A DNA stretch of 64,000 nucleotides from positions 62,001-126,000 of the forward strand of contig DASYBM010000013.1 of NCBI GenBank assembly GCA_036500765.1, written 5' to 3'. The DNA is from Candidatus Sulfotelmatobacter sp. (GTDB lineage: Bacteria > Acidobacteriota > Terriglobia > Terriglobales > Acidobacteriaceae). Of this stretch, positions 1 through 64,000 are shown piece after piece (within the stretch, counting starts at the first letter, position 1; each line of letters begins with the position of its first letter). The translations under genes were made by a program, and so were the position numbers. The notes beneath the pieces are model-generated. The model worked only from the letters and a program-made list of their open reading frames with translations, was not told the origin of the DNA and did no database searches.

Positions 1-189
1 CGATAGCAGATTTTTCTTGAAGAGGCGGTCGAGCGTAGTCATCACCGTCGTGTAGGCCAGGTCTTTGCAAGCACCGTCGAGTACTTCGCGAACGGTGGCC
101 GGGCCGCGCTCCCACAGAGCTGCGAGCAGACGCTCCTCGAGCGGGCCTAGCTGAGAGGATGAGGCGCGGAAGTGGAAGACGCGGTGCAT
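1..189 (-). CDS. BlaI/MecI/CopY-family transcriptional repressor, N-terminal part (cut by window edge)
   Basis: Only the first 63 codons lie in the window. The start is the ATG read leftward from 189. The translation shows the winged-helix pattern of BlaI/MecI repressors: LGPLEERLLAALWERG, then TVREVL, then the recognition-helix stretch YTTVMTTLDRLFKK. Family members bind operators as dimers and are usually inactivated by proteolysis through a BlaR/MecR-type membrane sensor. They often control a metallopeptidase or a heavy-metal exporter. The partner gene would lie left of the window. The family call is firm; target and ligand cannot be told. Confidence 0.8.
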   Translation of the reverse strand, partial: MHRVFHFRASSSQLGPLEERLLAALWERGPATVREVLDGACKDLAYTTVMTTLDRLFKKNLLS

Positions 190-264
190 GCGGCGAAGGC
201 TGAGAGCAGGATTCTATCGCAGCAGCAAAGCTGGCGCTACGGGTCCGGGCGAATACGGGAGTGG

Positions 265-338
265 CGGCCCCGGAGGGGCTCGAACCCCCAACCCTCTGCT
301 CCGAAGGCAGATGCTCTATCCAATTGAGCTACGGGGCC
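265..338 (-). tRNA. tRNA-Arg (anticodon TCG)
   Basis: The minus strand folds as a 74-nt cloverleaf. The acceptor stem is GGCCCCG/CGGGGCC with discriminator G. The D-arm starts AGCTCAATTGGATAGAGC, and the anticodon loop CTTCGGA gives anticodon TCG. The T-arm holds GGTTCGAGCCCC. No CCA is encoded: the bases after the discriminator read CCAC. It lies about 80 nt downstream of tRNA-His on the same strand, so the two may be co-transcribed. Confidence 0.95.
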
Positions 339-351
339 GTGATGGCTTAAC

Positions 352-372
352 CCGTCGAGCTGCGCTCGACGG
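352..372. other. Perfect 9-bp hairpin between two tRNA genes
   Basis: CCGTCGAGC, a TGC loop and GCTCGACGG form a perfect inverted repeat. It lies between tRNA-His and tRNA-Arg in the direction of tRNA transcription. No T-tract follows on the minus strand, so it is more likely an RNA processing or stabilising hairpin, or part of the adjoining dispersed repeat, than an intrinsic terminator. Confidence 0.5.
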
Positions 373-400
373 ACGGCCGGGGGCGGCTGTCCCCACATTC
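371..400. repeat. GC-rich dispersed repeat, copy 1
   Basis: Starts GGACGGCCG and ends GTCCCCACATTC. A second copy that differs at only a few positions lies at 611-639. The two copies flank tRNA-His. Such short GC-rich intergenic repeats are common in acidobacterial genomes; this statement is from memory and was not checked. Confidence 0.55.
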
Positions 401-420
401 ACTCGTTTAGGGAAAAAATC

Positions 421-497
421 TGGGGTGGGAAACGGGAATCGAACCCGCAACCGTCGGAGCCACAGTCCGGTGCTCTGCCAGTTGAGCTATTCCCACC
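421..497 (-). tRNA. tRNA-His (anticodon GTG), CCA encoded
   Basis: The minus-strand cloverleaf has acceptor stem GTGGGAA/TTCCCAC. An extra G at position -1 (497) faces discriminator C73, the identity hallmark of tRNA-His. The anticodon loop CTGTGGC gives GTG. The T-arm carries GGTTCGATTCCC. The 3' CCA is encoded (423-421), unlike the neighbouring tRNA-Arg. The first base pair of the anticodon stem is a mismatch (C-A). Confidence 0.95.
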
Positions 498-507
498 ACT
501 GGCATTG

Positions 508-537
508 ATTATAGCAACTGCGGTGAGGGGATGTTAG
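508..537 (-). promoter_or_regulatory. Sigma-70 promoter of tRNA-His
   Basis: Read on the minus strand, a perfect -10 TATAAT occupies 513-508, about 11 nt before the tRNA 5' end. A -35-like CTAACA lies at 537-532 with an 18-nt spacer. The position fits a transcript starting only a few bases before the mature tRNA-His. Confidence 0.6.
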
Positions 538-610
538 AAGGGATTCGCAGTTGGGATTCGAGAATTCAAAAACAATCTGTGGCTGGGTGCGCCGGGCTTC
601 GCCCAGGCTT

Positions 611-639
611 GGACGGCCGAGGCGGCCGTCGCCACATGG
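611..639. repeat. GC-rich dispersed repeat, copy 2
   Basis: Second copy of the element at 371-400. It shares the leading GGACGGCCG and the trailing CCACAT, with one base deleted in the middle. It lies in the non-coding stretch between tRNA-His and the sugar-dehydrogenase homologue. Confidence 0.55.
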
Positions 640-677
640 ATTTTTCTCCACTGGCTTCGTGCCCGCCATCTGAGTTC

Positions 678-1946
678 TTAGCCGCGGCCGATGCCTACGT
701 ATTCGAAGCCGAGGGCGCGGAGGCGGGTGGAATCGAGCAGGTTCTTGGTGTCGACAATCAGAGGCTTTTTCAGGAGATGCTTGATGCGGTCGAAATCGAG
801 AGTGCGGAACTCGGGCCAGCCAGTGCCGACCACGAGCGCATCGGAGCCTTCGGCCGCGGCGTAAGCGGAATCGCAATAGCGCACGGAAGCATTGAGTTTC
901 GTTTTGGCCTCAGGAATTGCCACTGGATCATAGGCGCGGACGTGGGCGCCTTTCGAAACTAAGTTTTCGGCCAGTCGCACCGACGACGATCCAGCCACGG
1001 AATTTGTGTTGGGCTTGAAAGCCAGTCCGAGGATGCCCACTTCTTTATTCTCGATGGAGTTCAGAGCGAGAGCAATTTTGTCGATTACGCCGTCGGTTAG
1101 GTGATGGTTCACGTCTCGCGCGGCGCTGAGCACTTTCAGGGGGACACCGTGGGCCTGGGCCAACTCCACTAGAGAGTCCATGTCGGACTCGGCGAAGACT
1201 CCGCCCATGCCTGCGCCTGGTTGCAGGCAGCGTGGAGCGATTTTCTTGTCGAGGCCGAGGGCCAGGGCCAGATTGACGGCGTCGGCATTCACGCGTTCGC
1301 ACAGCGCGGCGACTTCGTTGATGAAGGAAATTTTTGTGGCCACGAAGGCGGTCGCGGCTTCGCGCACCAATTCAGCGGTCGACTGATTGGTCACGATAAC
1401 GGGAACGCCGCGCATGACGAGAGGATGAAAAATCTGCTTGAGCATCTGCACTGCGTCGCTCGAAGTGGAACCCAGAATCAGGCGGTCGGGCCAGTTGAAA
1501 TCCTCGACGGCACAGCCATCGGTGAAGAACATAGGCTGCGAAACTATGGTGGCTTGAAGTCCGGCGTCCTTGATGCTTTTTTCCAACGCGCCCGCTGTCC
1601 CCACGGGGGCGGGAGTCACAATCGTAAGAATGGGAGGCTTCGGGGCCAGCCGCGCGATGCGCAGGGCCACATCGCTCATGCCTTCGGCTTTGTCTTCCGC
1701 CAGGAAGATCACGGGAGTCTTGCGCGCGAACGATTCGATGTCGGTGGAGTAAGCGAGTCGGCCGGCGCGCACATTGCGCCGGATGATTTCTTTCAGGTTC
1801 TTTTCGAAGAAGGGAATATTGCCCTGGGCCATCTCCACCATGCGCGTGCGGTCGGGATGGCAGCAAGAAACCGGAGTGCCAAAATCTGCCAGACAGGCGG
1901 AAATCACTGTTCCAAGGTACCCTGAACCGTAAACTCCGATCTGCAT
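678..1946 (-). CDS. UDP-glucose/GDP-mannose dehydrogenase homologue lacking catalytic Cys (probable pseudoenzyme)
   Basis: The 422-residue protein has the three-part fold of UDP-sugar 6-dehydrogenases. An N-terminal Rossmann motif GSGYLG (about residues 7-12) is followed by EDF..PDRLILG and a central helix with ATKISFINEVA. The C-terminal UDP-binding region holds GILGLAFKPNTNS and a second Rossmann-like stretch. The start ATG at 1946 follows GGAGAG; a GTG 24 nt upstream has no better ribosome site. Known enzymes use a Cys in GGSCFPKD and a Glu in NPEFLREG. Here the first reads GGVFAESD (about residues 249-256) with no Cys and one residue missing; the second reads QPMFFTDG (about 137-144) with Met for Glu. 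The conserved Lys of ATKIS is kept. By homology it binds NAD and a UDP-sugar, but two-step oxidation to the uronate is doubtful. Confidence 0.85.
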   Translation of the reverse strand: MQIGVYGSGYLGTVISACLADFGTPVSCCHPDRTRMVEMAQGNIPFFEKNLKEIIRRNVRAGRLAYSTDIESFARKTPVIFLAEDKAEGMSDVALRIARLAPKPPILTIVTPAPVGTAGALEKSIKDAGLQATIVSQPMFFTDGCAVEDFNWPDRLILGSTSSDAVQMLKQIFHPLVMRGVPVIVTNQSTAELVREAATAFVATKISFINEVAALCERVNADAVNLALALGLDKKIAPRCLQPGAGMGGVFAESDMDSLVELAQAHGVPLKVLSAARDVNHHLTDGVIDKIALALNSIENKEVGILGLAFKPNTNSVAGSSSVRLAENLVSKGAHVRAYDPVAIPEAKTKLNASVRYCDSAYAAAEGSDALVVGTGWPEFRTLDFDRIKHLLKKPLIVDTKNLLDSTRLRALGFEYVGIGRG

Positions 1947-2146
1947 TTGATGTGCTCTCCGTTCTTGCACCGGGAATCCGCGTCCGAAGTGGCGTTTGGT
2001 CGCGATCGCCGGAGTCTTGCCTACTCCTTATCTACAGGGATGGGTTCGGGTTTTCAACGCACGGGAGGGAGATGTACCTGGGCCCGTAGGAATGCGGCGG
2101 GAGTAACTTAACAGACGGTAACCGGGAGGGGATTACGACCAGTTAT

Positions 2147-2205
2147 CGCGAAACGTAGCGCGAAACTTATCTCGAAACTTATTTCGAAAGTTATTTCGAA
2201 ACCAG
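2147..2205. repeat. 12-nt tandem repeat array (about 5 copies)
   Basis: The hexamer CGAAAC (once CGAAAG) recurs at 2149, 2161, 2173, 2185 and 2197, an exact 12-nt period. The unit is close to CGAAACTTATTT. The array overlaps the last codons and stop of the 2H phosphoesterase gene, so part of a repeat unit encodes its C-terminal Ser-Lys-stop. There are no unique spacers, so it is not CRISPR. Confidence 0.85.
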
Positions 2206-2748
2206 GGTACGACCGAGAAGAATGGGAGCCAGGTCCACCCAGCAATTGGGCCCATCTTCGCGGATTTCTTCGCGTACGAAGGTCAGTCTTTCCAGCAGGA
2301 TGCGACGGCTGCCAGAGTAATGGGACCAGCGCGCGCGGGCTACTTGAAAGGCGCTCTGGGCGGCTGGTTCCGTGCCCATCTTTGCGATCGTAAGATGCGG
2401 AGTGTAGGACCATTCTTCCTTGAAGGCGAGCGCTTCGATGTTTAGCTTGCTGTGCAGGTGGCTCATGCCGCTGGCGGCGCCATCCACGCGAATGTAGATG
2501 GTGGGGGTCACCGGGACGAAGGATGCAACGTCGCCCAGGGTCACCTCGAACGGTTCCTCATGGCCGCAAATCCGCTCCAAGATCTGCAAGGCCTCCATTT
2601 CGGTGCCTCGCAGAGGGCGCGGAGGCAAGATGCTCAAATGAGCCGCTAAGTGGGGAAGGTCGGGATGCAGCTCGCGCCGGAGGTTCTCGACGAACTCTCC
2701 CGCGGCATTGTGAAGGTAGGCCACCAGCGCGTAACGCGGCTTCTGCAT
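2191..2748 (-). CDS. 2H phosphoesterase (2'-5' RNA ligase/LigT-like)
   Basis: The 185-residue cytosolic protein has the two H-x-S/T signatures of the 2H family: AAHLSILPP (about residues 36-44) and TPHLTIAKM (about 116-124). The length fits single-domain LigT/YjcG-like proteins. These hydrolyse or ligate 2',5' or cyclic phosphodiester bonds in RNA or small nucleotides; the substrate is not predictable. A -10 element sits about 12 nt ahead of the ATG, and only a weak ribosome site (CGAG) is present, so the mRNA may be nearly leaderless. The 3' end runs into the 12-nt repeat array. Confidence 0.85.
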   Translation of the reverse strand: MQKPRYALVAYLHNAAGEFVENLRRELHPDLPHLAAHLSILPPRPLRGTEMEALQILERICGHEEPFEVTLGDVASFVPVTPTIYIRVDGAASGMSHLHSKLNIEALAFKEEWSYTPHLTIAKMGTEPAAQSAFQVARARWSHYSGSRRILLERLTFVREEIREDGPNCWVDLAPILLGRTLVSK

Positions 2749-2759
2749 ACTCGATGAAA

Positions 2760-2765
2760 ATTATA
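2760..2765 (-). promoter_or_regulatory. -10 element for the 2H phosphoesterase gene
   Basis: TATAAT on the minus strand (2765-2760). Transcription would begin around 2753, only some 5 nt before the ATG at 2748, giving a leaderless or near-leaderless transcript. The -35 region (CTGGCT at 2788-2783) is a weak match. Confidence 0.4.
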
Positions 2766-2840
2766 CAGCCGTCATCAGGTCGAGCCAGCGCATAAATGGA
2801 AGGCGACTCGCGACCGAGAGGCGGCGCGAAGGATCTCATT

Positions 2841-2846
2841 TATAAT
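2841..2846 (+). promoter_or_regulatory. -10 element of tRNA-Pro
   Basis: A perfect TATAAT ends 10 nt before the tRNA 5' end. No good -35 is visible at 16-18 nt spacing; this is tolerated at strong -10 sites in front of tRNA genes. Confidence 0.5.
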
Positions 2847-2856
2847 ATGGAACAGT

Positions 2857-2933
2857 CGGGGCGTAGCGCAGCCTGGTAGCGCACCTGCCTTGGGCGCAGG
2901 GGGTCGTGAGTTCAAATCTCGCCGCCCCGACCA
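2857..2933 (+). tRNA. tRNA-Pro (anticodon TGG), CCA encoded
   Basis: The cloverleaf has acceptor stem CGGGGCG/CGCCCCG, discriminator A and an encoded CCA at 2931-2933. The C-G first pair is typical of bacterial tRNA-Pro. The anticodon loop CTTGGGC gives TGG. The D-arm is AGCGCAGCCTGGTAGCGC and the T-arm contains GTTCAAATC. Confidence 0.95.
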
Positions 2934-3079
2934 ATGCCTCTCGTGATTTGAGCTGCTTACGCGACGCATTGCTGTTGCGGTCCGATTCACTCCGCGAGGA
3001 TCGCACAGCGAAGAGGTGAAAAAGGCTCTCTGCTGTAAATCAGGGCCTTCGCGTAAGAGCTCGAACATGATGCGTCAGA

Positions 3080-4066
3080 TCAAACTCTTTCCAACCCGGC
3101 AGGCTTCCCGGTCATTGTAAGCACCTGTTTTTCGAGCGTCTTTCTCTCGGCGACGCTGGTGTAGACTTCCACGGCGCTGGCAAAATCGCTGATTTGAATC
3201 GCTGGGGCATGAAGAGAACCGGTGTCGAATAATCGACGCAACTGGTCCATTCGAGCGGCAATCTCGGGGCCAGTGCCTTTCATCGTATCCAGACCGAACA
3301 AGCGAGATTGATTGTGGTAAAAGTCCACCAGATTGAATTCCACCTGGGCCTTTGCGGCGCTGGCAATCGCAATCTGCCTTCCTCCCGGCCGAAGCGCGCG
3401 GAGGCAACTCTCAAACAGCGATGCGCCGACCGTATCCAGCACCAGATCCACTAACTTGCCCTGAGTGGCGGCATGAATTTCGGTTTGCAAATCTTTTTGC
3501 TTGAGGTTGATGAATACGTCCGCGTCGGTGGCAGCGTCGGTGATGTCAGCGCCGATCACAAAGGCTTTTCGCCAGTGAGCCAGTTGGGTCGCGGCACGTC
3601 CCACAGCGCCGTTCGATCCCGTGATCAGGATTCGCTCGTCTGGCTGAAGCTGGCCGACTTCTACCAGAGATTGCCAGGCAGCCAAATATGGAACGCCGAT
3701 CGCGGCTGCCTGCTCCATGGTCAAGGTTTCGGGCTTCTCTGAAAGCCACATTGTGGGGACAACGACAAACTCGGCATGCGCTCCTGGCCGCGTAACTCCG
3801 AACCCAGAGCCGCTTCCCCACACCTGCTTGCCTTCCCATCCATTGCCCTGAACATGATCCTGAACCACGACGCCGGCAAAATCGCGCCCGGGTGTATTGG
3901 GCAATGGAGATTTGAATCGCCCCGCGACGATCCCAATATCAGAGGGATTAATGCTCGAAGCTTTGACTTGAATGAGCGCGTCGCCGGGCGCAATCGATGG
4001 GGACGGCAAGTCTTCCATGGACAGCACGGAAGGAGGGCCATATTGGTGGAAGCGAAGCGCTTTCAT
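3080..4066 (-). CDS. Zinc-independent MDR-family NAD(P)H:quinone oxidoreductase-like protein
   Basis: The 328-residue protein opens with MKALRFHQYGPPSVL, typical of quinone oxidoreductases of the medium-chain dehydrogenase/reductase superfamily. It then has a GroES-like domain (PGDALIQVKASSINPSD, TPGRDFAGVV) and a nucleotide-binding domain with GSNGAVGRAATQLA near residue 147. The Cys ligands of the structural zinc are absent, which fits the zinc-independent QOR branch. The enzymes reduce quinones or enones with NADPH in the cytosol. The ATG at 4066 follows GAGG at 6 nt and starts exactly at the family N-terminus; an upstream in-frame start adds nine unconserved residues. It is divergent from the aldo/keto reductase gene across about 235 nt. 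Confidence 0.85.
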   Translation of the reverse strand: MKALRFHQYGPPSVLSMEDLPSPSIAPGDALIQVKASSINPSDIGIVAGRFKSPLPNTPGRDFAGVVVQDHVQGNGWEGKQVWGSGSGFGVTRPGAHAEFVVVPTMWLSEKPETLTMEQAAAIGVPYLAAWQSLVEVGQLQPDERILITGSNGAVGRAATQLAHWRKAFVIGADITDAATDADVFINLKQKDLQTEIHAATQGKLVDLVLDTVGASLFESCLRALRPGGRQIAIASAAKAQVEFNLVDFYHNQSRLFGLDTMKGTGPEIAARMDQLRRLFDTGSLHAPAIQISDFASAVEVYTSVAERKTLEKQVLTMTGKPAGLERV

Positions 4067-4301
4067 GTGAATCCTCGTGATTATCGGAAACAATGATGAT
4101 TATCCAAGTCGCCGGGCGATTCAAGTCGGCGGTAGAACTTTCGCCGCTCGGCCATCCTCGATAGCAAGAGTGCCGCATTCGTATTGAATTGGTTCGCGGC
4201 TCGTCGCTCTTGTTTGTGAACCGTAGAGTTCTTTTCGGCAACGTAAGGTTGCTCACTGTCATCTCAACGACACCAGCGACACGCCAAGGAGAAATGACTC
4301 C

Positions 4302-5351
4302 GTGAAAAAGAAGGGCAAGAATCAGAATGCCAGCGATGGCGAGCCCATGAATCAGAACGGCTCGGTTGACCAGATTCCACTCACTTCGTCGGCGGGGACC
4401 CGAAAGGGAGACATGCTTTACCGGAAACTGGGGCGAACCGGGGAACAGGTCTCGGCGATTGGGATGGGCGGGTTTCATCTTGGGCAGGACCGGCTTTCTG
4501 ACAAGGATAGCTTGCGGCTGATACGCTCCGCGATTGATCGTGGCATTACCTTCATGGACAACAGTTGGGACTATCACGAAGGCCGGAGCGAGATCCGGAT
4601 GGGGAAGGCGTTAAAAGACGGATATCGTCAGAAAGTTTTTCTCATGACGAAGATCGATGGGCGCACGAAGGAGGTAGCGGCGCGGCAGATTGAGACTTGC
4701 CTGGAGCGGCTCCAGACGGATCACATTGATCTCGTGCAACATCATGAAATCATTCGCTTCGACGATCCGGATCGCATCTTTGCCGAGGGCGGAGCTAACG
4801 AGGCGATGGTCGAGGCGAAGAAGGCGGGGAAGATCCGGTTTATTGGATTTACCGGGCACAAAGATCCGCATATTCATTTATATATGCTGAAAGTTGCGGC
4901 GGATCACGGTTTCCATTTCGATACGGCGCAGATGCCCTTGAACGTGATGGACGCGCACTTCCGCAGCTTTTCTCAGATGGTTCTGCCGGAGTTGGTTAAG
5001 CAGGGAATTGGTGTTCTGGGGATGAAGTCGATGGGCGACGGAGTGATTCTGAAGAGCAAAGTGGTGTCGGCGATTGAATGCCTGCACTATGCCCTGAGCC
5101 TGCCTACGTCGGTGGTGATCACCGGCATTGATAAGCCGGAGGTGTTGGATCAGGCCTTTGAAGCGGCCAAGACCTTTAAGGCGCTTGATCGCGAAGAGAT
5201 GACGCAACTACTGGGCAAGACGAAAAAAGTTGCGATGGCGGGGAAGTATGAGATCTTCAAGACCTCATCGCACCACGATTCGACGGCGAAAAATCCGGAC
5301 TGGCTGGGCGGGGACACCCCTGCGGTTCAGGCGCTGGCGCCGAGTGCGTGA
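4302..5351 (+). CDS. Aldo/keto reductase
   Basis: The 349-residue protein has the (beta/alpha)8 fold signatures: LGRTGEQVSAIGMGGFHLG, then FMDNSWDYHEGRSE with catalytic Asp and Tyr, TKIDG with the catalytic Lys, and VQHHE with the His. The NADPH-binding end includes VVITGIDKPEVL. It reduces carbonyl compounds with NAD(P)H in the cytosol; the substrate is unknown. The GTG at 4302 is preceded by AAGGAG at 10 nt. The conserved core begins at MLYRKLG (ATG 4413, with GGGAG only 3 nt upstream), so the first 37 hydrophilic residues are either a real extension or the start is 4413. Confidence 0.85.
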   Translation: MKKKGKNQNASDGEPMNQNGSVDQIPLTSSAGTRKGDMLYRKLGRTGEQVSAIGMGGFHLGQDRLSDKDSLRLIRSAIDRGITFMDNSWDYHEGRSEIRMGKALKDGYRQKVFLMTKIDGRTKEVAARQIETCLERLQTDHIDLVQHHEIIRFDDPDRIFAEGGANEAMVEAKKAGKIRFIGFTGHKDPHIHLYMLKVAADHGFHFDTAQMPLNVMDAHFRSFSQMVLPELVKQGIGVLGMKSMGDGVILKSKVVSAIECLHYALSLPTSVVITGIDKPEVLDQAFEAAKTFKALDREEMTQLLGKTKKVAMAGKYEIFKTSSHHDSTAKNPDWLGGDTPAVQALAPSA

Positions 5352-5441
5352 GTCAGCGTCGGTCCCGCATTACCTTTTGCTGCCGCTATCGGACCTATGT
5401 GGTACTGCAGTTTGGCGTACGCCGGACCGGTTGAGCGGGAG

Positions 5442-5481
5442 ATCCTTCGCTCCGCCTGAAGAACGGCTCCGCTCAGGATGA
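5442..5481. repeat. REP-like imperfect palindrome
   Basis: ATCCTTCGCTCCGCC and GGCTCCGCTCAGGAT form an imperfect inverted repeat around TGAAGAAC. Outer ATCCT/AGGAT and several inner pairs match. Elements with this flavour occur intergenically in many soil-bacterial genomes (from memory). A decayed relative may lie at 39357-39417, next to the second tssK. It could also act as a weak terminator for the aldo/keto reductase gene. Confidence 0.45.
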
Positions 5482-5531
5482 CGTCGCGATTTGATAAGTC
5501 AGATTGATCCAGTACCCAGCAGGTTGATTCC

Positions 5532-5560
5532 TTGACAAGCGACAGCGAGTCGCCTAGCAT
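5532..5560 (+). promoter_or_regulatory. Sigma-70 promoter upstream of tssK1
   Basis: A perfect -35 TTGACA (5532-5537), a 17-nt spacer and -10 TAGCAT (5555-5560, 4 of 6 matches). It predicts a roughly 95-nt leader for the tssK-tssL-tssM operon. Confidence 0.55.
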
Positions 5561-5662
5561 CGCTGGCCAGACGTGAAACGTTGCCGCGAGGCCCAGATTT
5601 GTGTCGGTTGGTGAAGCGCAACTCACAGCTGAAAAACCTCCCCAGTTACCAGGTGAAGCGGC

Positions 5663-7018
5663 ATGAAGTTGCTGTCGAGAGTGGTGTGGGCGGAAGGGAT
5701 GTATCTGGCGCCGCAGCATTTTCAGGCGCAGAATCGCTACTTCGAGGAAGCCGTCCAATTTGCCACGGCCAGCTTGTGGAGAGATGCGTACGGACTGGCG
5801 GCCTGTCAGCTCGACGCCGATGCGCTGCGCAACGGAACTGTGAGCTTGCTGAGCGCACGAGGAATGTTTCAGGATGGCCTGCCTTTCGATATTCCTGAGT
5901 GCGATCCTCGTCCCGACCCGAAAAACATCGTGGAGCAATTTTTGCCCGCTACCGATAGCTTGACGGTTGCGCTAGCCGTGCCGCGCTGGGTGCAGGGGCA
6001 GCAAAATTGCGATCTTGACCCAATTCCCTCCGGGAGTGCCCGCTACACGAGCACCACCGAAATGGTGCACGACGAGAACACCGGTCTCGACGCCAAGCCG
6101 GTGAAGCTGGGGCGCAAGAATATCCGCTTGGTAGTGCTGCCTGCCGCAGATGAGAATCTGCTGACGATTCCCATTGGGCGGGTAATGCGGGATCAGTCGG
6201 GGCACTTCGTTTACGATCCCACGCACGTTTCGCCTTGCTTGCGGCTGAGTTCGAGTGAACGGCTGTCCTCGATGCTGAAGCGGCTGGTCGACATCCTCGA
6301 AGAGAAAAGCGCGGTTGTGGCCCAGGAACAACAGCAGACCGTTGGAGCATTTCAGACTGGGATGTCCGCGCGACAGGTTGCGCAATTCTGGTTTTTACAT
6401 GCGATTAACTCGAGCCTGACGCCGTTGCGTCATATTTTGCTGGCGAAGCATAGGCATCCGGAGGAACTGTTTCGCGAAATGTCGCGGCTGGCTGGGGCGC
6501 TGTGCACGTTTAGTTTGGATAGTAGTCCGCGCTCGCTGCCGGCTTATAACCACTACGATCCGGGGCCGAGCTTCGCGGCGCTTGAGGATCACATTGTTCG
6601 GCACCTCGAGATTATCGTTCCATCGCAAGCCGTGGTGATTCCGCTGAAGTCGGCTGCGCGTTATTTTTACGAAGGAGAGATCCGCGATCAGCGTTGCCTG
6701 GGGCGCTCGCGCTGGATTCTGGGACTGAGGTCGCCGGTGGGCGAAGCGGACGCGATCTCAAAAACATTGGAACTGGTGAAGGTGTGTTCCAGCCAATTTG
6801 TTCCCGAGTTGGTGAAACGGGCGCTGCCCGGTCTGACACTAAACCATATGCAGGTGCCTCCGGCGGCGATATCGGCAAAGGTCGATGCGCAGTATTTTGT
6901 CGTCACCCGCAGCGGGCCGTGCTGGGAGCACATTATGCGAACGCGCAACGTGGGCGTTTACGTGCCCGATAAATTACCGTCGCCTGAGTTGGAATTGATT
7001 GTGTTGCTAGAAAGCTGA
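5663..7018 (+). CDS. tssK: T6SS baseplate protein TssK, copy 1
   Basis: The 451-residue protein begins with the TssK signature (VVWAEGMYLAPQHFQAQNRY) and continues with NIPECDP-like and FLHAINS segments typical of the ImpJ/VasE family. The length equals that of known TssK. TssK forms trimers that dock the TssEFG baseplate wedge to the TssL/TssM membrane complex on the cytoplasmic side. The ATG follows AGGTGAAG. It opens the tssK-tssL-tssM operon; tssL follows after 8 nt. A second, divergent TssK lies at 37958. Confidence 0.93.
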   Translation: MKLLSRVVWAEGMYLAPQHFQAQNRYFEEAVQFATASLWRDAYGLAACQLDADALRNGTVSLLSARGMFQDGLPFDIPECDPRPDPKNIVEQFLPATDSLTVALAVPRWVQGQQNCDLDPIPSGSARYTSTTEMVHDENTGLDAKPVKLGRKNIRLVVLPAADENLLTIPIGRVMRDQSGHFVYDPTHVSPCLRLSSSERLSSMLKRLVDILEEKSAVVAQEQQQTVGAFQTGMSARQVAQFWFLHAINSSLTPLRHILLAKHRHPEELFREMSRLAGALCTFSLDSSPRSLPAYNHYDPGPSFAALEDHIVRHLEIIVPSQAVVIPLKSAARYFYEGEIRDQRCLGRSRWILGLRSPVGEADAISKTLELVKVCSSQFVPELVKRALPGLTLNHMQVPPAAISAKVDAQYFVVTRSGPCWEHIMRTRNVGVYVPDKLPSPELELIVLLES

Positions 7019-7026
7019 CAGCTGCT

Positions 7027-7767
7027 ATGGGATCTACGTCAGTTACGCCGCTAGGGAGTTATCGGGGATCAAGTCCGGCGATGGACCGGCGGGGCTGGAA
7101 CCTCGCCTTGGGATTTCAGGAAGTGTTCACGGCTGTGGTGCGGTTGCGCTACAACCGGCAGGCGGTGCAGGACGCGGAAACATTTCGCGCGCAAATGCGG
7201 CAGGCGCTAAGGGTTGCGGACCAGGATGCGCGCACGCGCGGAGCCAGTCCGGAGGATGTGAAGCAGGTGATTCTTGCGGTGGTGGCATTTTTGGACGAAT
7301 CGGTACTGAGTTCGGGGAATCCGGTATTTGCGAACTGGCCTCGGCTGCCCTTGCAGGCGGAATTATTCGGTCATCAACTGTTGGGCGAAGTTTTCTTTCA
7401 GGAATTGCAGAAGACTTTGAGCCGCAATGATTCGGCGGAGGCCGCTGATGTGCTCGAGGTTTATTACCTCTGTCTGCTGCTGGGGTTTAAGGGACGGTAC
7501 GCGGCGGGCGGGGATCTGCGATCGATCATGGGCGCGATCCAGGAGAAGATCCGGCGGGTGAGGGGTCCGGCGGGGCCGCTGTCGCCGCGCGGGGCGATTC
7601 CGGCAGACGCGGTGCGGCTGGTGCAATCGGATCGCTGGAGCCGCAGGCTGGGAATCGCGGCGCTGATCACGGCCTGTCTGGCGGCGGCCCTGTTTGTGAC
7701 GTTCAAGATTCTGCTGATGTCGGGAGCGTCGTCCCTCTCTGCGCTAGTCGCCGGGCTTGTGAAATAG
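7027..7767 (+). CDS. tssL: T6SS inner-membrane protein TssL (DotU/ImpK)
   Basis: The 246-residue protein has an N-terminal cytoplasmic DotU-type domain, with patterns such as VVAFLDESVLSSG and YLCLLLGFKGRYA, and a single C-terminal TM helix (about residues 205-228, IAALITACLAAALFV). It ends shortly after the helix, so it is the short form without an OmpA-like peptidoglycan-binding domain. TssL binds TssM in the inner membrane and recruits TssK. The gene sits between tssK and tssM in one operon. Confidence 0.93.
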   Translation: MGSTSVTPLGSYRGSSPAMDRRGWNLALGFQEVFTAVVRLRYNRQAVQDAETFRAQMRQALRVADQDARTRGASPEDVKQVILAVVAFLDESVLSSGNPVFANWPRLPLQAELFGHQLLGEVFFQELQKTLSRNDSAEAADVLEVYYLCLLLGFKGRYAAGGDLRSIMGAIQEKIRRVRGPAGPLSPRGAIPADAVRLVQSDRWSRRLGIAALITACLAAALFVTFKILLMSGASSLSALVAGLVK

Positions 7768-7787
7768 GAATGAAATAGGGGGTTGGG

Positions 7788-10700
7788 ATGTTGTACGTAA
7801 TCACCACGCTCGTACTGCTGGTGTATCTGGTGGTGGTTTGGCTTCTCGGCCGGTATATGCCTCTGCACGGGCCGGCGGACGTTTGGATTCTGCGCGGCGT
7901 TCTGGCTCTGCTGGGGATCATCGGCGCGGCCGTCGCATATTTCTTCGTATACAAAGTAAACAAGGCAAAAGAAGGTTCCGAAGATGGCAGTGCTGCGCAG
8001 TCGGGCGGCGCTGAGGATATCGATGGGTTGGTGCGGGAAGCAGTAAGACGCCTGAAGCACTCCACGCTGGGGCGCGGCACCAACCTGGGCAGCCTTCCGC
8101 TGGTGTTTGTCCTTGGGGACGCCGGTTCCACCAAGACGACGGTGCTAATTCATTCTGCGCTCGATCCGGAGTTGCTGGCGGGGCAGGTGTATCGGGACAA
8201 CGAAGTGTTGGCCACCTCAACCGCAAACATCTGGTATACGCGGCAGGCAATTTTTGTGGATCCCGCGGGCGGGATGATGGCACAAGCGGACCGCTGGAGA
8301 CGCCTGGTACGACTGCTGCAGCCTGGACGATTTTCGGCAGCGATTGGCAAACGGGCGCAAGCGCCGCGGGCGGCAGTAGTGTGCTTTGATTGCGAAAGCT
8401 TTCTGCAACCGGGCGCGAGTGAGAGCGCGGTTTCGGCGGCGCGCCGGCTGTCGGTGCGGCTACAGGAGGTTTCGCAGCTATTGGGAATCAGTTTTCCGGT
8501 CTATGTATTGTTCACCAAAGTGGACCGGATCGCCTTCTTCGCGGACTTTGTGCGGGGAATGAGCAAAGACGAAGCCTCAGAAGTTCTGGGAACGACATTA
8601 CCGCTGCGTTCGCTGAGCGCGGGCGTGTATGCGGATGAAGAGACCCGACGGCTCACGAAAGCATTCGATGAGATTTTCTATTCACTGGCGGAGCGGCGCA
8701 TTGTGCTGCTGCAGCGGGAAAATGAAGGCGACAAGCTGCCGGGCATTTACGAATTTCCCCGCGAACTGAGGAAGCTGCGCACGCTGCTGGTGCAATTTCT
8801 GGTGGATTTGGCGCGACCGAGCCAGTTGGGTACGAATCCGTTTCTGCGAGGGTTTTACTTTACCGGGGTGCGGCCCGTGGTGGTGGACGACGTGGTGGCG
8901 GCGCCGGAAGTTCCGGTGGAAGCGGCAGACCCGGGATACAGCGGCGCCGGTGCTACGCAAATCTTTCGCGGGGTGGGTGCGCAACTACAAGTGGCGCCGG
9001 TGGCGGTGCGAACCGGGGGATCCCGCCGTGTGCCCCAGTGGGTTTTCCTGACCAGCTTGTTTAACGAAGTTCTGGTGAAAGACCGAGTCGCGCTGGCGAC
9101 CAGCGGCAGCAGTTCGCGGGTGAATCTGCTGCGCCGCATCGCGTTGGGAGCGGCCGTTCTTATTGCGCTCATCTGTTTGACCGGCTTCGCGGTTTCGTTT
9201 TTTCGCAATCGAGCGCTCGAGACCAGTGTGCAGGATGCCGTTGCGGACTTGAGCACGGTGAAAGCCGTGACGACTCAGCCGGCAAGTTTGGACGACCTGA
9301 GAAAGCTGGACAATCTGCGGAGCGAACTTGCCGATCTCACCGACTACAAGGAAAATGGAGCGCCTCTCAGCTTGCGTTGGGGCTTGTATGAAGGCGACCA
9401 GATCTATCCAGATGCAAGACACGTTTATTTCGAGCGCTTTCGGCAACTGTTGTTGGCGGAAACGCAGAAGCGCGTGATTGACAATTTGCAGATCTTGTCA
9501 GGAAAGTCGGCGACCAACGCGTCCAATGAGAGTTATCAAAAGAGTTATGACGAGTTGAAGGCCTACTTAATCATGACCGATGGCACCAACGATCATGACT
9601 ATGCCAAGAGCACGCCAAACTTTCTGACACCCGTTCTAGTATCCCATTGGATTGCCGATCGCGACATCGAGAAGGAGCGGAAAGATCTGGCGACTACGCA
9701 GTTCAATTTCTACGCCACAGAACTGGCGAAAGGAAATCCATATCCGACGGGAAACTCCAGCTATCTGATCGGCGGGGTGCGCGCTTACTTGAAGCAGTTT
9801 ACGGGAATCGATCGGTACTATGCGCTACTGCTAGCGAGCGTGTCGCAGAAAGAGCAGAACTTTAACGAGCAGTTTTCCGATTCCAATGGAATTATCGCGA
9901 GCAGCCAAAAGGTGAAAGGGGCGTTCACGCGCGACGGCTTCGCGTCTGTGCAAAAGTATTTAGCCGACTCCGGTGCCTACACCGGCGGCGACGACTGGGT
10001 CTTGGGCCCGATTTCTAAAGACATGGACCAGGACATCCTTCGCCAAACGCTGACGGACAAGTACAACCAGGACTTCGTTAACTCGTGGAACGCGGTGCTG
10101 AAGAACTCGTCGGTTCTCGGTTATGGCAGTTACGTGGATGCGGACAAGAAGTTGAGCAGACTATCCGGGGTCACTTCGCCGTTGCTCGAGTTGTTGTATT
10201 TCATATCCCACAATACAGATCCCGCGTCGCCCGACATTAAAAAGCCATTTGATCCCGTAGCGACGGTTGAGCCACCGGGGCCATCGGACAAGCTTCCGGA
10301 TCACTACATACTTCCCTCCAACAAAGATTACATCGATGCTTTAGGCAATCTGCAGGTCACGATCCATGCTCTGGCGCAGGGGACGGGTGCGCCCGATCCG
10401 GTCGAATTGGGGAAAGTAAACGACGCCGTCACCGCTGCCTATCAGGCCGTTGGAAAGGTAATCGACGTAGTGAAAGCGGATCACCAGTATGGGAACGAGA
10501 AGCAGGTACGAGCGCTGTTGGAGGAGCCGATTAAGAGCGTCGAAGCATTGATGAGCCGGGCGCCTGGCGACGTTGCGAACGGCTCGGCAAAAGGGTACTG
10601 TATGGCATTCGCAGGCGTGGAGCACAAGTATCCTTTCGACCCCGCTTCGTTGCAGGATGCGAAGGTCGATGATCTGAACTCGCTTTTCGCGCCAACTGGC

Positions 10701-11258
10701 GAGGCGTGGAAGAAGCTGAACGACGATGTCAAGCAGTTCGTGATCAAGAATGGAAGCCGATACGAAGTGAATCCTCAGGCCAAAGTAAAACCGACACGTG
10801 CATTCTTAGAATTCCTGAACAAAGTCGAGGCCTTGAGCGAGACCCTGTACTCAAGCGGCTCACCGCCGGCGCATTTCTCTTATATGTTGAAGCAGATGCC
10901 CAGCCATCTTGAGGGAGTCGTGTTGAAGATCGGACAGGTAACGCTCGAGGGCAAGGATGCGCAGCGTCAATTTGAATGGACCGGCGCAGCTGAGGAAGTT
11001 TCGGTCTCCCCAAAGAGCGGCGAGATTTCTTACGTCACGGAGAATGGACCCTGGGCGGTGTTCAGATTTGTGGCTCGCGCCAATCGATTGCCTTCGGGAA
11101 CGCTGGAGTGGGTTGTCGAGAACAATGGGAAGCCTTCGACCATTCCAGGCGGAAATGTGATTGCATCGTATGACTATCAGTTACGAGTGGTGGGGAATGG
11201 TGGGAATCCGTTTAGCGATTTCCGCGGCATGAAGTGTGTGGGGCAGGTCACGCATTAG
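7788..11258 (+). CDS. tssM: T6SS inner-membrane protein TssM (IcmF/VasK)
   Basis: The 1156-residue protein has the IcmF layout. Two N-terminal TM helices (about 3-22 and 32-54) are followed by a cytoplasmic NTPase-like domain with P-loop GDAGSTKTT near residues 108-116, a third TM helix near 450-472, and a large periplasmic part. TssM spans the inner membrane with TssL and forms the channel scaffold. The P-loop has Thr where the consensus has Gly before Lys, so nucleotide binding may be altered; some TssM proteins work without ATPase activity. The ATG is 20 nt after tssL with AGGGGG upstream. The gene ends the plus-strand operon and faces the PP2C gene convergently. Confidence 0.93.
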   Translation: MLYVITTLVLLVYLVVVWLLGRYMPLHGPADVWILRGVLALLGIIGAAVAYFFVYKVNKAKEGSEDGSAAQSGGAEDIDGLVREAVRRLKHSTLGRGTNLGSLPLVFVLGDAGSTKTTVLIHSALDPELLAGQVYRDNEVLATSTANIWYTRQAIFVDPAGGMMAQADRWRRLVRLLQPGRFSAAIGKRAQAPRAAVVCFDCESFLQPGASESAVSAARRLSVRLQEVSQLLGISFPVYVLFTKVDRIAFFADFVRGMSKDEASEVLGTTLPLRSLSAGVYADEETRRLTKAFDEIFYSLAERRIVLLQRENEGDKLPGIYEFPRELRKLRTLLVQFLVDLARPSQLGTNPFLRGFYFTGVRPVVVDDVVAAPEVPVEAADPGYSGAGATQIFRGVGAQLQVAPVAVRTGGSRRVPQWVFLTSLFNEVLVKDRVALATSGSSSRVNLLRRIALGAAVLIALICLTGFAVSFFRNRALETSVQDAVADLSTVKAVTTQPASLDDLRKLDNLRSELADLTDYKENGAPLSLRWGLYEGDQIYPDARHVYFERFRQLLLAETQKRVIDNLQILSGKSATNASNESYQKSYDELKAYLIMTDGTNDHDYAKSTPNFLTPVLVSHWIADRDIEKERKDLATTQFNFYATELAKGNPYPTGNSSYLIGGVRAYLKQFTGIDRYYALLLASVSQKEQNFNEQFSDSNGIIASSQKVKGAFTRDGFASVQKYLADSGAYTGGDDWVLGPISKDMDQDILRQTLTDKYNQDFVNSWNAVLKNSSVLGYGSYVDADKKLSRLSGVTSPLLELLYFISHNTDPASPDIKKPFDPVATVEPPGPSDKLPDHYILPSNKDYIDALGNLQVTIHALAQGTGAPDPVELGKVNDAVTAAYQAVGKVIDVVKADHQYGNEKQVRALLEEPIKSVEALMSRAPGDVANGSAKGYCMAFAGVEHKYPFDPASLQDAKVDDLNSLFAPTGEAWKKLNDDVKQFVIKNGSRYEVNPQAKVKPTRAFLEFLNKVEALSETLYSSGSPPAHFSYMLKQMPSHLEGVVLKIGQVTLEGKDAQRQFEWTGAAEEVSVSPKSGEISYVTENGPWAVFRFVARANRLPSGTLEWVVENNGKPSTIPGGNVIASYDYQLRVVGNGGNPFSDFRGMKCVGQVTH

Positions 11259-11294
11259 GAAGCCGAGCAGGTCGATGCGTTCTTCGATGCGTTT

Positions 11295-12119
11295 CTACGT
11301 TGAGGTTTTCTGGCCCGGTTGTCCGGATAGCCGGCCGAAGATGCGATCTTTCCACGAAGGGTGCATGGCGCGCAAGAGCAGGCAGGTAATGTTGTCGTCG
11401 CTATTGCCGCTTTTCGCCGCTGCAATCAGATCGGCGCAGGCCTTTTCGAGAGATTCCTGGTTGACGGCTTCGGCGATCTTCTCATTCTTCACGTAGCGCG
11501 ACATGCCGTCGGTGCACAGCAGCAGCACGTCGTCGAGATTGAATTCGTGGTCGGCCAGGTCAGGCTCGACGGTATCGTCGGTGCCGAGGGCACGAACGAT
11601 CACGTTCTGCATTTTGGATTGTTCCGCTTCTTCGATCGTCATAAGGCCGCGGCGGACTTGCTCCATCACAAGGGAGTGGTCGCTGGTGAGCTGGGTGATC
11701 TCGTTCTTGCGGATGAGATAAATGCGACTATCGCCGACATTGGCGATGGAGAAAAGATCGCCGTCGACGGCGACGGCCACAATCGTAGATCCCATGCCTG
11801 CCTGATTTGCGTTTCTGGCTCCGGATTCGTGGATGGTCTGATTGGCCAACTGGATGGCGCTGGCCAGGCTGATCGCTCGGGGCGAGACTGCCTCGAAGCT
11901 GGCTCCGCCTACAGAATCCACATTCGGTTCCTTGCGGCGGAAGTAGTCGAGAACGGTATCGACGGCGATCTTGCTGGCGATTTCTCCGGCCTGCTGACCG
12001 CCCATGCCGTCACAGACCACGAAAATTCCGTGGCGCAGGTCATAGCCGAAGTTGTCCTCGTTGTTTTTGCGAACGAGGCCGATGTCGGTGCCGCCGGCGG
12101 CTTGGATTACCAAACTCAT
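11295..12119 (-). CDS. PP2C-family Ser/Thr protein phosphatase (PppA-like)
   Basis: The 274-residue cytosolic protein has all PP2C metal-site motifs: RKNNEDNFGY (residues about 17-26), VVCDGMGGQQAGE, IANVGDSRIYLI, LTSDHSLV, LLLCTDGMSRYV and DDNITCLLL. These phosphatases remove phosphate from Ser/Thr using two Mn/Mg ions. In T6SS loci the PppA phosphatase opposes the kinase PpkA to set assembly threshold. Here it lies downstream of the kinase on the same strand, separated by about 100 nt, and faces tssM. The role in T6SS control is inferred from position. No FHA-domain partner was recognised. Confidence 0.9.
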   Translation of the reverse strand: MSLVIQAAGGTDIGLVRKNNEDNFGYDLRHGIFVVCDGMGGQQAGEIASKIAVDTVLDYFRRKEPNVDSVGGASFEAVSPRAISLASAIQLANQTIHESGARNANQAGMGSTIVAVAVDGDLFSIANVGDSRIYLIRKNEITQLTSDHSLVMEQVRRGLMTIEEAEQSKMQNVIVRALGTDDTVEPDLADHEFNLDDVLLLCTDGMSRYVKNEKIAEAVNQESLEKACADLIAAAKSGNSDDNITCLLLRAMHPSWKDRIFGRLSGQPGQKTST

Positions 12120-12223
12120 GAACAGGAGTGCGAGCGGTAAATCCTATCGCACCTCAGGCTTTGGGTAAACAGGGAAGGGGGGTGGGATGTTCGTCGAGAT
12201 AGGTCGAAGAGAATGGCCGACCT

Positions 12224-14872
12224 TCATCCGCGGCGCCTAAACATTTTATTTTTTTCCGCTTCCTTGAGAAGCGCCTGCCATTCCTCCTGCAGATTGTTGG
12301 CGGCGTAATGCGTGAAGTGTTTTGCCGATTTCAGTGTTATGACCGCCTGCTTGCGATCACCGGCTTCGATCGACGCTCGTGCTTGTGCCAGGGCGGACGA
12401 CAGCTGCCGATCGGCGGAGAACTTGCGGCGCGTGGTGAAGATTGGAACGATGCGCGCGAGCAGCGGCAGCTCTGAAGCTCCAGGCCCGGGTAGCGTGTCA
12501 GTGCCGGCTTCGAGACGATCGAGAGCAGCGTAGGCTTTTCCCAGCGACCGAAGGGCGGCTAATTCATTCTCTTGTGCGGCCCGACATTGCTTCAGGGCAA
12601 GTTGAACCGTTTCGGAGTCGAGAACGGATGCTGGTTGCGATGCCAGAAATTCTACCGCCGCAGAATAGTGTTCCTGGCTGGTAAGAGCCTCGACCTTTCG
12701 CAGACAACCGTCGACTTCGCGTTGCAACGATTCCAGGCGGGTGCGCGCATCTTCCAGCAGAAAGAGAAGAGACGCGGCCGAGGGATCGTTGGCAACGGGA
12801 GTGAGCAGATCGACGACGGCGCGATAAGAACCGCGGGTCATCAGTTCCTGGGCCTGACGAAGCAATCCGCGAAGTTGGTTGGTCTTGAGATGTTGATCGG
12901 CTTCCTGGCGAGCGAAGTCCATCAACTCTGCGATCTCAGGAGAAGCGATGCCCTGCTTTTGGCAGATCTCGAGGAGGCGCAGGGCTTCAAGGTATCTGCC
13001 GCTGCTGAGGGCTTCATGCGCCCGCGTCAAATATTCAGCTCGGGAGAGTTCCGCGCTGTGCTGCGAAATCTGTGCCGTGATACTGGATTGGAGAGCCAGC
13101 AGGCGCTCGTTGCCTGGGACTTGCTGCAACTCGTCGCGCACGAGATTTAATGCTTCTTGGGGGGAAGTCTCGATCAAGCTGCGACAGCGCAGGACGACCT
13201 CATCGACGTGGCGGCGGGTTTGGGCTTCGCGGAGTTTGCGCGCCAAGTTCCCTTTGAATTTCATCAGGATGGGCTCGGTGGGCATGCGCTCGAGAGCCTC
13301 ATCGACGAGTTGAGCGGCGCGAGTAAGCTCCTCCATGGTAGATGCGAGGGAGACTTCGTTTTGCAGTTGTTCGAGGATGCGGCGGCGCGCCTCTTGCTCG
13401 CGGCCGGACTTGGCTGCGGCCTGCAAGGTCATGAGCTCAGGATTCGATGGGTCGACGCGTTCGACTTCGGCGAGGGCTTCCATGGCGGCGGTGAAGTGGC
13501 GGGCGTTGATCTCTCGGCGGGCACTTTCGAGCAACTGTTTTGCTTTGGCCTGGCGAGCTGCTTCTTCGATCAGGCGGGCCAGGGCAACGTGGGCGGCGCG
13601 TACGCGCGAATCCTGGCCATCGACTGCGAGCGCCTTGGCAATGACGGCTTCGGCGCTTTGCAGATCGCCTCGGTCGCGGGCACTGTCGGCCTGACGCAGG
13701 TATCCGTCGATCAGTTCGCGGCGGCGCTTTTTCTGTTTAACGGTATCAAGCAGGTCGGACAGTTCCGAATTCGCGGGATCGAGACTGCAAGCCTCCTGGA
13801 GATCGCCGATGGCTTCTTCATACCGTTTGTCCGCGGAGGCTTCTTCGGCTTGATTGCGCAATTGGCGGATCTGTTCGGCACGCTGGCGGAGGGTGAGATT
13901 TTGTTGCACCTGCGCGATCAGTTGGCGTGCGCGTGTGTGCTGGCTGTCCACTTTCAACAACTGAAGCAGAACATCGCGCGCGGCGCCGTATTGCTCTTCC
14001 TGAACCAGGCGCTCGGCGCGTTCCATCCACTCGACTACCTGTTCCTTTTTTAGCTCGTGGGCCAGCGACGAAACTTCGGCGGCCATCTCGTCGGCAGTGG
14101 AATAGCGGTCATTGGGATTTTTCGCGAGCGAACGATCGAGAATACCCTCCAGCGCCGGGGGATACTCGTGCAGGAATTGGCGCAAGGGAGGATATTTCTC
14201 GGAGAGGATTTTCTGGACGATGCCATAGTCGCCGGTGAAAGGAAGTTCTCCAGTCAGCAACTGAAACATCACGATTCCGACGGAAAAAATATCGGACCGG
14301 CCATCGAAGGCTTCGTTTTTCAAGCGCTCGGGCGCCATGTATTGGAGAGTGCCGATGACGTGGCCGGTGCGGGTGAGCCGGCCGTCGGTTTTTTCCTGGC
14401 GTGCGATGCCGAAGTCCAGCAACTTCACTACGCCGTCGGGTTGAACAATGATGTTGGCGGGCTTAACGTCGCGGTGGATCACGTCATTGCGATGCGCGTA
14501 TCCCAGGGCATAGCACACCTGCTCGATGATCTTGAGCTTGTGAGCCAAAGGCTGCGGGTGGGCGGACTGGATGACGCGGTCGAGAGGGTCCCCGGATAGA
14601 TACTCCATCACGATGTAAGGGAACCCGTCCTGTTCGCCGAGATCGTAAACGATGACGATGTTGGGATGTTTCAGGGCCCCAGTTTTGGCGGCCTCGCGGT
14701 AGAAGCGCTGCAGCATTTCCTGGTCGCCGGTGAATCCTTCGGTGACGGTCTTGATCGCGACCTCGCGGTTTAGTTGGCGGTCGAAGGCGCGGTAGACCAG
14801 ACCCATGCCCCCGCGACCGAGAAGGTCGATCACCTCGTACTTGCCGATGCGTTTGATAGGTGGCGCGCTCAC
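12224..14872 (-). CDS. Ser/Thr protein kinase with long helical-repeat tail (PpkA-like)
   Basis: An 882-residue protein when started at GTG 14872, just before IKRIGKYEVIDLLGRGGMG. A TTG 60 nt upstream would add 20 unconserved residues; neither has a good ribosome site. The kinase domain (about 8-275) is complete: P-loop GRGGMG, VAIK lysine, VIHRDVKPANI catalytic loop, LDFGIA and MAPERL. The rest is soluble helical repeat of TPR type (for example AREQYGAARDVLLQLLKVD-like units), with no TM helix. In known T6SSs a Hanks kinase phosphorylates an FHA protein or TssL to trigger firing. Its neighbourhood suggests that job, with the tail as protein-binding platform. The tail architecture differs from the membrane-anchored Pseudomonas PpkA. 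Confidence 0.88.
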   Translation of the reverse strand: MSAPPIKRIGKYEVIDLLGRGGMGLVYRAFDRQLNREVAIKTVTEGFTGDQEMLQRFYREAAKTGALKHPNIVIVYDLGEQDGFPYIVMEYLSGDPLDRVIQSAHPQPLAHKLKIIEQVCYALGYAHRNDVIHRDVKPANIIVQPDGVVKLLDFGIARQEKTDGRLTRTGHVIGTLQYMAPERLKNEAFDGRSDIFSVGIVMFQLLTGELPFTGDYGIVQKILSEKYPPLRQFLHEYPPALEGILDRSLAKNPNDRYSTADEMAAEVSSLAHELKKEQVVEWMERAERLVQEEQYGAARDVLLQLLKVDSQHTRARQLIAQVQQNLTLRQRAEQIRQLRNQAEEASADKRYEEAIGDLQEACSLDPANSELSDLLDTVKQKKRRRELIDGYLRQADSARDRGDLQSAEAVIAKALAVDGQDSRVRAAHVALARLIEEAARQAKAKQLLESARREINARHFTAAMEALAEVERVDPSNPELMTLQAAAKSGREQEARRRILEQLQNEVSLASTMEELTRAAQLVDEALERMPTEPILMKFKGNLARKLREAQTRRHVDEVVLRCRSLIETSPQEALNLVRDELQQVPGNERLLALQSSITAQISQHSAELSRAEYLTRAHEALSSGRYLEALRLLEICQKQGIASPEIAELMDFARQEADQHLKTNQLRGLLRQAQELMTRGSYRAVVDLLTPVANDPSAASLLFLLEDARTRLESLQREVDGCLRKVEALTSQEHYSAAVEFLASQPASVLDSETVQLALKQCRAAQENELAALRSLGKAYAALDRLEAGTDTLPGPGASELPLLARIVPIFTTRRKFSADRQLSSALAQARASIEAGDRKQAVITLKSAKHFTHYAANNLQEEWQALLKEAEKNKMFRRRG

Positions 14873-15024
14873 GGGACTAAGTGATCTACTGGGGAGAAGG
14901 TTTGGGGGAAATGCCCTCTCGAACACCGACAAAGTTCAAACCAGTCTACTACGGAGTTGCCTTCGGGGCTAAACTCGCTAGTTTCCGTGGGACACATGGC
15001 GCGCAGCCAACCTTTTCGAAACCG

Positions 15025-17718
15025 TCAGATGGAGCTGCCAGGCCAGATCATGTTGAACTGATCGGCCAGGAATTTCTTGGCTTCTTCGCGCTCGGGCGTT
15101 GCAGCGTCTGGAGTGGAATTCAAGTACAGGATGTAGGCTTCAGCGGTGCCGTCAGTATCGCCGTCCATAAGACTCTTGCGCGCCCGAGCGTAAATTTTGC
15201 CGGGGAGGGTTTCGACTTTTTCCTTTACATCTTTAATCAATGCGATGCGAGCGTCGATCTCGACGTCGGTAAGGAACTGGACTTCATCGGGCGGCGCGTC
15301 GGATTGCTTGATGTGCTCGGTGTCCTCGGGCTTCACATTCTCGAGCACCACGAACTTCTTCTGGTTTGTTCGCTTGACGGAAGGATTAGTCGCAACGACA
15401 GCGCCATTCGAGTCTACGATGCGGAAGCCAACTTCGACAACGGCGCTCAAGTCGGTCGTCTTGCGAGTGTAGCTATAAGACTTGATGACGGGGCTGCGAT
15501 TCGTTTTCGGGATGGAGTCGAGCTTACGATGCAAGTCCTCGACTTTTTTCTGTGCCGCTTCTACGGCGTCGTTCGCGTCCTTGATTTCTTTTTTCTTGCC
15601 GTGCGCCTGAGCGCCTTCCAGTATCTTTTGTTGTTTTTGCAGATCGAGGTTGGCGGCTTCGTAGTCTCGGTTCGCCTGATTCCATTCTTCGTTGGGAACC
15701 TCTCTATCGCCGGCATCATATTCGGAGGCGATGGACTCCACTGCCGGCGTTGAAAACGGCCGGTGCTCCAAGACATCACCGGTAAGCTGGAAGTTGGGTT
15801 CAACCCCCGGAGTGGCATCGGCGGCGCGAATGATTCTTACCGGCAGGTCAGTGGTCTCGAGGCCGGTGGCGATCGCGTCTGAAAGTTGATCGGCGAAACG
15901 CGAGCTGTCACGCCGCGAAGTCTGGTCGCGGAACCCGACTTTGATCGATAAGGTGGAACGGACGTTGTGAATCGCGATATTTTTAGTGCGCTCATCGCGC
16001 ACATCGTCGCGGTTCTTGTACCGCAAAGCTTCGTTAAGATAGAGCCAGGCCACGCCGACCCCCGTGCCTAGCGGCTTGTCGAGGAATTTCTTCGCCTGCG
16101 CAAAATAATAATCGCTGAGAAACCCGGCAATCACCTCGAGGCGGAGTTTCAGATCCGCATCATCGGGACGCAGCGCACCGGCGCGTCGCAAATAGTCATA
16201 AGCCTTTTGTACTCCAATCTCGTTGACTCGTCCCTGGATCGGAATGTGAGCCGCTTTCAGCTTATTGGCTTCGTCGGAGGCGCTCTTTACATAGTCGGCC
16301 TCGAGAGCCGCCATCTGGTCCTTGACCAAGGCACGCTGCGCTTCCGGAAGGTCGGCGAGAACTTCGTAGGCTTCAATAAAATTCTTGTCCTGCTGGAATG
16401 CAACGCTCCGTTGTAACGCGTCATCGGCCGCGGCCCGGTTGCCAGACGAGACAAATTCCGCCTGGGCCTGCTGGAGCGCGGCGGTTGCTTCGGATGACGG
16501 TTTGAGCTCGGAGGCTTTCTGATAATCCTGAACCGCGTCGTGCCACTTCTGGCTGGCGGCCTCGGCTTTGCCGCGTTCGAAATGATACTTGTAAGTGGCG
16601 TCGATGATGGCGGCGATGCGGGGCTCTTCATCGGCAAAGGAACGGAACTCCGCGATCGCGGTTACGGCGTCATCATAGTGCTGCGCGGCGACCATAGATT
16701 CCGCGTGGCGCAAAGTCGTATCGACCCGTTTGCTCTCCGCCGCAATCGCGGTCTGAACGGACACGGCCGGCTCAAAGTGAGCATCGACTTCCAAGGCATG
16801 ATCGGTCAAAGCGCGACTGCTGGCGAGATGAACATATCCCGCTGCGCGCCCGGAGAGGGCCTGCTTGTAGGCTTGCAATTCGGTGCGGGCTTTGTCGACA
16901 ACGAGCGTCAATTCTGCGCGAACACTTTGCTGGAGTTTGATTGCGGCTTCGTTCCCAGGAAGCAGATCCTGCACTTGAGCTCCGCGCAAGAGGGCTGTCT
17001 TGAGCGCAGGGTAAGCCGGGGAATTCGTGGAAGCGGTCGTGCGATAAGCGGACAAGCCGTCGTCGCCTTCTTTCAGCAGGAGAGTTGCCAGGGACTGCTT
17101 GGCAGGATCGACGTGCGCGGCTTTCGGATAGCGGGCGAGATAATCCTGCCACTGGGCGACGGAATGGGCTCGATTGGCACGAAGGTATTCGCCAAGTTCG
17201 GTGTCGGGCGCGACCACGAAGACGATCTGCACGCCCGGTTTGAAAGGAGGAACCGCAGTGGTCCCGGCCGGCGATGAGCTCAATATTTGCCCAGTCAACG
17301 CCGCGCGATCCGCCAATTGCGAAAGAGTTAATGACTCGTCCTTGTCAAACTTTAGGTTAGAAGGAACCACGCACTCCGAGGCCGACCCGCGAGTAAGATT
17401 CATAACTCCGTCGGCGTTGCGCTCTATGGAAGTTACTGAGGAATTCAGCGGGATCTTGATGAGCTTGCCATAGTTGGACTTGCCGATCTTAGTCGCTCCG
17501 CCGCAGGAACGCACTTCAGTCTTGCCGTTGATTAGCAGATCGGTTATCTGAACGAAGGCGGCGCCCGTTTGTCCGTCAAATAATTCGATGGCCGTAATGG
17601 GAGCATCTTTAGAATAGATGGCAGAACTGGCCAGAACAATGAACAGCAAGACCGTGGCGGTCTTGCTTACACAGGACAGAAGACACAACTCTGCATGACA
17701 TTTCTGACGTAGCGGCAT
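15025..17718 (-). CDS. Exported 897-residue protein with helical repeats and coiled coil, unknown function
   Basis: A likely signal peptide or N-terminal anchor (TATVLLFIVLASSAIYS, about residues 20-36) follows a basic start. The middle (about 180-480) is Ala-rich helical repeat resembling TPR arrays, including YARYPKAAHVDPA and YQKASELKPS-like units. A coiled coil with many Lys/Glu/Gln lies near 675-735. The segments flanking the coiled coil (FADQLSDAIATGLE, NFQLTGDVLEH, VGFRIVDSNGAVV) are weakly reminiscent of CsgG/LpoB-type domains split by an insert; this is a guess. It sits next to the T6SS kinase and divergent from the cyclase-like gene, and no TssJ is found, so a periplasmic scaffold or sensor role in the T6SS is possible. 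The ATG is preceded closely by GGGGAG. Confidence 0.6.
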   Translation of the reverse strand: MPLRQKCHAELCLLSCVSKTATVLLFIVLASSAIYSKDAPITAIELFDGQTGAAFVQITDLLINGKTEVRSCGGATKIGKSNYGKLIKIPLNSSVTSIERNADGVMNLTRGSASECVVPSNLKFDKDESLTLSQLADRAALTGQILSSSPAGTTAVPPFKPGVQIVFVVAPDTELGEYLRANRAHSVAQWQDYLARYPKAAHVDPAKQSLATLLLKEGDDGLSAYRTTASTNSPAYPALKTALLRGAQVQDLLPGNEAAIKLQQSVRAELTLVVDKARTELQAYKQALSGRAAGYVHLASSRALTDHALEVDAHFEPAVSVQTAIAAESKRVDTTLRHAESMVAAQHYDDAVTAIAEFRSFADEEPRIAAIIDATYKYHFERGKAEAASQKWHDAVQDYQKASELKPSSEATAALQQAQAEFVSSGNRAAADDALQRSVAFQQDKNFIEAYEVLADLPEAQRALVKDQMAALEADYVKSASDEANKLKAAHIPIQGRVNEIGVQKAYDYLRRAGALRPDDADLKLRLEVIAGFLSDYYFAQAKKFLDKPLGTGVGVAWLYLNEALRYKNRDDVRDERTKNIAIHNVRSTLSIKVGFRDQTSRRDSSRFADQLSDAIATGLETTDLPVRIIRAADATPGVEPNFQLTGDVLEHRPFSTPAVESIASEYDAGDREVPNEEWNQANRDYEAANLDLQKQQKILEGAQAHGKKKEIKDANDAVEAAQKKVEDLHRKLDSIPKTNRSPVIKSYSYTRKTTDLSAVVEVGFRIVDSNGAVVATNPSVKRTNQKKFVVLENVKPEDTEHIKQSDAPPDEVQFLTDVEIDARIALIKDVKEKVETLPGKIYARARKSLMDGDTDGTAEAYILYLNSTPDAATPEREEAKKFLADQFNMIWPGSSI

Positions 17719-17918
17719 ACACTCCCCGGGATGACTGCAACTGCCATGGATCGCCTAGCAGGTGCCCCGTATCATACTCACGCGTCGCCCGAAGTCAAGC
17801 CTGCGCAAGTGGCGGGTGCAGGCACAAAAGTGCCACAAAATTCGATCGAGTAAGCATTGCTTAGGGTGCAGTTTTGGCGTAACCTACAACCCGAGTTAGA
17901 GCCACTCTCGACTAGAAC
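17719..17918. other. Divergent intergenic region, putative two-way promoter
   Basis: 200 nt between the exported 897-residue protein gene (-) and the cyclase-like gene (+). It holds a small perfect hairpin GGCAC-AAAA-GTGCC at 17821-17834. I could not assign convincing -35/-10 pairs on either strand. Confidence 0.35.
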
Positions 17919-19319
17919 ATGGCGCCGTACGAGCCGAAAATCGACAGCCGGGAATTCGAGGTTGCCAACGCGGAGCAGTATCCGAACGCTTGGAGTGGAG
18001 AATCGCGCGCGGATATAACGGAGATCGCGTTTCGCCTTTGGGGTGCCGACCGGTCGCGGGGCAACGCTTTGACGTGGCATACCGAGAACGCCCTGGTGTA
18101 TCTGATTGCCGACCTGGTGGGCGCGAGTGGGGGACGGATTGCCGAGGACGGTCCTACGATCATGGTGGCGCAGTTCAATAGTCCCGGCCAAGCACTGGTT
18201 TCCGCAAAACGCATTCAGACTTCGATTCTGGAGTTCGTAGCCTGCCGCCCGGGCGAACGAATCGGAACAGCGGTTTTTATGTACAAGCCGAGGTCGAGCG
18301 AACTGACCGGTTATAGCACTGAACTGGTGCAACTGGCGCTCGAAAAGGCTCTGCCCGGGCAGATCCTGTTAGCGGAGAGCATGTGTGATCGCTTGCGCGA
18401 CCTTGCCGGTGCGGGATTTCGTCCGATTACAGAGGCGACTGGCGACGGGCAGAGCAGGCTCGTGGAGTTAATGTGGACCAACTCTGAGCGACTCGCTCAA
18501 CTGCAAAGTTCAGCAGGCGATGAAGATAGACCGGTTGAACCGGTAGGGGGTAGCGGCACTCCGCTCGGCGCCACACGGATCGTCCATTCTCCGATTACGC
18601 GGCGCGAACCGTTGAATGAAATTGTCCCGCCAGTGGTCGGAACAGGAAATCTGATGGTTAAGGGAATAGGTGGCGCAACCTCACAGCGCACGGGCCAAGC
18701 TCCCAATAGCACGCACGACAGAGCTCCAGTATTCGAACGGTTCGCGGAGAGTCCCAGCCGGGCGTTCACAGATGGGCTGGACGAATTCCGAGATCGACCA
18801 CTGTTCACGCGCAATAGGATTATCCTGGGCGTATTGGCGTTGGTTCTGGTGGCGGCGGTCGTTGCTGTCCTTTTCCGTCCAACTCAGGTGACGAAACGCC
18901 CGACTCAGCCGGTTGAGCCGCATCAAGACCAGATCGTTGGAGCGGAGAGTTCGGGTAAGCCGGCATCGGTTGGAACCGAATCCCCGGACAATAATGCACA
19001 GCCGGAAGCAGTGACGGTCAAGCCGAAAGCGAAGGAATCCCCAGCGGCCCCCCAGCAGCAAACGTCGAAAAAATCAACCGACAATCATAAGAGCAAGAAA
19101 GAAAATCCGGATGAGCCCGCGGCGCCGCCCTCCGAAGTTGGCGGGTACTCTCAAAAAGACATTCCGTTTTTGCTCACGACGGCTCAAGCGGATCTGGGGG
19201 CGGGGCGCTACGATGAGGCCAAGCTAAAATTTAAGAAGGTGCTGGCATTGCAGCCTAGCAATCAAGAGGCAAAAGAAGGGTTGCACAGGCTGGAGCTCTT
19301 TTCCAGGGATCAACAATAA
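17919..19319 (+). CDS. Cyclase-homology-like domain / TM helix / TPR protein, T6SS-associated
   Basis: The 466-residue protein has three parts. Residues about 30-190 resemble a degenerate class III nucleotide cyclase domain: GRIAEDGPTIMVAQFNSPGQALVSAKRIQTSI matches in outline (shown here as EDGPTIMVAQF then ALVSAKRIQ), and LPGQILLAESMCDRL matches the usual late motif. The metal-binding Asp pair is not evident, so cyclase activity is unlikely. A single TM helix lies near 299-320 (IILGVLALVLVAAVVAVLF). After a Pro/Lys-rich linker, a TPR-like pair (about 408-460, LGAGRYDEAKLKFKKVLALQPS) ends the protein. It heads the main T6SS gene run and is followed by the TssB-TssC fusion. It may be a signal-sensing regulator acting with the kinase/phosphatase pair; this is inference. 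The ATG has no clear ribosome site. Confidence 0.55.
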   Translation: MAPYEPKIDSREFEVANAEQYPNAWSGESRADITEIAFRLWGADRSRGNALTWHTENALVYLIADLVGASGGRIAEDGPTIMVAQFNSPGQALVSAKRIQTSILEFVACRPGERIGTAVFMYKPRSSELTGYSTELVQLALEKALPGQILLAESMCDRLRDLAGAGFRPITEATGDGQSRLVELMWTNSERLAQLQSSAGDEDRPVEPVGGSGTPLGATRIVHSPITRREPLNEIVPPVVGTGNLMVKGIGGATSQRTGQAPNSTHDRAPVFERFAESPSRAFTDGLDEFRDRPLFTRNRIILGVLALVLVAAVVAVLFRPTQVTKRPTQPVEPHQDQIVGAESSGKPASVGTESPDNNAQPEAVTVKPKAKESPAAPQQQTSKKSTDNHKSKKENPDEPAAPPSEVGGYSQKDIPFLLTTAQADLGAGRYDEAKLKFKKVLALQPSNQEAKEGLHRLELFSRDQQ

Positions 19320-19379
19320 CGTTGGCCAACAGCGGTTCCGGTTGGCTGCTCTGACCTGTAATTCGTTGCCACCGTCTTT

Positions 19380-19444
19380 GAGATCGTTCCCCGAATTCGT
19401 TCTCCAAGTTCATTCATCGAGTTCGTTCGTCGAGTTCGTTCATC
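19380..19444. repeat. 13-nt tandem repeat array (5 copies)
   Basis: Five adjacent 13-nt units start at 19380, 19393, 19406, 19419 and 19432. The best copies read GAGTTCGTTCGTC and GAGTTCGTTCATC; the earlier ones are more diverged. The array ends 13 nt before the ATG of the TssB-TssC fusion gene and just before its ribosome site (AAGGA), so copy number would change its leader. There are no spacers. Confidence 0.8.
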
Positions 19445-19457
19445 CAAGGACGGCTCT

Positions 19458-21017
19458 ATGCCGAAACCATTTGACTTCGGTGCCATCAATCTGACGACGG
19501 GCGAGGATAGCTCAAGAGCGCATCCCACGCCGGAGACACCGTTTTGCGTTGCGATTCTGGGTGACTTCAGTGGGCGGGCGAATCGCAGAATTGTCAACGT
19601 CGAGACGATCGGCGAGCGCCGCGCCGTGTTGGTGGATCGAGACAACTTCGATGAAGTGCTGTCCCGCGCAGGCGTTGAAATTCGGCTGGCGATGGGTAAC
19701 GATTCGCTCCAGTTGCGATTTTCCGAGCTGGACGATTTTCATCCCGACCGCGTTTTTCAAAATCTCGAGATCTTCGGGAAGCTGCGGGACCTCCGGGGAC
19801 GCCTGCAAGATTCTGCGAGGTTTAGGGAAGCGGCGGATGAATTGGAATTGGGTTCGAGTGCTGCGGTACGAGAGTCTGAAAGGCTAGAAGCCTTGCCTGC
19901 GGCTGCCCCAGTCGCCTCTCGATTGGCCTCTGGCAGTCTGCTGGACGAAATGATCGAGCAGAGCGAGGCTCGCGCCATCACGTCTTCGTATGAGAGATCG
20001 AATGAACGATCTGGTAAACGGCGCGATGACGTGGGCGAGTTCGCGCGACGGATAGTCGCGCAGCACCTGGTGAACAGTCCTGATCCTCGGCAGCCGGAGG
20101 TGCTGGCCGTAATCGACAACGCGATCGGCGGCTTGATGAGCGCGATTCTGCACCATCCCGACTGGCAGGCACTGGAGGCGATCTGGCGGGCGACGTTTCT
20201 TCTGGTGCGGCAACTCGAAACCGGGTCGAACCTCAAGCTTTATTTGTTCGATATCACCAAGCAGGAATTGGCGGCCGACCTGGGTTCGGGAAATGACCTG
20301 AGGAATACGGGTACTTATCGACTGCTCGTGGAAAAGAGTGTTGGAACTCAAGGCGCTGAGCCGTGGGCAATTCTCGTGGGGAACTACCGTTTCGGTCCGT
20401 CGGAGGATGACACAAGACTCCTTTTTCGGATGGCCGAGGTCGCACAAGGAGCTGGCGCGCCATTCCTGGCCGAAGCCGAAGCTCAGCTTCTGGGCTGCTC
20501 ATCACTCGAGTCCACGCCTCATCCCAGAGAATGGGCTCTGCCCGGGAAACTAGCTCGCTGGTCGGAACTGCGGCGGCAGACGGAAGCATCTGCGGTTGGA
20601 CTGGCGCTGCCCCGATTCCTGCTCCGTCTGCCATACGGCAAGAAGACCTCAGCTTTAGAGTCATTCGACTTCGAAGAAATGACTGACAAGCGGGTTCACG
20701 AAGACTACCTGTGGGGAAATCCGGCTTTTGCGACTGCGCTCCTGCTGGCGGAATCCTTCAGTGAAGCGGGCTGGGAGATGCATCCAGGGAGCGTGGCGCA
20801 AATTGACAACCTGCCGATTCATGTCTACAGCCGGAATGGGCAGCTGGAATCGCAGCCGTGTGCCGAAGTTGCGCTGCCCGAGGATGCGGTCGAACGCATG
20901 ATCGAGGACGGGTTGATTCCGCTGATTTCGTTCAAGGACCGGGACCTGGTGCGCGTGGCGAGATTTCAATCGGTCGCCGATCCAGCGCGGGGCCTGGCGG
21001 GACGGTGGGTGAAATAG
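19458..21017 (+). CDS. TssB-TssC fusion, C-terminally shortened sheath-like protein
   Basis: The 519-residue protein joins two sheath modules in one frame. Residues about 20-115 match TssB (FCVAILGDFSGRANRR, DNFDEVLSRAGVEIRL, LDDFHPDRVFQNLEIF). Residues about 155-519 match TssC (LLDEMIEQ, WQALEAIWRATFLLVRQLE, WAILVGNYRFG, LPRFLLRLPYGKKTSALES, YLWGNPAFATALLLA). Comparison with the separate TssC at 21814 shows it stops near the segment equal to FFSIQS, so about 125 C-terminal residues of TssC are absent. It therefore lacks the terminal part that helps link sheath rings. It may cap, initiate or regulate the sheath instead of polymerising like TssBC. The ATG follows AAGGA at 7 nt. The frame is continuous, so this is not a frameshift product. 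Confidence 0.85.
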   Translation: MPKPFDFGAINLTTGEDSSRAHPTPETPFCVAILGDFSGRANRRIVNVETIGERRAVLVDRDNFDEVLSRAGVEIRLAMGNDSLQLRFSELDDFHPDRVFQNLEIFGKLRDLRGRLQDSARFREAADELELGSSAAVRESERLEALPAAAPVASRLASGSLLDEMIEQSEARAITSSYERSNERSGKRRDDVGEFARRIVAQHLVNSPDPRQPEVLAVIDNAIGGLMSAILHHPDWQALEAIWRATFLLVRQLETGSNLKLYLFDITKQELAADLGSGNDLRNTGTYRLLVEKSVGTQGAEPWAILVGNYRFGPSEDDTRLLFRMAEVAQGAGAPFLAEAEAQLLGCSSLESTPHPREWALPGKLARWSELRRQTEASAVGLALPRFLLRLPYGKKTSALESFDFEEMTDKRVHEDYLWGNPAFATALLLAESFSEAGWEMHPGSVAQIDNLPIHVYSRNGQLESQPCAEVALPEDAVERMIEDGLIPLISFKDRDLVRVARFQSVADPARGLAGRWVK

Positions 21018-21302
21018 CGGAGCCCGGATGCAACGTTCGCAGGATTACAAACACTATTCAGCGTGTGTAGAGGCTGATGGGGAGTGGCCGATTCCGCAAA
21101 CAGTTCTGGAATCCAATAAAAAACGTCTTGGTGCTTGACTGCGGTTGGGGCTTGTGATAAACCGTTGCACCTACGACCCGTACGGCCCTTTGGCGAGAAG
21201 TTTTCCTGGACCGTATCGTTCCCCGGTCGCCTGCAATACCGGAATTAAAACAAGCGTCTAATTCAGTACTTCCTCGAAAACGCGAAGAAGTAGGGAGATA
21301 AC

Positions 21303-21821
21303 ATGGCAAAACCGAGCACGCAGCACAAATTAGATCGGGTGCGTCCGCCTCGCGTACAGATCACCTACGATGTGGAAACCGGCGGCGCGATTGAGATTAA
21401 AGAACTGCCGTTCGTCGTGGGAGTCCTGGGCGACTTCACCGGCCAACCCGAACAACCACTACCCAAGTTGAAGGAACGCCGGTTCGTCGAAGTTACCCCT
21501 GACAACTTCGATTCCGTGCTGGAAAGCATGAAACCACATTTGTCGTTTGCGGTGGAAAACAAGTTGAGCGAAGACTCGAATGCCGGCCAAATACGCGTCG
21601 ATCTGAAGTTCAAGAGCCTGGAAGATTTCGAACCCGAGCAAGTAGCGCGGCAAGTAAAACCGTTGAAGGAGTTGCTCGACCTGCGCACGCGGCTCAACGA
21701 TCTGAAGGGCACGCTCCAGACGAACGACAAACTGGACGAGGCTTTGCTCGATGCGGTGAGCAAAACCGACAAGCTCGACAAACTGAAATCCGAAGTCGGG
21801 AAGGGAGAACCCAATGCCTGA
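21303..21821 (+). CDS. tssB: T6SS contractile sheath small subunit TssB (VipA/ImpB)
   Basis: The 172-residue protein has the TssB pattern: RVQITYDVETGGAIEIKELP, FVVGVLGDFTGQP, FVEVTPDNFDSVLESMKP, LKFKSLEDFEPEQVARQV and PLKELLDLRTRLNDLKG. TssB pairs with TssC to build the contractile sheath in the cytoplasm. The ATG follows AGGGAGATAAC. The gene overlaps tssC by 8 nt, so the two are translationally coupled, as expected for a 1:1 complex. The 285 nt upstream hold no gene; a TTGACT (21135-21140) with a poor -10 might be a promoter. Confidence 0.95.
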   Translation: MAKPSTQHKLDRVRPPRVQITYDVETGGAIEIKELPFVVGVLGDFTGQPEQPLPKLKERRFVEVTPDNFDSVLESMKPHLSFAVENKLSEDSNAGQIRVDLKFKSLEDFEPEQVARQVKPLKELLDLRTRLNDLKGTLQTNDKLDEALLDAVSKTDKLDKLKSEVGKGEPNA

Positions 21822-23298
21822 GACTGAGAAAATAGCTGGTAGTACAGCCGTAGTAGAACAGGCTGCTCCGTCGAGCCTTCTCGACCAGATCGTGGAACAG
21901 GGGCGATTCAGCGATGCGAGTGCGCGGGAGCGTGGCAAGGGGCTGATCAAGGAATTCGTGGCCCAGGTGCTGGAAGGTTCGATGACGCTGGGGCGCGACG
22001 CCGACCAGATGATTTCCGCGCGCGTAGCGCAGATCGATCATTTGATTTCGCTCCAGTTAAACGAAGTCCTGCACAATGCGCAGTTCCAGAAACTGGAGTC
22101 CACCTGGCGCGGACTGAAGTATTTGCTGGACCAGTCGGAAACCGGCAGTCAGTTGAAGATTCGTATCCTGAACGCCTCGAAGAAGGACTTGCTGCGCGAC
22201 TTGCAGCGGGCGCCTGAATTCGATCAAAGCGCGATGTTCAAGAAGGTTTACGAAGAAGAGTACGGACTGTTTGGCGGCGAACCGTTCGGCGCCCTGGTGG
22301 GCGATTATGAGTTCAGCAAGCATCCGGAAGATTTGGAATTGCTGGAGAAGGTCTCCCAGGTGGCGGCATCGGCTCACGCGCCTTTCCTGTCGGCGGCTTC
22401 CTCAGAGTTGCTGAACATGGACAGTTTCACCAATCTGGATCAGCCGCGGGATATCGCCAAGATCTTTGACAGCACCGAGTACGCCAAGTGGAAGGGATTC
22501 CGCGAGAGCGAAGACTCTAAGTATGTCTGCCTGACTTGCCCGCGGGTCTTGATGCGTCTGCCGTATGGCAGAGATACTGCGCCGGTGGAGGGATTCAACT
22601 TCGAAGAGGGCGTGGACGGCACGGATCACTCGAAGTATCTGTGGGGCAACGCGGCTTTTGCGCTGGCCTCGAAGATGACGCAGGCGTTCGCCACTTACGG
22701 ATGGTGCGTCGCGATTCGCGGCGTCGAAGGCGGCGGTCTGGTCGACGGACTTCCTTCGCATACCTTCCGCACCGACGAAGGCGATGTCGCTTTGAAGTGC
22801 CCGACCGAGATTGCCATCACCGATCGCCGCGAAAAAGAACTGGCGGATCAAGGGCTGGTTTCTTTGGTCCACTGCAAAGGCACGGACAAGGCTGCGTTCT
22901 TCAGCATCCAGTCCTGCAACAAGCCCAAACTGTATGACAGCGATGCGGCGACGGCCAATGCGCGGATTTCGGCGCAGTTGCCGTACATGATGGCGACCTG
23001 CCGTTTTGCCCATTACCTGAAGGCGATGATGCGCGATAAAATCGGCGGCTTCATGTCACGCGACGATTGCTGGCGCTTCCTGAATCGCTGGATCGGCCAG
23101 TATGTCACGCAAGACGACAAGGCTACCCAGACGACCAAAGCCAAGTTCCCCTTGCGCGAAGCGAGGGTGGATGTGGAGGAAGTCAAAGGCAAGCCCGGAG
23201 TTTATCGTGCGATCGCTTATCTGCGGCCTCACTTCCAGCTCGACGAATTGAGTGTATCTCTCCGGTTGGTGGCGGAGTTGCCGGCGGCAGCAAAGTAA
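21814..23298 (+). CDS. tssC: T6SS contractile sheath large subunit TssC (VipB/ImpC)
   Basis: The 494-residue protein has the full TssC length and motifs: FQKLESTWRGLKYLLDQSE, FGALVGDYEFS, PRVLMRLPYGRDTAPVEGF, YLWGNAAFALASKM and the C-terminal ring-linking region (FLNRWIGQYV, AYLRPHFQLDELSVSLRLV). It forms the sheath with TssB and is the substrate ClpV pulls apart. It starts inside the end of tssB. Downstream lie a 15-nt tandem repeat and hcp. Confidence 0.96.
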   Translation: MPETEKIAGSTAVVEQAAPSSLLDQIVEQGRFSDASARERGKGLIKEFVAQVLEGSMTLGRDADQMISARVAQIDHLISLQLNEVLHNAQFQKLESTWRGLKYLLDQSETGSQLKIRILNASKKDLLRDLQRAPEFDQSAMFKKVYEEEYGLFGGEPFGALVGDYEFSKHPEDLELLEKVSQVAASAHAPFLSAASSELLNMDSFTNLDQPRDIAKIFDSTEYAKWKGFRESEDSKYVCLTCPRVLMRLPYGRDTAPVEGFNFEEGVDGTDHSKYLWGNAAFALASKMTQAFATYGWCVAIRGVEGGGLVDGLPSHTFRTDEGDVALKCPTEIAITDRREKELADQGLVSLVHCKGTDKAAFFSIQSCNKPKLYDSDAATANARISAQLPYMMATCRFAHYLKAMMRDKIGGFMSRDDCWRFLNRWIGQYVTQDDKATQTTKAKFPLREARVDVEEVKGKPGVYRAIAYLRPHFQLDELSVSLRLVAELPAAAK

Positions 23299-23334
23299 GT
23301 AAATCCGTTCGTGGGCGTTTTAAACAGGGCTCGC

Positions 23335-23417
23335 TAAACAAGTCTGGATAAACGAAGTCTCGATAAACGAAGTCTCGATAAACAAAGTCTCGATAAACAA
23401 AGTCTCGATAACCAAGG
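23335..23417. repeat. 15-nt tandem repeat array between tssC and hcp (5-6 copies)
   Basis: The unit is TAAACGAAGTCTCGA. Near-perfect copies start at 23349, 23364, 23379 and 23394. A 14-nt variant precedes them at 23335, a more decayed one may start at 23321, and a partial unit follows to 23417. The array ends about 45 nt before the AGGAGG of hcp and lies wholly in the tssC-hcp spacer. No unique spacers, so not CRISPR. Many copies bear in-frame TAA codons, so it is non-coding. Confidence 0.9.
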
Positions 23418-23465
23418 CCCCCAGCGGGTCTTGAATTCAGCAGGTCGAATCAGGAGGAAAGCAAA

Positions 23466-23969
23466 ATGCCAGGCGATCACTATCTTTGGATCAAAGGGGT
23501 AAAGGGAGAGTCGGCGGCGCAGGGCCTTACGCCTGACCCCGGCTCAGATGGCTACATTGAACTTAGCAGTTTTTCGTTTGGGGCATCCAATCCCGCCGAT
23601 GTGGGCGGAGGCGGTCTGTCCGCGGGCAAGTGTTCGTTGTCGGACTTCAGCTTTACCTGCGACCTGGATTCCTCCAGCTACCAGATTCTGAAGAATCTCT
23701 ACAACGGCACGCACATCGACACGTGCACCTTTATCAGCCGCAAGTCGACGGGCGCCGCCACACCGTTCACCTACATCGAGGTGGACATGTCCGATTGCTA
23801 CATCACCAGTCATAGTACGGGCGGCGGATCGTCAGGAGTGCCATCCCAAAGCGTCAGCTTTGCGTACGCCAAGGTGGAGTTCCAGTACAGCACGCAAGAC
23901 ACGGATTCCGGCGCGGTTACCCAGGCCGGTGCCGCGACTTACGACATCCGCCTGACGCAACAGACATAG
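23466..23969 (+). CDS. hcp: T6SS tube protein Hcp (TssD)
   Basis: The 167-residue protein has the Hcp beta-barrel pattern: DHYLWIKGVKGESAAQG, IELSSFSFGASNP, the GKCSLSDFSFTCDLD strand, a middle FTYIEVDMSDCYITS and the terminal SVSFAYAKVEFQYSTQD. Hcp hexamers stack into the tube that is fired and can carry small effectors. The ribosome site is strong (AGGAGG, 7 nt spacer), as expected for a protein made in bulk. Its leader includes a 15-nt repeat array. Confidence 0.95.
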   Translation: MPGDHYLWIKGVKGESAAQGLTPDPGSDGYIELSSFSFGASNPADVGGGGLSAGKCSLSDFSFTCDLDSSSYQILKNLYNGTHIDTCTFISRKSTGAATPFTYIEVDMSDCYITSHSTGGGSSGVPSQSVSFAYAKVEFQYSTQDTDSGAVTQAGAATYDIRLTQQT

Positions 23970-24111
23970 CTGGGCGAGACTGGCTTGGCAAGTGTTTGGC
24001 GGTTGTAACCTGGAAGTTGGAATACGCGAGGCATCTTCAGGGCGGGTCTTGCTCGGTACATGTGAGCCGCGCCCGGAGGTGCCTCGCCTTAATTGCAATA
24101 GCGGGTGGGCT

Positions 24112-24834
24112 ATGAATGCGCAGGAACTATATCGGGCGGGCCGGTTGTCGGAGGCGATTACCGCCTTGGGCGCGGAGGTTCGCGAAAACCCGATCGACGC
24201 CCGTCGACGAACTTTTCTCTTTGAGTTGCTCTGCTTTGCGGGCGAATACGCCCGAGCGGACAAGCAACTCGAAGTTCTAGGCCAAGCCGGGCCATCGAGT
24301 GAAATCGGCGTCATGCTGTATCGCAGCGCTTTGTACGCCGATCGGCAACGTCAGGATTTGTTTGCCAACAGCGCGCCCGCAGCCGCGGCAGAACCTGCGG
24401 GAACGGCCACGGTCGGCATGTTCAACGGAAAGCAGTTCGAATCGCTCACCGACGCAGACCCGCGGATTGGGCCCAGGCTTGAACTTTACGCTGCCGGAAA
24501 TTATCTCCTGCTGCCCTTCGAACACATCGCATCGATTCACATCCAGCCGCCGAAGCGGTTGCGCGATCTTTTATGGACGCCGGCAGCCGTCCGCACCAAT
24601 TCGTCATTCAAGGGCGCGGAACTGGGCGAAGTTTTGCTTCCGGTGTTAGCGCCATTTTCGTGGAAGCACGCCGATGAGATTGTGCGCCTGGGGCGGGCAA
24701 CGGTTTGGGAGTCGCAGCAAGGCTACGACGAGCAGATTCCCGTGGGCCAGAAGATGTGGCTGGTGGACGATGAGGAAATTCCGTTTTTGGAGTTGCGCGC
24801 GCTCGAGTTCGATTCCGCTGCCGTGGCCGCCTGA
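24112..24834 (+). CDS. tagJ: T6SS accessory protein TagJ (ImpE family)
   Basis: The 240-residue soluble protein begins with a TPR-like segment (AQELYRAGRLSEAITALGAE, RRRTFLFELLCFAGEYARAD) and continues with the ImpE core (LYRSALYADRQR, LLLPFEHIASI, RLRDLLWTPA). In Pseudomonas TagJ binds TssB and ClpV and assists sheath disassembly. The ATG at 24112 begins the conserved core, while an open frame reaching back to 23992 is unconserved. The gene sits between hcp and tssA and ends 6 nt before tssA. Confidence 0.88.
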   Translation: MNAQELYRAGRLSEAITALGAEVRENPIDARRRTFLFELLCFAGEYARADKQLEVLGQAGPSSEIGVMLYRSALYADRQRQDLFANSAPAAAAEPAGTATVGMFNGKQFESLTDADPRIGPRLELYAAGNYLLLPFEHIASIHIQPPKRLRDLLWTPAAVRTNSSFKGAELGEVLLPVLAPFSWKHADEIVRLGRATVWESQQGYDEQIPVGQKMWLVDDEEIPFLELRALEFDSAAVAA

Positions 24835-24840
24835 TCCATC

Positions 24841-26667
24841 ATGCCTTTTCCCGACGAACTGCTGAATCCTATCGAGGGGCCGAATCCCAGTGGCGCAAAC
24901 CTTCGCTACGATCCCATTTACGACAAAATCAAAGAGGCTCGCAGGGAGGAAGATCAGCCCCCGCCGGGGATGACCGAGCGCGACCGCAAAGTCGCCGACA
25001 ATAGTTCGGTCATCAAGCTGTCCACCGACGCCCTCACCAACAAAAGCAAAGACTTGCAAATTGCCGCGTGGCTCACCGAGGCCATGCTGAAGAAAAATGG
25101 TTTTGGTGGACTGCGCGGCGGACTGGCGCTCTGCCACGGCCTCATCGAGAAATTCTGGGACACGCTGTATCCGGAACTGGAGGACGAAGACTCCTCGTCG
25201 CGCGGCGCTCCATTGGGATTTATCGGCAGTAAGTTGGAAATTCCCGTGAAGCTGGTTCCGATGGTCGAAAAAGCCTCCTACGGTTTGCTCGATTACCAAC
25301 AGTCTCGCGATGTTGGCTACGAAGATCAAGCCAAAGCGGACGATGCCAAAAAGAGGCGGGCAGCCGCTGTCAAGGAAGGGAAGCTCACCCCGGAAATTTT
25401 TGATCGAACCTTCGAGGAAACGCCGAAGAAGTTTTATGCGCAGGCGGAGAAAGATCTCGACGGTTGCATCGAAACGCTGGCTCAGCTCAAAAAATCGTGC
25501 GATCCCAAGTTCGGCGATGAGGGGCCATCGTTCGGCAAGTTGGAGACGGCGCTGACCGCAACCCGACATCTCATTCACGGCTTTCTGGAGAAGAAGCGCG
25601 AGAAGGAACCAGATCCGGTGGAAGTGGTTCCCACCGCCGAGATTGCTGAAGGCGCGGCGGCCGACGGTTCGGCTGCGGCTGCGAGCGGGGGATCGAGTCC
25701 AGTTCGAACTGGGGTTCTGATTTCGCTGGATAGTTCGTCGGAACCTCCCGACCGAATCGATGCGATTCGCAAAGTGGCTGAGGCCGCTGCATTTCTGCGG
25801 CGGCGCGAGCCTCAGAGCCCGGCCTCGTACTTGATGCTACGCGGTCTGCGTTGGGGAGAATTGCGTGCGGCCGTTGACCTGGCGGATCCGACGCGGCTGG
25901 AAGCTCCTCCAACCGAATTGCGCCGGCATTTGAAAAGGCTATTGCTGGATAAAAAGTACGATCAGTTGCTGGAAGCCGCCGAGAGTGCGATGGCGCTTCC
26001 GTGCAGCCGCGCCTGGCTCGACCTCCAGCGCTTCGTGGTAGAAGCATGCGATGGTCTGGGCAGCGGCTATGAAGCGATTGCCCGGGCGATTCGCTCGGAG
26101 TTGAAAGCGCTGATCGCCGATATTCCACAGCTGCTCGATGCCACTCTCATGGACGAAACCCCGGCGGCGAATGCGGAGACACGGGCCTGGCTGATATCTC
26201 TAAGCCAATCGCCAGCCGAACAGAAGCCAGTTGTTGAAGCCGAATTGACAGGCTCAGCAAATTCCAACGGAGCGGCGTCACGATGGCCGGGACAATCGAC
26301 CGACGCTTATGTTTCCGCGCTGCAATTCTTGCGCGAAGGCCAGGAGCGGAAGGCATTCGAAATATTGCAACAGGATATTGTGCGCAAACGCTCAGGCCGC
26401 GAACGCTTCCGACGGCGAATGCAGCTCGTCCAGATTTGCGCTTCTACCAACAAAGGCAACGTCGCGCAGCCGATTTTGGATGATCTGGCTGCAGCCATCG
26501 AACTGCACAAGCTTGATGAGTGGGAGGACCCGGGTGTGGTGGCGAGCGCGTTGGCCACCATTATGAAAATGAGCACCAAGATTCAGGCGGACAAGGCCCA
26601 GCAGCAAAAACTATTCGAGCGCATCTGCCGGCTCGATCCGGCCCAGGCGCTGGGAGATGGGAAGTAA
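24841..26667 (+). CDS. tssA: T6SS cap/baseplate protein TssA (ImpA)
   Basis: The 608-residue protein carries an N-terminal ImpA domain (about 8-150: LLNPIEGPNPSGANLRYDP, DLQIAAWLTEAMLKKNG, GLALCHGLIEKFWDTLYPE). A Gly/Ala/Ser linker (near 265-285) follows, then a helical C-terminal region (RIDAIRKVAEAAAFLRRREP, SPASYLMLRGLRWGEL). TssA primes baseplate assembly and caps the growing sheath. The length is within the long TssA class. It is packed in the operon with tagJ before and tssE 3 nt after. Confidence 0.92.
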   Translation: MPFPDELLNPIEGPNPSGANLRYDPIYDKIKEARREEDQPPPGMTERDRKVADNSSVIKLSTDALTNKSKDLQIAAWLTEAMLKKNGFGGLRGGLALCHGLIEKFWDTLYPELEDEDSSSRGAPLGFIGSKLEIPVKLVPMVEKASYGLLDYQQSRDVGYEDQAKADDAKKRRAAAVKEGKLTPEIFDRTFEETPKKFYAQAEKDLDGCIETLAQLKKSCDPKFGDEGPSFGKLETALTATRHLIHGFLEKKREKEPDPVEVVPTAEIAEGAAADGSAAAASGGSSPVRTGVLISLDSSSEPPDRIDAIRKVAEAAAFLRRREPQSPASYLMLRGLRWGELRAAVDLADPTRLEAPPTELRRHLKRLLLDKKYDQLLEAAESAMALPCSRAWLDLQRFVVEACDGLGSGYEAIARAIRSELKALIADIPQLLDATLMDETPAANAETRAWLISLSQSPAEQKPVVEAELTGSANSNGAASRWPGQSTDAYVSALQFLREGQERKAFEILQQDIVRKRSGRERFRRRMQLVQICASTNKGNVAQPILDDLAAAIELHKLDEWEDPGVVASALATIMKMSTKIQADKAQQQKLFERICRLDPAQALGDGK

Positions 26668-26670
26668 GTC

Positions 26671-27168
26671 ATGGCCAGGCGCGATGCCAACGGACCGGTT
26701 ACGCTCTCGGTGCTCGACCGGCTGATCGACCGCGATCCCAAAAATCGCTCGGAGATTCCCTTTACCCGCGCGCAGTCGTTGCGCGAGTTGAAACTGGGAC
26801 TGAAGCGCGACCTAGAATGGCTGCTCAATACCAGAAAGACGATCGAACCTGCTGCGGACTCGGCGCGTGAGACCGTTCGCTCGGTTTACCACTACGGGTT
26901 CGCGGACATTTCTTCCAAGTCGGTCCTGTCGACCCGCGACCATAGCGATCTGCTGCGTGACATGGAAGCTGCAATCACCATCTTCGAGCCTCGCCTGAAG
27001 CGCCCCAAAGTTCGCATGGAGCAAGTGCAGGGCCGCGATCGGATTTTGAAATTCGTGATCGAAGGGCTGCTTTGCATGGACCCCGCGCCAGAGCCTGTGC
27101 GTTTCGATACGGTCCTCGAACTCGGCAAGGGCGAGTACGAAATCAAGGGGGCTGACCTTGCGCAATGA
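26671..27168 (+). CDS. tssE: T6SS baseplate wedge protein TssE (gp25-like)
   Basis: The 165-residue protein has the gp25-like lysozyme-fold core: LSVLDRLIDRDP, SLRELKLGLKRDLEWLLNT, SVYHYGFADISS, AITIFEPRLKRPKVRM. It is the sheath-initiating wedge component with TssF, TssG and TssK. The stop overlaps the first codons of tssF by 11 nt, indicating coupled translation. Confidence 0.93.
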   Translation: MARRDANGPVTLSVLDRLIDRDPKNRSEIPFTRAQSLRELKLGLKRDLEWLLNTRKTIEPAADSARETVRSVYHYGFADISSKSVLSTRDHSDLLRDMEAAITIFEPRLKRPKVRMEQVQGRDRILKFVIEGLLCMDPAPEPVRFDTVLELGKGEYEIKGADLAQ

Positions 27169-28990
27169 GCTAAGAAATTACTACGAGAGTGAGCTCACGT
27201 TTCTGCGCCAGATCGGAGCCGAGTTCGCCGACAAGTATCCTAAGATTGCGTCGCGCCTGGTACTCGAACCGGACCGCTGCGAAGATCCGCATGCGGAGCG
27301 GATGCTGGAAGCGTTTGCTTTGCTGGCGGCGCGGGTGCATCTGCGCATCGACGACGACTTTCCCCAGATCACCGAAGCGCTCCTGAACATTCTTTATCCG
27401 CATTATCTGAGGCCAGTGCCGTCGATGACCGTGGCGCAGTTCCATACGGACTCGGAACAGGGCAAGATGACCAGCAGCCTGAAGATTCCGAAGGGAACGG
27501 TTCTGTATTCGCGTCCCGTGGAAGGAGTACCGTGCAAATTCCGAACGTCCTACGAATGCACGTTGTGGCCCTTCAAAGTTTCCCAGGCTCAGTGGATGAC
27601 TCCGGACCGCATACGCCCTGCGTTGCGCGCCTCCGAGGCCGCCGTCCTGCGAGTCGAGCTCGAATGCTTTCCCGACGTGTCCTTCGAAAAACTCGACCTC
27701 GAGACGCTGGCGTTTTACCTGAACGGCGAGAGCGCAGTGGTGCACGGACTGTATGAATTGCTGTGCCGAAACTGCGTTCGGATTCTGCTACGCGATCCCG
27801 CGAATCCGAAGGCGCCCGTGCGCGAGATTCCGGTGCGGAATCTGCAACCGATGGGTTTCGGAGAAGACGAAGACGTATTGCAGTATCCCAGGCGATCATT
27901 TGTGGGATACAGGCTGTTGCAGGAGTATTTTGCGTTCCCCGAGAAATTCTTCTTCATGAGGCTGAAAGGGCTTTCGGAATTACAGCGCGCGGGGCTCACG
28001 ACGAAGGCCGAGCTTCTGTTTATGATCTCGCCGTTTGAACAGGATGGCCGCCATCAGCGCCTGGAAGTGGCTGTGAATGCCAAGACGCTCCGCCTGGGAT
28101 GCACGCCGATCATCAATCTATTCGCGCAGACCGCCGAGCCGATTTTGGTAGACCAGACGCGTTATCAGTATCCGATTGTGCCCGACGCGCGGCGCCGGCA
28201 AACCATGGAAGTTTATTCCGTCGACGAAGTGGTCAGCACCGACGCGGAGACACATGAAACGGTACGGTATCACCCACTTTATTCGGAGAAGCACGTGGTG
28301 CAGGGCACGACTCCGGCGTACTGGTACGTGACCCGCTCGGCTTCGACGCGCAAGGGCGATGAGGGCACGGATGTATTCCTGTCGCTGGTCGATCTTTCCG
28401 CTCGTCCGATGCAGCTTGACTTCGACACGGTGACGGTGCGGAGTACCTGTACGAATCGCGACCTCGTTACGCGTCTACCCTTCGGCAGCGAGAACGGCGA
28501 TTTCGAAATGACGGGAGGGGCGGCGATCAAGCGCATAGTGGCGCTGCATAAGCCGACGCGAACGCTGCGCCCTCCGTTGGATGGTAAGACGCTGTGGTGC
28601 CTGATCTCGCATTTGTCGCTGAACTATCTTTCGATTGTGGAAGACGGCAAGGAAGCGCTGCAAAAGATTCTCGAGCTATACGATTTCTCCGATTCGCCGG
28701 ATACAAAAAAGCAGATTGGCGGAATCACCACTGTAGATGCGAAGCGGCACTTCACGCGAGTGATCTCAGAACACGGAATCGGTTTCGCCCGCGGGACGCG
28801 GGTGGAAATTGAATTCGATGAAGAGCAATTCAGCGGCGGCGGCGCTTACTTATTTGCCAGCGTGCTCGAAAAATTTCTGGGTCTGTATGTCTCGATGAAC
28901 AGTTTCAGCCAACTGGTGGCGCGCAGCCGGCAGAGAAAGGAGCCGTTGGAAGAGTGGGCACCGAGAGCAGGACAGTCGGTACTAATTTAA
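27158..28990 (+). CDS. tssF: T6SS baseplate wedge protein TssF (ImpG/VasA)
   Basis: The 610-residue protein opens with the TssF signature RNELRNYYESELTFLRQIG, EFADKYPKIASRL and DPHAERMLEAFALLAARV. Further family blocks are ALLNILYPHYLRPVPSM and ISHLSLNYLSIVEDGKEAL. TssF forms a dimer that clamps TssG in the wedge. The start is a TTG at 27158 with AAGGGGG upstream, inside the end of tssE; no ATG fits the conserved N-terminus. The 3' end overlaps tssG by 37 nt. Confidence 0.94.
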   Translation: MRNELRNYYESELTFLRQIGAEFADKYPKIASRLVLEPDRCEDPHAERMLEAFALLAARVHLRIDDDFPQITEALLNILYPHYLRPVPSMTVAQFHTDSEQGKMTSSLKIPKGTVLYSRPVEGVPCKFRTSYECTLWPFKVSQAQWMTPDRIRPALRASEAAVLRVELECFPDVSFEKLDLETLAFYLNGESAVVHGLYELLCRNCVRILLRDPANPKAPVREIPVRNLQPMGFGEDEDVLQYPRRSFVGYRLLQEYFAFPEKFFFMRLKGLSELQRAGLTTKAELLFMISPFEQDGRHQRLEVAVNAKTLRLGCTPIINLFAQTAEPILVDQTRYQYPIVPDARRRQTMEVYSVDEVVSTDAETHETVRYHPLYSEKHVVQGTTPAYWYVTRSASTRKGDEGTDVFLSLVDLSARPMQLDFDTVTVRSTCTNRDLVTRLPFGSENGDFEMTGGAAIKRIVALHKPTRTLRPPLDGKTLWCLISHLSLNYLSIVEDGKEALQKILELYDFSDSPDTKKQIGGITTVDAKRHFTRVISEHGIGFARGTRVEIEFDEEQFSGGGAYLFASVLEKFLGLYVSMNSFSQLVARSRQRKEPLEEWAPRAGQSVLI

Positions 28991-30078
28991 CGGCGGTTGA
29001 TGCGGCGGCACCCGAGCAAGCATTGTCGGATCAAGCTTCATCAGATCGAGCCGCTCCTGATCTAGCTCTGTCCGAAGTCGCCGAGAAGCTCCGTCGCGAG
29101 CCTTTCTCCTTCGACTTCTTCCAGGCCGTGCGTCTGCTGGAGCGGTTTTTACCGGAGCGGACTTCAGTGGGCCAATTCGCGCATCCGGAAACCGAAGTGG
29201 CGCGCTTTGGAGCGAATCCCTCGCTAGCGTTTCCGGCCAGCCAGATCCAGGGAATGGAGTGGCCTGAGCAGAAGCCAGCGCACATGACGGTCAATTTCAT
29301 GGGCTTGACCGGTCCCGAGGGGGTTCTGCCCAACCCTTATACGACCCTGCTCATTGAGCGGTTGCGGTTCAACGATTCGGCTCCTCGGGATTTTCTGGAC
29401 ATTTTCAATCACCGGATGATCTCGCTGTTTTACCGGGCGTGGAGAAAATATCGCTTCGATGTGGCATGCGAAGAGGGCGAGCGCGATTTATTTTCGCGCC
29501 ATTTGCTGAGCCTGCTGGGATTGGGTACGGATGGTCTGCGCGATCGCCAAGCGGTGACCGATGACACGCTGATTTATTATGCCGGCTTGCTGGCGCAGCG
29601 GCCGCGATCGGCGCAGGCGTTGCAACAGATTCTGGCGGACTATTTCGAAGTACCGGTTGCGATTGAGCAATTCGCGGGAGGCTGGTATCGCCTGGATCGC
29701 GAGACGCAGTGCCGCTTTTCAGACGGCAAAAGCGAGAGCGATGAACTCGGCTTTGGCGCAGTCGTGGGCGACGAGGTGTGGAACCAGCAGTCGAAGGTGC
29801 GCGTGGTTCTGGGTCCGTTGTCGCTGGAGCGCTATGCGGATTTTCTTCCCGATGGCTCGGCTTGGGAAACGCTGCAGGCCTGGGTGCGTTTTTTTTCGAA
29901 CGACGAATGGGATTTCGAAGTGCAATTGATTTTGGAACGCGAGCAGGTCCCGGCCTGCACGTTGGGGGCGGAAGGCGTATCTGGTCCGCAATTAGGCTGG
30001 GTGTCGTGGGTGAAGTCTGTTCCCTTCAACCGCGACCCGGACGATACCGTGCTGGCGCTGAAAGCAGCAGAAGGGTGA
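28954..30078 (+). CDS. tssG: T6SS baseplate wedge protein TssG (ImpH/VasB)
   Basis: The 374-residue protein has the TssG blocks FDFFQAVRLLERF, VNFMGLTGPEGVLPNPYT, DFLDIFNHRMISLFYRAWRK and LLGLGTDGLRDR. It is wedged between two TssF in the baseplate. A GTG at 28954 is used, within tssF, giving an extra Ala/Ser/Asp-rich N-terminal tail of about 40 residues before the conserved core; a later start is possible but this one has AGGAG upstream. ClpV follows after 4 nt. Confidence 0.92.
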   Translation: MGTESRTVGTNLTAVDAAAPEQALSDQASSDRAAPDLALSEVAEKLRREPFSFDFFQAVRLLERFLPERTSVGQFAHPETEVARFGANPSLAFPASQIQGMEWPEQKPAHMTVNFMGLTGPEGVLPNPYTTLLIERLRFNDSAPRDFLDIFNHRMISLFYRAWRKYRFDVACEEGERDLFSRHLLSLLGLGTDGLRDRQAVTDDTLIYYAGLLAQRPRSAQALQQILADYFEVPVAIEQFAGGWYRLDRETQCRFSDGKSESDELGFGAVVGDEVWNQQSKVRVVLGPLSLERYADFLPDGSAWETLQAWVRFFSNDEWDFEVQLILEREQVPACTLGAEGVSGPQLGWVSWVKSVPFNRDPDDTVLALKAAEG

Positions 30079-30082
30079 CGCC

Positions 30083-32860
30083 ATGAACCTGAAATCTTTA
30101 ATCGGAAAGTTGAACGATTCTACACGCGCGACGCTGGATGCAGCGGCATCGTTCTGCCTGGCGCGCAGGCACTATGACGTCGAAGTCGAGCACTACCTGA
30201 CGAGATTGCTGGATTCGACGGACAACGACGCGGCCGCGATTTTCAAACACTTCGAAGTCGATACCTCGAGATTTTCTGCGGAACTGGCGCGGGCGCTGGA
30301 CAAGCTGAAAACGGGCAACGCACGGACGCCCTCTTTAAGTCCGACGGTTATGAGAATGCTGATTGAGGCCTGGACGATCGGCTCGATCGACTACAGCGCT
30401 GCGCAGGTGCGCACCGGCTTCACCATTCTCGCGCTGGCGACACATGACGAATTGGTGCGGCTGATGCGCGAGGTGAGCCGCGAATTTCAGAAGATTCAGG
30501 CGGATGAGTTACGCAAGGACTTCGCCTCCATCGTCGGGAATTCGATCGAGGAGGAACAGGCAGCGGCAGCAGTTGCCGCGGCGGCGGCCCCGGGTGCCTC
30601 TGCGAACGCGTCGCGCCCCGGCGGCAAGACTCCCAATCTTGACCAGTTCACTATCAATCTCACGGAGAAAGCCAAGACCGGGAAGATTGATCCAGTGCTG
30701 GGGCGCGATTTTGAGATTCGCCAGGTGGTCGACATCCTGATGCGGCGTCGGCAGAATAACCCGATTCTTACCGGCGAAGCGGGAGTGGGGAAGACCGCCG
30801 TGGTAGAAGGCTTTGCGCTGCGCGTCGCCGACGGCGATGTGCCTCCGCCGCTGCGCAATGTCACGGTGCGCACTCTTGATCTGGCTCTCCTGCAAGCGGG
30901 AGCGGGTATTAAAGGTGAATTTGAAAATCGACTGAAGGGCCTGATCGAAGAAGTGAAGGCATCGCCCATTCCGATCATTCTGTTCATCGACGAAGCCCAC
31001 ACCATGATCGGAGCGGGCGGGCAGGCGGGGCAGGGAGATGCGGCGAATCTATTGAAGCCGGCGCTGGCGCGCGGCGAGTTGCGCACCATCGCCGCCACGA
31101 CCTGGTCGGAATACAAGAAATACTTCGAGAAAGATCCTGCGCTGGCTCGCCGTTTCCAAGTCGTAAAGGTGGAAGAGCCGGTTGAGATGCAATGTATGAC
31201 CATGCTGCGCGGCATTGTCCCGTCGCTGGAGAAGCACCATAAGGTCCGCATTTTGGATGAGGGATTGAATGCCGCCGTGCATCTTTCACACCGCTATCTC
31301 GCGGGTAGGCAGTTGCCCGACAAAGCGGTGAGCGTGCTCGACACGGCGTGTGCGCGGTTGGCGCTGGGACAAAGCGCAACTCCGCCTGCCATTGAAGACA
31401 GCGTTCGGCAGATCGACGATTTCGCGGTGCAGAAACGCATTCTGGAACGGGAAGCCTTGGTGGGCACAGACCATCGCGAGAGACTGCAGGAAATTGCCAC
31501 GAAGAGCGCGGAAATCGAATCGCGTCTGGCCGGCTTACGAACCCGTTTTGAGAAAGAACGCGACCTGGTGACGACGATTCGCGACTTGCGGTCGCAACTC
31601 GAGGGCGCGGCTGCCCAGAATGGCAACGCCGCTGCACATGCCGAAATACCTGGAGTCGCGACCGGGCCCTCAGGGTCAACCGCTCCGGGCGATGCTGCTA
31701 CAGCTCCAGCCTCTGCTGCTTCGTCATCCTCTAGCACGGCGACCGCGGTCGAAGAAGCCCCCAAGGCCGTGGATGTAACCGCCATGCGCGCTCAATTAGC
31801 GCAGGCCGAGAGTGATTTAGCAGTGTTGCAGGGCGAGTCTCCGATGATCCGCGTCGCCGTCGATGCTCAGCTGGTCGGCGAAGTGATCTCGGCCTGGACG
31901 GGAATTCCCGTCGGCAAAATGATGAAGGACGAAATTTCTACGATCCTTTCTCTGCCGAACTTTTTGGGCCAGCGCGTGATTGGGCAGATCCACGCGCTCG
32001 AAATCATCAGCCAGCGCATCTCGACCTCGCGTGCGCGTCTCGACGATCCCAACAAGCCAATCGGAGTTTTCATGCTGGTCGGGCCCAGCGGAGTGGGCAA
32101 GACCGAAACCGCACTGGCGCTCTCCGATCTTCTGTACGGCGGTGAGAGAAATCTGATCACGATCAACATGTCGGAGTTCCAGGAAGCGCATACCGTGTCG
32201 ACGCTGAAGGGTTCGCCTCCGGGCTACGTGGGATATGGCGAAGGTGGGGTACTGACCGAGGCAGTCAGGCGCCGGCCGTATTCGGTGGTGCTGCTCGATG
32301 AAGTCGAGAAAGCGCATCCCGATGTGCTTGAGCTTTTCTACCAGGTCTTCGACAAGGGACACATGGAAGACGGCGAGGGCCGCGAAATCGATTTCAAGAA
32401 CACGATTATCATTCTCACGACCAATGCAGGCACTGACACCATGGCGAAACTGTGTGCCGACCCCGAGACAATGCCGGGGCCCGAAGGCCTGGTGAAAGCG
32501 CTGAAGCCGGAACTCAATAAGATTTTCAAGCCGGCATTTCTGGGTCGCATGGTGCTGATTCCGTACTTCCCCATTCGCGACGAAAATCTGAAGCAGATTA
32601 TCCGGCTGAAGCTGGGAAAGATTCAGCGCCGCATGCAGGAAAATCACAAAATCGAGATGACCTTCGATGGCGCGCTGGTAGACGCGGTTGCGAGTCGCTG
32701 TACGGAAGTAGAAAGTGGCGCGCGCAATGTGGATAACATTCTCACCAACACGCTGCTGCCCGACATTTCGCGACAGCTTTTGGGACGGATGGCGGCGAAT
32801 GAGCCGATGGAGCGAATTCATGTTGGCATTAGCGCCGATGGGGCATTCGATTATCGATAG
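30083..32860 (+). CDS. clpV: T6SS sheath-recycling ATPase ClpV (TssH)
   Basis: The 925-residue Clp/Hsp100 protein has an N-terminal Clp repeat domain (about 1-145), AAA1 with GEAGVGKTA and ILFIDEAH, a middle domain, and AAA2 with GPSGVGKTE and VLLDEVEKAHP. It unfolds contracted TssC to recycle the sheath. Two low-complexity inserts stand out: an Ala-rich link after the N-domain (about 150-175) and a Ser/Ala/Thr-rich stretch in the middle domain (about 530-560). Position after tssG and before vgrG is usual for T6SS loci. ATG at 30083. Confidence 0.95.
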   Translation: MNLKSLIGKLNDSTRATLDAAASFCLARRHYDVEVEHYLTRLLDSTDNDAAAIFKHFEVDTSRFSAELARALDKLKTGNARTPSLSPTVMRMLIEAWTIGSIDYSAAQVRTGFTILALATHDELVRLMREVSREFQKIQADELRKDFASIVGNSIEEEQAAAAVAAAAAPGASANASRPGGKTPNLDQFTINLTEKAKTGKIDPVLGRDFEIRQVVDILMRRRQNNPILTGEAGVGKTAVVEGFALRVADGDVPPPLRNVTVRTLDLALLQAGAGIKGEFENRLKGLIEEVKASPIPIILFIDEAHTMIGAGGQAGQGDAANLLKPALARGELRTIAATTWSEYKKYFEKDPALARRFQVVKVEEPVEMQCMTMLRGIVPSLEKHHKVRILDEGLNAAVHLSHRYLAGRQLPDKAVSVLDTACARLALGQSATPPAIEDSVRQIDDFAVQKRILEREALVGTDHRERLQEIATKSAEIESRLAGLRTRFEKERDLVTTIRDLRSQLEGAAAQNGNAAAHAEIPGVATGPSGSTAPGDAATAPASAASSSSSTATAVEEAPKAVDVTAMRAQLAQAESDLAVLQGESPMIRVAVDAQLVGEVISAWTGIPVGKMMKDEISTILSLPNFLGQRVIGQIHALEIISQRISTSRARLDDPNKPIGVFMLVGPSGVGKTETALALSDLLYGGERNLITINMSEFQEAHTVSTLKGSPPGYVGYGEGGVLTEAVRRRPYSVVLLDEVEKAHPDVLELFYQVFDKGHMEDGEGREIDFKNTIIILTTNAGTDTMAKLCADPETMPGPEGLVKALKPELNKIFKPAFLGRMVLIPYFPIRDENLKQIIRLKLGKIQRRMQENHKIEMTFDGALVDAVASRCTEVESGARNVDNILTNTLLPDISRQLLGRMAANEPMERIHVGISADGAFDYR

Positions 32861-32914
32861 CTTCGCCTATCAATATCCTGCATGTCTTGCAAGTAGTCAG
32901 GGAAGGACCGCTTC

Positions 32915-35068
32915 GTGCCGGACGACAACACTTACACACAAGATGACCGTCTGATTGCCCTCGATACTCCGCTGGGAAAAGATGTGCTCCTGTTGCAGCA
33001 ATTGACGGGATACGAGGGGATTTCGCGGCTCTTCAATTACGAATTGGATCTGCTGGCCTACGATAACGATTCCATTGCCTTCGACAGTATCGTCGGGCAG
33101 AAAGTCTCCATCACGATCCAGCTTCCAGATGGCACGCCGCGCTATATCAGCGGCTACGTGAGCCGTTTTACGCAAGGGGACACCGACGACCGGATGTTCA
33201 CGCATTACCGCGCGCAGGTTGTCCCGTGGTTATGGTTTTTGACGCGGCAGGCGGATTGCCGTATTTTTCAGAACCTCGCGGTGAATGACATTATTAGCGA
33301 GGTGTTCAATCTTTTCGATTTCAATGATTTCCGACTCAACCTTACGGGCAGCTACCCTGAGCTCGAATATTGCGTGCAGTATCGCGAGACTTCGTTCAAC
33401 TTCGTTTCGCGGCTGATGGAAGAGTTTGGCATTTTCTATTACTTCGATCACACCACGGAAGGCAAACACACGATGGTGCTCGCCGACCAATCCAGTACGC
33501 TTCCGGCGTGCCCCAGTTCGCCGATCAGTTACGACACGCAGGTCGGCGGCCTCGAAGATGCCGAAGCGATCGACAACTGGCACGTCGGGCAGGAAGTGAG
33601 GACCGGGAAATACACGGTCACCGACTATAATTTCACCACTCCTTCCACGAGCTTGCTGGCGAACGACCCGACCGTGATCGACCTCTCTGCCAGTCAACCG
33701 CTGGAACTGTTCGACTACCCTGGACTGCACACCACCAAGGATGAGGGCGACACGGTGGCCAAGGTGCGCATGCAGGAAGAGGAGGCGGTTTACATGGTGG
33801 TGACTGGGACGGGAAACTGTCGCGGCCTGGTGTCGGGCTATTCGTTCGAATTGCAGAACCACTATCGCGATGACCAGAACACCAACTACGTGGTCACCGA
33901 AGTTCGGCACTTTGCGACGGTAGGGCAAACGTACACCGGCGACAAAGAGGGGACGGAAGAATATTCCAACAATTTCAGCTGCATTCCCGCATCGGTAACT
34001 TATCGTCCCGCGCGAATAACGCCAAAGCCATTTGTGCAGGGACCGCAACCGGCGTTGGTGGTGGGAAAAGCGGGTGAGGAAATCTGGGTCGACCAATACG
34101 GGCGCGTCATCGTGCAGTTCTACTGGGACCGGTTGGGACAACAGAACGAGAACAGCTCCTGCTGGATTCGTACCTCTCAACCGTGGGCCGGCGGAAACTG
34201 GGGAGCGATGTGGATTCCGCGCATCGGACAGGAAGTGCTGGTCAGCTTTCTGGAAGGTGATCCGGACCGTCCGGTCATCACCGGACGGGTCTACAACGCG
34301 AACCAGATGCCGCCGTATACTCTGCCGGATTACCAAACGCGCAGCACCTTCATGTCGCGCAGTTCCAAAGGCGGAGGCACATCCAACTACAACGAACTTC
34401 GTTTCGAAGATCTGAAGGGGCAGGAACAGATCTTCATGAATGCCGAGAAAGATATGGACCTACGCGTGGAAAACGACTCGCGGGAATTCATTGGCGCCAA
34501 CCGGCATCTCATCGTGACCACGAACCAGGTCGAGCAGATCCAGACCGACAAGCATCTGCATGTACAGGGCAGCCATTTTGAAAAGATCGACACCGATATG
34601 TCGCTGAACGTTGGCGGAAATCAGATGGAGAGCGTGACCGGCAACAAATCGCTCAACGTAACGGGCGATCAGAAAGAAAGTGTTACCGGGAATGTCTCGC
34701 TCAGTGTGACCGGCAACCAGAGCGAGAGTGTAACCGGCAATGTATCGCTGTCGGTGACAGGGGGAAAAGACGACTCCATCACTATGGGTTACGCGATGAC
34801 CGCGATGAGTATCCATCTCAGTGCAGAGACGGGCATCGTGATTGAATGTCCGCTGGGAATCACGCTCAGTTCGGGCGCCAACTCTATCGACATCGGACCC
34901 ACGGGCGTGTACGTCACAGGAACCCCCTTTGCTTACATCAACAGCGGTAGTTCTCCGGCCAGTACCAGTGACCCCAGCGCCGGGTCGCCGGACAGTCCTG
35001 ATTCTCCGACCGATCCCAACGATCCCGATACGGCCGACGACGGCAGCAAGGGTACGAAGTTGAATTGA
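32915..35068 (+). CDS. vgrG: T6SS spike protein VgrG (TssI) with C-terminal beta-helix repeats
   Basis: The 717-residue protein has the gp27-like base (about 10-350, TGYEGISRLFNYELDLLA, RLMEEFGIFYYFDHT) and a gp5-like OB region (about 390-470, DQYGRVIVQFYWDR, WIRTSQPWAGGNWGAMWIP, GQEVLVSFLEGDPDRPVIT). Repeats of the type SL.VTG.Q.ESVTGN (about 555-620) follow, and then an acidic Ser/Pro/Asp tail. The repeats continue the needle beta-helix. No enzymatic extension is visible, so effectors likely ride as separate proteins. The GTG at 32915 follows GGAAGGA. The PAAR-like gene lies immediately downstream on the other strand. Confidence 0.94.
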   Translation: MPDDNTYTQDDRLIALDTPLGKDVLLLQQLTGYEGISRLFNYELDLLAYDNDSIAFDSIVGQKVSITIQLPDGTPRYISGYVSRFTQGDTDDRMFTHYRAQVVPWLWFLTRQADCRIFQNLAVNDIISEVFNLFDFNDFRLNLTGSYPELEYCVQYRETSFNFVSRLMEEFGIFYYFDHTTEGKHTMVLADQSSTLPACPSSPISYDTQVGGLEDAEAIDNWHVGQEVRTGKYTVTDYNFTTPSTSLLANDPTVIDLSASQPLELFDYPGLHTTKDEGDTVAKVRMQEEEAVYMVVTGTGNCRGLVSGYSFELQNHYRDDQNTNYVVTEVRHFATVGQTYTGDKEGTEEYSNNFSCIPASVTYRPARITPKPFVQGPQPALVVGKAGEEIWVDQYGRVIVQFYWDRLGQQNENSSCWIRTSQPWAGGNWGAMWIPRIGQEVLVSFLEGDPDRPVITGRVYNANQMPPYTLPDYQTRSTFMSRSSKGGGTSNYNELRFEDLKGQEQIFMNAEKDMDLRVENDSREFIGANRHLIVTTNQVEQIQTDKHLHVQGSHFEKIDTDMSLNVGGNQMESVTGNKSLNVTGDQKESVTGNVSLSVTGNQSESVTGNVSLSVTGGKDDSITMGYAMTAMSIHLSAETGIVIECPLGITLSSGANSIDIGPTGVYVTGTPFAYINSGSSPASTSDPSAGSPDSPDSPTDPNDPDTADDGSKGTKLN

Positions 35069-35458
35069 CTACGGCACCATCACCGTGAACTCGCCGGGAG
35101 TGACGAAAGTGATGACGCCGGCCCACATGCACATGTTCATCGAAGTATTGTCGAGAGTGGGCATGTTGCCGAGCATTACGGTCGGAGCTCCGGGCACCCA
35201 GGGCGAGGTGGTGGCCGGAATGCAGGGCATGGGAGTAAGGACGCCCATGGCGGCTGCGGTAGCCGCCGCTACCATGGGGTTCGCCGGCGACATGCACATG
35301 CCGAAGGGCATGATGTTTACCAGCGGAATATAGTCCATGATGTTGGCGTCAGGAACTTCGTCGGTCATGACGCGGTTGATGGGCAGAACCATGAGCGTGC
35401 TTGGAGCCATCCCCATGGTGCACATCATGGATGCCCCCATGCAAACTTGCATCGGCAT
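35069..35458 (-). CDS. PAAR-like protein of the DUF4280 type (spike tip)
   Basis: The 129-residue protein starts at ATG 35458 with a strong AGGAGG upstream; the longer open frame reaching back to 35608 has no conserved part. It is remarkably rich in Met (about 22) and has five Cys. Motifs MQVCMGASMMCTMGMAPS, NIMPFGMCMSPANP and NMCMWAGVITFVTPG fit DUF4280, a PAAR-like family that would cap VgrG and load effectors. Its stop abuts the vgrG stop on the opposite strand. It is not encoded in the same direction as the spike, so it has its own transcript. The family call rests on motif memory. Confidence 0.75.
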   Translation of the reverse strand: MPMQVCMGASMMCTMGMAPSTLMVLPINRVMTDEVPDANIMDYIPLVNIMPFGMCMSPANPMVAAATAAAMGVLTPMPCIPATTSPWVPGAPTVMLGNMPTLDNTSMNMCMWAGVITFVTPGEFTVMVP

Positions 35459-35622
35459 ATGAGAACCTCCTGCCAGCCGGTTGCACGGCATTTTAGCAAA
35501 GTTGGAAGTGAATGCAATGGAAAGGATCGGAGACTTGCCCTGGGTTTTTCGGGCTGGACGCTCCCTTCTCTCTTCGTAGAAGAGATAGGTTCTCAACCTG
35601 ATGCGCACTGGTGAGGAAGCGA

Positions 35623-36720
35623 ATGCTAAAACCCAAAGTTACGAAATATAGAGTCGTCGAAGGGGATTGTCTTTGGAAGATTGCGCAGGCCCAATACGGC
35701 AATCCAACGGTGTGGCCTGAGATCGCCGAGGTCAACCAACTACCCGATCCCGACCTGATTCTGATTGGGATGACGCTTCGCCTGGAACCGGTTCACGCAC
35801 ACCGCTATCATCCTCACTCTGCGCATCCCGGGCACGGCGCCGCTGGCGCAGCCAAGACCCCGCATTCGGTTGGAACCAATCCCACGCCGCCGTTCCGCCT
35901 CGATGCCCCTAACGCGGTAGATTCGGGTGCCGTGCCAAAGAGCGCCAAACCCGGGCAAACCGTGACACCGGCCGCGATGCCCCAGGGGCACCTTCAGCAG
36001 GCGATCAGTATGGTGCGCGGGACAGGCACCTCCCTCGCTCTCGCGGTGCTGCCGCCCGCGGTTCGATACAAATTCGACGATTTGGCAGCCATTACGTTGT
36101 CGAGCTGGGAAGTGGATATGGTGCTACGGTTTATTGGGGAAGTGAGCCTCCAACTGAAAGGAAAGATGACGGAAGTAGAGCTCAGCCAAAGAGGAACGCT
36201 GACTGGAAAACTGAAAACCCAATACGACTCGGAGTTCGGAAATCTGTTGGGACAGGTGAAGGTTGGATTCAATTCGCAGACCAAGGCTGCACAATTGTCC
36301 TGTAACTTGGCCGTGGCTGCCAAGCTGGATGGACAAGTGTTCGTAGTCACCCAATTTGAACCGATCCCGCCCAATCGCCTGAAATATTCTTATAAGCCGC
36401 GCGGCATCCAGGGCGAATTCGGAAAAATTACCTTTAGCGGCACTTTCGGGTTCGAATTGGAAGTAATCCTCAAGGGCCCCGGCGCTCCCCCGAGCGCGGA
36501 ACCAATGCCCGAGCCCGAGCCGGCAGCGGTACCCCTCCGGCCAAGGCCTAGTTTCTGGACTCGAAATCTTGCCGACGCTCTGGTGGTTGCCGGGACCGCG
36601 ATCATCATTGTCGATGTGGTTAAGGATGCCGCCACATTTGGAGCCGGAACTGTGGAATCGCCGCTTTCGTTCTCCGCCGCTGCGGCGCTTTTTGCGAAAG
36701 CAGCGGCGATGGCTCCGTAA
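35623..36720 (+). CDS. LysM-domain protein with hydrophobic C-terminus, candidate T6SS effector
   Basis: The 365-residue protein starts at ATG 35623 with GAGGA upstream. Residues about 6-52 form a LysM module (KYRVVEGDCLWKIAQAQYGN, EVNQLPDPDLILIGMTL). A His/Pro/Gly linker leads to a middle domain of unknown fold (about 130-290, VRYKFDDLAAITLSSWEVD and several beta-like strands). The end (about 320-365) is hydrophobic and Ala-rich: ADALVVAGTAIIIVDVV, then ATFGAG, then SFSAAAALFAKAAAMAP. It lies directly behind VgrG and the PAAR-like gene and 4 nt before a small membrane protein. LysM may bind peptidoglycan or the spike; the tail could insert in membranes. The effector role is inference. Confidence 0.6.
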   Translation: MLKPKVTKYRVVEGDCLWKIAQAQYGNPTVWPEIAEVNQLPDPDLILIGMTLRLEPVHAHRYHPHSAHPGHGAAGAAKTPHSVGTNPTPPFRLDAPNAVDSGAVPKSAKPGQTVTPAAMPQGHLQQAISMVRGTGTSLALAVLPPAVRYKFDDLAAITLSSWEVDMVLRFIGEVSLQLKGKMTEVELSQRGTLTGKLKTQYDSEFGNLLGQVKVGFNSQTKAAQLSCNLAVAAKLDGQVFVVTQFEPIPPNRLKYSYKPRGIQGEFGKITFSGTFGFELEVILKGPGAPPSAEPMPEPEPAAVPLRPRPSFWTRNLADALVVAGTAIIIVDVVKDAATFGAGTVESPLSFSAAAALFAKAAAMAP

Positions 36721-36724
36721 CAAC

Positions 36725-37150
36725 ATGAGTCGAAGAATCAGTGGAATTGTCGCTGTCCTAATCGGATTCCTGTTTGCGCTCCAAAGCCTGTGTTGCTTTG
36801 CTACCGCATCGTCCTTCGCCGCAATGTTCCGCGGGGCCCAGAATGTCAGCGCCAATGATCCCCTGCCCCAAGTGGTTTGGCAGTATGCAGTTGCCGGTTG
36901 TCTGTGGTTAACGGCAGGAATTATCTACCTTCTCAACCCAATGCGGATTCGCCGATGGTGCGTGGTACTGGCAGTGGTTGCTTTGTTTTACGGGTTACAA
37001 GGCTATCGTCAGACCGAACCGATCCTGCTTTCCTGGTCAGGAATTTTCCATGGGGATTTCGTTGCACTAGGAGCAGCCAGTGCCGCGATAACTTGCCTGC
37101 TCGGGGCACTGGGTATTTGTCACTGGGCGCTTGAGCGAAGATTACAATAA
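36725..37150 (+). CDS. Small four-helix membrane protein, candidate immunity protein
   Basis: The 141-residue protein appears to have four TM helices: about 7-27 (IVAVLIGFLFALQSLCCFAT), 50-68 (YAVAGCLWLTAGIIYLL), 77-95 (WCVVLAVVALFYGL) and 108-132 (FVALGAASAAITCLLGALG). There are no known enzymatic motifs. The start lies 4 nt after the LysM gene, so the two are co-transcribed. Small multi-helix inner-membrane proteins are a usual form of immunity against pore-forming or periplasmic T6SS effectors. The role is inferred from position only. Confidence 0.55.
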   Translation: MSRRISGIVAVLIGFLFALQSLCCFATASSFAAMFRGAQNVSANDPLPQVVWQYAVAGCLWLTAGIIYLLNPMRIRRWCVVLAVVALFYGLQGYRQTEPILLSWSGIFHGDFVALGAASAAITCLLGALGICHWALERRLQ

Positions 37151-37312
37151 ATGCTCCAGATTTGCGTCGGGCCCGGAAATCATGCCGCAGAAACCAAGGG
37201 CCGATTCGTTTTCATAGCTTCGCCTGGAGGGAACCCCTCCCGTTAACCCGGAAAGAACCTTAGTAACGTTGCTGCCAGCCCTAGCATCCTACACTATTGA
37301 TAGATAGATACA

Positions 37313-37330
37313 CAGAAGGTGGACCTTCTG
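37313..37330. promoter_or_regulatory. Perfect dyad abutting the ribosome site of the next gene
   Basis: CAGAAGGT-GG-ACCTTCTG is a perfect inverted repeat with an 8-nt arm. It abuts GGAGG (37330-37334), the ribosome site of the gene at 37342. In RNA it can fold as a 6-bp stem with a 6-nt loop. A short GATA repeat lies just upstream (37299-37310). It could be an operator or a translation-control hairpin. Confidence 0.4.
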
Positions 37331-37341
37331 GAGGGTAGGGT

Positions 37342-37698
37342 ATGGCGAAAATCAAATTGACCTCGGGAATGTGGAGAATCGATCCCCAGAAGTGGTCGCG
37401 AGTGATCGATCGATGTGGGCAACCGGTGGCATCAGTCGATGCGGACGCAGATTCCAACGGTAATGCCAGCCTGATAGCCGCGGCGCCGGACATGTTCGAG
37501 TTGCTTCAGGAGTTGGAGAATGAAGCATCCATTTCGGAAGGAGTGCGGGAAGAGATTCAATTGGTTTTGCGCCGCGCGCGCGGCGATTTTGGCCTGGCGA
37601 TTTTCTCCCGCAGTGCAGCCCGCGTGCTACGCGCCAGAACACAAGAGTGGCTCAAGTTCATGGAAGGCCTGTGGAAGTCGGGCGACGCGAAAGCATAA
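37342..37698 (+). CDS. Hypothetical 118-residue protein
   Basis: The ATG is preceded by GGAGG at 7 nt. The protein is soluble and mostly helical. Its start (KLTSGMWRIDPQKWSRVID) is followed by a short polar loop, then LIAAAPDMFELLQELENEA, a motif style seen in many phage-derived hypothetical proteins, then a helical tail. I do not recognise a function. It lies between the candidate effector/immunity pair and the second tssK, so it may belong to the T6SS accessory set. Confidence 0.55.
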   Translation: MAKIKLTSGMWRIDPQKWSRVIDRCGQPVASVDADADSNGNASLIAAAPDMFELLQELENEASISEGVREEIQLVLRRARGDFGLAIFSRSAARVLRARTQEWLKFMEGLWKSGDAKA

Positions 37699-37957
37699 CC
37701 GCTCCAGCCAGTTCCATCGAATCCGGTAGCAGCACAAACGACTGTCCATTCCTGGCGGCGTCGCATCCTTAAAATTCAGCAGTTCGGGGCTTTCCCGTGC
37801 ATTCCATTCCTTCTCGGCGGATTTTGGGCTCCGAAACTTTTCGATCCTGATTTGCCCTTTGCTTCCTGGCGCAGGAATTGCTATCGTGGGCAACCGTGCC
37901 CAGAATGGCTTGGCATTGTTGTTCCGGGCCGGCCCAAGTGTTCCTCGCCGCGATTCT

Positions 37958-39310
37958 ATGAAGCAGCTCAAGCCAGTTCTGTGGACGAAGGGAACATTCC
38001 TGACGCCCCAACATCTCCAGGTGCAGGATCGCTTCATCGAGGACGCGCTCAATTTTCGACTACAAGCGCTCAAGTTCTGTCCGTGGGGTTTTCGCGATCT
38101 GGCGATCAATGCGGAACTGCTGGCGGAAGGGCAGTTTGCAGTGACGCGCGCCACCGGCATTTTTCCAGACGGGCTGCTCTTCGAGATTCCGGAGGCCGAC
38201 CCCCCGCCGCCATCCAAATCGCTGGAAGAATTCTTCGAGCCCGGGGTGAAGAGCCTCGATATGTACCTCGCGATTCCTGACTATCGGCAACGGGGATTGA
38301 ATGTTTCGACCGGCAAGGAAGGAGGCACGCGGTATCTCGCGGAAGTTACCGAGTTTCGCGACGAAAATACCGGCAGCAGCGAGAAATTGATCCAGGTGGC
38401 GCGGAAGAATATGAGGCTGCTGTCGGATTCGGAGAACCGCGAAGGCTCTTCCGTGTTGCGCATTGCGAACGTGGAAAAAACTGCGGCTGGCACGTATCAG
38501 TTGAATCCTCGATTTATTCCACCACTGATCGAGATTGGCGCGAGCGAGTATCTAGTCGGATTGTTACGCGGCCTGGTGGAGTTACTCTCGGCCCGCAGCA
38601 CGCAGCTTTCGGCCGGACGGCGGCAGAAAAACCAGAGCCTGGCCGATTTCACCGCTTCCGATATAGCCAACTTTTGGTTGCTGTATACCGTCAATTCCAA
38701 CTTCCCGGCATTTTCCCATCTGTATGAGAGCAAGATGGGTCATCCCGAGGAGTTGTACGCGGCGATGGTGGCGCTGGGAGGATCGCTCACGACATTTTCT
38801 CCCAAGCTCCGGCCACGCGATCTGCCGCTCTACGTGCACGATTCCCTGGGCCCGATTTTCTCGGAACTCGATGAAAAGCTCCGCTTGTTGCTGGAAACGG
38901 TAGTGCCGACGAACCTGGTTTCGCTGCCGCTGAAGTTTGCGCAGGACTCCATTTACTCCACAGCCATTGACCACGATAAGTATCTGACGAATACGCGCAT
39001 GTATTTGGCGCTAAGCGCCGAAACCACCGAAGAAACCATCATTCAGAAGGTGCCACAACTGGTGAAAGTCTGTTCGGCGACGCACATTGAGCACCTGGTG
39101 AGGCAGGCCTTACCAGGAATTCAGTTGCGCCATCTGACCAATCCGCCCAGCGCGATTCCAGTGAAATTGAAGTATCAGTATTTTGCGTTGAACCAATCGG
39201 GACCTGCGTGGGAGGCTGTAACCCGTGCCAGAAATTTCGCGGCTTATGTTCCGGGCGATCTTCCGAATCCCACCCTCGAATTGTTGATCCTCTTGCCCCA
39301 AGCGAACTGA
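37958..39310 (+). CDS. tssK: T6SS baseplate protein TssK, copy 2
   Basis: The 450-residue protein has the TssK N-terminal signature (PVLWTKGTFLTPQHLQVQDR) and the same block order as copy 1: IFPDGLLFEIPEADP, FWLLYTVNSNFPAFSHLYE, HPEELYAAMVALGG, LVKVCSATHIEHLVRQALPG, ending in VPGDLPNPTLELLIL. The lengths are almost identical, but the sequences differ along their whole extent, so it is an old paralogue. It is 32 kb away from copy 1 on the same strand, beside accessory genes. The start ATG 37958 matches the family N-terminus, while an upstream in-frame extension is unconserved. It may serve alternative baseplates. Confidence 0.92.
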   Translation: MKQLKPVLWTKGTFLTPQHLQVQDRFIEDALNFRLQALKFCPWGFRDLAINAELLAEGQFAVTRATGIFPDGLLFEIPEADPPPPSKSLEEFFEPGVKSLDMYLAIPDYRQRGLNVSTGKEGGTRYLAEVTEFRDENTGSSEKLIQVARKNMRLLSDSENREGSSVLRIANVEKTAAGTYQLNPRFIPPLIEIGASEYLVGLLRGLVELLSARSTQLSAGRRQKNQSLADFTASDIANFWLLYTVNSNFPAFSHLYESKMGHPEELYAAMVALGGSLTTFSPKLRPRDLPLYVHDSLGPIFSELDEKLRLLLETVVPTNLVSLPLKFAQDSIYSTAIDHDKYLTNTRMYLALSAETTEETIIQKVPQLVKVCSATHIEHLVRQALPGIQLRHLTNPPSAIPVKLKYQYFALNQSGPAWEAVTRARNFAAYVPGDLPNPTLELLILLPQAN

Positions 39311-39440
39311 AAGCCGCCGTTTGCAATTCGGCTACGCGCCGGGATTGGTTGGCCATGAGATCCCGCTCAGCGACGTGCTCTTAGCTTTCTCCTGAGAACG
39401 GATAACGCTCAGTACGACCCGCAGTGGTGAGACTTCCGAC

Positions 39441-40997
39441 TCAGCGCTTGAGAACGAAGTAGAGCACCAGCAGAACGGCAATAAAGAAAAGCACCGTCAG
39501 TGTCAGGAATAGCGGCCAGTATGAGACCTGAGGCGCAGGAGTCGCTCCAGCGGCAGATGCGGGCGGCGGCGTTGGTGGCGGCGGAGCGGGCATGGCTGGT
39601 GCCGCAAATGCGGGCAGGGACGGCGAAGCGGTCGCAGCTTTTTGTGCCGGTGCGGCGTCGCCCGCCGGAGGCATGGGTTTCACGGAAATTACTTGCGTGT
39701 ATGCGCTTGGACCGCTGGGGGCCGACGGTAATGGAACTGGCGTACCCTCGAAGTTTGGGCGAGAGAATGCGCTTGTAGCACCCGCGGATGGCAGAGACGT
39801 TGGTGAGACTGTCGGCGGCTTGGGCATTGGCGGATTGATGGACAACGGAGTCGGGAAAATCGGCGGAGCAGGCGGGACTGACACCGCTGGCGCCGGCGCG
39901 ACAAACGGCGGGGCAAACGGAGGAACCATTGGCTCCTTCGTCGGCGGAGGAAGAACCGGATCAACTGTGGCTCGGGGTAGCCCTGTCGAGGGAGGCGGCG
40001 AAGTTGCACTCGAAGTCCGCGAGGGCACGTCGGGGCTGAACCAGCCGGTGAATCCCGTGCCAGACGGCTCGTTTCCGGCCATTCCGGCTGAGGGAGGCGG
40101 TTCTTCGGCCTGCGGCTTCACTGGGCCAAACATCGCGGTGAAATCACCAACGTTCTTTCTTGGAGGTTCCTGCCTGGGCGTGAGAGCCGGAGTTTCCGAA
40201 GGCCTGTCTCCGCGGAACGGTCCTTGAAAGAAGCTGGTAAATTCCCCGGGCTTGGGGCCGTGCTTGGCGGGTTGAGCGCTGACTGCCGGAAGGCTCTTGG
40301 CGATGTTTTCGGGATGGAAAGCCTCAGAAGGATTGCCGATACTGAATGGAATTCTTGGTGGGACGGAAACCGTTGCAGGCTCGGAATTCCGCGGAGCCGC
40401 AGGTCGAATGCCGGACTTGTCTCCCCAACTGCTCGCACCCGACAGAGGGGCCGAAGGGTGCTCTGGTTCGCTCGAAACTGGTTCGCTCGAAACTGGTTCG
40501 GTCGAAACTGGTTCGCGCGATGGAGAAGGGTTTGCACCTGACTTGGGTTGCAGGTCGAATTCACGGAACAGTTGCGTAACCGGACCTGGAGGACGTTCGA
40601 GAGCTTTGGGCTCTTTCTCGGTTACTTCCGCGGTTGGGGCTTCGCTTTCCAGGCTTGGGGTCGTGGGGATGCGAAACTCCTGCGTATCTCGCGCTTGATC
40701 TTCATATTGCTTCACCCAGGCATCCAACGTAACTTTTTCCGGAAGTCTGGAAACAACGTAGGCGTAAAGCGTCCCACTATAGCGGCCAGTCTCGAGTACG
40801 AGCCCCACGGGTTCGGGGGCAACACGGCGAAACGACTCGAGAACCCAGTGCACGGTAGGCTGGTTCGGTTTCTGCGGCTCACAATGCAGAATGTGCACCA
40901 GAACCCGCTCGCCTCTGACTTTGTCATTGGCGATGAAGGTTTCGACGCCACCGGTGGTGAGCGACTCCAGCAACTCGTACTTGTCCCCGAATTTCAT
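39441..40997 (-). CDS. Tail-anchored protein with a kinase N-lobe remnant and Pro-rich linker
   Basis: The 518-residue protein starts at ATG 40997; a GTG at 41114 would add 39 unconserved residues. Residues about 1-110 look like the N-lobe of a Hanks kinase up to helix D: KFGDKYELLESLTTGG, then VLVHILHC where VAIK is expected (His for Lys), then VGLVLETGRYSGTLYAYVV and TLDAWVKQYED. There is no HRD loop, DFG or C-lobe. A long Pro/Ser/Ala-rich stretch (about 115-485) leads to one C-terminal TM helix (about 494-515, LFLTLTVLFFIAVLLVLYF) and a short Lys-Arg tail. It contains an in-frame 15-nt repeat (40466-40517). Probably a scaffold, not an enzyme. Confidence 0.6.
   Translation of the reverse strand: MKFGDKYELLESLTTGGVETFIANDKVRGERVLVHILHCEPQKPNQPTVHWVLESFRRVAPEPVGLVLETGRYSGTLYAYVVSRLPEKVTLDAWVKQYEDQARDTQEFRIPTTPSLESEAPTAEVTEKEPKALERPPGPVTQLFREFDLQPKSGANPSPSREPVSTEPVSSEPVSSEPEHPSAPLSGASSWGDKSGIRPAAPRNSEPATVSVPPRIPFSIGNPSEAFHPENIAKSLPAVSAQPAKHGPKPGEFTSFFQGPFRGDRPSETPALTPRQEPPRKNVGDFTAMFGPVKPQAEEPPPSAGMAGNEPSGTGFTGWFSPDVPSRTSSATSPPPSTGLPRATVDPVLPPPTKEPMVPPFAPPFVAPAPAVSVPPAPPIFPTPLSINPPMPKPPTVSPTSLPSAGATSAFSRPNFEGTPVPLPSAPSGPSAYTQVISVKPMPPAGDAAPAQKAATASPSLPAFAAPAMPAPPPPTPPPASAAGATPAPQVSYWPLFLTLTVLFFIAVLLVLYFVLKR
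40466..40517. repeat. 15-nt tandem repeat inside a gene (3 copies plus part)
   Basis: GTTCGCTCGAAACTG repeats from 40466, 40481 and 40496, with a partial unit at 40511. The period is a multiple of three and encodes Pro-Val-Ser-Ser-Glu-like pentapeptides in the minus-strand linker gene. Confidence 0.85.
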
Positions 40998-41303
40998 TCT
41001 CGAGGCAGGATTATACCGCGGGAGTCGCTGAGACGATTGCCGTTGGCTTGTTTGAGCCGGAATTTTTTCTTGACTTGCTCCGACTCCAGCATCAAAATTG
41101 CGGTCGCTCCCCACCGCCGCAGGTGAGATAGTTCTCTGGAGTCATCGAAATCCTCGTCGGTGACCGCCAGTATGAATCGAAAAGACTAGATCGCACGGCC
41201 GCGACTGCACAACTCGTCCGGCTGGACCAAGTGAAAGCGGAGTGAAACGTTTCGGTTAGCGCCGTCACCATTCGAGAGGGATTTGTCTTAGCAGGAGTTC
41301 TCC
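40998..41303. other. Divergent intergenic region
   Basis: 306 nt between the tail-anchored protein gene (-) and the Tyr-rich protein gene (+). A possible sigma-70 promoter lies at 41070-41098 for the plus strand. No gene is seen. Confidence 0.4.
41070..41098 (+). promoter_or_regulatory. Possible promoter for the Tyr-rich protein gene
   Basis: -35 TTGACT (41070-41075), 17-nt spacer, -10 CAAAAT (41093-41098, 4 of 6). It would give a leader of about 200 nt. Confidence 0.3.
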
Positions 41304-42932
41304 ATGAGTTTGTTTCCCATGAATTTGCTGCGGAACAGTGAGAAGAGCTTTCAGGCGGGTTTTGTGTTGTTGCTGCTGTTGTGGTTGGCCGGATCGGCTG
41401 TCAGTTTGGCGGGAGATCAGAAGAAGGCACCGCCGGCTCCAAAAGCGCCAGCACCCAAAGCCAGCACCCCTCGTGCTCCTACGTCGAAGCCTTCGACCAA
41501 CCGTCCGGCGACGGGTACGCACACGACTAGTACCGGCAGGTCCGGAACTGCCAGCAAGAACAGCACACCGAGAAAAACTGGTTCCGGCTCGACGATGGGA
41601 AGGACAGGTGGCAACGCGCCGAGAGGGAACGTGACCAAGGCCGCCATGAAGCCCGTGCCTGGAAGACAAGTTTCACTCAAAGGCGGCGGTACAGCGAGCA
41701 TTCGCCCGAATGGCCAAATCCGTTCGATTAATCGGAACGGGATGCGGATCGATCACGGCCTAAACGGAAGCCGCCATATCGAGAGCACGCACAATGGAGC
41801 GCGCATCGTAACCACGGGCAGAGGCAGAGGCTATGTTCAGCGTCCTTATGTCACGCGTGGTGGCCGTACTTATGTGTCGAGGACGGTGGTTGTCAATCAT
41901 GTGGCCTACGCCAGGGTATACCGATCATACTCATACCATGGTTATTGCTGCTATTACGGTTACCACCCAGCCTACTACTATGGGCCCGCATATTACGGGT
42001 GGGCGTACCATCCGTGGGCGACGCCAGTGTATTACGGATGGGGCTGGGGTGGGGCGCCATGGTACGGATACTACGGCGGGTATTTCGCGCCGTATCCGAC
42101 CTACCCTTCGGCGGCATTCTGGCTGACGGATTATCTGCTGGCGGCCAACCTCCAGGCGGCTTATCAGGCGCAGGCAGCATCGAATGCGGCAGCGGGCAAT
42201 GCGCCAGAGAATGCTGGATCAAACGACGCTGCGCCATCTCAGGGATCCGGCGATACACAAGCAGCAAGTTCGGGCAGCGTGACGCTGACCCCGGAAGTGA
42301 AGGCGGCGATTGCGGAAGAAGTGAAGGCGCAACTGGCGGCGGAACAGGCCGAGGCCAAGCCGGCTGATTCCGGTGGCGGGCAGCAAACCACCCAGCCCTC
42401 GTCCACCCAGCCCTCGTCCACCCAGTCCTCGTCCACCCAGTCCTCGTCCACCCAGTCCTCATCCAGCCCAGCCACGGAAGAAGTCCCCGCTGCGCTTGAT
42501 CCGGCGCGGCGCACGTTCGTCGTAGCCAGTGATTTAGCGGTAACCGGCGATGGCCAGGAATGCCAGCTCAGCGCAGGTGACGTCATCACCCGCATTACCG
42601 ACACACCCGATGACGACCGGAAGGTTACCGTGAGTGTCGCGGCCAGTAAGAAAACGGATTGCGCCGCAGGCAAACAAGTAGCCGTCGCGGTCGACGATCT
42701 TCAGGAGATGCACAATCATTTCCAGGAACAGCTCGATAACGGCATGAAAGATCTTTCATCGAAGCAAGGAACGGGTGGTTTACCGAAGGCCCCCGATGCC
42801 ACTCCTGTCGCTTCGGATGTTCCGCCGCCGCCGCCCGATGCGAGCGCGGAGAAGGCCTTGCAAGATCAGCAGGCCAGCGCCGATCAGGTGGAGGCGCAAG
42901 TGGCGAAAGAAGCATTCAGTCAAGGTTCGTGA
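41304..42932 (+). CDS. Exported Tyr/Gly-rich low-complexity protein
   Basis: The 542-residue protein starts with a signal peptide (AGFVLLLLLWLAGSAVSLAG, about 18-37) and a Lys/Pro/Thr/Ser-rich region. A central Tyr/Trp/Gly-rich stretch (about 205-270) follows, then a Gln/Ala region and a pentapeptide repeat T-Q-P/S-S-S encoded by a 15-nt repeat. A more ordered C-terminal domain (about 395-470, RRTFVVASDLAV, CQLSAGDVITRITD) follows. Such YHYG-rich exported proteins recur in Acidobacteriota; function is unknown. Cell-surface matrix or amyloid-like behaviour is only a guess. ATG at 41304 with AGGAG 11 nt upstream. Confidence 0.7.
   Translation: MSLFPMNLLRNSEKSFQAGFVLLLLLWLAGSAVSLAGDQKKAPPAPKAPAPKASTPRAPTSKPSTNRPATGTHTTSTGRSGTASKNSTPRKTGSGSTMGRTGGNAPRGNVTKAAMKPVPGRQVSLKGGGTASIRPNGQIRSINRNGMRIDHGLNGSRHIESTHNGARIVTTGRGRGYVQRPYVTRGGRTYVSRTVVVNHVAYARVYRSYSYHGYCCYYGYHPAYYYGPAYYGWAYHPWATPVYYGWGWGGAPWYGYYGGYFAPYPTYPSAAFWLTDYLLAANLQAAYQAQAASNAAAGNAPENAGSNDAAPSQGSGDTQAASSGSVTLTPEVKAAIAEEVKAQLAAEQAEAKPADSGGGQQTTQPSSTQPSSTQSSSTQSSSTQSSSSPATEEVPAALDPARRTFVVASDLAVTGDGQECQLSAGDVITRITDTPDDDRKVTVSVAASKKTDCAAGKQVAVAVDDLQEMHNHFQEQLDNGMKDLSSKQGTGGLPKAPDATPVASDVPPPPPDASAEKALQDQQASADQVEAQVAKEAFSQGS
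42391..42465. repeat. 15-nt tandem repeat inside a gene (5 copies)
   Basis: CCCAGCCCTCGTCCA twice, then CCCAGTCCTCGTCCA twice and a final variant. The period keeps the frame and encodes five Thr-Gln-Pro/Ser-Ser-Ser pentapeptides in the Tyr-rich exported protein. Confidence 0.9.
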
Positions 42933-43013
42933 CGATGGCGTCTTGCAGATGCACTTAATGAGGTGAGCGCGTCCACAGGTAGGAACCCAGAAATTTGCGG
43001 ATGCAGTTCAACT

Positions 43014-44819
43014 TCAGCGACGGTTCTTAAGCAATTCGTCCTCGGTCTTCTGGGCTCGCCGCGCGCGATCCAAGGCGTCTTTGGCGGCCTGATTGTTGGG
43101 GTCCAAGGCCGTCGCTTTCGAAAAGGAAGCGATCGCATCTTCATACTTCCCATCGTCCAGTAATTTCGTTCCGGCGCTGATGAGAGACTCGGGAGTCGCC
43201 GCGACTGGAACCACCGCTTGAACCAGCGGAGGATATTCGATTCGATTGATCACATTCGTGACGCCTTCCACGGACGCAGCCATTTTTCCTGCCGTGGCCG
43301 AGTCGTCTTGCGTCAGAACCTTGCCGTCCAAAATTACTTCCCGAGCGTCCGAGACTTGCACTCGGATTGCGGCTTGACTCAAGGTTGGCGACGAATTCAG
43401 TTTGCCGGTAACGACGCTTTCGATTCGAAGTCGCCGGAAGGATTGGTACTTCAAGTATCCGACGCCCGCGACCAGCACGCCCGCGACAACCAAGACTATC
43501 AGGGCCAGGACGTGCTTCAGTTGGACTTTTCGCGGCGGCACAAACACGTGCTGTGCGTAGCTGCTCGCCAGCGCTGGATCGGTCGACTGTGCGGCGGCTA
43601 CGCTTAAGGATGAAGCCTGAGCGCTGACTTGAGACGGCGTCGGCGCGGCCGAGGGTGGCGGAGCTGCTATATTCCGCGCAGGAGAAGATTCGGATTTGGG
43701 CGGGGCCGCAGAGACTTGCGATGAGCGAATTTGTGCGCCGCTTGTCGAAGGCGGGGCCACATTCATAACCGCGGGTTGCCCCGCTTGGGTGCTTTCCGTC
43801 TGAACGTTATCCACGACCGCGTTTGCGGCCTGCCCTGTTGTTACCGCACCGGTTACTCGCGGGCCGGCAATTACCTGATCCAGCGCCGCGATCAATTCTT
43901 CCGCGGTTTGAAATCGTTGTTCTCGTGCTTTGTCGATGGCTTTCAGAATGATCCGCGAGAGCGATTCGGGAATGTGAAGGTCAGGAGCGAGTTCGTGCGG
44001 CGGGCGCACGGTTCCCTGCATGTGCTGCATCATCAGGGAATACGGAGTGTCGCCTTCAAAGGGCAATTGCGCCGTCACCATTTGATAGAGCACAACTCCG
44101 AGCGAATAAATATCCGTGCGGCCGTCAATTTCTCCGGCGGCCTTTTTGCCCATGAATTGTTCCGGCGACATGTAGAGCGGCGTGCCCACGACCATGCCGG
44201 TCATGGTCATGCCCGGCTGATCGCCGCCGGCGGCTTCGCGAAGTTTCGCGATACCGAAATCGAGAACCTTGGCGATCTCCTGACCCTGTTCGTCGTGAGC
44301 CAGCAGGATGTTGCCCGGCTTGATGTCGCGGTGCACGATCCCCAGCTTGTGAGCCATGCCCAGAGCCCGGGCCGCCTGTGTGGCAACGCCAACCGCGCGC
44401 GGCACGGGGAACGGGCCCTCTGCCTGAAGAACTTCGCCGATGTTCTTGCCCTCGACCAACTCCATCACGATGAAAGGGCGGCCGTCCTCGGTATAGTCGA
44501 AATCGTCGACCCGGACCGCATTAGGGTGCCGCAGCTTTCGCGTGACTACGGCTTCGGTCTGGAAGCGCTGGAGGAAGTTGGAGTCTCCGGCAATGCTGTC
44601 GTTGACGATCTTGATGGCGCACAATTCGTTGAATGTGAGGTGCCGGCTGCGGTAAACGACACCCATGCCGCCAATGCCGATCTGGTCCAGAATCTGATAT
44701 TTATTGCGAATAATCATGCCGGGCTGGAGTTCGTTGGTGTTCTGCAGACCGGTTTGGTCCGCGGGACACACCTTGTACTCGCCCGGATAGGTCTTGTGGC
44801 ACGCGGGGCAGTATTTCAT
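43014..44819 (-). CDS. Ser/Thr kinase with zinc-ribbon-like start, TM helix, BON and TPR domains
   Basis: The 601-residue protein begins with CPACHKTYPGEYKVCPAD, a degenerate zinc-ribbon pattern frequent ahead of bacterial Hanks kinases. The kinase domain (about 38-300) is complete: IGIGGMGVVY, CAIK lysine, IVHRDIKPGNIL, DFGIAK, PLYMSPEQ. After a Ser/Ala/Pro linker comes a TM helix (about 435-455, VLALIVLVVAGVLVAGVGYL). Outside it, a BON domain (about 462-530, SEQAAIRVQVSDAREVILDG-like) and a TPR (about 550-590) follow. BON domains bind membranes or phospholipids, so it may sense envelope state and signal inward. ATG at 44819. Unlike the T6SS kinase it is membrane-bound. A T6SS link is not shown. 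Confidence 0.85.
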   Translation of the reverse strand: MKYCPACHKTYPGEYKVCPADQTGLQNTNELQPGMIIRNKYQILDQIGIGGMGVVYRSRHLTFNELCAIKIVNDSIAGDSNFLQRFQTEAVVTRKLRHPNAVRVDDFDYTEDGRPFIVMELVEGKNIGEVLQAEGPFPVPRAVGVATQAARALGMAHKLGIVHRDIKPGNILLAHDEQGQEIAKVLDFGIAKLREAAGGDQPGMTMTGMVVGTPLYMSPEQFMGKKAAGEIDGRTDIYSLGVVLYQMVTAQLPFEGDTPYSLMMQHMQGTVRPPHELAPDLHIPESLSRIILKAIDKAREQRFQTAEELIAALDQVIAGPRVTGAVTTGQAANAVVDNVQTESTQAGQPAVMNVAPPSTSGAQIRSSQVSAAPPKSESSPARNIAAPPPSAAPTPSQVSAQASSLSVAAAQSTDPALASSYAQHVFVPPRKVQLKHVLALIVLVVAGVLVAGVGYLKYQSFRRLRIESVVTGKLNSSPTLSQAAIRVQVSDAREVILDGKVLTQDDSATAGKMAASVEGVTNVINRIEYPPLVQAVVPVAATPESLISAGTKLLDDGKYEDAIASFSKATALDPNNQAAKDALDRARRAQKTEDELLKNRR

Positions 44820-45057
44820 CAGTCACGCGAGGCAGCAGCCGTAACAGGGTCTAAGGGCCGCCTGAGAATGGCCTAGAGTAGCATGAAATGCTGGTGGCAG
44901 AGGATTGGTGTTTAGTCCTAACGCGATTGACTTTGGAAATGGGCAGAACTAACATCGGCGTCGAGTACTCGCGACTGCCGATCTCGATCGCGTGAGACTC
45001 TGGGATTATTGCCGTCTTCCTGTGAACAAGTTTCGCCCATCTCGAGCTCGACTGTTT

Positions 45058-45801
45058 ATGCTTCGTGGGATCCTATTTTTCGCTATTTCAAGTCTTACAC
45101 ACGTCACCGGCTTCGCGCAGACTTTGGATATCGCCTCGCTTAAAAAACAAGCGAAAGAAGGAGATGCCCAAGCTCAATACGAACTGGCAGATGACTATCT
45201 CGAAGGGAAGGGCATACCGATCAACGCGAAGCAAGGAGTCGAGTGGCTGGAGAAGGCAGCCAAGCTGGACCATGCCGGGGCACAGTTTGTCCTGGGTTAC
45301 ATGTATCTAAAAGGCGGCGGGCAAAACATTCCCAAGGACCCAAAGCAGGGACTGGAATGGTTGCGAAAATCGGCCGACCACGGCAATGCCAAGGCGGATT
45401 ATGCCCTGGCGCTCTTGTATCGGGATGGAGATGACGAGACTGGCATCGCCCGCAATCCGCACGAGGCCGCAAAATTGTTTCGCGCGGCGGCCCGGCAACC
45501 GGATTCGACCAAGTCACAATCGGCTCTTCAGGAGATGCTCGACAGAAGGCTGATCTCGAAGCAAGAGGCGAACTGGCGCAGTCTTGAGCCGACGAAGGTC
45601 GCGGAAAAAGGGAAGCCCTTTACTCTCGCCGAGATCGAAGCCGGACTTAAAGGTGCAATCACCCCCGTGCGGATGGCAGCGCTCGTTCATATCTATAAAG
45701 TCGATTTCAAGCTCAGCGCTGCTACACGACAACGCCTGAAAAATGAAGGCGCAGACGATAATTTGCTGCAGATAATATCTGACTCGCAGAGGTCGTCATA
45801 A
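45058..45801 (+). CDS. Exported Sel1-repeat protein
   Basis: The 247-residue protein has a signal peptide (LRGILFFAISSLTHVTGFAQ) and at least three Sel1 repeats: DAQAQYELADDYLEGKG, GAQFVLGYMYLKGGG and NAKADYALALLYRDGD. A helical C-terminal segment follows. Sel1 proteins act as periplasmic adaptors. The ATG at 45058 begins the signal peptide; a GTG at 44992 would add 22 residues. The ribosome site is weak for both. Confidence 0.8.
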   Translation: MLRGILFFAISSLTHVTGFAQTLDIASLKKQAKEGDAQAQYELADDYLEGKGIPINAKQGVEWLEKAAKLDHAGAQFVLGYMYLKGGGQNIPKDPKQGLEWLRKSADHGNAKADYALALLYRDGDDETGIARNPHEAAKLFRAAARQPDSTKSQSALQEMLDRRLISKQEANWRSLEPTKVAEKGKPFTLAEIEAGLKGAITPVRMAALVHIYKVDFKLSAATRQRLKNEGADDNLLQIISDSQRSS

Positions 45802-45828
45802 TCGGCCGGCGATCGTTATCGCCTACGC

Positions 45829-46389
45829 TCAACTGTTCCGATTGCGGTACAGCGCAGGATCCACGGCCCGAGCCATCGCCTCGACATTTAACTCCAGCTC
45901 CAGGAAATCCCGCACCGTTTTTGCGGCGCCCGTCGGGTCGGCGAGCGTCTTGCGGTATCCCATCCGGCAAACCGAGATTTCATTTCTGTGTTCTAGCCAG
46001 GCGATGACTTGCCGCAGGTGATCGCCAAAAGCGGCCGCGATCCGCGCTTGATCCACCGGCTCGATTCCACCGCGACGCTTGAGCATTTCATCCTGCGAGG
46101 CGAGGACCTCGGGGAGCGGACGCTCCATGAAGATCACCTTGTAGTTCCTACCGTGGGGAAGAGAAAGCAGAAGTTGGGAAATCACTTTTACGGCCTTGCC
46201 TTCCGCCTCATCGATGCGATCCGGTTGCTTGGGCAGGAGCTTGATCGGCTCCCACTCGCAATAGCCGCGCGGGTTGTCGATGTCGGGTTTGCGTTCCCGA
46301 TCGGTGAGCAGCGGAAGGCCGCCGGCGGCGAGCATTTGCATCATCAGCGATGTGCCGGAGCGAGGTAAGCCGGAGACGATGGTGATCAC
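45829..46389 (-). CDS. Sulfotransferase-family protein
   Basis: The 186-residue protein starts at GTG 46389 with VITIVSGLPRSGTSLMMQML, the 5'-phosphosulfate-binding loop of sulfotransferases that use PAPS. A second segment, IFMERPLPEVLASQDEML, resembles the 3'-phosphate-binding region. It would move sulfate from PAPS to a hydroxyl of a sugar, lipid or peptide. The gene overlaps the upstream gene by 4 nt (GTGA), so translation is coupled. It is short for the family (usually 250-300). It ends the minus-strand operon of phosphodiesterase-like genes. Confidence 0.85.
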   Translation of the reverse strand: MITIVSGLPRSGTSLMMQMLAAGGLPLLTDRERKPDIDNPRGYCEWEPIKLLPKQPDRIDEAEGKAVKVISQLLLSLPHGRNYKVIFMERPLPEVLASQDEMLKRRGGIEPVDQARIAAAFGDHLRQVIAWLEHRNEISVCRMGYRKTLADPTGAAKTVRDFLELELNVEAMARAVDPALYRNRNS

Positions 46390-48551
46390 GATTCCGCCGC
46401 TCCCGTGAAGCTTCCGACCGTCCAAGGTTTGCCATCCATGTGTCCCGGAAGGGCCAGACCAAAAAGTTTCAGAACCGTGGGAGCGACGTCGACGATGGCG
46501 GGCTTTTCGTCGGTGATTTTTCGATTGCAGAAAAGCACTCCCGGAACAAGGCGCGGATCGATGCAATGGTCGCCGCTCCAGGCTTTCAGATTGTCTTCGA
46601 AGATTTCGCTAGTGACCTTGCCCATCACGGAATCCCAGGACGCGCGGTAACCCTCACCGTAACCGACGATCAGGTCGGGGGCATTATCGACATAAGGGCC
46701 GGCATAGACCGCATCGCAGTCGAAGACACCGGTGATGCCGGGGCGGCCGGATGCGGGGTCGAGGAGCCCATCAAGTTTGCACCGCAGTTCTTCTTTTAAC
46801 GTGTCGGCGTCGGCGCCGGGTTCAACGATGCCCTCGCGCTCACGGCCTTTCAGATTCAGATAGAGTCCATTCAAGCCCATCGTGTAGGCGCGAGTGCGGG
46901 ACCAATCTACATCCTCGAACCAGTCGCCGCTCTCACTCTTTCCCGCTTTCAGCGCGAGATATCCGTTCTGGTGCAGCCACGCATTCAAGTTGAAGCACCG
47001 CGCAAACGATTTGAAGCCGTGGTCGGAGACGACCATGAGCAGAGTCTTGTCGTCGATCTGCTTCATCACCCGGCCGATCAGTTGGTCCATGCGGGCGTAA
47101 AGATTCTGGATCACCGGCGGATGTTGATCGTGCGGGACATCACGGGCGGCGGCGGGATGGTCCTCGTCGAGATAGCGCCAAAACATGTGCTGCACTCGGT
47201 CGGTGGTGTCGAAGACGCAGGCGCACAGGCCTTGCTGCGTTTTCTCCAGCGCATCAAACAGCATGCGCTCGCGATCGTCATGATTGGCATAACACTGCGC
47301 GAGAAAGGCGCCGTCGTCGAGAACCTGCTCGTTGAGGGCCCAGGTATCTTCCGCAAGTCCTAGAGTTGCGTAAGGGCCAAACAATTTGGCGAGGTAGATG
47401 GAGTATGTGACCGGATGAGAGATGGGCAGATCCGGCCGGCTGGGATCGATGTTTACCGGTGTGACGTAGACCTCGATTTCGGGCGAAAGTTCCTTGAGAT
47501 AGAAGCGACAAATTCCGTGCGCGCTGAAACCCACGCCCGCTTTGAACTTCACGGGAATCCACTCCGAGTACTCGCCGATTTTCAGAGTAAAGCTCTGCGA
47601 GTCAACGGTGACGCGGGCCTGCTTCTTTATCTCGTCAATGTGAAGTTCAAAACCCACCCGCAGTTCGTCATCGGAACCGGGTGTGAGCGGATCGTCAGGG
47701 CCGGGTATATAAGAACGGCAGATTGAGCCGGTACGCTCGACGGGAACGCGAACTCCACCTTCACGGAATTTGTCGCCGCGGGAGCGCGTGGTGCACAAAC
47801 AGAACGTTCCCTGGCTGCCTTTCAGGTCCGGGACGCACATGCCGGAAAGCAGTACGCCCGAGAATTTTTCGGGAGGAAAGGTGACGGGCACGCGAATCAC
47901 GGAACAAAAAATACCGGCCTCGCCCAGCCAATGCCAGAAAGGTATTCCCTTACGCATGCCTTTCATTCTCGGGCCGCCGAGGGGGATGGTGTATTTACCA
48001 ATTTTCCAACTGCGCTTTGGCGCCTTAATTTTCGCCGAGGAAAGATATGGAAGATAGCTGCTGAGATCGCGCGCGAGAAAATCGTAAATGTTGTGCTTGC
48101 CGGGGTTCACCCCGGTCATGAAGGTGGACCACGCGACGGGGGAAATCGCCGGATAGGTGGTTCGCAATTTCCGGAAACTTCCCCGCTCGCGAAGCTGGGC
48201 GAGATTGGGCAGCCGGCCTTCGGCGATGAAGCGTTCCGTCAGTTCCGGATCCATGCCGTCGAAGCCGAGAATTACTGCGCGTTTGATTTGCGCTTTGCCA
48301 TAAGCTTTGCGCCGCCGAAAGAAGCGAAATATTTGCCGGAAGGGCCAGACCAGAAAGGCGTAGATGGAATAGAGGAAAGCAACGAACAGCGTCCAGAAAG
48401 AAGAGAGGACGGCAAAACCCGCTCCTGGCCCGGCGTAGGCGCGGCTCGGTAGAGGCCATAGCAGGACGATTCCGAGAGCGGCTAGAAACAGTAGAATCCG
48501 ACGGCGCTCCGTTGAGGAATTGATGGCGGGCCGATTCGTATCTTTATTCAT
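46386..48551 (-). CDS. Membrane-anchored alkaline-phosphatase-superfamily phosphodiesterase (NPP-like), copy 1
   Basis: The 721-residue protein has one or two N-terminal hydrophobic segments (about 18-38 and 45-70). An AP-superfamily catalytic domain of the type I phosphodiesterase/nucleotide pyrophosphatase type follows: VILGFDGMDPELTERFI (metal Asp), PAISPVAWSTFMTG (nucleophile Ser/Thr region), VVSDHGFKSF and SGDHCIDP (metal His/Asp). It probably hydrolyses phosphodiesters or phosphomonoesters outside the cytoplasm; substrate unknown. It has ATGA overlap with the membrane-protein gene upstream and GTGA overlap with the sulfotransferase gene downstream. Confidence 0.88.
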   Translation of the reverse strand: MNKDTNRPAINSSTERRRILLFLAALGIVLLWPLPSRAYAGPGAGFAVLSSFWTLFVAFLYSIYAFLVWPFRQIFRFFRRRKAYGKAQIKRAVILGFDGMDPELTERFIAEGRLPNLAQLRERGSFRKLRTTYPAISPVAWSTFMTGVNPGKHNIYDFLARDLSSYLPYLSSAKIKAPKRSWKIGKYTIPLGGPRMKGMRKGIPFWHWLGEAGIFCSVIRVPVTFPPEKFSGVLLSGMCVPDLKGSQGTFCLCTTRSRGDKFREGGVRVPVERTGSICRSYIPGPDDPLTPGSDDELRVGFELHIDEIKKQARVTVDSQSFTLKIGEYSEWIPVKFKAGVGFSAHGICRFYLKELSPEIEVYVTPVNIDPSRPDLPISHPVTYSIYLAKLFGPYATLGLAEDTWALNEQVLDDGAFLAQCYANHDDRERMLFDALEKTQQGLCACVFDTTDRVQHMFWRYLDEDHPAAARDVPHDQHPPVIQNLYARMDQLIGRVMKQIDDKTLLMVVSDHGFKSFARCFNLNAWLHQNGYLALKAGKSESGDWFEDVDWSRTRAYTMGLNGLYLNLKGREREGIVEPGADADTLKEELRCKLDGLLDPASGRPGITGVFDCDAVYAGPYVDNAPDLIVGYGEGYRASWDSVMGKVTSEIFEDNLKAWSGDHCIDPRLVPGVLFCNRKITDEKPAIVDVAPTVLKLFGLALPGHMDGKPWTVGSFTGAAES

Positions 48552-49321
48552 ATCTCAATTCCAAGGATACTCTTGAACAAAAAGCCTGCCACGAGCGACA
48601 GGACGAAAAAGAGCCAGATCCAGTTCCATTCAAAGCCGGCGAAGGCTATGGTGCGAATCGGATACTGTACTTCGATGGCGTCGATCAATTTATTCTCGGG
48701 AATGGCGCGTTCTCCAGAAATAAAGATGCGCTCCCAGAATCTTCCGCGCAGACGTGCCGGTGACAAGCGTGGCAAACCGGAGCCTGCCACCAGGCTCTTC
48801 GAGAAAGTCTGTCCAGACGCCCTGATAGTGAGGATGTAGTTCCCGGCTTTTTCCGCCACCACTCTCCACGCAATTTCGTTTTCCGAAGGCACGTGTACTG
48901 CGGGGGCCGTTACCGCCATTCCCTGCGGAAGTTGCAGCGTTACCTCATTCGATGCCTCGGCATCGGACACCGTCAACTTGACTAAGAATGTCTGACCCGC
49001 AGGCACCGGTCCAAAGCCGAGATATCTATCGACTTGCACAATAAGAAAAGTGATGGGCACAATGACAAACAGCAAAGGCTTAAAAGCCAGCCGGAGATAG
49101 CGCCCCGTCGCCAGCACGATCCGGGCATAGGAGCGCATGACGACCGGGATCTGATCCTGAAAAAGCCGAAGCGCCAGCAGGTGGGCCTTGAGCCGATCCT
49201 TCGCAACGTGGATTGCTTTCTGGTCGGAGGTGTAGCGAAACACGACCACCATCGCGAGACCGACGACCAGCGAAAGTACGAAGACGATCGCGGCTGGGAT
49301 GTTGACTCCAAGAGAGCCCAT
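48548..49321 (-). CDS. Membrane protein, possibly distantly Oxa1/EMC3-like
   Basis: The 257-residue protein has TM segments near 6-28 (IPAAIVFVLSLVVGLAMVVV), 80-100 (LLFVIVPITFLIVQVD) and 232-252 (WLFFVLSLVAGFLFKSI). A polar amphipathic stretch (TSDQKAIHVAKDRLKAHLLA) joins the first two. Beta-rich extracytoplasmic sequence lies between (about 105-215, FLVKLTVSDAE, VTLQLPQGM, YILTIRASG). The TM-amphipathic-TM start is reminiscent of DUF106/EMC3/TMCO1 insertases, but that is a weak guess. The gene overlaps the phosphodiesterase gene by 4 nt (ATGA), so they likely act together. Confidence 0.5.
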   Translation of the reverse strand: MGSLGVNIPAAIVFVLSLVVGLAMVVVFRYTSDQKAIHVAKDRLKAHLLALRLFQDQIPVVMRSYARIVLATGRYLRLAFKPLLFVIVPITFLIVQVDRYLGFGPVPAGQTFLVKLTVSDAEASNEVTLQLPQGMAVTAPAVHVPSENEIAWRVVAEKAGNYILTIRASGQTFSKSLVAGSGLPRLSPARLRGRFWERIFISGERAIPENKLIDAIEVQYPIRTIAFAGFEWNWIWLFFVLSLVAGFLFKSILGIEI

Positions 49322-49347
49322 AGGAGCGGAAAGCGGTGAGGCGAATG

Positions 49348-49557
49348 CTACTCGATATATCCCAGCCCCTGGAGCCGCTTCTTTATGATTTCCTTTGAAG
49401 TGGAACCGCCCTCGCTGGGAGGCAGCACCTTATTCACTTCTTTTTCGAGAGCATGCACCACGAATTCGTCAACGGAAGCATAGCCGCAGGCTTCCGCGCA
49501 TTGCTTAACTTTATCGAGCAACTCGCCTTCTAACTTTACTCTATGAGAGCCGAACAT
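49348..49557 (-). CDS. Small ribbon-helix-helix-like protein
   Basis: The 69-residue protein begins MFGSHRVKLEGELLDKVKQC with a beta-strand then helix A. The turn GYASVDEFVVHALEKEVN fits the helix-turn-helix half of RHH proteins (CopG/MetJ-like). RHH proteins bind operators as dimers and could autoregulate this operon. The C-terminal helix (about 52-66) is free. It lies between two AP-superfamily genes on the same strand. Confidence 0.6.
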   Translation of the reverse strand: MFGSHRVKLEGELLDKVKQCAEACGYASVDEFVVHALEKEVNKVLPPSEGGSTSKEIIKKRLQGLGYIE

Positions 49558-49594
49558 ATGTGCTTAGAGTCGATCTCCCCAATCGCGGGAAAAA

Positions 49595-51589
49595 TTAGTG
49601 CGTCGTGCGCCGAAACACAGACTGTCCAATCATACCCTGTGCCTTAGCGATTCCAAACTCCGCGAGAATTGTAGGCGCAATGTCGGTGAGAGCGGGCGTG
49701 TCGGCGGAAATTTTTCGGTTGCTGAGCAAAACTCCGGGGACGAGAGTGTAGTCGATACAGTGATCGCCGCTCCAGGGATTGGTGTTGTCTTCGAGTTCAT
49801 CGGTGGGGAAAGCGCCTAAGATGGTCCGCCACCCGGCGCGGTAACCGCGGTTGTAGCCGACAAGCATATCCGGACCCTCTTTGGCATACGGACCCTGATA
49901 GGCCTCGCTGGCCAGGTCGACGCGCGTGATTACGGACAGCTTTGTTTTAGGATCCTGCACCGCAAGCAGCTTTGCCCGAATCTCTGCCATTAAACTGTCA
50001 GCCCCAGTTCCCGGCTGAACGATTCCATTGCTCTCGCGTCCGCGCAGATTTAGGTACAGCCCGTTGAGTCCGAGGCCGTAGGCACGCGTCTGGGTCCAAT
50101 CCACGTTCGGAAAGGGCTGCGTCGAACGGGACTCGCCTGAAGCCACACTATTTTTCAGCTTGATATAGCCCTGATTCAGCAGCCAGGTATTCAGATTGAA
50201 CGATCGATAATAGGGCGCGAATCCGTGGTCGGAAAGTACGAGCAGAGTCGTGCGCTCATCCAGATGCGGCAGCACTTCGCCCAGTACCTGATCCATCTGC
50301 TGGTAGAAGTCCTCAATCGCCGACCCATTCTGCGCAGCCAGCGCGGCGTCGTACTCGGGATGTTTTGGATCCATCAGGCGCCAGAACATGTGCGAGTTGA
50401 GATCGAGGCTGGAGAAATAGAAAAAGAAAACTCCTCGATGAAACTTGGGAAACTCGGCGTCGAAGATGCGGCGATGCTCCGCCAGCACGCTTCGCGCCTG
50501 CTGTAGGTACTCGTTATCGTCGAGCATGCCGTCGGAAAGCGCTTTTGTGTCTTCGGCGATTCCCTGGGTGTGAAATTCTCCGGCTTCGTCGGTCAGAAGA
50601 CCGGAGTAATTGGACGGCGTTGAAATCGGCAGCGCGGGAGATGCAGGGTCGATGTTCATGGGCGAAACGTACAACTGAAAGCGGGGATGCGCCTGCTTGA
50701 GATAGAACCGGCACATCCCTTTTACGTTGCCAAAGAAGGGAATCAGCTGAAACTCAACGCGAACCCAAGCGCTCCACTCCCCCTCGCGCAGAACAAATTC
50801 CCGGCCCTGCACCGCGACCTTGGCCACGGACTCCAGCGGATCGACCGCTACGGAAAAGGGTTCAGTGGCGGGCGGCGAACCTTTGCGAAACGAATTGTCA
50901 GGTCCGATCAGGTTGGCGGTTACGCGCGAGTTCGCGACTTGCACAGGAATAATTTGGCCACCCTCAACGGCACCGGAGGCGGTCGTCGGGTCGTCCGTGT
51001 AGAACGAAAATGTGCCGTAGGTTCCGCGCAGATCGGGAGTGCCCATCCCGGAGAGCGTTTTTCCCTTGGCGGGCACGGGCGGGAAATTCGAGGGTATGCG
51101 AAAAATTGTGTTGGGGATGGCGTGCTCATCGAGAATCTGCCAGAAGGCCGTGCCCTTCCGCAATTGTTCGGCGCTGCCACCGCCGAGCGGAATCGTCCAA
51201 CTGCCAATATCGATCGAGTGCTTGGGGCCTTCGACGCGCGAGGCCGAGAAATAAAGCGACAGCGTCTTAGGATCGCGATGGATGAAATCGAAGAGGCCGT
51301 GACCGCCAGCATTCATGCCGGTTATCATGTTCGACCACGCCACCGGACTCTGCGGCGGGATGCTGCTGGTGAGCAGGCGGAAATCTCCCTGGCTTTCCAG
51401 CTTTGCGAAGTTGGGCATCTTGCCTTCGCGCATGAAGCGGTGCAGGAGCTGAGGATCCATGCCGTCGATGCCGAGAATGATCAACCGCTGATTGCTTGAC
51501 GAATTCGCTCGCTCGGAGTGGCAGGAGCTCAGTATGCCCGCCGCGTTGAGCAGCAGGCACACACACAGTACTGGGAAGAGTTTCTTCAG
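49595..51589 (-). CDS. Lipoprotein alkaline-phosphatase-superfamily phosphodiesterase, copy 2; likely CTG start
   Basis: The protein resembles copy 1 but lacks its TM region. Catalytic motifs are IILGIDGMDPQLLHRFM, PPQSPVAWSNMITG, LVLSDHGFAPYYRS and SGDHCIDYT. It ends with a lipobox-like segment at the N-terminus (GILSSC). A start at CTG 51589 with GAAGGA 8 nt upstream gives MKKLFPVLCVCLLLNAAGIL, a standard lipoprotein signal. The usual choice, GTG 51562, would drop the charged n-region. Length is 664 residues from CTG. The protein would be anchored to the membrane outside the cytoplasm. The gene opens the minus-strand operon and is divergent from the sulfatase-like gene. Confidence 0.85.
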   Translation of the reverse strand: MKKLFPVLCVCLLLNAAGILSSCHSERANSSSNQRLIILGIDGMDPQLLHRFMREGKMPNFAKLESQGDFRLLTSSIPPQSPVAWSNMITGMNAGGHGLFDFIHRDPKTLSLYFSASRVEGPKHSIDIGSWTIPLGGGSAEQLRKGTAFWQILDEHAIPNTIFRIPSNFPPVPAKGKTLSGMGTPDLRGTYGTFSFYTDDPTTASGAVEGGQIIPVQVANSRVTANLIGPDNSFRKGSPPATEPFSVAVDPLESVAKVAVQGREFVLREGEWSAWVRVEFQLIPFFGNVKGMCRFYLKQAHPRFQLYVSPMNIDPASPALPISTPSNYSGLLTDEAGEFHTQGIAEDTKALSDGMLDDNEYLQQARSVLAEHRRIFDAEFPKFHRGVFFFYFSSLDLNSHMFWRLMDPKHPEYDAALAAQNGSAIEDFYQQMDQVLGEVLPHLDERTTLLVLSDHGFAPYYRSFNLNTWLLNQGYIKLKNSVASGESRSTQPFPNVDWTQTRAYGLGLNGLYLNLRGRESNGIVQPGTGADSLMAEIRAKLLAVQDPKTKLSVITRVDLASEAYQGPYAKEGPDMLVGYNRGYRAGWRTILGAFPTDELEDNTNPWSGDHCIDYTLVPGVLLSNRKISADTPALTDIAPTILAEFGIAKAQGMIGQSVFRRTTH

Positions 51590-51697
51590 AGATGCAATCC
51601 TTCGTCGTTCTTAGAAGTCAATACTGCTTCGTCCGCGCGCTGCTTGCGGCAAGCTCCGCTTGTGACAGCTTCTTGGAACGTTGTTAGACTGCTAGCC

Positions 51698-53419
51698 ATG
51701 TTTCGGCGCTTGGGCTCATGGCTCTTTGTGGGCATTCTACCTCTGGTTGCTTTCCCGGTCGACTCTTCCGCCGCGAACGTCGCATCCAAATCTAGGCCGA
51801 ATATCATCCTGATTACTCTGGACTCGACGCGGGCTGATCACATGGGATTTATGGGCGCTCGCGGCAACCTCACTCCCAGTCTCGATGCGATCGCGCATCA
51901 GGGGATGGTTTTTGCCCAGGCTTATGCGCAGGCTCCCGATACGGTGGCCTCGAACGCAACCGTCCTCACTGGCACATATCCGCAGAGCCATCGCGCGAGC
52001 GAACTCAGCGTTCCTCTGACGCCGAAGCTGCCGTACTTGCCGGACCTTTTGCACGTTAACGGATACTCTACCGCGGCATTTGTGGGATCGATTCTTCTGG
52101 ATCCGCGGAACGGCCCGTTTCAAGATTATGACCGCGGATTCGATTCGTATGATGCCGGATTCCACGAGGCGCAGCGCGGCCAGAGCCGCTTTCAATCCGT
52201 AGAGCGCCACGGAGATCAGGTGGTAGCGCATGCGACCAAATGGCTGGCGGCCAATACGCGGCGGCCATTTTTTCTTTGGCTGAACCTGGCGGATGATCCT
52301 TATGCCGTTTCGTATGACCGCAGTGTCGCCGCTGTCGATGCCGTAGTTGGCAAGTTGGTCGCTTCTCTGCGAAACCAGTCGCTCTATGATGACGCTCTGA
52401 TTGTGATGGCATCGTCTTATGGCGAGAGTCTAGGGGCGCACGCAGAGGACACGCACGGCATTTTTCTTTACGACGAAACCATCCATGTGGCGCTGGTGGT
52501 GAAACTGCCGAAGAATCAATTTGCAGGAAAGCAGGTGAAGAACCGTGCGCGCCTGCTCGATATTGCACCTACCGTCTTGGCTGAGGCTGGCATCGCTGTG
52601 CCTGCGCAGATGCAGGGGCAGTCTTTGCTGCGAATCGCGCTGGCCACTTCCCAGAGCGATCAACCGGCATACGCGCGCAGCGAACTTCCGCAGCAGGGCT
52701 TTGGATGCAGCGTGATTGAATCCTGGCGGGCGGGAAAATATTTGTACATCCGCGCGCCCAAGCCGGAGTTGTACGATCTATCCCTCGATCCGAACGCCAC
52801 GCACAACCTGGTGCAAAATGCGAAAGCGACGCTTGACACCATGGCTTCGCAACTACAAGCACTGGATAGCCACCTAACGACCGAGGCCGGCAAATCGGCC
52901 GAGTCCGGGCTGACTTCGAGCGAGATGCAGAAGCTGGCCTCGCTGGGATATGTCGGACTACAGAAGGGCGGCGCGGGCGTGAAGGCTGCAACAGAGGGCA
53001 GCGATCCCAAAGACATCATCGCGGCCGTCAATAAGACTCTCGCTGCGATCTCTGAGCTGGACGATGGTAAGCCAGAAAAGGCGCTGCCCTGGCTGCGGCA
53101 AGTGCTTGCCTCACTTCCCAATACCTACCTCGCGCAATATGGCGCGGGTGTCGCATCGGTTATGCAGCAGCAATATCCGGAGGCGATTGCCTATCTGCAC
53201 AAAGCGATCGAACTCCAGCCCAATTCTGCCTGGGCGCACTATCAGATGGGTCTCAGCCTGATGAAGACTGGCGATTTCAAGACAGCCGCTGTCCACCTTG
53301 AAATCGCGTCGGGGCGGCTGCCCGAATTTGCCGGTCTGCATTCTCTGCTGGCGGAGGCGTACGAGCGTCTGGGACGAAACTCCGAAGCAGCCGGCGAGCG
53401 GGCCAAAGCTTCGCATTAA
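51698..53419 (+). CDS. Sulfatase-like/TPR protein with eroded catalytic site
   Basis: The 573-residue protein has a signal peptide (about 1-25, LFVGILPLVAFPVDSSAA) and a sulfatase-fold domain (about 32-380): PNIILITLDSTRADHMG and TVASNATVLTGTYP. Canonical relatives have a metal Asp-His in DHGESLG and DPH before PY; here those read SYGESLG and ADDPY. The PAH/PSH after the nucleophile Thr reads ASN. Two metal ligands are therefore lost. A C-terminal TPR pair (about 470-570, YAGVASVMQQQYPEAIAYLH-like) follows. It may bind, not cleave, its target. ATG at 51698; no good ribosome site. About 108 nt separate it from the divergent operon. Confidence 0.8.
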   Translation: MFRRLGSWLFVGILPLVAFPVDSSAANVASKSRPNIILITLDSTRADHMGFMGARGNLTPSLDAIAHQGMVFAQAYAQAPDTVASNATVLTGTYPQSHRASELSVPLTPKLPYLPDLLHVNGYSTAAFVGSILLDPRNGPFQDYDRGFDSYDAGFHEAQRGQSRFQSVERHGDQVVAHATKWLAANTRRPFFLWLNLADDPYAVSYDRSVAAVDAVVGKLVASLRNQSLYDDALIVMASSYGESLGAHAEDTHGIFLYDETIHVALVVKLPKNQFAGKQVKNRARLLDIAPTVLAEAGIAVPAQMQGQSLLRIALATSQSDQPAYARSELPQQGFGCSVIESWRAGKYLYIRAPKPELYDLSLDPNATHNLVQNAKATLDTMASQLQALDSHLTTEAGKSAESGLTSSEMQKLASLGYVGLQKGGAGVKAATEGSDPKDIIAAVNKTLAAISELDDGKPEKALPWLRQVLASLPNTYLAQYGAGVASVMQQQYPEAIAYLHKAIELQPNSAWAHYQMGLSLMKTGDFKTAAVHLEIASGRLPEFAGLHSLLAEAYERLGRNSEAAGERAKASH

Positions 53420-53520
53420 CGAAGCTCACAAGAAAGCAGGCGAGCTTCGCTCGGCCCGACCGGATCAACGACCCAGTCCGAGACCAGGTAAGAGTCCCAT
53501 CCAACAATTCCGAACAAAAT

Positions 53521-55272
53521 TTACGGCGCCGTCGCGTTGATGGTTCCTACCATGCCGGTGCGGGAGTCCTGCACCGCTAGTCGCAACTGGCCTCGCTTTG
53601 CGTCGAGATCCAGGTGGGTTGCCAGGCCCTTCTGCACGAGTTGCTGATAAGTATTTGCGTCGAAGACCTGGTCTATCTTCTTTCCGCCTTGGGCAACGAG
53701 CTTGCCGTCCGCATAGATATTGGCGTAGATATCCAGGTTCAATCGCTTTCCCCCCGATACATCTTCGGCGGAGAGAGTGCTCGCATCGACGAGGAAAGTC
53801 ACGCCGATCTTGCCCGGCGCAGAGTTCTCGGCGGGAGGCTTCACCTGGGCCATGAACGCCACCATGGTGGAGGGAACGATATCCCCTAGCGCGCTGGCCA
53901 CCTCTTGCTGCGCCTTGTAGCCTTTTACCTGCGTGGGATCGATGGCATAATAACCGCGCCGGTTGTGGATCTCGACTCCATCCCGCTTCACCTTTACTTT
54001 GATCGAATGATACTTGCCGTCGATTTTCTTATTGTCTGGATAGTAGCCGATGGTGTAGGCGGCCGACTCGTCGGCAAAGGCGCGCTCGACTCCCACCTTG
54101 ATTTCGTTCTGGTTAACGTAGGCACGGCCGCCCGTCTCTCGAGCCATTTCACGCATCGTTTCCTGCGCGTCGATGTCGGTTGAGATGGACAATCCACGGG
54201 CGTCGACCGGATAGACCGCCACTTGTGCGCTGGACAGGCGAGAAGCGGTTTCGCGAATTTCTTCGGCGTGCGATTGCCGGAATGTCTCCGCGAGATTTCC
54301 CGCCGCGTGTTGCCCGACGCGTCGAGTATTGATGCCAGACTGGGCCTCCTCGATTTCGTCTTGCGTCATAGTTCGGTCTTCCGGAATGAGCGAGAAAGGA
54401 AGGTCGCCTGTGACCCAAATCAGATTTTTTCGCCCGGGCAGTCCTCCGAGAATGCGGGCCAGACTGCTGAGGGCGTTCAAGGTTAGAACAGCACGTTGAT
54501 CTTCGGCGTACGCTACCTGAGCGCCTTCGAATGATAAGAGGGCCGCCTGGGCGCTGGCGATTAATTGAGCAGATCCTCCTCCTCCGCCACCCGTAAGGCC
54601 AGCATTGCTGCCGCTGTCGCTGAGCGGCAGCGAGCTTGCGTCGAGACTCGCGATTGTGGAGGAGGTTGTCGCAGGCCCGTCACCATTACTCTGCGCGATC
54701 GGCGTGCCGGGCGTAAGGTTCTGGGTTTGCGGCTTGTAGCGCTGAAGCGCCGTGTACAAAACCTGCGGGTCGCTGGTGAAATCCTGCAAGACGCTCAAGG
54801 AGCCGGTCAACGCGAAGAGGGACATGCGGTCGCTGGGCTTGAAATTCTCCCTTACGAAGGCAAGCATTTGACGGCGGGCATAGGCCTGATCGGTAAAGGG
54901 CGTGTTGAGGGCGTCGAGCAGCATAACCGTGATCGGTGTGCCGGTCGAGCGATACTGCGGCTTGTTCGAGTAAATGCCCGGGGGCAGTGCGGGAGCGGCA
55001 GGAGCGGTCTCGGCGGGCGTGCTGAGGCTGGCGATTTTCTGCACCTTGCCGTTCTCTTCTACAACGAAGTCGTCGGCGTGAAGGCCGTTCACCGCCTTCC
55101 CTTGTTTATCAGTGACGACCACGTCGACCAGCACCATGTGCGTGGTCACGCGGATGGTCGGAGGAGGGATCGGCGACACTGGTGGCGGGGCCTGTTGCGC
55201 ACAGAGAGTGGTGGCCGCAAGAGCTGCGCAACACTGGCGCAGAAACTGTCTGGCAAACAGATGTGCCGACAT
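53521..55272 (-). CDS. VWFA-related acidobacterial protein
   Basis: The 583-residue protein has a signal peptide (ALAATTLCAQQ) and the start typical of this family: IRVTTHMVLVDVVVTDKQGK and ADDFVVEENGKVQKI. A von Willebrand A-like region (VMLLDALNTPFTDQAYA, FALTGSLSVLQDFTS, RKNLIWVTGDLPFS) and GYYPDNKKIDGKYHSIKVKV near the end follow. The family is characteristic of Acidobacteriota; its function is not established, but VWA domains bind proteins via a metal site. It is probably exported. It is divergent from the TPR gene at 55388. Confidence 0.88.
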   Translation of the reverse strand: MSAHLFARQFLRQCCAALAATTLCAQQAPPPVSPIPPPTIRVTTHMVLVDVVVTDKQGKAVNGLHADDFVVEENGKVQKIASLSTPAETAPAAPALPPGIYSNKPQYRSTGTPITVMLLDALNTPFTDQAYARRQMLAFVRENFKPSDRMSLFALTGSLSVLQDFTSDPQVLYTALQRYKPQTQNLTPGTPIAQSNGDGPATTSSTIASLDASSLPLSDSGSNAGLTGGGGGGSAQLIASAQAALLSFEGAQVAYAEDQRAVLTLNALSSLARILGGLPGRKNLIWVTGDLPFSLIPEDRTMTQDEIEEAQSGINTRRVGQHAAGNLAETFRQSHAEEIRETASRLSSAQVAVYPVDARGLSISTDIDAQETMREMARETGGRAYVNQNEIKVGVERAFADESAAYTIGYYPDNKKIDGKYHSIKVKVKRDGVEIHNRRGYYAIDPTQVKGYKAQQEVASALGDIVPSTMVAFMAQVKPPAENSAPGKIGVTFLVDASTLSAEDVSGGKRLNLDIYANIYADGKLVAQGGKKIDQVFDANTYQQLVQKGLATHLDLDAKRGQLRLAVQDSRTGMVGTINATAP

Positions 55273-55387
55273 AAATCGATCCTCCCAGATACGTCGCCAG
55301 CAACGCTATTATCTTTTCAACCCGAGTGCAACCACTTTGTTAGCATGTCGGGAAGGGATGTGTGGAAGAAGAACGCGTGGCAGAAGA

Positions 55388-56449
55388 ATGTCTGGCGAAA
55401 CAAATTTCGGGAGTCGCCTCTTGCGTTTTGCCGGCTTGCTGCTTGCGTTCCTGCTGCTTCTGAGCGCTGGAGCCCGGGCGCAGGATCAGCGCCTCGCGGT
55501 CCTGATTCGCGAAGGTAAAGAGGCTCTTGACGCGGGAGACTTCACTCGCGCGGCCCATGCCTTCGAACAAGCGCGGCAGCGTTCTCCAGACAGCAAAGAG
55601 GCAACTCGGGGGTTGTTGCTGAGTTATCTACAGGAAAATCGTCTCGGCGCGGCGGAAGAAATCGGGCAGGCTGCTGTGGCGCGCTGGGCCAAAGACGCGG
55701 AGCTGGCGCACTGGCTCGGTCTGGTCTACTTCAAACAGCATCGCAATGACCTTGCGGATTCCCAGTTTCAATACGCCGCGAGCCTGGATCCGACAGGCTA
55801 TGACATCCATTTCGATTGGGCGCTTATGCTGCTGTCCGACGACAAATATTCCGAAGCCGCGAACGAGTTAGAGAAGGCGATCAAGATCGATCCGAAGGCC
55901 GCTCTGGCTCATGTGCTTCTGGGACGTGCATATCAAAATACGAATCGCAGCGTGCAAGCCGTGGAGCAGTTTCAAACTGCGTTGCGCATCGAGCCCAACC
56001 TGCCGCTGGGTCATTACCATCTCGGCTTTGCTTACGCGAGCCTGGGCCGCAATGACGAAGCGATCGCGGAATATGAGAAGGAGTTGCAGCATTCACCCAA
56101 CAATCTGACCGTGCTGTACCAGTTAGGGCATTCCCAAGTCGCGGCGGGTGATTGGAAAGCAGCGATTGCGCATCTGAAGAAAGCGACGGAGGTTGATCCG
56201 CAAAACTCAGACGCATTCTACGACCTTGGAAAGGCGCTGCTGCTGCAAGGCGACGCAACGGGCGCGGTGCCGCCGTTGCGTCGTGCCATCGAAGTGAAAC
56301 CATCCAATCCCAGTCCGCACTATCAACTGGCGCGCGCTCTGGAGAAACTGGGAAACAAAGAAGAAGCCAAGCGGGAGCTGGAAATCTTTTCCACGCTGAA
56401 GAAATCGCAGCCGGTCACGGGTGGAATGGCGTCCGGGCCGGTCCAATGA
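55388..56449 (+). CDS. Exported TPR protein
   Basis: The 353-residue protein has a signal peptide (LLRFAGLLLAFLLLLSAGARAQ) and about nine TPR units: AALDAGDFTRAAHAFEQAR, YFKQHRNDLADSQFQYAA, DDKYSEAANELEKAIKIDP, YQNTNRSVQAVEQFQTAL, YASLGRNDEAIAEYEKEL and more. Start choice is uncertain: ATG 55358 and 55388 both follow purine-rich bases; 55388 gives the more standard signal peptide. The stop overlaps the next gene by 4 nt (ATGA), so they act as a unit with the FG-GAP protein. Confidence 0.8.
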   Translation: MSGETNFGSRLLRFAGLLLAFLLLLSAGARAQDQRLAVLIREGKEALDAGDFTRAAHAFEQARQRSPDSKEATRGLLLSYLQENRLGAAEEIGQAAVARWAKDAELAHWLGLVYFKQHRNDLADSQFQYAASLDPTGYDIHFDWALMLLSDDKYSEAANELEKAIKIDPKAALAHVLLGRAYQNTNRSVQAVEQFQTALRIEPNLPLGHYHLGFAYASLGRNDEAIAEYEKELQHSPNNLTVLYQLGHSQVAAGDWKAAIAHLKKATEVDPQNSDAFYDLGKALLLQGDATGAVPPLRRAIEVKPSNPSPHYQLARALEKLGNKEEAKRELEIFSTLKKSQPVTGGMASGPVQ

Positions 56450-58290
56450 CGTCCCGGAACATGACGACGCGGAAAACCGTGAAACCTTCAGCTCTGTGTC
56501 TGCTTGCGCTCTTATGCCCAGCCATCGGGGTGGCGAGCTTCGCAATTCCGCAGAGTTCCTCCTCTACGCACGCACATGCATCGGCCACAACTTCGGGCCT
56601 GCGAAAGAAAACAGCCGCGTCCGGCATCTCTTTCACGGATATAACGCGCGCCGCCGGAATCGATTTCCATCTCACTTGCGGCGGTCCGGACAAGCTCTAC
56701 ATCCCTGAATCGATGTGCGGCGGCATCGCCGTCCTCGACTACGACAACGATGGCTGGATGGACATCTTCCTGGTCAACGGCTCCACGCTCGAAGATATGA
56801 AAGCGGGTAAGTGCCATCCCAGCCAGCTGTATCGCAACAATCACGACGGCACCTTCACCGATGTTACGGCCAAGTCCGGCATCAACCATTGCGGTTGGGG
56901 CTTCGGCATTGCGGTGGGCGACTACGATAACGATGGCAACCAAGACCTCTACATTACCTATCTCGATGGCGCTGTGTTGTATCGCAATAACGGCGATGGG
57001 ACTTTCACCGACGTGACGGCAAAGGCCGGCGTCGGCAACGCCGGGCATTGGGGAACCAGCGCTGCCTTTGGCGACTATGACAATGATGGCTATCTCGATC
57101 TATATGTCGCCAACTACGTCGATCTGGACCTCAACGGTCTTCCGGAATTTGGCCACGGACCTTATTGTCAGTATCGCGGGATCGCGGTTTCCTGCGGCCC
57201 GCGTGGACTTAAGGGCTCCCGCGACCGTCTCTATCACAATAACGGGGACGGCACTTTCACCGATGTCACCGAAAAACTCGGCATCGATCCCATCTCCTAC
57301 TACGGGCTCGGCGCGATGTGGCTCGACTACGATCTCGACGGATGTCTTGATCTTTACGTCGCCGACGATTCGACGCCCAGTATGCTGTATCACGGCGACT
57401 GCAAAGGTGGATTCAAAGAAGTAGGGGCGGAGGCGGGAGTCGCGTACAGCAGCGATGGCCGCGAGCAAGCCGGTATGGGGACCGACTCCGCCGATTACGA
57501 CAATGACGGTTGGCCCGACATTGCTAAGGCCAATTTCTCTGACGACAGTAACAATCTCTATCATAACGACCACGATGGCGAGTTCACGGACCTGGCGGGC
57601 CCGTCAAGCTTTGGTTCGATCAGCATCCCGTTTCTGGGCTACGGAGTTAAGTTCCTCGACCTGGACAACGATGGCTGGAAAGACATTTTCGTTGCCAATG
57701 GCCACGTGAACCCTCAGGTTGACCAGCACTCTTTTGGCGTGACCTATGCCGAGCCGCCATTGCTCTTCCACAATTTAAAGAACGGAAAGTTTGAAGAGAT
57801 CGGCACCCGTTCGGGCCAGGCTATGTCGCGCCGCTATGTCGCGCGAGGTGCGGCTACAGCGGACTTCTTCAACGATGGCGGGCAAGATCTGTTGGTCAGC
57901 GTGCTCGATGCCTCTCCGCTGCTGCTGCGGAACCGGACGCGGCCAACTGGGCATTGGCTGCGGATCAAAACGATCGGGGTGCGCTCCAATCGCGACGGAT
58001 TCGGATCGCGAGTGCAAGTAAAAGCCGGGGCGCTCACGCAGTCTGCCGAAGTTCGGGCTAACTCGAGCTTTGAGTCCGCGAGCGATCCGAGACTGCACTT
58101 CGGTCTTGGCTCTGCCATCAAAGTAGACTCCATCGAAGTTCGCTGGCCTTCCGGCACTGTGGACAAGATCGGTCCAATCGTCGGCGACCAGGAGGTCACG
58201 ATAGAAGAAGGGAAAGGCGTTGTGCCAAAACCCGCAATCAAGCCGGCCGATTCCAGGCCAGATTCGCCTTCCAGCATGCCACCGCGGTAG
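56446..58290 (+). CDS. FG-GAP/VCBS-repeat protein with ASPIC/UnbV C-terminus (CRTAC1-like)
   Basis: The 614-residue protein has an N-terminal signal-like region (LCLLALLCPAIGVASFA). Many FG-GAP-type blade motifs with Ca-binding D.DNDG stretches follow: VLDYDNDGWMDIFLVNG, GDYDNDGNQDLYITYLDG, FGDYDNDGYLDLYVANYVD, LDLDNDGWKDIFVANG. The end (about 500-590) is the ASPIC/UnbV domain (GFGSRVQVKAGALTQSAEV, HFGLGSAIKVDSIEVRWPSG). Such exported beta-propellers probably bind glycans or protein. The start overlaps the TPR gene (ATGA). The ASPIC and TPR pairing is common in Acidobacteriota and Planctomycetes (from memory). Confidence 0.9.
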   Translation: MTSRNMTTRKTVKPSALCLLALLCPAIGVASFAIPQSSSSTHAHASATTSGLRKKTAASGISFTDITRAAGIDFHLTCGGPDKLYIPESMCGGIAVLDYDNDGWMDIFLVNGSTLEDMKAGKCHPSQLYRNNHDGTFTDVTAKSGINHCGWGFGIAVGDYDNDGNQDLYITYLDGAVLYRNNGDGTFTDVTAKAGVGNAGHWGTSAAFGDYDNDGYLDLYVANYVDLDLNGLPEFGHGPYCQYRGIAVSCGPRGLKGSRDRLYHNNGDGTFTDVTEKLGIDPISYYGLGAMWLDYDLDGCLDLYVADDSTPSMLYHGDCKGGFKEVGAEAGVAYSSDGREQAGMGTDSADYDNDGWPDIAKANFSDDSNNLYHNDHDGEFTDLAGPSSFGSISIPFLGYGVKFLDLDNDGWKDIFVANGHVNPQVDQHSFGVTYAEPPLLFHNLKNGKFEEIGTRSGQAMSRRYVARGAATADFFNDGGQDLLVSVLDASPLLLRNRTRPTGHWLRIKTIGVRSNRDGFGSRVQVKAGALTQSAEVRANSSFESASDPRLHFGLGSAIKVDSIEVRWPSGTVDKIGPIVGDQEVTIEEGKGVVPKPAIKPADSRPDSPSSMPPR

Positions 58291-58665
58291 CAAAAGTTAC
58301 GATTTCGAGAATCGAAAATCCCACATTCTCACGGAGTCATCCTACTCGAGCCTTAGCCGTTAACTTGCGCTGCAAGTTGCCAGCATCCGCGTATGTCCTT
58401 CAAAGAGAATGGATTAAGAGATAGATACCGCCGCGACGATAGTCCAATTAACAGGCCAATTAACCCACAGACCCCAGGTTTCTCGGATACTGCCCTGGCC
58501 AACACCTTCGCGGCCAAGCTAAATAACTTGAACAATCTAAACATTTCTTGACAGTGGTCATAAGGTGGGAGCACAATGCCGCACATTTCACGGACCAGCG
58601 TCTGTGAACCTGTCTATTCGTATTGGGTTTGGCGTTCGGCGTTCAATTGCTGACCGGGGGCGTCT
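58291..58665. other. Leader region of the TonB-dependent receptor gene
   Basis: 375 nt without a gene. A sigma-70-like promoter lies at 58548-58577. No riboswitch or clear operator was recognised. Confidence 0.5.
58548..58577 (+). promoter_or_regulatory. Sigma-70 promoter of the TonB-dependent receptor gene
   Basis: A perfect -35 TTGACA (58548-58553), 18-nt spacer and -10 CACAAT (58572-58577, 4 of 6). It predicts a leader of about 80 nt. Confidence 0.45.
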
Positions 58666-61600
58666 ATGACTAAGTTGCGATTGTGTTTGATTTCGCTGTG
58701 CATTCTGACATTTGCGCTATCTGCGATGGCGCAGATTCAAAACGGCCAGGTCGCCGGCGTAGTTACCGATCCATCTGGCGCGGCCGTTGCCAATGCGAAG
58801 ATCACCATCTCCAACTCGGCAACCGGCTTGTCGGTTACGGCCACTAGCAACGCGACCGGCGCGTTCGCGGTTCCCGAACTCCCACCCGGTACGTACAAGA
58901 TCACAGTTGAGGCCGCCGGCTTCAAGACTTTCAGCGACGTCGGAGTCACGCTGAACGCGGGCTCGACCGCCCAGGTGAATCCGAAAATGACGCTGGGGCA
59001 AACCCGCGAAGTGGTTGAAGTCACGGGCGAGGCCGCGCAAGTGAATACGGAAGAAGCCAAGCTGGCCATCACGGTCAGCTCCACGCAGATCGAGAACCTC
59101 CCGCTCAATGGCCGCAATGTTTATGACCTGATGCAACTCGCTCCTGGTGCCGTGAACGTAAACGGCGTCGACTTCGAGGCCGGTCACGGCACGGTAGTCA
59201 ATGGCCTGCGCGAAGATTTCAACGGCTTCCTCATCAACGGCGTCGCTAATAAAGGTCTCAGCGGAGGCGTCAATAACACGCCCATTGAAGATACAGTGCA
59301 GGAGTTTCAGCAATTACAGTTGAATATGTCGGCCCAATACGGCAACAGCGCCGGCAGCGTGAACAACCTTGTAACGAAGTCCGGAACGAACTCCTATCAC
59401 GGAAGCGTCTGGGAGTATGTGCGCAACGACTTTTTCGACGCCAACCAGTATTTCCTGAATCAGCAGGGCGTGCCCAAGCCGCCGTTACGATTCAATCAGT
59501 TTGGCGGCACATTCGGCGGCGCAATCATAAAAGATAAATTGTTCTTCTTCGGCTCTTACCAAGGAGATCGTTTCAATACGTCGGGCGTACCGCAATCGAC
59601 GATCGTGGAGTCTCCCGATTGGCGGCAAGCGGTCATTGCCGCCGAGCCGAATTCGGTTGCTGCCCTTCTGTATAGCAACTTTACTCCGTCTGTCGTTGGA
59701 AGTCCCACGGGGATAACGCTAGACGGCTATCTGACCCCGGACGCTAACGGGAACACCTTGGAGCCGTACAACTACACCTATGGCGACTACCTGTGTCCGG
59801 ACTATGTCGGTTCGGCGCTCGCGGCGAAGTTTCAATATATGATGGGCGTGACTGCGGCCGACCAGGCCGCGATGGCCTTGCCACTCGGCAGCACGGGCAA
59901 ACCATGTAGCGCCATTCCCGCGGTTCAAGCGGGCGCCATCTCACGCAGCACGCCTTTTTCCAACGTCAGCACCGCCATCTTTAAGTCCCAGGCGCAATCG
60001 CTCGGCAATCTTTTCAACGGTAACGAAGCCTCGGCGCGCCTAGACTACAATTTTAACGCCAACAACCGCGCATTCGCTCAGTTCAACTGGTTTCACTCCA
60101 CGGACGCCTACGGTCCTTGCGATTCCGCATGTAGCCGCGGATTCACCAACCCCAGCAAGAGTTACTTCCCCAATGGCCAGATCAGCTACGTGCGCACGAT
60201 TTCGCCCACGATCATCAACGAGGCACGCGCCGGCTACACTCAAAACAACACGGGAATCAAAACCGACCACCCCGGAGTTCCCTCTATTTACTTCGATGAT
60301 GGCACGGTGGGGTTTGGCTCCTACAGCGGCTATCCGCAGTTCTTCAAGGAGCATGATTACAGCTACGGCGACATGGTCTCCATCAGCCATCGCAACCACA
60401 GCATTAAAGTAGGCGTAGACATCAAGCGCAATCTTGAAAACAGCGAATTCAACGTCGCCCGTCCATCGTTTGAGATGTTCGATCCTATTTTCTTCGCCGC
60501 CGATGCTCCTGCCGAGCAAGTGGCAGGCGTCGATCCCGGCTTTGTAGGCAACAACCCGGCGCAGTTGGCTACTAACGTTCGTCACTGGCGCAACCTCGAA
60601 TTCGGCGCCTATTTCCAGGACGACTGGAAGGTTTCGAAACGCCTGACCTTGAACCTGGGTCTGCGCTATGACATCTTCACCCGGCACACGGAAGAGAACA
60701 ATCTCGCAACTACATTCGTCCTTGGCCCTGGCAATGGTATTGCTAACCAAATAGCCAATGCGAATACACAAATAGGCGGACCTTTGTCTAACGGTAAGAC
60801 CTGCAATCCCAGCAATCCAAACACTGTGATTTTGGCGGGTGTGTGCGGGCCGGGTGGCTTCGCGGCTTCCAGCACTCTCGGAAAGGGAGACCACAATGAC
60901 TTTGGCCCACGGGTAGGGTTCGCGTGGGACGTGATGGGCGACGGTAAGACATCACTGCGTGGCGGCTTTGGCGTTTCATACGAGAGCACGCTGTATAATC
61001 CGCTCTCCAATTCCCGATGGAACCCGCCCTATTACTCTTTCAATTTAGCGACCGGAGACCTTAATGCGGGTGGACCCGGCTTGGGAGAAGCGTTGGTCTA
61101 CGGACCCACAACCTGTAACTCGACCAGTTGCTCGCCCGCCACGGGAGTAGCCCCGACTTTCACCGGACCTCCGACAAATCCAGGAATGGGTGTCGGCGCA
61201 CAGGCAGCGGGCAACCTCGATGGTTGGGCCTCGTTCAACCCCGACACTGCCTATCTCACTGGCATCATCCTGCCGCAAGGCATTCGCGATCCCTATGTCT
61301 ACAATGATTTCTTAAGCATCCAGCGGGAGGTTGCTCCCAAGACGGTGGTGGAAATCGATTATGTGGGCACCATCGCCCACAAACTGTTTCGCGCCCAAGA
61401 TATCAACCGTCAGGCCGGGGGACTTCTGCCGGATGACTCGTCGGGAAATCCGCTTTGTGTGACCGACAATCTCGGGCGAGACCTTTGCAGTCTGCGCACT
61501 GCCCTTAACCCTTCGGGGCGTCCCAACAGCAACTATGGAATCCTGCGCAATTGGCAAAACGCAGTGAATTCCGCATACCACGGACTGCAGGCTTCGCTTA

Positions 61601-62427
61601 ATAGGCAGATGGGACATGGACTGTTGTTCAAAGCTAACTATACCTACAGCCACGTCATCGACGAAGGTTCTACCTGGCATAGCGGCGCCACCACCGCGAG
61701 CGGAGGGGCCGGAGGAGATGGTTATTCGACCGACCAGGCTTTGCCCGGCCTGGATCGAGGCAATTCAGTGTTCGATATTCGCCATCGACTGGTTCTGAAC
61801 TACGTTTACGAACTCCCCGGAAAAAACTTGCATGGATTTGCGGGTGCTGCTTTGGGCGGCTGGCAATACAGTGGCATTTGGGCGATGCAGAGCGGCGCTC
61901 ACTGGTCACCGTATGACTCGCGCTCTGCGCACGTCGTTTGCACGAATCCGGATGACGTGACTACCTGCACGAATTCGGGCGGCGACTACAACCTTGATGG
62001 TGGCAAGAATGACCGCCCGGATAGTACGATCGCGCAGTATGGCGGCGAATCGCGGAGCACTTGGGCGAATGGCTGGTGCGCGGGAGGAGGAGCGGTGTTG
62101 GGCGGATGTGCCAACGGTCCCGCGCAGGCAGGTATGCCGGTTCTTACTACGCCCTGTCTCGCTTGCACCGGAACCATGGGCCGAAACCAACTTCTCGGGC
62201 CCGGACAGTGGTACGCCGACATGACGCTGGCAAAGTCATTCAGAATTACCGAGGGGACTCACCTGAAGTTCGAGTGGCAGGCGTTTAACGTGTTCAATCG
62301 TGCTAACTTCCTGCTGGCCACGACCGGCGGAGGGGCGCACAATAAGGTCACTGATGGCATATTTGGCGAGGCGGCAGGAACCCTGAACGCCCGCAACCAA
62401 CAGTTCTCCTTGAAGCTGAGCTTCTAG
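58666..62427 (+). CDS. TonB-dependent receptor with carboxypeptidase-regulatory domain (Oar-like)
   Basis: The 1253-residue protein has a signal peptide ending ALSAMAQ. A carboxypeptidase-regulatory-like beta-sandwich (about 27-110, GQVAGVVTDPSGAAVANAKI, ELPPGTYKITVEAAGF) follows. Next is a plug (IENLPLNGRNVYDLMQLAPG, STQYGNSAGSVNNLV-like) and a long outer-membrane barrel ending in aromatic QQFSLKLSF. Barrel strands include LFFFGSYQGDRF and LNLGLRYDIFTRH. No clear TonB box was located. Acidobacteria have many such receptors for glycan or peptide uptake, or for adhesion. The substrate cannot be told. A promoter precedes and a terminator follows it. Confidence 0.92.
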   Translation: MTKLRLCLISLCILTFALSAMAQIQNGQVAGVVTDPSGAAVANAKITISNSATGLSVTATSNATGAFAVPELPPGTYKITVEAAGFKTFSDVGVTLNAGSTAQVNPKMTLGQTREVVEVTGEAAQVNTEEAKLAITVSSTQIENLPLNGRNVYDLMQLAPGAVNVNGVDFEAGHGTVVNGLREDFNGFLINGVANKGLSGGVNNTPIEDTVQEFQQLQLNMSAQYGNSAGSVNNLVTKSGTNSYHGSVWEYVRNDFFDANQYFLNQQGVPKPPLRFNQFGGTFGGAIIKDKLFFFGSYQGDRFNTSGVPQSTIVESPDWRQAVIAAEPNSVAALLYSNFTPSVVGSPTGITLDGYLTPDANGNTLEPYNYTYGDYLCPDYVGSALAAKFQYMMGVTAADQAAMALPLGSTGKPCSAIPAVQAGAISRSTPFSNVSTAIFKSQAQSLGNLFNGNEASARLDYNFNANNRAFAQFNWFHSTDAYGPCDSACSRGFTNPSKSYFPNGQISYVRTISPTIINEARAGYTQNNTGIKTDHPGVPSIYFDDGTVGFGSYSGYPQFFKEHDYSYGDMVSISHRNHSIKVGVDIKRNLENSEFNVARPSFEMFDPIFFAADAPAEQVAGVDPGFVGNNPAQLATNVRHWRNLEFGAYFQDDWKVSKRLTLNLGLRYDIFTRHTEENNLATTFVLGPGNGIANQIANANTQIGGPLSNGKTCNPSNPNTVILAGVCGPGGFAASSTLGKGDHNDFGPRVGFAWDVMGDGKTSLRGGFGVSYESTLYNPLSNSRWNPPYYSFNLATGDLNAGGPGLGEALVYGPTTCNSTSCSPATGVAPTFTGPPTNPGMGVGAQAAGNLDGWASFNPDTAYLTGIILPQGIRDPYVYNDFLSIQREVAPKTVVEIDYVGTIAHKLFRAQDINRQAGGLLPDDSSGNPLCVTDNLGRDLCSLRTALNPSGRPNSNYGILRNWQNAVNSAYHGLQASLNRQMGHGLLFKANYTYSHVIDEGSTWHSGATTASGGAGGDGYSTDQALPGLDRGNSVFDIRHRLVLNYVYELPGKNLHGFAGAALGGWQYSGIWAMQSGAHWSPYDSRSAHVVCTNPDDVTTCTNSGGDYNLDGGKNDRPDSTIAQYGGESRSTWANGWCAGGGAVLGGCANGPAQAGMPVLTTPCLACTGTMGRNQLLGPGQWYADMTLAKSFRITEGTHLKFEWQAFNVFNRANFLLATTGGGAHNKVTDGIFGEAAGTLNARNQQFSLKLSF

Positions 62428-62465
62428 GTCAAGGGGATGCTGTAAGTGTCGTTTATGAGGATGAT

Positions 62466-62500
62466 GGGCTTGTTCCATTCGGGACAAGCCCTTCTTATTC
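62466..62500 (+). terminator. Intrinsic terminator of the TonB-dependent receptor gene
   Basis: GGGCTTGTTCC and GGGACAAGCCC form an 11-bp stem with one G-T pair and an ATTC loop. TTCTTATT follows. It lies about 40 nt after the receptor stop and directly before the next GTG start, so it should both end the receptor mRNA and limit readthrough to the TPR gene. Confidence 0.8.
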
Positions 62501-62510
62501 AGAGGTTGTT

Positions 62511-63545
62511 GTGAGTCGTCTAGGTCAGACACTCCATTTTGCGCTTGCGTCACTGCTCTTACTGTGCACTTGCCTCTCGCTGTGTGTTAACTCCCAAGCC
62601 CAAACCCAAGTGCTGGGCAATGTCGTGGGACACATCGCTGTGCTTCGGGGGGACTCGCCGCCGGAACGCATCCTGGTAACGCTTGAAGTCCGAGGCGCGC
62701 CGATGGACAGCGTGTACACCGATTCCTCCGGCACCTTCGGCTTCCACAACCTAGGCCCCGATCCGTATTACGTTGTCATCAATGACGATCATTACGACTC
62801 AATGCGGCGCTTGGTGGTGGTCGACGGGTCGATGCAGTCCCCGACGGTTTATTTGGAGATTACGCTGGTGCCGAAGCAGAAGGCCAAGGCTGATTCCGAG
62901 ACCGGGGCGAAATCGAAAGGCTCTAATCCTGACATGATTGACGTTCGAGATTACGCCGACAAGTTTCCTAAGAAGGCGGTGAAGGAATTCGAGAAAGGGG
63001 TGAGCGCCGATGCGGAGGGCAAAGCCGATGACGCGATCCGGCACTATTTGAAGGCGATCGCAATCGCTCCCGAGTTTTATGTCGCCCATAACAACTTGGG
63101 ATCGGATTATATGAGCAAGTCTGACTTCGCCGACGCGCGGCGGGAATTTGAGCAGGTGGTCAAACTCAATCAGAGCGATGCCAACGCGTATTTCAATCTC
63201 AGCAACGTGTGCATGCTGACCGGCGATATGGCCGAAGCGCAGCGATTTCTCGACGAGGGCTTGCGTCGCCAGCCGGATTCTGCCTTTGGTCAGTTCTTGT
63301 TGGGCACTTTGAACTTGCGGACAAAGAAGCCCGCGCTGGCGGAAATTGCTTTGCTCAGAGCTATTCAACTGGATCCCACCAAGGCGCAGTATCGTCTGCA
63401 ATTGGTAAACCTTCTGCTGCAACAGGGCCGCAAAGATGCCGCCGCCGCGCAACTGCGCGAGCTGCTGACTACGCTGCCGGATAGTTCCTACGCAACGCAG
63501 GCGCGACAGGTGCTGCAAAAGCTTGACGCCAAGCCTACCTCGTAG
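62511..63545 (+). CDS. Exported TPR protein with N-terminal beta-sandwich
   Basis: The 344-residue protein starts at GTG 62511 with AGAGG nearby. A signal peptide (FALASLLLLCTCLSLCVNSQA) is followed by a carboxypeptidase-regulatory-like domain (about 35-120, ILVTLEVRGAPMDSVYTDSS, GTFGFHNLGPDPYYVVI). TPR units run from about 165 to 335: AEGKADDAIRHYLKAIAIAP, YMSKSDFADARREFEQVV, LLQQGRKDAAAAQLREL. The beta-sandwich mirrors the one in the receptor just upstream. Function is unknown; exported adaptor is likely. Confidence 0.8.
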   Translation: MSRLGQTLHFALASLLLLCTCLSLCVNSQAQTQVLGNVVGHIAVLRGDSPPERILVTLEVRGAPMDSVYTDSSGTFGFHNLGPDPYYVVINDDHYDSMRRLVVVDGSMQSPTVYLEITLVPKQKAKADSETGAKSKGSNPDMIDVRDYADKFPKKAVKEFEKGVSADAEGKADDAIRHYLKAIAIAPEFYVAHNNLGSDYMSKSDFADARREFEQVVKLNQSDANAYFNLSNVCMLTGDMAEAQRFLDEGLRRQPDSAFGQFLLGTLNLRTKKPALAEIALLRAIQLDPTKAQYRLQLVNLLLQQGRKDAAAAQLRELLTTLPDSSYATQARQVLQKLDAKPTS

Positions 63546-63593
63546 AATGAAGGTTCTTCTACTGTCGGTTCACCCGCAGTCCCCACCCAGCCG

Positions 63594-64000
63594 CTATTGC
63601 CCGTGTTTCTTGATCAGTTCGCAAAGATCGGACTTTAATTCGCAGGCCTGCTTGTACTCAGCGGTCGCCAGAGTGTTTTCATGCAACCGTTCGTAGGCGA
63701 AGCCCAGGTTCAAGTGGGTCTGCGCCAGCTTAGGGTCGAGCGCCAGGGCCTGCTTGTAGCTCACCACCGCCTCGCGCAGCCGGCCGATCCGGCTATAGCA
63801 GATGCCCAGAGAATTGTAGAGGTTGGCTTCCTTAAGCCCAAGTTCCACCGCGCGCGAGAGATGCTTGGCAGCCTCGGAATAGTTTTCTTCCTGATATAGG
63901 AGTTGTCCCAAATCTCGCTGAAGAGGCGCGAAGCTGGGCTGAATTGAAACTGCTTTTTCATAGTCGGCGATGGCTTGCTTCTTGTCGGTGCGGGCATCGA
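63594..64000 (-). CDS. TPR protein, C-terminal part (cut by window edge)
   Basis: The frame is open to the right edge, so the start lies outside. The visible 135 residues hold four TPR units: KKQAIADYEKAVSIQPSFAP, YQEENYSEAAKHLSRAVELG, YSRIGRLREAVVSYKQALAL and YERLHENTLATAEYKQACEL. It ends LCELIKKHGQ. It is convergent with the TPR gene at 62511 across 48 nt. Confidence 0.8.
   Translation of the reverse strand, partial: DARTDKKQAIADYEKAVSIQPSFAPLQRDLGQLLYQEENYSEAAKHLSRAVELGLKEANLYNSLGICYSRIGRLREAVVSYKQALALDPKLAQTHLNLGFAYERLHENTLATAEYKQACELKSDLCELIKKHGQ

What the first reader, a model, noticed from the sequence alone, without database searches (positions are those of the whole stretch)
19458..21017. 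Truncated TssB-TssC fusion kept beside normal tssB and tssC
One continuous frame carries a TssB-like module and a TssC-like module. Aligned by eye with the separate TssC at 21814, it lacks about 125 C-terminal residues that help connect sheath rings. Normal TssB and TssC follow in the same run. A fused, shortened sheath protein could cap or seed the sheath, or fix its length. I know of no such role described for the T6SS.
Basis: partly seen in the sequence, partly recalled or inferred. Interest (0 to 1): 0.8.

Follow-up and report, generated by a model that had tools for sequence, protein, structure and literature searches.

The report
Headless TssB–TssC sheath paralogue
Beside the normal sheath genes of a bacterial type VI secretion machine lies a conserved single-chain copy of the two sheath proteins that lacks the part linking sheath rings together; the same protein occurs in several bacterial phyla, in every case checked in genomes that have the machine, and probably acts on the sheath's end or its recycling rather than building it.

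Summary
ORF 19458-21017 (519 aa) joins a TssB-like and a TssC-like module and stops before the TssC handshake (VipB_2) domain. Normal tssB, tssC and a T6SS cluster follow. It is not debris: the end (a conserved GxW C-terminus) and the lack of VipB_2 recur in about 90 homologues from Acidobacteriota, Desulfobacterota, Myxococcota, Planctomycetota, Gemmatimonadota and Pseudomonadota, which one fully supported branch separates from TssC. dN/dS is about 0.15. All 34 checked FUS+ genomes keep a canonical TssC. AlphaFold2 gives a confident pseudo-heterodimer (pTM 0.85) matching TssC up to the domain 2/1 boundary. The linker carries a ClpV-binding-type motif (LLDEMI). The architecture is partly known: Suria et al. 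2022 described 'TssCL' in roseobacters and judged it recent and confined to Alphaproteobacteria. Here TssCL proves to be this family's core tethered to an extra TssB by an acidic linker of variable length. Most likely it is a low-copy sheath accessory that cannot propagate a sheath and is handled by ClpV. A distal-end stopper is my favoured but untested role. Function is nowhere shown.

The parts
19458..21017 (+). FUS: TssB-TssC fusion lacking the VipB_2 handshake domain (519 aa)
19470..19499 (+). N-terminal stretch (aa 5-14, FDFGAINLTT) in the place of the TssB beta1 donor strand; candidate donor arm
   Evidence: Alternating-hydrophobic pattern in 41 of 61 family members against 12.8 expected by shuffling (maximum 22 in 500 shuffles); low pLDDT in the monomer model
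19515..19895 (+). TssB-like module (aa 20-146)
   Evidence: Pfam PF05591, 54 bits
19938..19955 (+). LLDEMI (aa about 161-166) in the flexible linker: matches the ClpV-binding LLDEII/LLDEIM motif of TssC N-termini
   Evidence: Sequence; alignment to window TssC SLLDQIVEQ; predicted helix 161-170; motif from PMC4239648
20079..20972 (+). TssC-like module (aa 208-505), sheath domain 2
   Evidence: Pfam PF05943, 227 bits; fits TssC chains Z 28-35
20964..21008 (+). Family-specific C-terminus FQSVADPARGLAGRW, where TssC continues into VipB_2
   Evidence: Near-invariant F503, S505, A507, L513, G515, W517 in 61 sequences; median 1 residue after GxW
21303..21821 (+). tssB, normal small sheath subunit
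   Evidence: PF05591 197 bits, TIGR03358 196 bits
21814..23298 (+). tssC, normal large sheath subunit with VipB_2
   Evidence: PF05943 459 bits, PF18945 157 bits
17919..19319 (+). Fast-evolving TPR protein upstream, conserved beside FUS in the genus; possible operon partner
23992..24834 (+). TagJ/ImpE, accessory whose presence correlates with FUS
   Evidence: PF07024
30083..32860 (+). ClpV/TssH ATPase; Leu at residue 6 as in the V. cholerae class

Best explanation
FUS is a dedicated, low-copy accessory of the T6SS sheath. It is a single-chain TssBC pseudo-protomer that keeps the middle and outer sheath domains and, in most members, a ClpV-binding-type helix, but lacks the inner handshake domain, so it cannot propagate a sheath. 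Most likely it docks on the distal end of an assembled TssBC sheath, using its TssB-like N-terminal arm. It offers no acceptor for a further ring and so stops or caps growth, and ClpV removes it with the rest of the contracted sheath. Shown: architecture, constitutive absence of VipB_2, one supported split from TssC, purifying selection, occurrence only with TssC in the genomes checked, predicted fold, motif. Inferred: binding to the sheath, low copy number, distal position, ClpV handling.
For: [quoted passage not shown] PMC5807055); FUS lacks the acceptor. The model fits TssC 61-399 and ends at the domain 2/1 boundary. N-terminal strand-like pattern in 41/61. ClpV-motif-like helix in 45/61, its type following the cognate TssC in 10 of 11 systems compared by eye. 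Eight of eight Rhodobacterales copies are covalently joined to a full extra TssB by a 490-950 aa acidic linker, which ties FUS to the sheath. TssC+ in 34/34 FUS+ genomes and in all 13 FUS+ among 297 Acidobacteriota (p about 6e-12, not corrected for kinship). dN/dS about 0.15, against 0.01-0.05 for TssB and TssC: constrained, but not like a polymer subunit.
Against: No complex could be modelled. The N-terminal strand is predicted from a pattern only and is not obvious in Rhodobacterales. FUS would lack one of the two normal linkers (the TssC C-terminal strand), so docking would be weak. Other proteins (TssA class) are known to sit at the distal end, and this locus has a TssA. Many T6SS do without FUS, including congeners G028 and G039. 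Low copy number is inferred from evolutionary rate alone.
Confidence: 0.38

Rival explanations
1. ClpV-facing regulator or adaptor: soluble FUS presents the same N-terminal helix as TssC and competes for, or recruits, ClpV, so tuning disassembly of contracted sheaths.
For: ClpV-motif-like helix kept in a flexible linker and matching the cognate TssC class; FUS+ genomes are enriched for TagJ, itself a ClpV/TssB adaptor (31/34 against 24/54, p 1e-5; PMC4239648).
Against: A whole sheath domain would not be needed for a decoy; about a quarter of members lack a recognisable motif; the TagJ link is not corrected for kinship.
Confidence: 0.22
2. Baseplate-side element: FUS (domains 2 and 3) complements TssE/gp25 (the handshake-type domain alone) to form a first pseudo-ring that seeds the sheath.
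For: The anatomy is complementary; single-chain sheath chains from PVC and AFP baseplate structures are among the structural matches.
Against: TssE accepts the linkers of the first TssBC ring by itself in the current model (PMC5813253); T6SS without FUS exist in the same genus; FUS lacks the TssC C-terminal linker believed to contact TssE.
Confidence: 0.13
3. Chaperone or buffer for TssB or TssC monomers, preventing premature or off-site polymerisation.
For: A pseudo-heterodimer without polymerisation contacts could exchange with TssB or TssC; the genes are often outside the T6SS cluster.
Against: The intramolecular TssB'-TssC' pairing looks complete and confident, leaving no free partner interface.
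Confidence: 0.12
4. Minor structural sheath subunit that copolymerises with TssBC along the sheath.
For: Same core fold as the TssBC heterodimer.
Against: Lacks the whole inner domain; evolves far faster than TssB and TssC.
Confidence: 0.06
5. Decaying duplicate without function.
For: One congeneric MAG (G034) has a frame break; patchy within genera.
Against: Conserved end and motifs in about 90 homologues across phyla, dN/dS about 0.15, one supported split from TssC.
Confidence: 0.03

Closest known systems
TssCL of roseobacters (Suria et al. 2022, PMC9515649)
   Same: TssB-like plus TssC N-terminal module in one chain, retained beside tssB and tssC; its core (L154, L156) falls within the FUS side of the tree; no function assigned.
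   Different: TssCL carries an additional full TssB and a long acidic Leu-rich linker plus an acidic tail. The window protein is the bare core. The paper reported it only in Alphaproteobacteria and considered it recent; here it is found across several phyla.
Canonical TssB/TssC (VipA/VipB) sheath
   Same: Both modules, fold (Z 28-35 to TssC chains), ClpV-type N-terminal helix.
   Different: Single chain; no VipB_2, hence no handshake acceptor or C-terminal donor; below both equivalog cut-offs.
TssC40 (Atu4340) of Agrobacterium, second TssC homologue (PMC3702570)
   Same: A non-redundant second TssC homologue in a T6SS cluster.
   Different: The Rhizobium gene next to tssC that I take as its counterpart (by position, not tested for orthology) has VipB and VipB_2 and no TssB part, and groups with TssC.
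Single-chain sheaths of PVC, AFP, R-pyocin and phages
   Same: One chain covers both modules; aligned over model residues about 25-519 (Z about 13-17.5).
   Different: They keep a C-terminal handshake domain and build the sheath themselves (own knowledge); only about 10% identity.
TssA-class distal-end proteins
   Same: Proposed location (sheath distal end) would be the same.
   Different: Unrelated family; this locus has its own TssA.

Membership tests
TssCL-type TssB-TssC fusion | VipA and VipB domains in one open frame, without VipB_2 | tested here: met
TssCL-type TssB-TssC fusion | Separate tssB and tssC retained | tested here: met
   Leisingera
TssCL-type TssB-TssC fusion | On one side of a supported branch with roseobacter TssCL, apart from TssC | tested here: met
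   SH-aLRT 100; quick tree, unrooted
TssCL-type TssB-TssC fusion | Additional full N-terminal TssB and acidic linker | tested here: not met
   among the loci looked at only the Rhodobacterales have it; the window protein is therefore called a core variant, not TssCL proper
Canonical TssC (TIGR03355) | Score over equivalog cut-off and VipB_2 handshake domain | tested here: not met
Canonical TssB (TIGR03358) | Score over equivalog cut-off | tested here: not met
Agrobacterium TssC40-type second TssC | TssC with VipB_2 and no TssB module | tested here: not met
Sheath terminator or cap | Localises to the distal sheath end and limits length | not testable with these tools
   needs imaging
ClpV client | LLDEII-type helix | tested here: met
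   motif present, binding itself not testable here
ClpV client | Binds the ClpV N domain | not testable with these tools
   needs binding assay or complex prediction

The most novel reading that the evidence does not exclude
An overlooked, widespread T6SS component: a headless sheath protomer that terminates or caps sheath polymerisation, which would give the T6SS its own length- or end-control protein derived from the sheath itself.
Probability: 0.3. Interest if true: 0.85.

Novelty: new variant of a known kind. Interest (0 to 1): 0.58.

Why it matters
How T6SS sheaths stop growing, and what sits on their distal end, is not settled; the V. cholerae distal end was resolved without clear protein identity (PMC5813253). 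A conserved sheath paralogue lacking exactly the ring-acceptor domain is a natural, testable candidate for an end or length factor, or for a ClpV-facing regulator. It also shows that the roseobacter TssCL, thought recent and confined to Alphaproteobacteria, is one branch of a family present in several phyla, and that annotation pipelines file such proteins as ordinary TssC.

Tried and rejected
Pseudogene or assembly artefact: rejected. TssC40-type paralogue: rejected. Fixed molecular ruler in Rhodobacterales: the tether varies from about 490 to 950 aa even among Leisingera strains, so a flexible tether is more likely. TssA replacement: rejected, since FUS coexists with both long and short TssA. 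A conserved partner gene: neighbour clustering gave none. In Blastocatellia the neighbours are the housekeeping genes mnmE and mnmG (named from their sequence, not scanned) with a PilZ-like gene, and elsewhere ClpV, vgrG or tssK. No solved structure of a FUS-type protein was found; PDB relatives by sequence are only TssB and TssC. Literature searches for TssB-TssC fusions found only PMC9515649 as a natural case; only open-licence PMC papers were searched. The promoter and terminator scan was at chance level.

Full report
Observation. The frame at 19458-21017 is real: 519 aa, T6SS_VipA at 20-146 and VipB at 215-505, without VipB_2. It matches neither NCBIfam sheath equivalog at its cut-off. tssB and tssC with all domains follow, tssB 285 nt downstream, then hcp, tagJ, tssA, E, F, G, clpV and vgrG; tssK, tssL, tssM and a second tssK are also in the window. 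The 5.0-Mb genome has no other VipB gene.

Conservation. In the same genus the gene lies upstream of tssB in five further genomes with an intact frame (G012, G021, G016, G022, G006) and one with a broken frame (G034, two overlapping frames in a fragmented MAG), at 55-71% identity; others (G028, G039) have the T6SS without a detectable FUS. Against G012, G021 and G022, dN is 0.20-0.32 and dS 1.2-2.5, so dN/dS is 0.13-0.17, while dN is 0.01-0.03 for TssB and 0.04-0.05 for TssC (dS is near saturation, so ratios are rough). The gene is constrained but its protein evolves about five to ten times faster than the polymer subunits.

Distribution. A scan of genome contigs gave 262 relatives, the best 80 kept, from Acidobacteriota, Desulfobacterota (Thermodesulfobacteriota), Myxococcota, Planctomycetota (including Candidatus Brocadia pituitae), Gemmatimonadota and Gammaproteobacteria (Hahella ganghwensis, a Lamellibrachia endosymbiont). 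Plasmid records add Rhodobacterales and Eleftheria terrae, where the annotation names it TssC. In an alignment of 61, the end is constitutive: F503, S505, A507, L513, G515 and W517 are nearly invariant, with a median of one residue after the GxW. In a tree of the VipB domain, 97 FUS rows and 30 TssC rows are separated by one branch with SH-aLRT 100 (quick search, unrooted, a few long branches). That is compatible with a single origin.

Link to T6SS. All 34 checked FUS+ genomes from several phyla contain a canonical TssC with VipB_2. Among 297 Acidobacteriota, 46 have sheath-family hits, and all 13 with a strong FUS hit also have a separate TssC (hypergeometric p about 6e-12, not corrected for kinship). 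FUS is often encoded outside the T6SS cluster: in Blastocatellia between mnmE, a PilZ-like gene and mnmG, and in family f6 elsewhere in the genome. So it can act in trans. FUS+ genomes carry TagJ in 31 of 34 cases, against 24 of 54 sheath-positive genomes without strong FUS (Fisher p 1e-5, kinship not corrected). The three exceptions are Gammaproteobacteria with two VipB_2 genes side by side.

Structure. AlphaFold2 on 61 sequences gives pLDDT 87.8 and pTM 0.85, with low confidence mainly for residues 1-20 and the linker 131-200; inside the latter a short helix is predicted at 161-170. Residues 208-519 fit TssC chains of P. aeruginosa, V. cholerae and M. xanthus (Z 29-35) up to TssC residue about 400, that is to the start of domain 1. 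Single-chain sheaths of PVC, AFP, pyocin and phages fit residues about 25-519 (Z up to 17.5). FUS is therefore a sheath protomer with domains 2 and 3 but no inner domain 1.

What the missing part does (literature). [quoted passage not shown] FUS lacks acceptor and C-terminal donor. Its N-terminus no longer carries the TssB sequence RPPRVQ but keeps a strand-like alternation in 41 of 61 members (shuffled mean 12.8, maximum 22). If that arm inserts, FUS could sit on the distal ring but accept nothing further. This is inference.

ClpV helix. The linker of the window protein reads SLLDEMIEQ; the window TssC N-terminus reads SLLDQIVEQ. V. cholerae VipB's ClpV-binding motif is LLDEIM (PMC4239648). 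A loose version of the motif is in 45 of 61 FUS. In the three systems whose TssC has the other type (xFASLL), FUS has an FxxLL- or FxxLI-type stretch (MFGRLLG, VFERLLG, AFQQLIG), and where TssC has the LLD type, FUS has an LLD-like stretch in seven of eight (small sample, judged by eye).

Roseobacter TssCL. Suria et al. 2022 (PMC9515649) described TssCL with two VipA domains and one VipB, found it only in Alphaproteobacteria and supposed it recent. In eight Rhodobacterales loci the frame starts with a full TssB (260-284 bits), continues with an acidic Leu-rich linker of about 490-950 aa, then the FUS core (390-418 bits) and a tail; in the Leisingera record checked, separate tssA, tssB and tssC are present. 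This ties the core to a sheath subunit and makes TssCL a branch of the wider family.

Mechanism and verdict. Shown: architecture, conservation, occurrence only with TssC where checked, predicted fold, motif. Inferred: it works on the sheath, is not a building subunit, and is seen by ClpV. My preferred role is a distal-end stopper (0.38), followed by a ClpV regulator, a baseplate-side element and a subunit buffer. None is demonstrated. The finding is a new, minimal and widespread variant of a kind first noticed in roseobacters.

Noticed in passing
L159:3164-4729, L160:3112-4680, L165:2719-4290, L161:2556-4148: A second, much more divergent class of TssB-TssC single-chain ORFs (about 520-530 aa, 80-136 bits to the FUS profile), next to PP2C and FHA genes in three loci and between ClpV and VgrG in the fourth.
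   Followed up: partly
L164:3022-4614: A 531-aa TssB-TssC fusion that aligns to TssC through residue 474, so it appears to keep the handshake domain; next to a TssA-like gene. Possibly a true single-chain T6SS sheath.
   Followed up: no
L154:11085-15704: In Leisingera the annotated TssCL gene starts inside the acidic repeat linker; the open frame is longer and begins with a full TssB. Repeat units such as DLDALLGGL vary in number between strains.
   Followed up: partly
window 5663-7018 and 37859-39310: Two different TssK genes (PF05936, 409 and 459 bits) in one T6SS region; the pair recurs in other FUS loci, such as L071, L075 and L112.
   Followed up: no
window 17919-19319: Fast-evolving protein with a weak TPR match between a long divergent TPR gene and FUS; conserved beside FUS in the genus at 36-52% identity; function unknown.
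   Followed up: no
L039:211-1700: The FUS gene of one congeneric MAG is split into two overlapping frames; real loss or assembly error not resolved.
   Followed up: no
L103, L105, L108, L110, L115, L127-L132: In Blastocatellia FUS sits between mnmE, a small PilZ-like gene and mnmG, followed by parA and parB; a stable orphan location away from the T6SS.
   Followed up: partly

Follow-up and report, generated by a model that had tools for sequence, protein, structure and literature searches.

Proteins of the Oxa1 superfamily with three transmembrane (TM) segments, the DUF106/EMC3 type, are described as archaeal and eukaryotic, and bacteria as having the longer YidC form (PMC8675477, PMC8887752). 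Lipid scrambling has been described in vitro for YidC, Oxa1 and Get1 and in silico for Emc3 and TMCO1 (PMC10491306). Here we describe an operon of the soil bacterium Candidatus Sulfotelmatobacter, located in a 64,000-nucleotide stretch of DNA (the window) from a genome of 5.04 Mb that is 99.3% complete, in which a membrane protein related to the archaeal type is encoded together with two phosphodiesterases, a ribbon-helix-helix protein and a putative sulfotransferase.

The five genes named in an earlier note on this DNA are all present on the minus strand within 45829-51589, transcribed in the order PDE1-RHH-MEM-PDE2-ST (Table 1), with domains scoring above the Pfam cut-off in PDE1, PDE2 and ST. 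The overlapping junctions that the note ascribed to the operon are found at the last two positions, as ATGA between MEM and PDE2 and GTGA between PDE2 and ST, but at the first two the genes are spaced apart, by 37 bp (PDE1-RHH) and 26 bp (RHH-MEM). Start candidates for PDE1 are CTG 51589 and GTG 51562, and the protein reads as a lipoprotein, with a lipobox read off the sequence, if CTG 51589, the end given in the earlier note, is the start. A divergently transcribed gene of the alkaline-phosphatase (AP) superfamily, whose product carries TPR repeats and whose ATG start at 51698 was picked by eye, is a frequent neighbour upstream and at most a putative member of the module. The gene is annotated as a 'sulfatase', but a role as an FGly-dependent sulfatase was rejected, as the nucleophile column contains Thr in 37 and Ser in 12 of 49 sequences and Cys in none, and SH or SN replaces the PxR part of the CxPxR-type sulfatase motif.

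Table 1. Features of the operon and its divergent neighbour, in window coordinates
Feature	Position	Strand	Description
PDE1	49595..51589	-	Exported type-I phosphodiesterase, alkaline-phosphatase superfamily, predicted lipoprotein (LKKLFPVLCVCLLLNAAGILSSC)
RHH	49348..49557	-	Ribbon-helix-helix protein, 69 aa; C-terminal tail RLxGLGYIE near-invariant
MEM	48548..49321	-	257 aa, three TM; homologous to archaeal YidC-like MJ0480 (Oxa1 superfamily, DUF106/EMC3 type)
Ig/filamin-like domain of MEM (residues 105-183)	48773..49009	-	Between TM2 and TM3, predicted periplasmic
PDE2	46386..48551	-	Membrane-anchored type-I phosphodiesterase, catalytic domain predicted cytosolic
ST	45829..46389	-	Small PAPS-type sulfotransferase, 186 aa; GTG start overlaps the PDE2 stop codon
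Divergent neighbour	51698..53419	+	Exported AP-superfamily hydrolase with TPR repeats, PF00884 116.4 bits

A profile built from 49 MEM sequences matches MJ0480 among all PDB chains with an E value of 1.3e-9, and TM3 also aligns to MJ0480, weakly but collinearly. Beyond MJ0480, nothing in the PDB scores within E 1 apart from Ig domains of filamin, which align to the middle part of MEM (E 0.17-1); for scale, MJ0480 as a query finds bacterial YidC2 at E 0.014. The hhalign probability is 92 for MEM and MJ0480 (range 92-94), compared with 85 for MJ0480 and YidC. MEM residues 4-106 align to MJ0480 with an hhalign score of 42.3, which exceeds reversed controls (12.5-13.5) as well as the top values from two sets of 200 shuffles each, one by blocks (28.8) and one of MJ0480 with its hydrophobic pattern preserved (23.9). 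A profile to which MJ0480 had been added is circular and was excluded from the evidence. At the level of Pfam the relationship is faint: a search at E 0.1 returns nothing for the window MEM, and the EMC3_TMCO1 profile (PF01956) has no match to this protein, nor any match over the cut-off in its genome. Among the 49 MEMs, PF01956 matches 10 at E<=1 (best E 4.6e-4), which is no better than LapA_dom with 16 of 49, and a plasmid search for archaeal homologues of MEM, intended for the family alignment, gave no match. Taken together, the profile comparisons provide good support for a distant homology of this bacterial protein to Oxa1-superfamily members of the archaeal type; an insertase function of MEM is putative. 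MEM was also considered as a variant YidC and rejected, with an hhalign probability of 0.1 against 30 bacterial YidCs; an ordinary YidC is encoded elsewhere in the genome (G000:C2), separately from MEM. We note that the earlier note had listed the gene simply as a membrane protein and had missed its relationship to Oxa1.

The AlphaFold2 model of MEM, which is of high confidence (pLDDT 94.0, pTM 0.83), comprises TM1 (residues 8-31), a helix (34-53), a long helix (58-101), a beta domain (~105-183) and TM3 (234-253), and thereby presents a three-TM core with a cytosolic helical hairpin between the first and second TM, where the topology is a positive-inside reading of the sequence. An Ig-like domain, with strands predicted by the model at 111-179, is inserted between TM2 and TM3 and matches invasin and filamin domains (VIA-align Z 6.4, ~75 residues, rmsd 2.2). 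Foldseek gives no significant match for the whole model or for the TM1-TM2 fragment, and structure searches with whole MEM return matches to the Ig part only. Chain 8 of the multipass translocon structure 7tut, which we judge from length and context to be putative TMCO1, aligns to all 102 residues of the MEM fragment (Z 7.8, rmsd 3.5), and this sole Oxa1-like match is tied with ABC transporters (MsbA, Z 8.4).

The two phosphodiesterases score 105.2 (PDE1) and 124.3 bits (PDE2) against PF01663 (cut-off 23) and share 41% identity. They are paralogues whose AP-superfamily active sites are intact, with D98, S137, D451, H455, D510, H511 and H662 (PDE2 numbering) invariant in 22 sequences. The PDEs have no match in the PDB at E 1e-5, and their nearest solved relatives by profile are bacterial NPPs and ENPP1 (E 1e-4 to 4e-4). 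When the profiles are aligned, S137 coincides with the nucleophile Thr of ENPP1. The N-terminus of PDE2 consists of an AYAGPGAGF anchor followed by a basic stretch. All 75 PDE2-type proteins with a GPGxG anchor lack Lys and Arg between the motif and the helix, and between the helix and the catalytic core they contain on average 8.1 Lys/Arg (minimum 4) and 0.4 Asp/Glu. Because of this pattern, the positive-inside rule would place the PDE2 core in the cytosol. A crude motif script assigns the 107 PDE1-type proteins a lipobox-like signal (51), a Tat-like signal (19) or a hydrophobic segment only (20), with the rest being without a recognised core (8), without a signal (6) or equipped with a PDE2-type anchor (3). 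Thus, from the positive-inside rule and signal motifs, PDE1 is predicted to lie outside and PDE2 inside the membrane, and the phosphodiester hydrolysis 'outside the membrane' proposed in the earlier note would apply to PDE1 but not to PDE2 with its predicted cytosolic orientation.

The window RHH is matched neither by PF01402 (RHH_1) nor by any other family in the Pfam search at E 0.1; PF01402 matches 7 of 31 RHH homologues (best E 1.2e-5), and matches to NikR profiles are weak. ST scores 37.5 bits against PF13469 (cut-off 27) and 27.7 bits against PF00685 (cut-off 22), which marks it as a PAPS-type sulfotransferase, with predicted sulfate transfer activity. The earlier note had made its proposal depend on PAPS binding by ST, and the motifs that would provide it are retained: PRSGTS, the 5'-PSB P-loop, as well as R89 and S97 of the 3'-PB site, are invariant in 19 homologues.

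Scanning one genome per species with PDE2 yields 80 loci, of which 71 contain MEM; several of the nine without it are cut contigs. In 65 of these 71, a script detects a short ORF with a terminal LGY immediately ahead of MEM, a profile recovers RHH in three more (L115, L130 and L136, in the last of which RHH lies downstream of MEM), and in the last three MEM is at a contig edge. By their record titles, at least one of which is apparently mislabelled (L124, a 'Klebsiella pneumoniae' MAG), the PDE2 loci come from Acidobacteriota, Armatimonadota, Eisenbacteria, Planctomycetota, Deltaproteobacteria, Nitrospirae, Bacillota and others. Terriglobia have the genes in the order PDE1-RHH-MEM-PDE2, outside this class PDE2-PDE1-RHH-MEM predominates, and AP-superfamily hydrolases flank the module. 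Since a PDE query would bias the sample, the MEM profile was also used as the sole query against 149 Acidobacteriota genomes, where it identifies 38 carriers, each with a single copy, in 29 of 100 genera. Apart from the source genome, every one of the other 37 carriers has a PF01663-type gene immediately upstream of MEM on the same strand, and RHH is present in 35 of these loci by the LGY script and in one more (L169) by profile; L187 has no RHH between PDE1 and MEM. PDE-RHH-MEM is a widely conserved module, beyond chance. Conservation of gene order, which the earlier note had named as a check, therefore holds for this core in 37/37 other Acidobacteriota MEM loci but does not extend to ST, which adjoins only part of the modules; because ST is accessory, the five-gene set was rejected as a conserved unit.

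The constant association of MEM with phosphodiesterase genes (37/37) would also be expected if MEM were a dedicated insertase or chaperone that places the N-out PDE2 anchor (AYxGPGAGF...) in the membrane and brings PDE1 and PDE2 together in a complex, much as EMC acts with N-out helices. The homology of MEM to insertases and the charge pattern of the 75 PDE2 anchors, free of Lys and Arg on the outer side and rich in them after the helix (mean 8.1), are consistent with such a role, and N-out anchors of this kind are a known type of YidC/EMC client. Nevertheless, a resident YidC is already encoded in the genome, and insertion alone leaves the link to PAPS genes and the exported paralogue PDE1 unexplained, such that we regard this reading as rather unlikely.

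The link to sulfation is seen both in genome content and in gene position. The genome of the window encodes an APS kinase (E 5.8e-57), and APS kinase is present in 37/38 MEM genomes compared with 48/111 others (p 4.1e-10), whereas ST (E<=1e-20) is present in 21/38 compared with 6/111 (p 1.9e-10). Counted by genus, the figures for MEM and other genera are 15/29 and 5/71 for ST (p 2e-6) and 28/29 and 41/71 for APS kinase (p 8e-5); all of these p values ignore deeper relatedness. APS kinase accompanies ST in 27 of the 27 ST genomes among the 149, and ST lies <=14 kb from MEM in 16 of the 21 genomes carrying both. Six sulfation families (ST, CysC, Sat, CysD, CysN and CysQ) were counted around the module, the names CysD, CysN and CysQ being given by eye and the CysD query having been found as a PAPS_reduct domain. 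They occur in 15 of 37 MEM loci (410 kb) but in none of 20 control stretches of 20 kb each (400 kb), drawn at random from a subset of the genomes with MEM (Fisher p 4.7e-4), and in 19 of the 80 PDE2-seeded loci. Upstream extension of 16 of the 37 MEM loci, most of them picked for an already-seen third phosphodiesterase or sulfation gene, reveals sulfation genes in seven.

In some relatives, genes for ATP-sulfurylase (Sat) and APS kinase (CysC) belong to the operon itself. RHH2-Sat-CysC-PDE3 (G041, G056) or CysD-CysN-PDE3 (G060, G128) stands ahead of PDE2-PDE1-RHH-MEM on the same strand. In L115, PDE2 follows Sat and CysC without a change of strand, and in L113 and L116 these two genes, along with additional PDEs and DUF2061, make up an operon that converges on the module. 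For most Terriglobia copies of the module (L065-L093 except L066 and L080), the DNA retrieved contains no sulfation gene; ST is absent from most of them, and other genomes of the genus also have members of the ST family at sites remote from any module. The LGY tails on CysC and CysD were not taken to prove a common docking tag, since they may be a general feature of these two families; the CysC of L158 ends in ENGYLKHR. Co-occurrence and gene order thus connect the module genetically with PAPS synthesis and with a PAPS-type sulfotransferase, and the sulfate-donor link drawn in the earlier note is borne out by the APS kinase in the genome, the co-occurrence of ST and APS kinase with the module and the physical linkage of ST.

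The same CysC, Sat and CysQ-like genes, near or within the operon in some genomes, would also suit a module that balances the supply of PAPS, with the PDEs acting as NPP-like nucleotide hydrolases that break down APS, PAPS or pAp and RHH as the regulator, and ENPP1 and bacterial NPPs are indeed the closest solved relatives by profile (E 1e-4 to 4e-4). CysQ-type enzymes recycle pAp, however, so this function is already provided; PDE1 is predicted to be exported, where PAPS is absent, and MEM is left without a role, which together make this explanation improbable. Least likely is a scavenging set, in which periplasmic and cytosolic phosphodiesterases free phosphate or sulfate from diesters for nutrition and the sulfation genes are incidental: the Terriglobia copies without nearby sulfation genes and the flanking AP-superfamily hydrolases would agree with it, but not the enrichment of APS kinase (37/38 versus 48/111) and ST (21/38 versus 6/111), significant by genus too, or the 0/20 control stretches.

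The most likely role of the module is sulfation-linked processing of a membrane-borne lipid or glycan, a substrate class that we infer; an envelope glycan or lipid, as in the earlier note, is a candidate product. ST would sulfate a membrane-borne lipid or lipid-linked glycan at the cytosolic face, and a putative hydrophilic groove of the Oxa1 type in MEM may pass the head group across the bilayer or hold it there, with the Ig domain of MEM docking PDE1. PDE2 on the inside and PDE1 on the outside would then cleave or transfer a phospho- or sulfo-ester head group at either leaflet, while RHH would regulate the operon or dock on a partner through its conserved tail. As a whole, a conserved membrane module coupled to PAPS-dependent sulfation, including this two-face lipid or glycan mechanism, seems to us plausible, if somewhat short of probable. 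A more specific version is appreciably more doubtful, namely that a bacterial, Ig-bearing EMC3-type branch was diverted from the general insertion of membrane proteins and now transfers a sulfated lipid carrier between the leaflets or retains it there, with the PDEs as a matched pair on the two faces, the PAPS enzymes feeding the system and the LGY tail of RHH and neighbouring proteins serving as a docking tag.

Each part of the system belongs to a known superfamily, yet the assembly and the bacterial Ig-bearing MEM appear to be undescribed. Among the papers listed on combinations of phosphodiesterase, sulfotransferase, RHH, APS kinase and the AlkP superfamily and on the DUF106/Oxa1 superfamily, there is no description of the module or of a bacterial EMC3-type protein, and what is listed for COG3379 is unrelated, judged by title. 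How the Oxa1 superfamily evolved is a question touched by a divergent bacterial EMC3-type protein that has acquired a new outer domain and sits in an operon under strict conservation, and MEM offers a simple system for asking whether Oxa1 proteins act on lipids instead of proteins. In addition, a testable common pathway emerges for sulfotransferases and 'alkaline phosphatase family proteins' that have so far been anonymous in Acidobacteriota and further phyla.

Compared with MJ0480 (PDB 5c8j) and the EMC3/TMCO1/Get1 branch, MEM shows the same succession of TM1, cytosolic helices, TM2 and TM3, and its homology to MJ0480 over ~100 residues includes the TM2 motif (K/R)P-x6-P...YGF/YLGF. In contrast to this branch, MEM is bacterial and co-resident with an ordinary YidC, carries an Ig-like domain in place of a short outer loop, has a shorter cytosolic region, falls below the level of PF01956 and is always encoded with phosphodiesterases. 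The PDEs keep the metal ligands and nucleophile position of the NPPs (PF01663; ENPP1, Xanthomonas NPP), but the nucleophile is a Ser within SPVAW rather than the Thr of ENPP1, and, unlike NPPs, they contain a large inserted domain and form paired paralogues predicted on opposite membrane faces. ST shares the PAPS-binding motifs of PAPS-dependent sulfotransferases (Sulfotransfer_3, PF13469) and is distinguished from them by its length of only ~186 aa and its linkage to the PDE/MEM module. Similarly, RHH displays the beta-strand and helix pattern of CopG/NikR-type proteins, from which it is set apart by the near-invariant tail RLxGLGYI(E/S) and by its position, nearly always beside MEM.

The module's ribbon-helix-helix (RHH) family has a near-invariant C-terminal tail, LxxLGY(I/L), which is also found on APS kinase, DUF2061, a second RHH and sulfatase-like proteins near modules that combine PF01663-type phosphodiesterases (PDE), RHH and the Oxa1-superfamily homologue MEM (L113, L116, L246 and L247, loci from other genomes). 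Tails of this type account for 112 of 11,938 distinct ORF tails, with 84 of the 112 being RHH-labelled. The tail may act as a docking tag, or else may represent a common helix end. A PDE/RHH/MEM module is also borne by a contig titled as a Klebsiella pneumoniae MAG (L124), which looks mislabelled.

In ten Acidobacteriota loci (L161, L162, L163, L169, L171, L172, L174, L175, L177 and L182), a third, smaller PF01663-type enzyme of about 390–480 aa, in which no signal was seen, lies 5′ of PDE2; Pfam confirms the family for the L171 copy. In the divergent neighbour of the module and in its relatives, the nucleophile position is occupied by Thr or Ser and in no case by Cys, and the annotation 'sulfatase' is therefore doubtful. 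Elsewhere in the window's own genome, an APS kinase and four of the sulfotransferase-like stretches fall inside 39 kb of contig C4, apparently a sulfation-related cluster separate from the window module. Judged by eye, a further gene run within the window resembles a type VI secretion cluster.

Coordinates and content of the features discussed
Feature	Position	Content	Basis
Type VI-like run	window 4302-36720	IcmF/TssM-like (1156 aa), TssB/TssC-like, ClpV-like, VgrG-like	by eye
RHH, window copy	window 49348-49557	LxxLGY(I/L) tail	
Divergent neighbour	window 51698-53419 (+)	TPR-bearing 'sulfatase'	
Sulfation-related stretch	G000:C4:1602010-1640826
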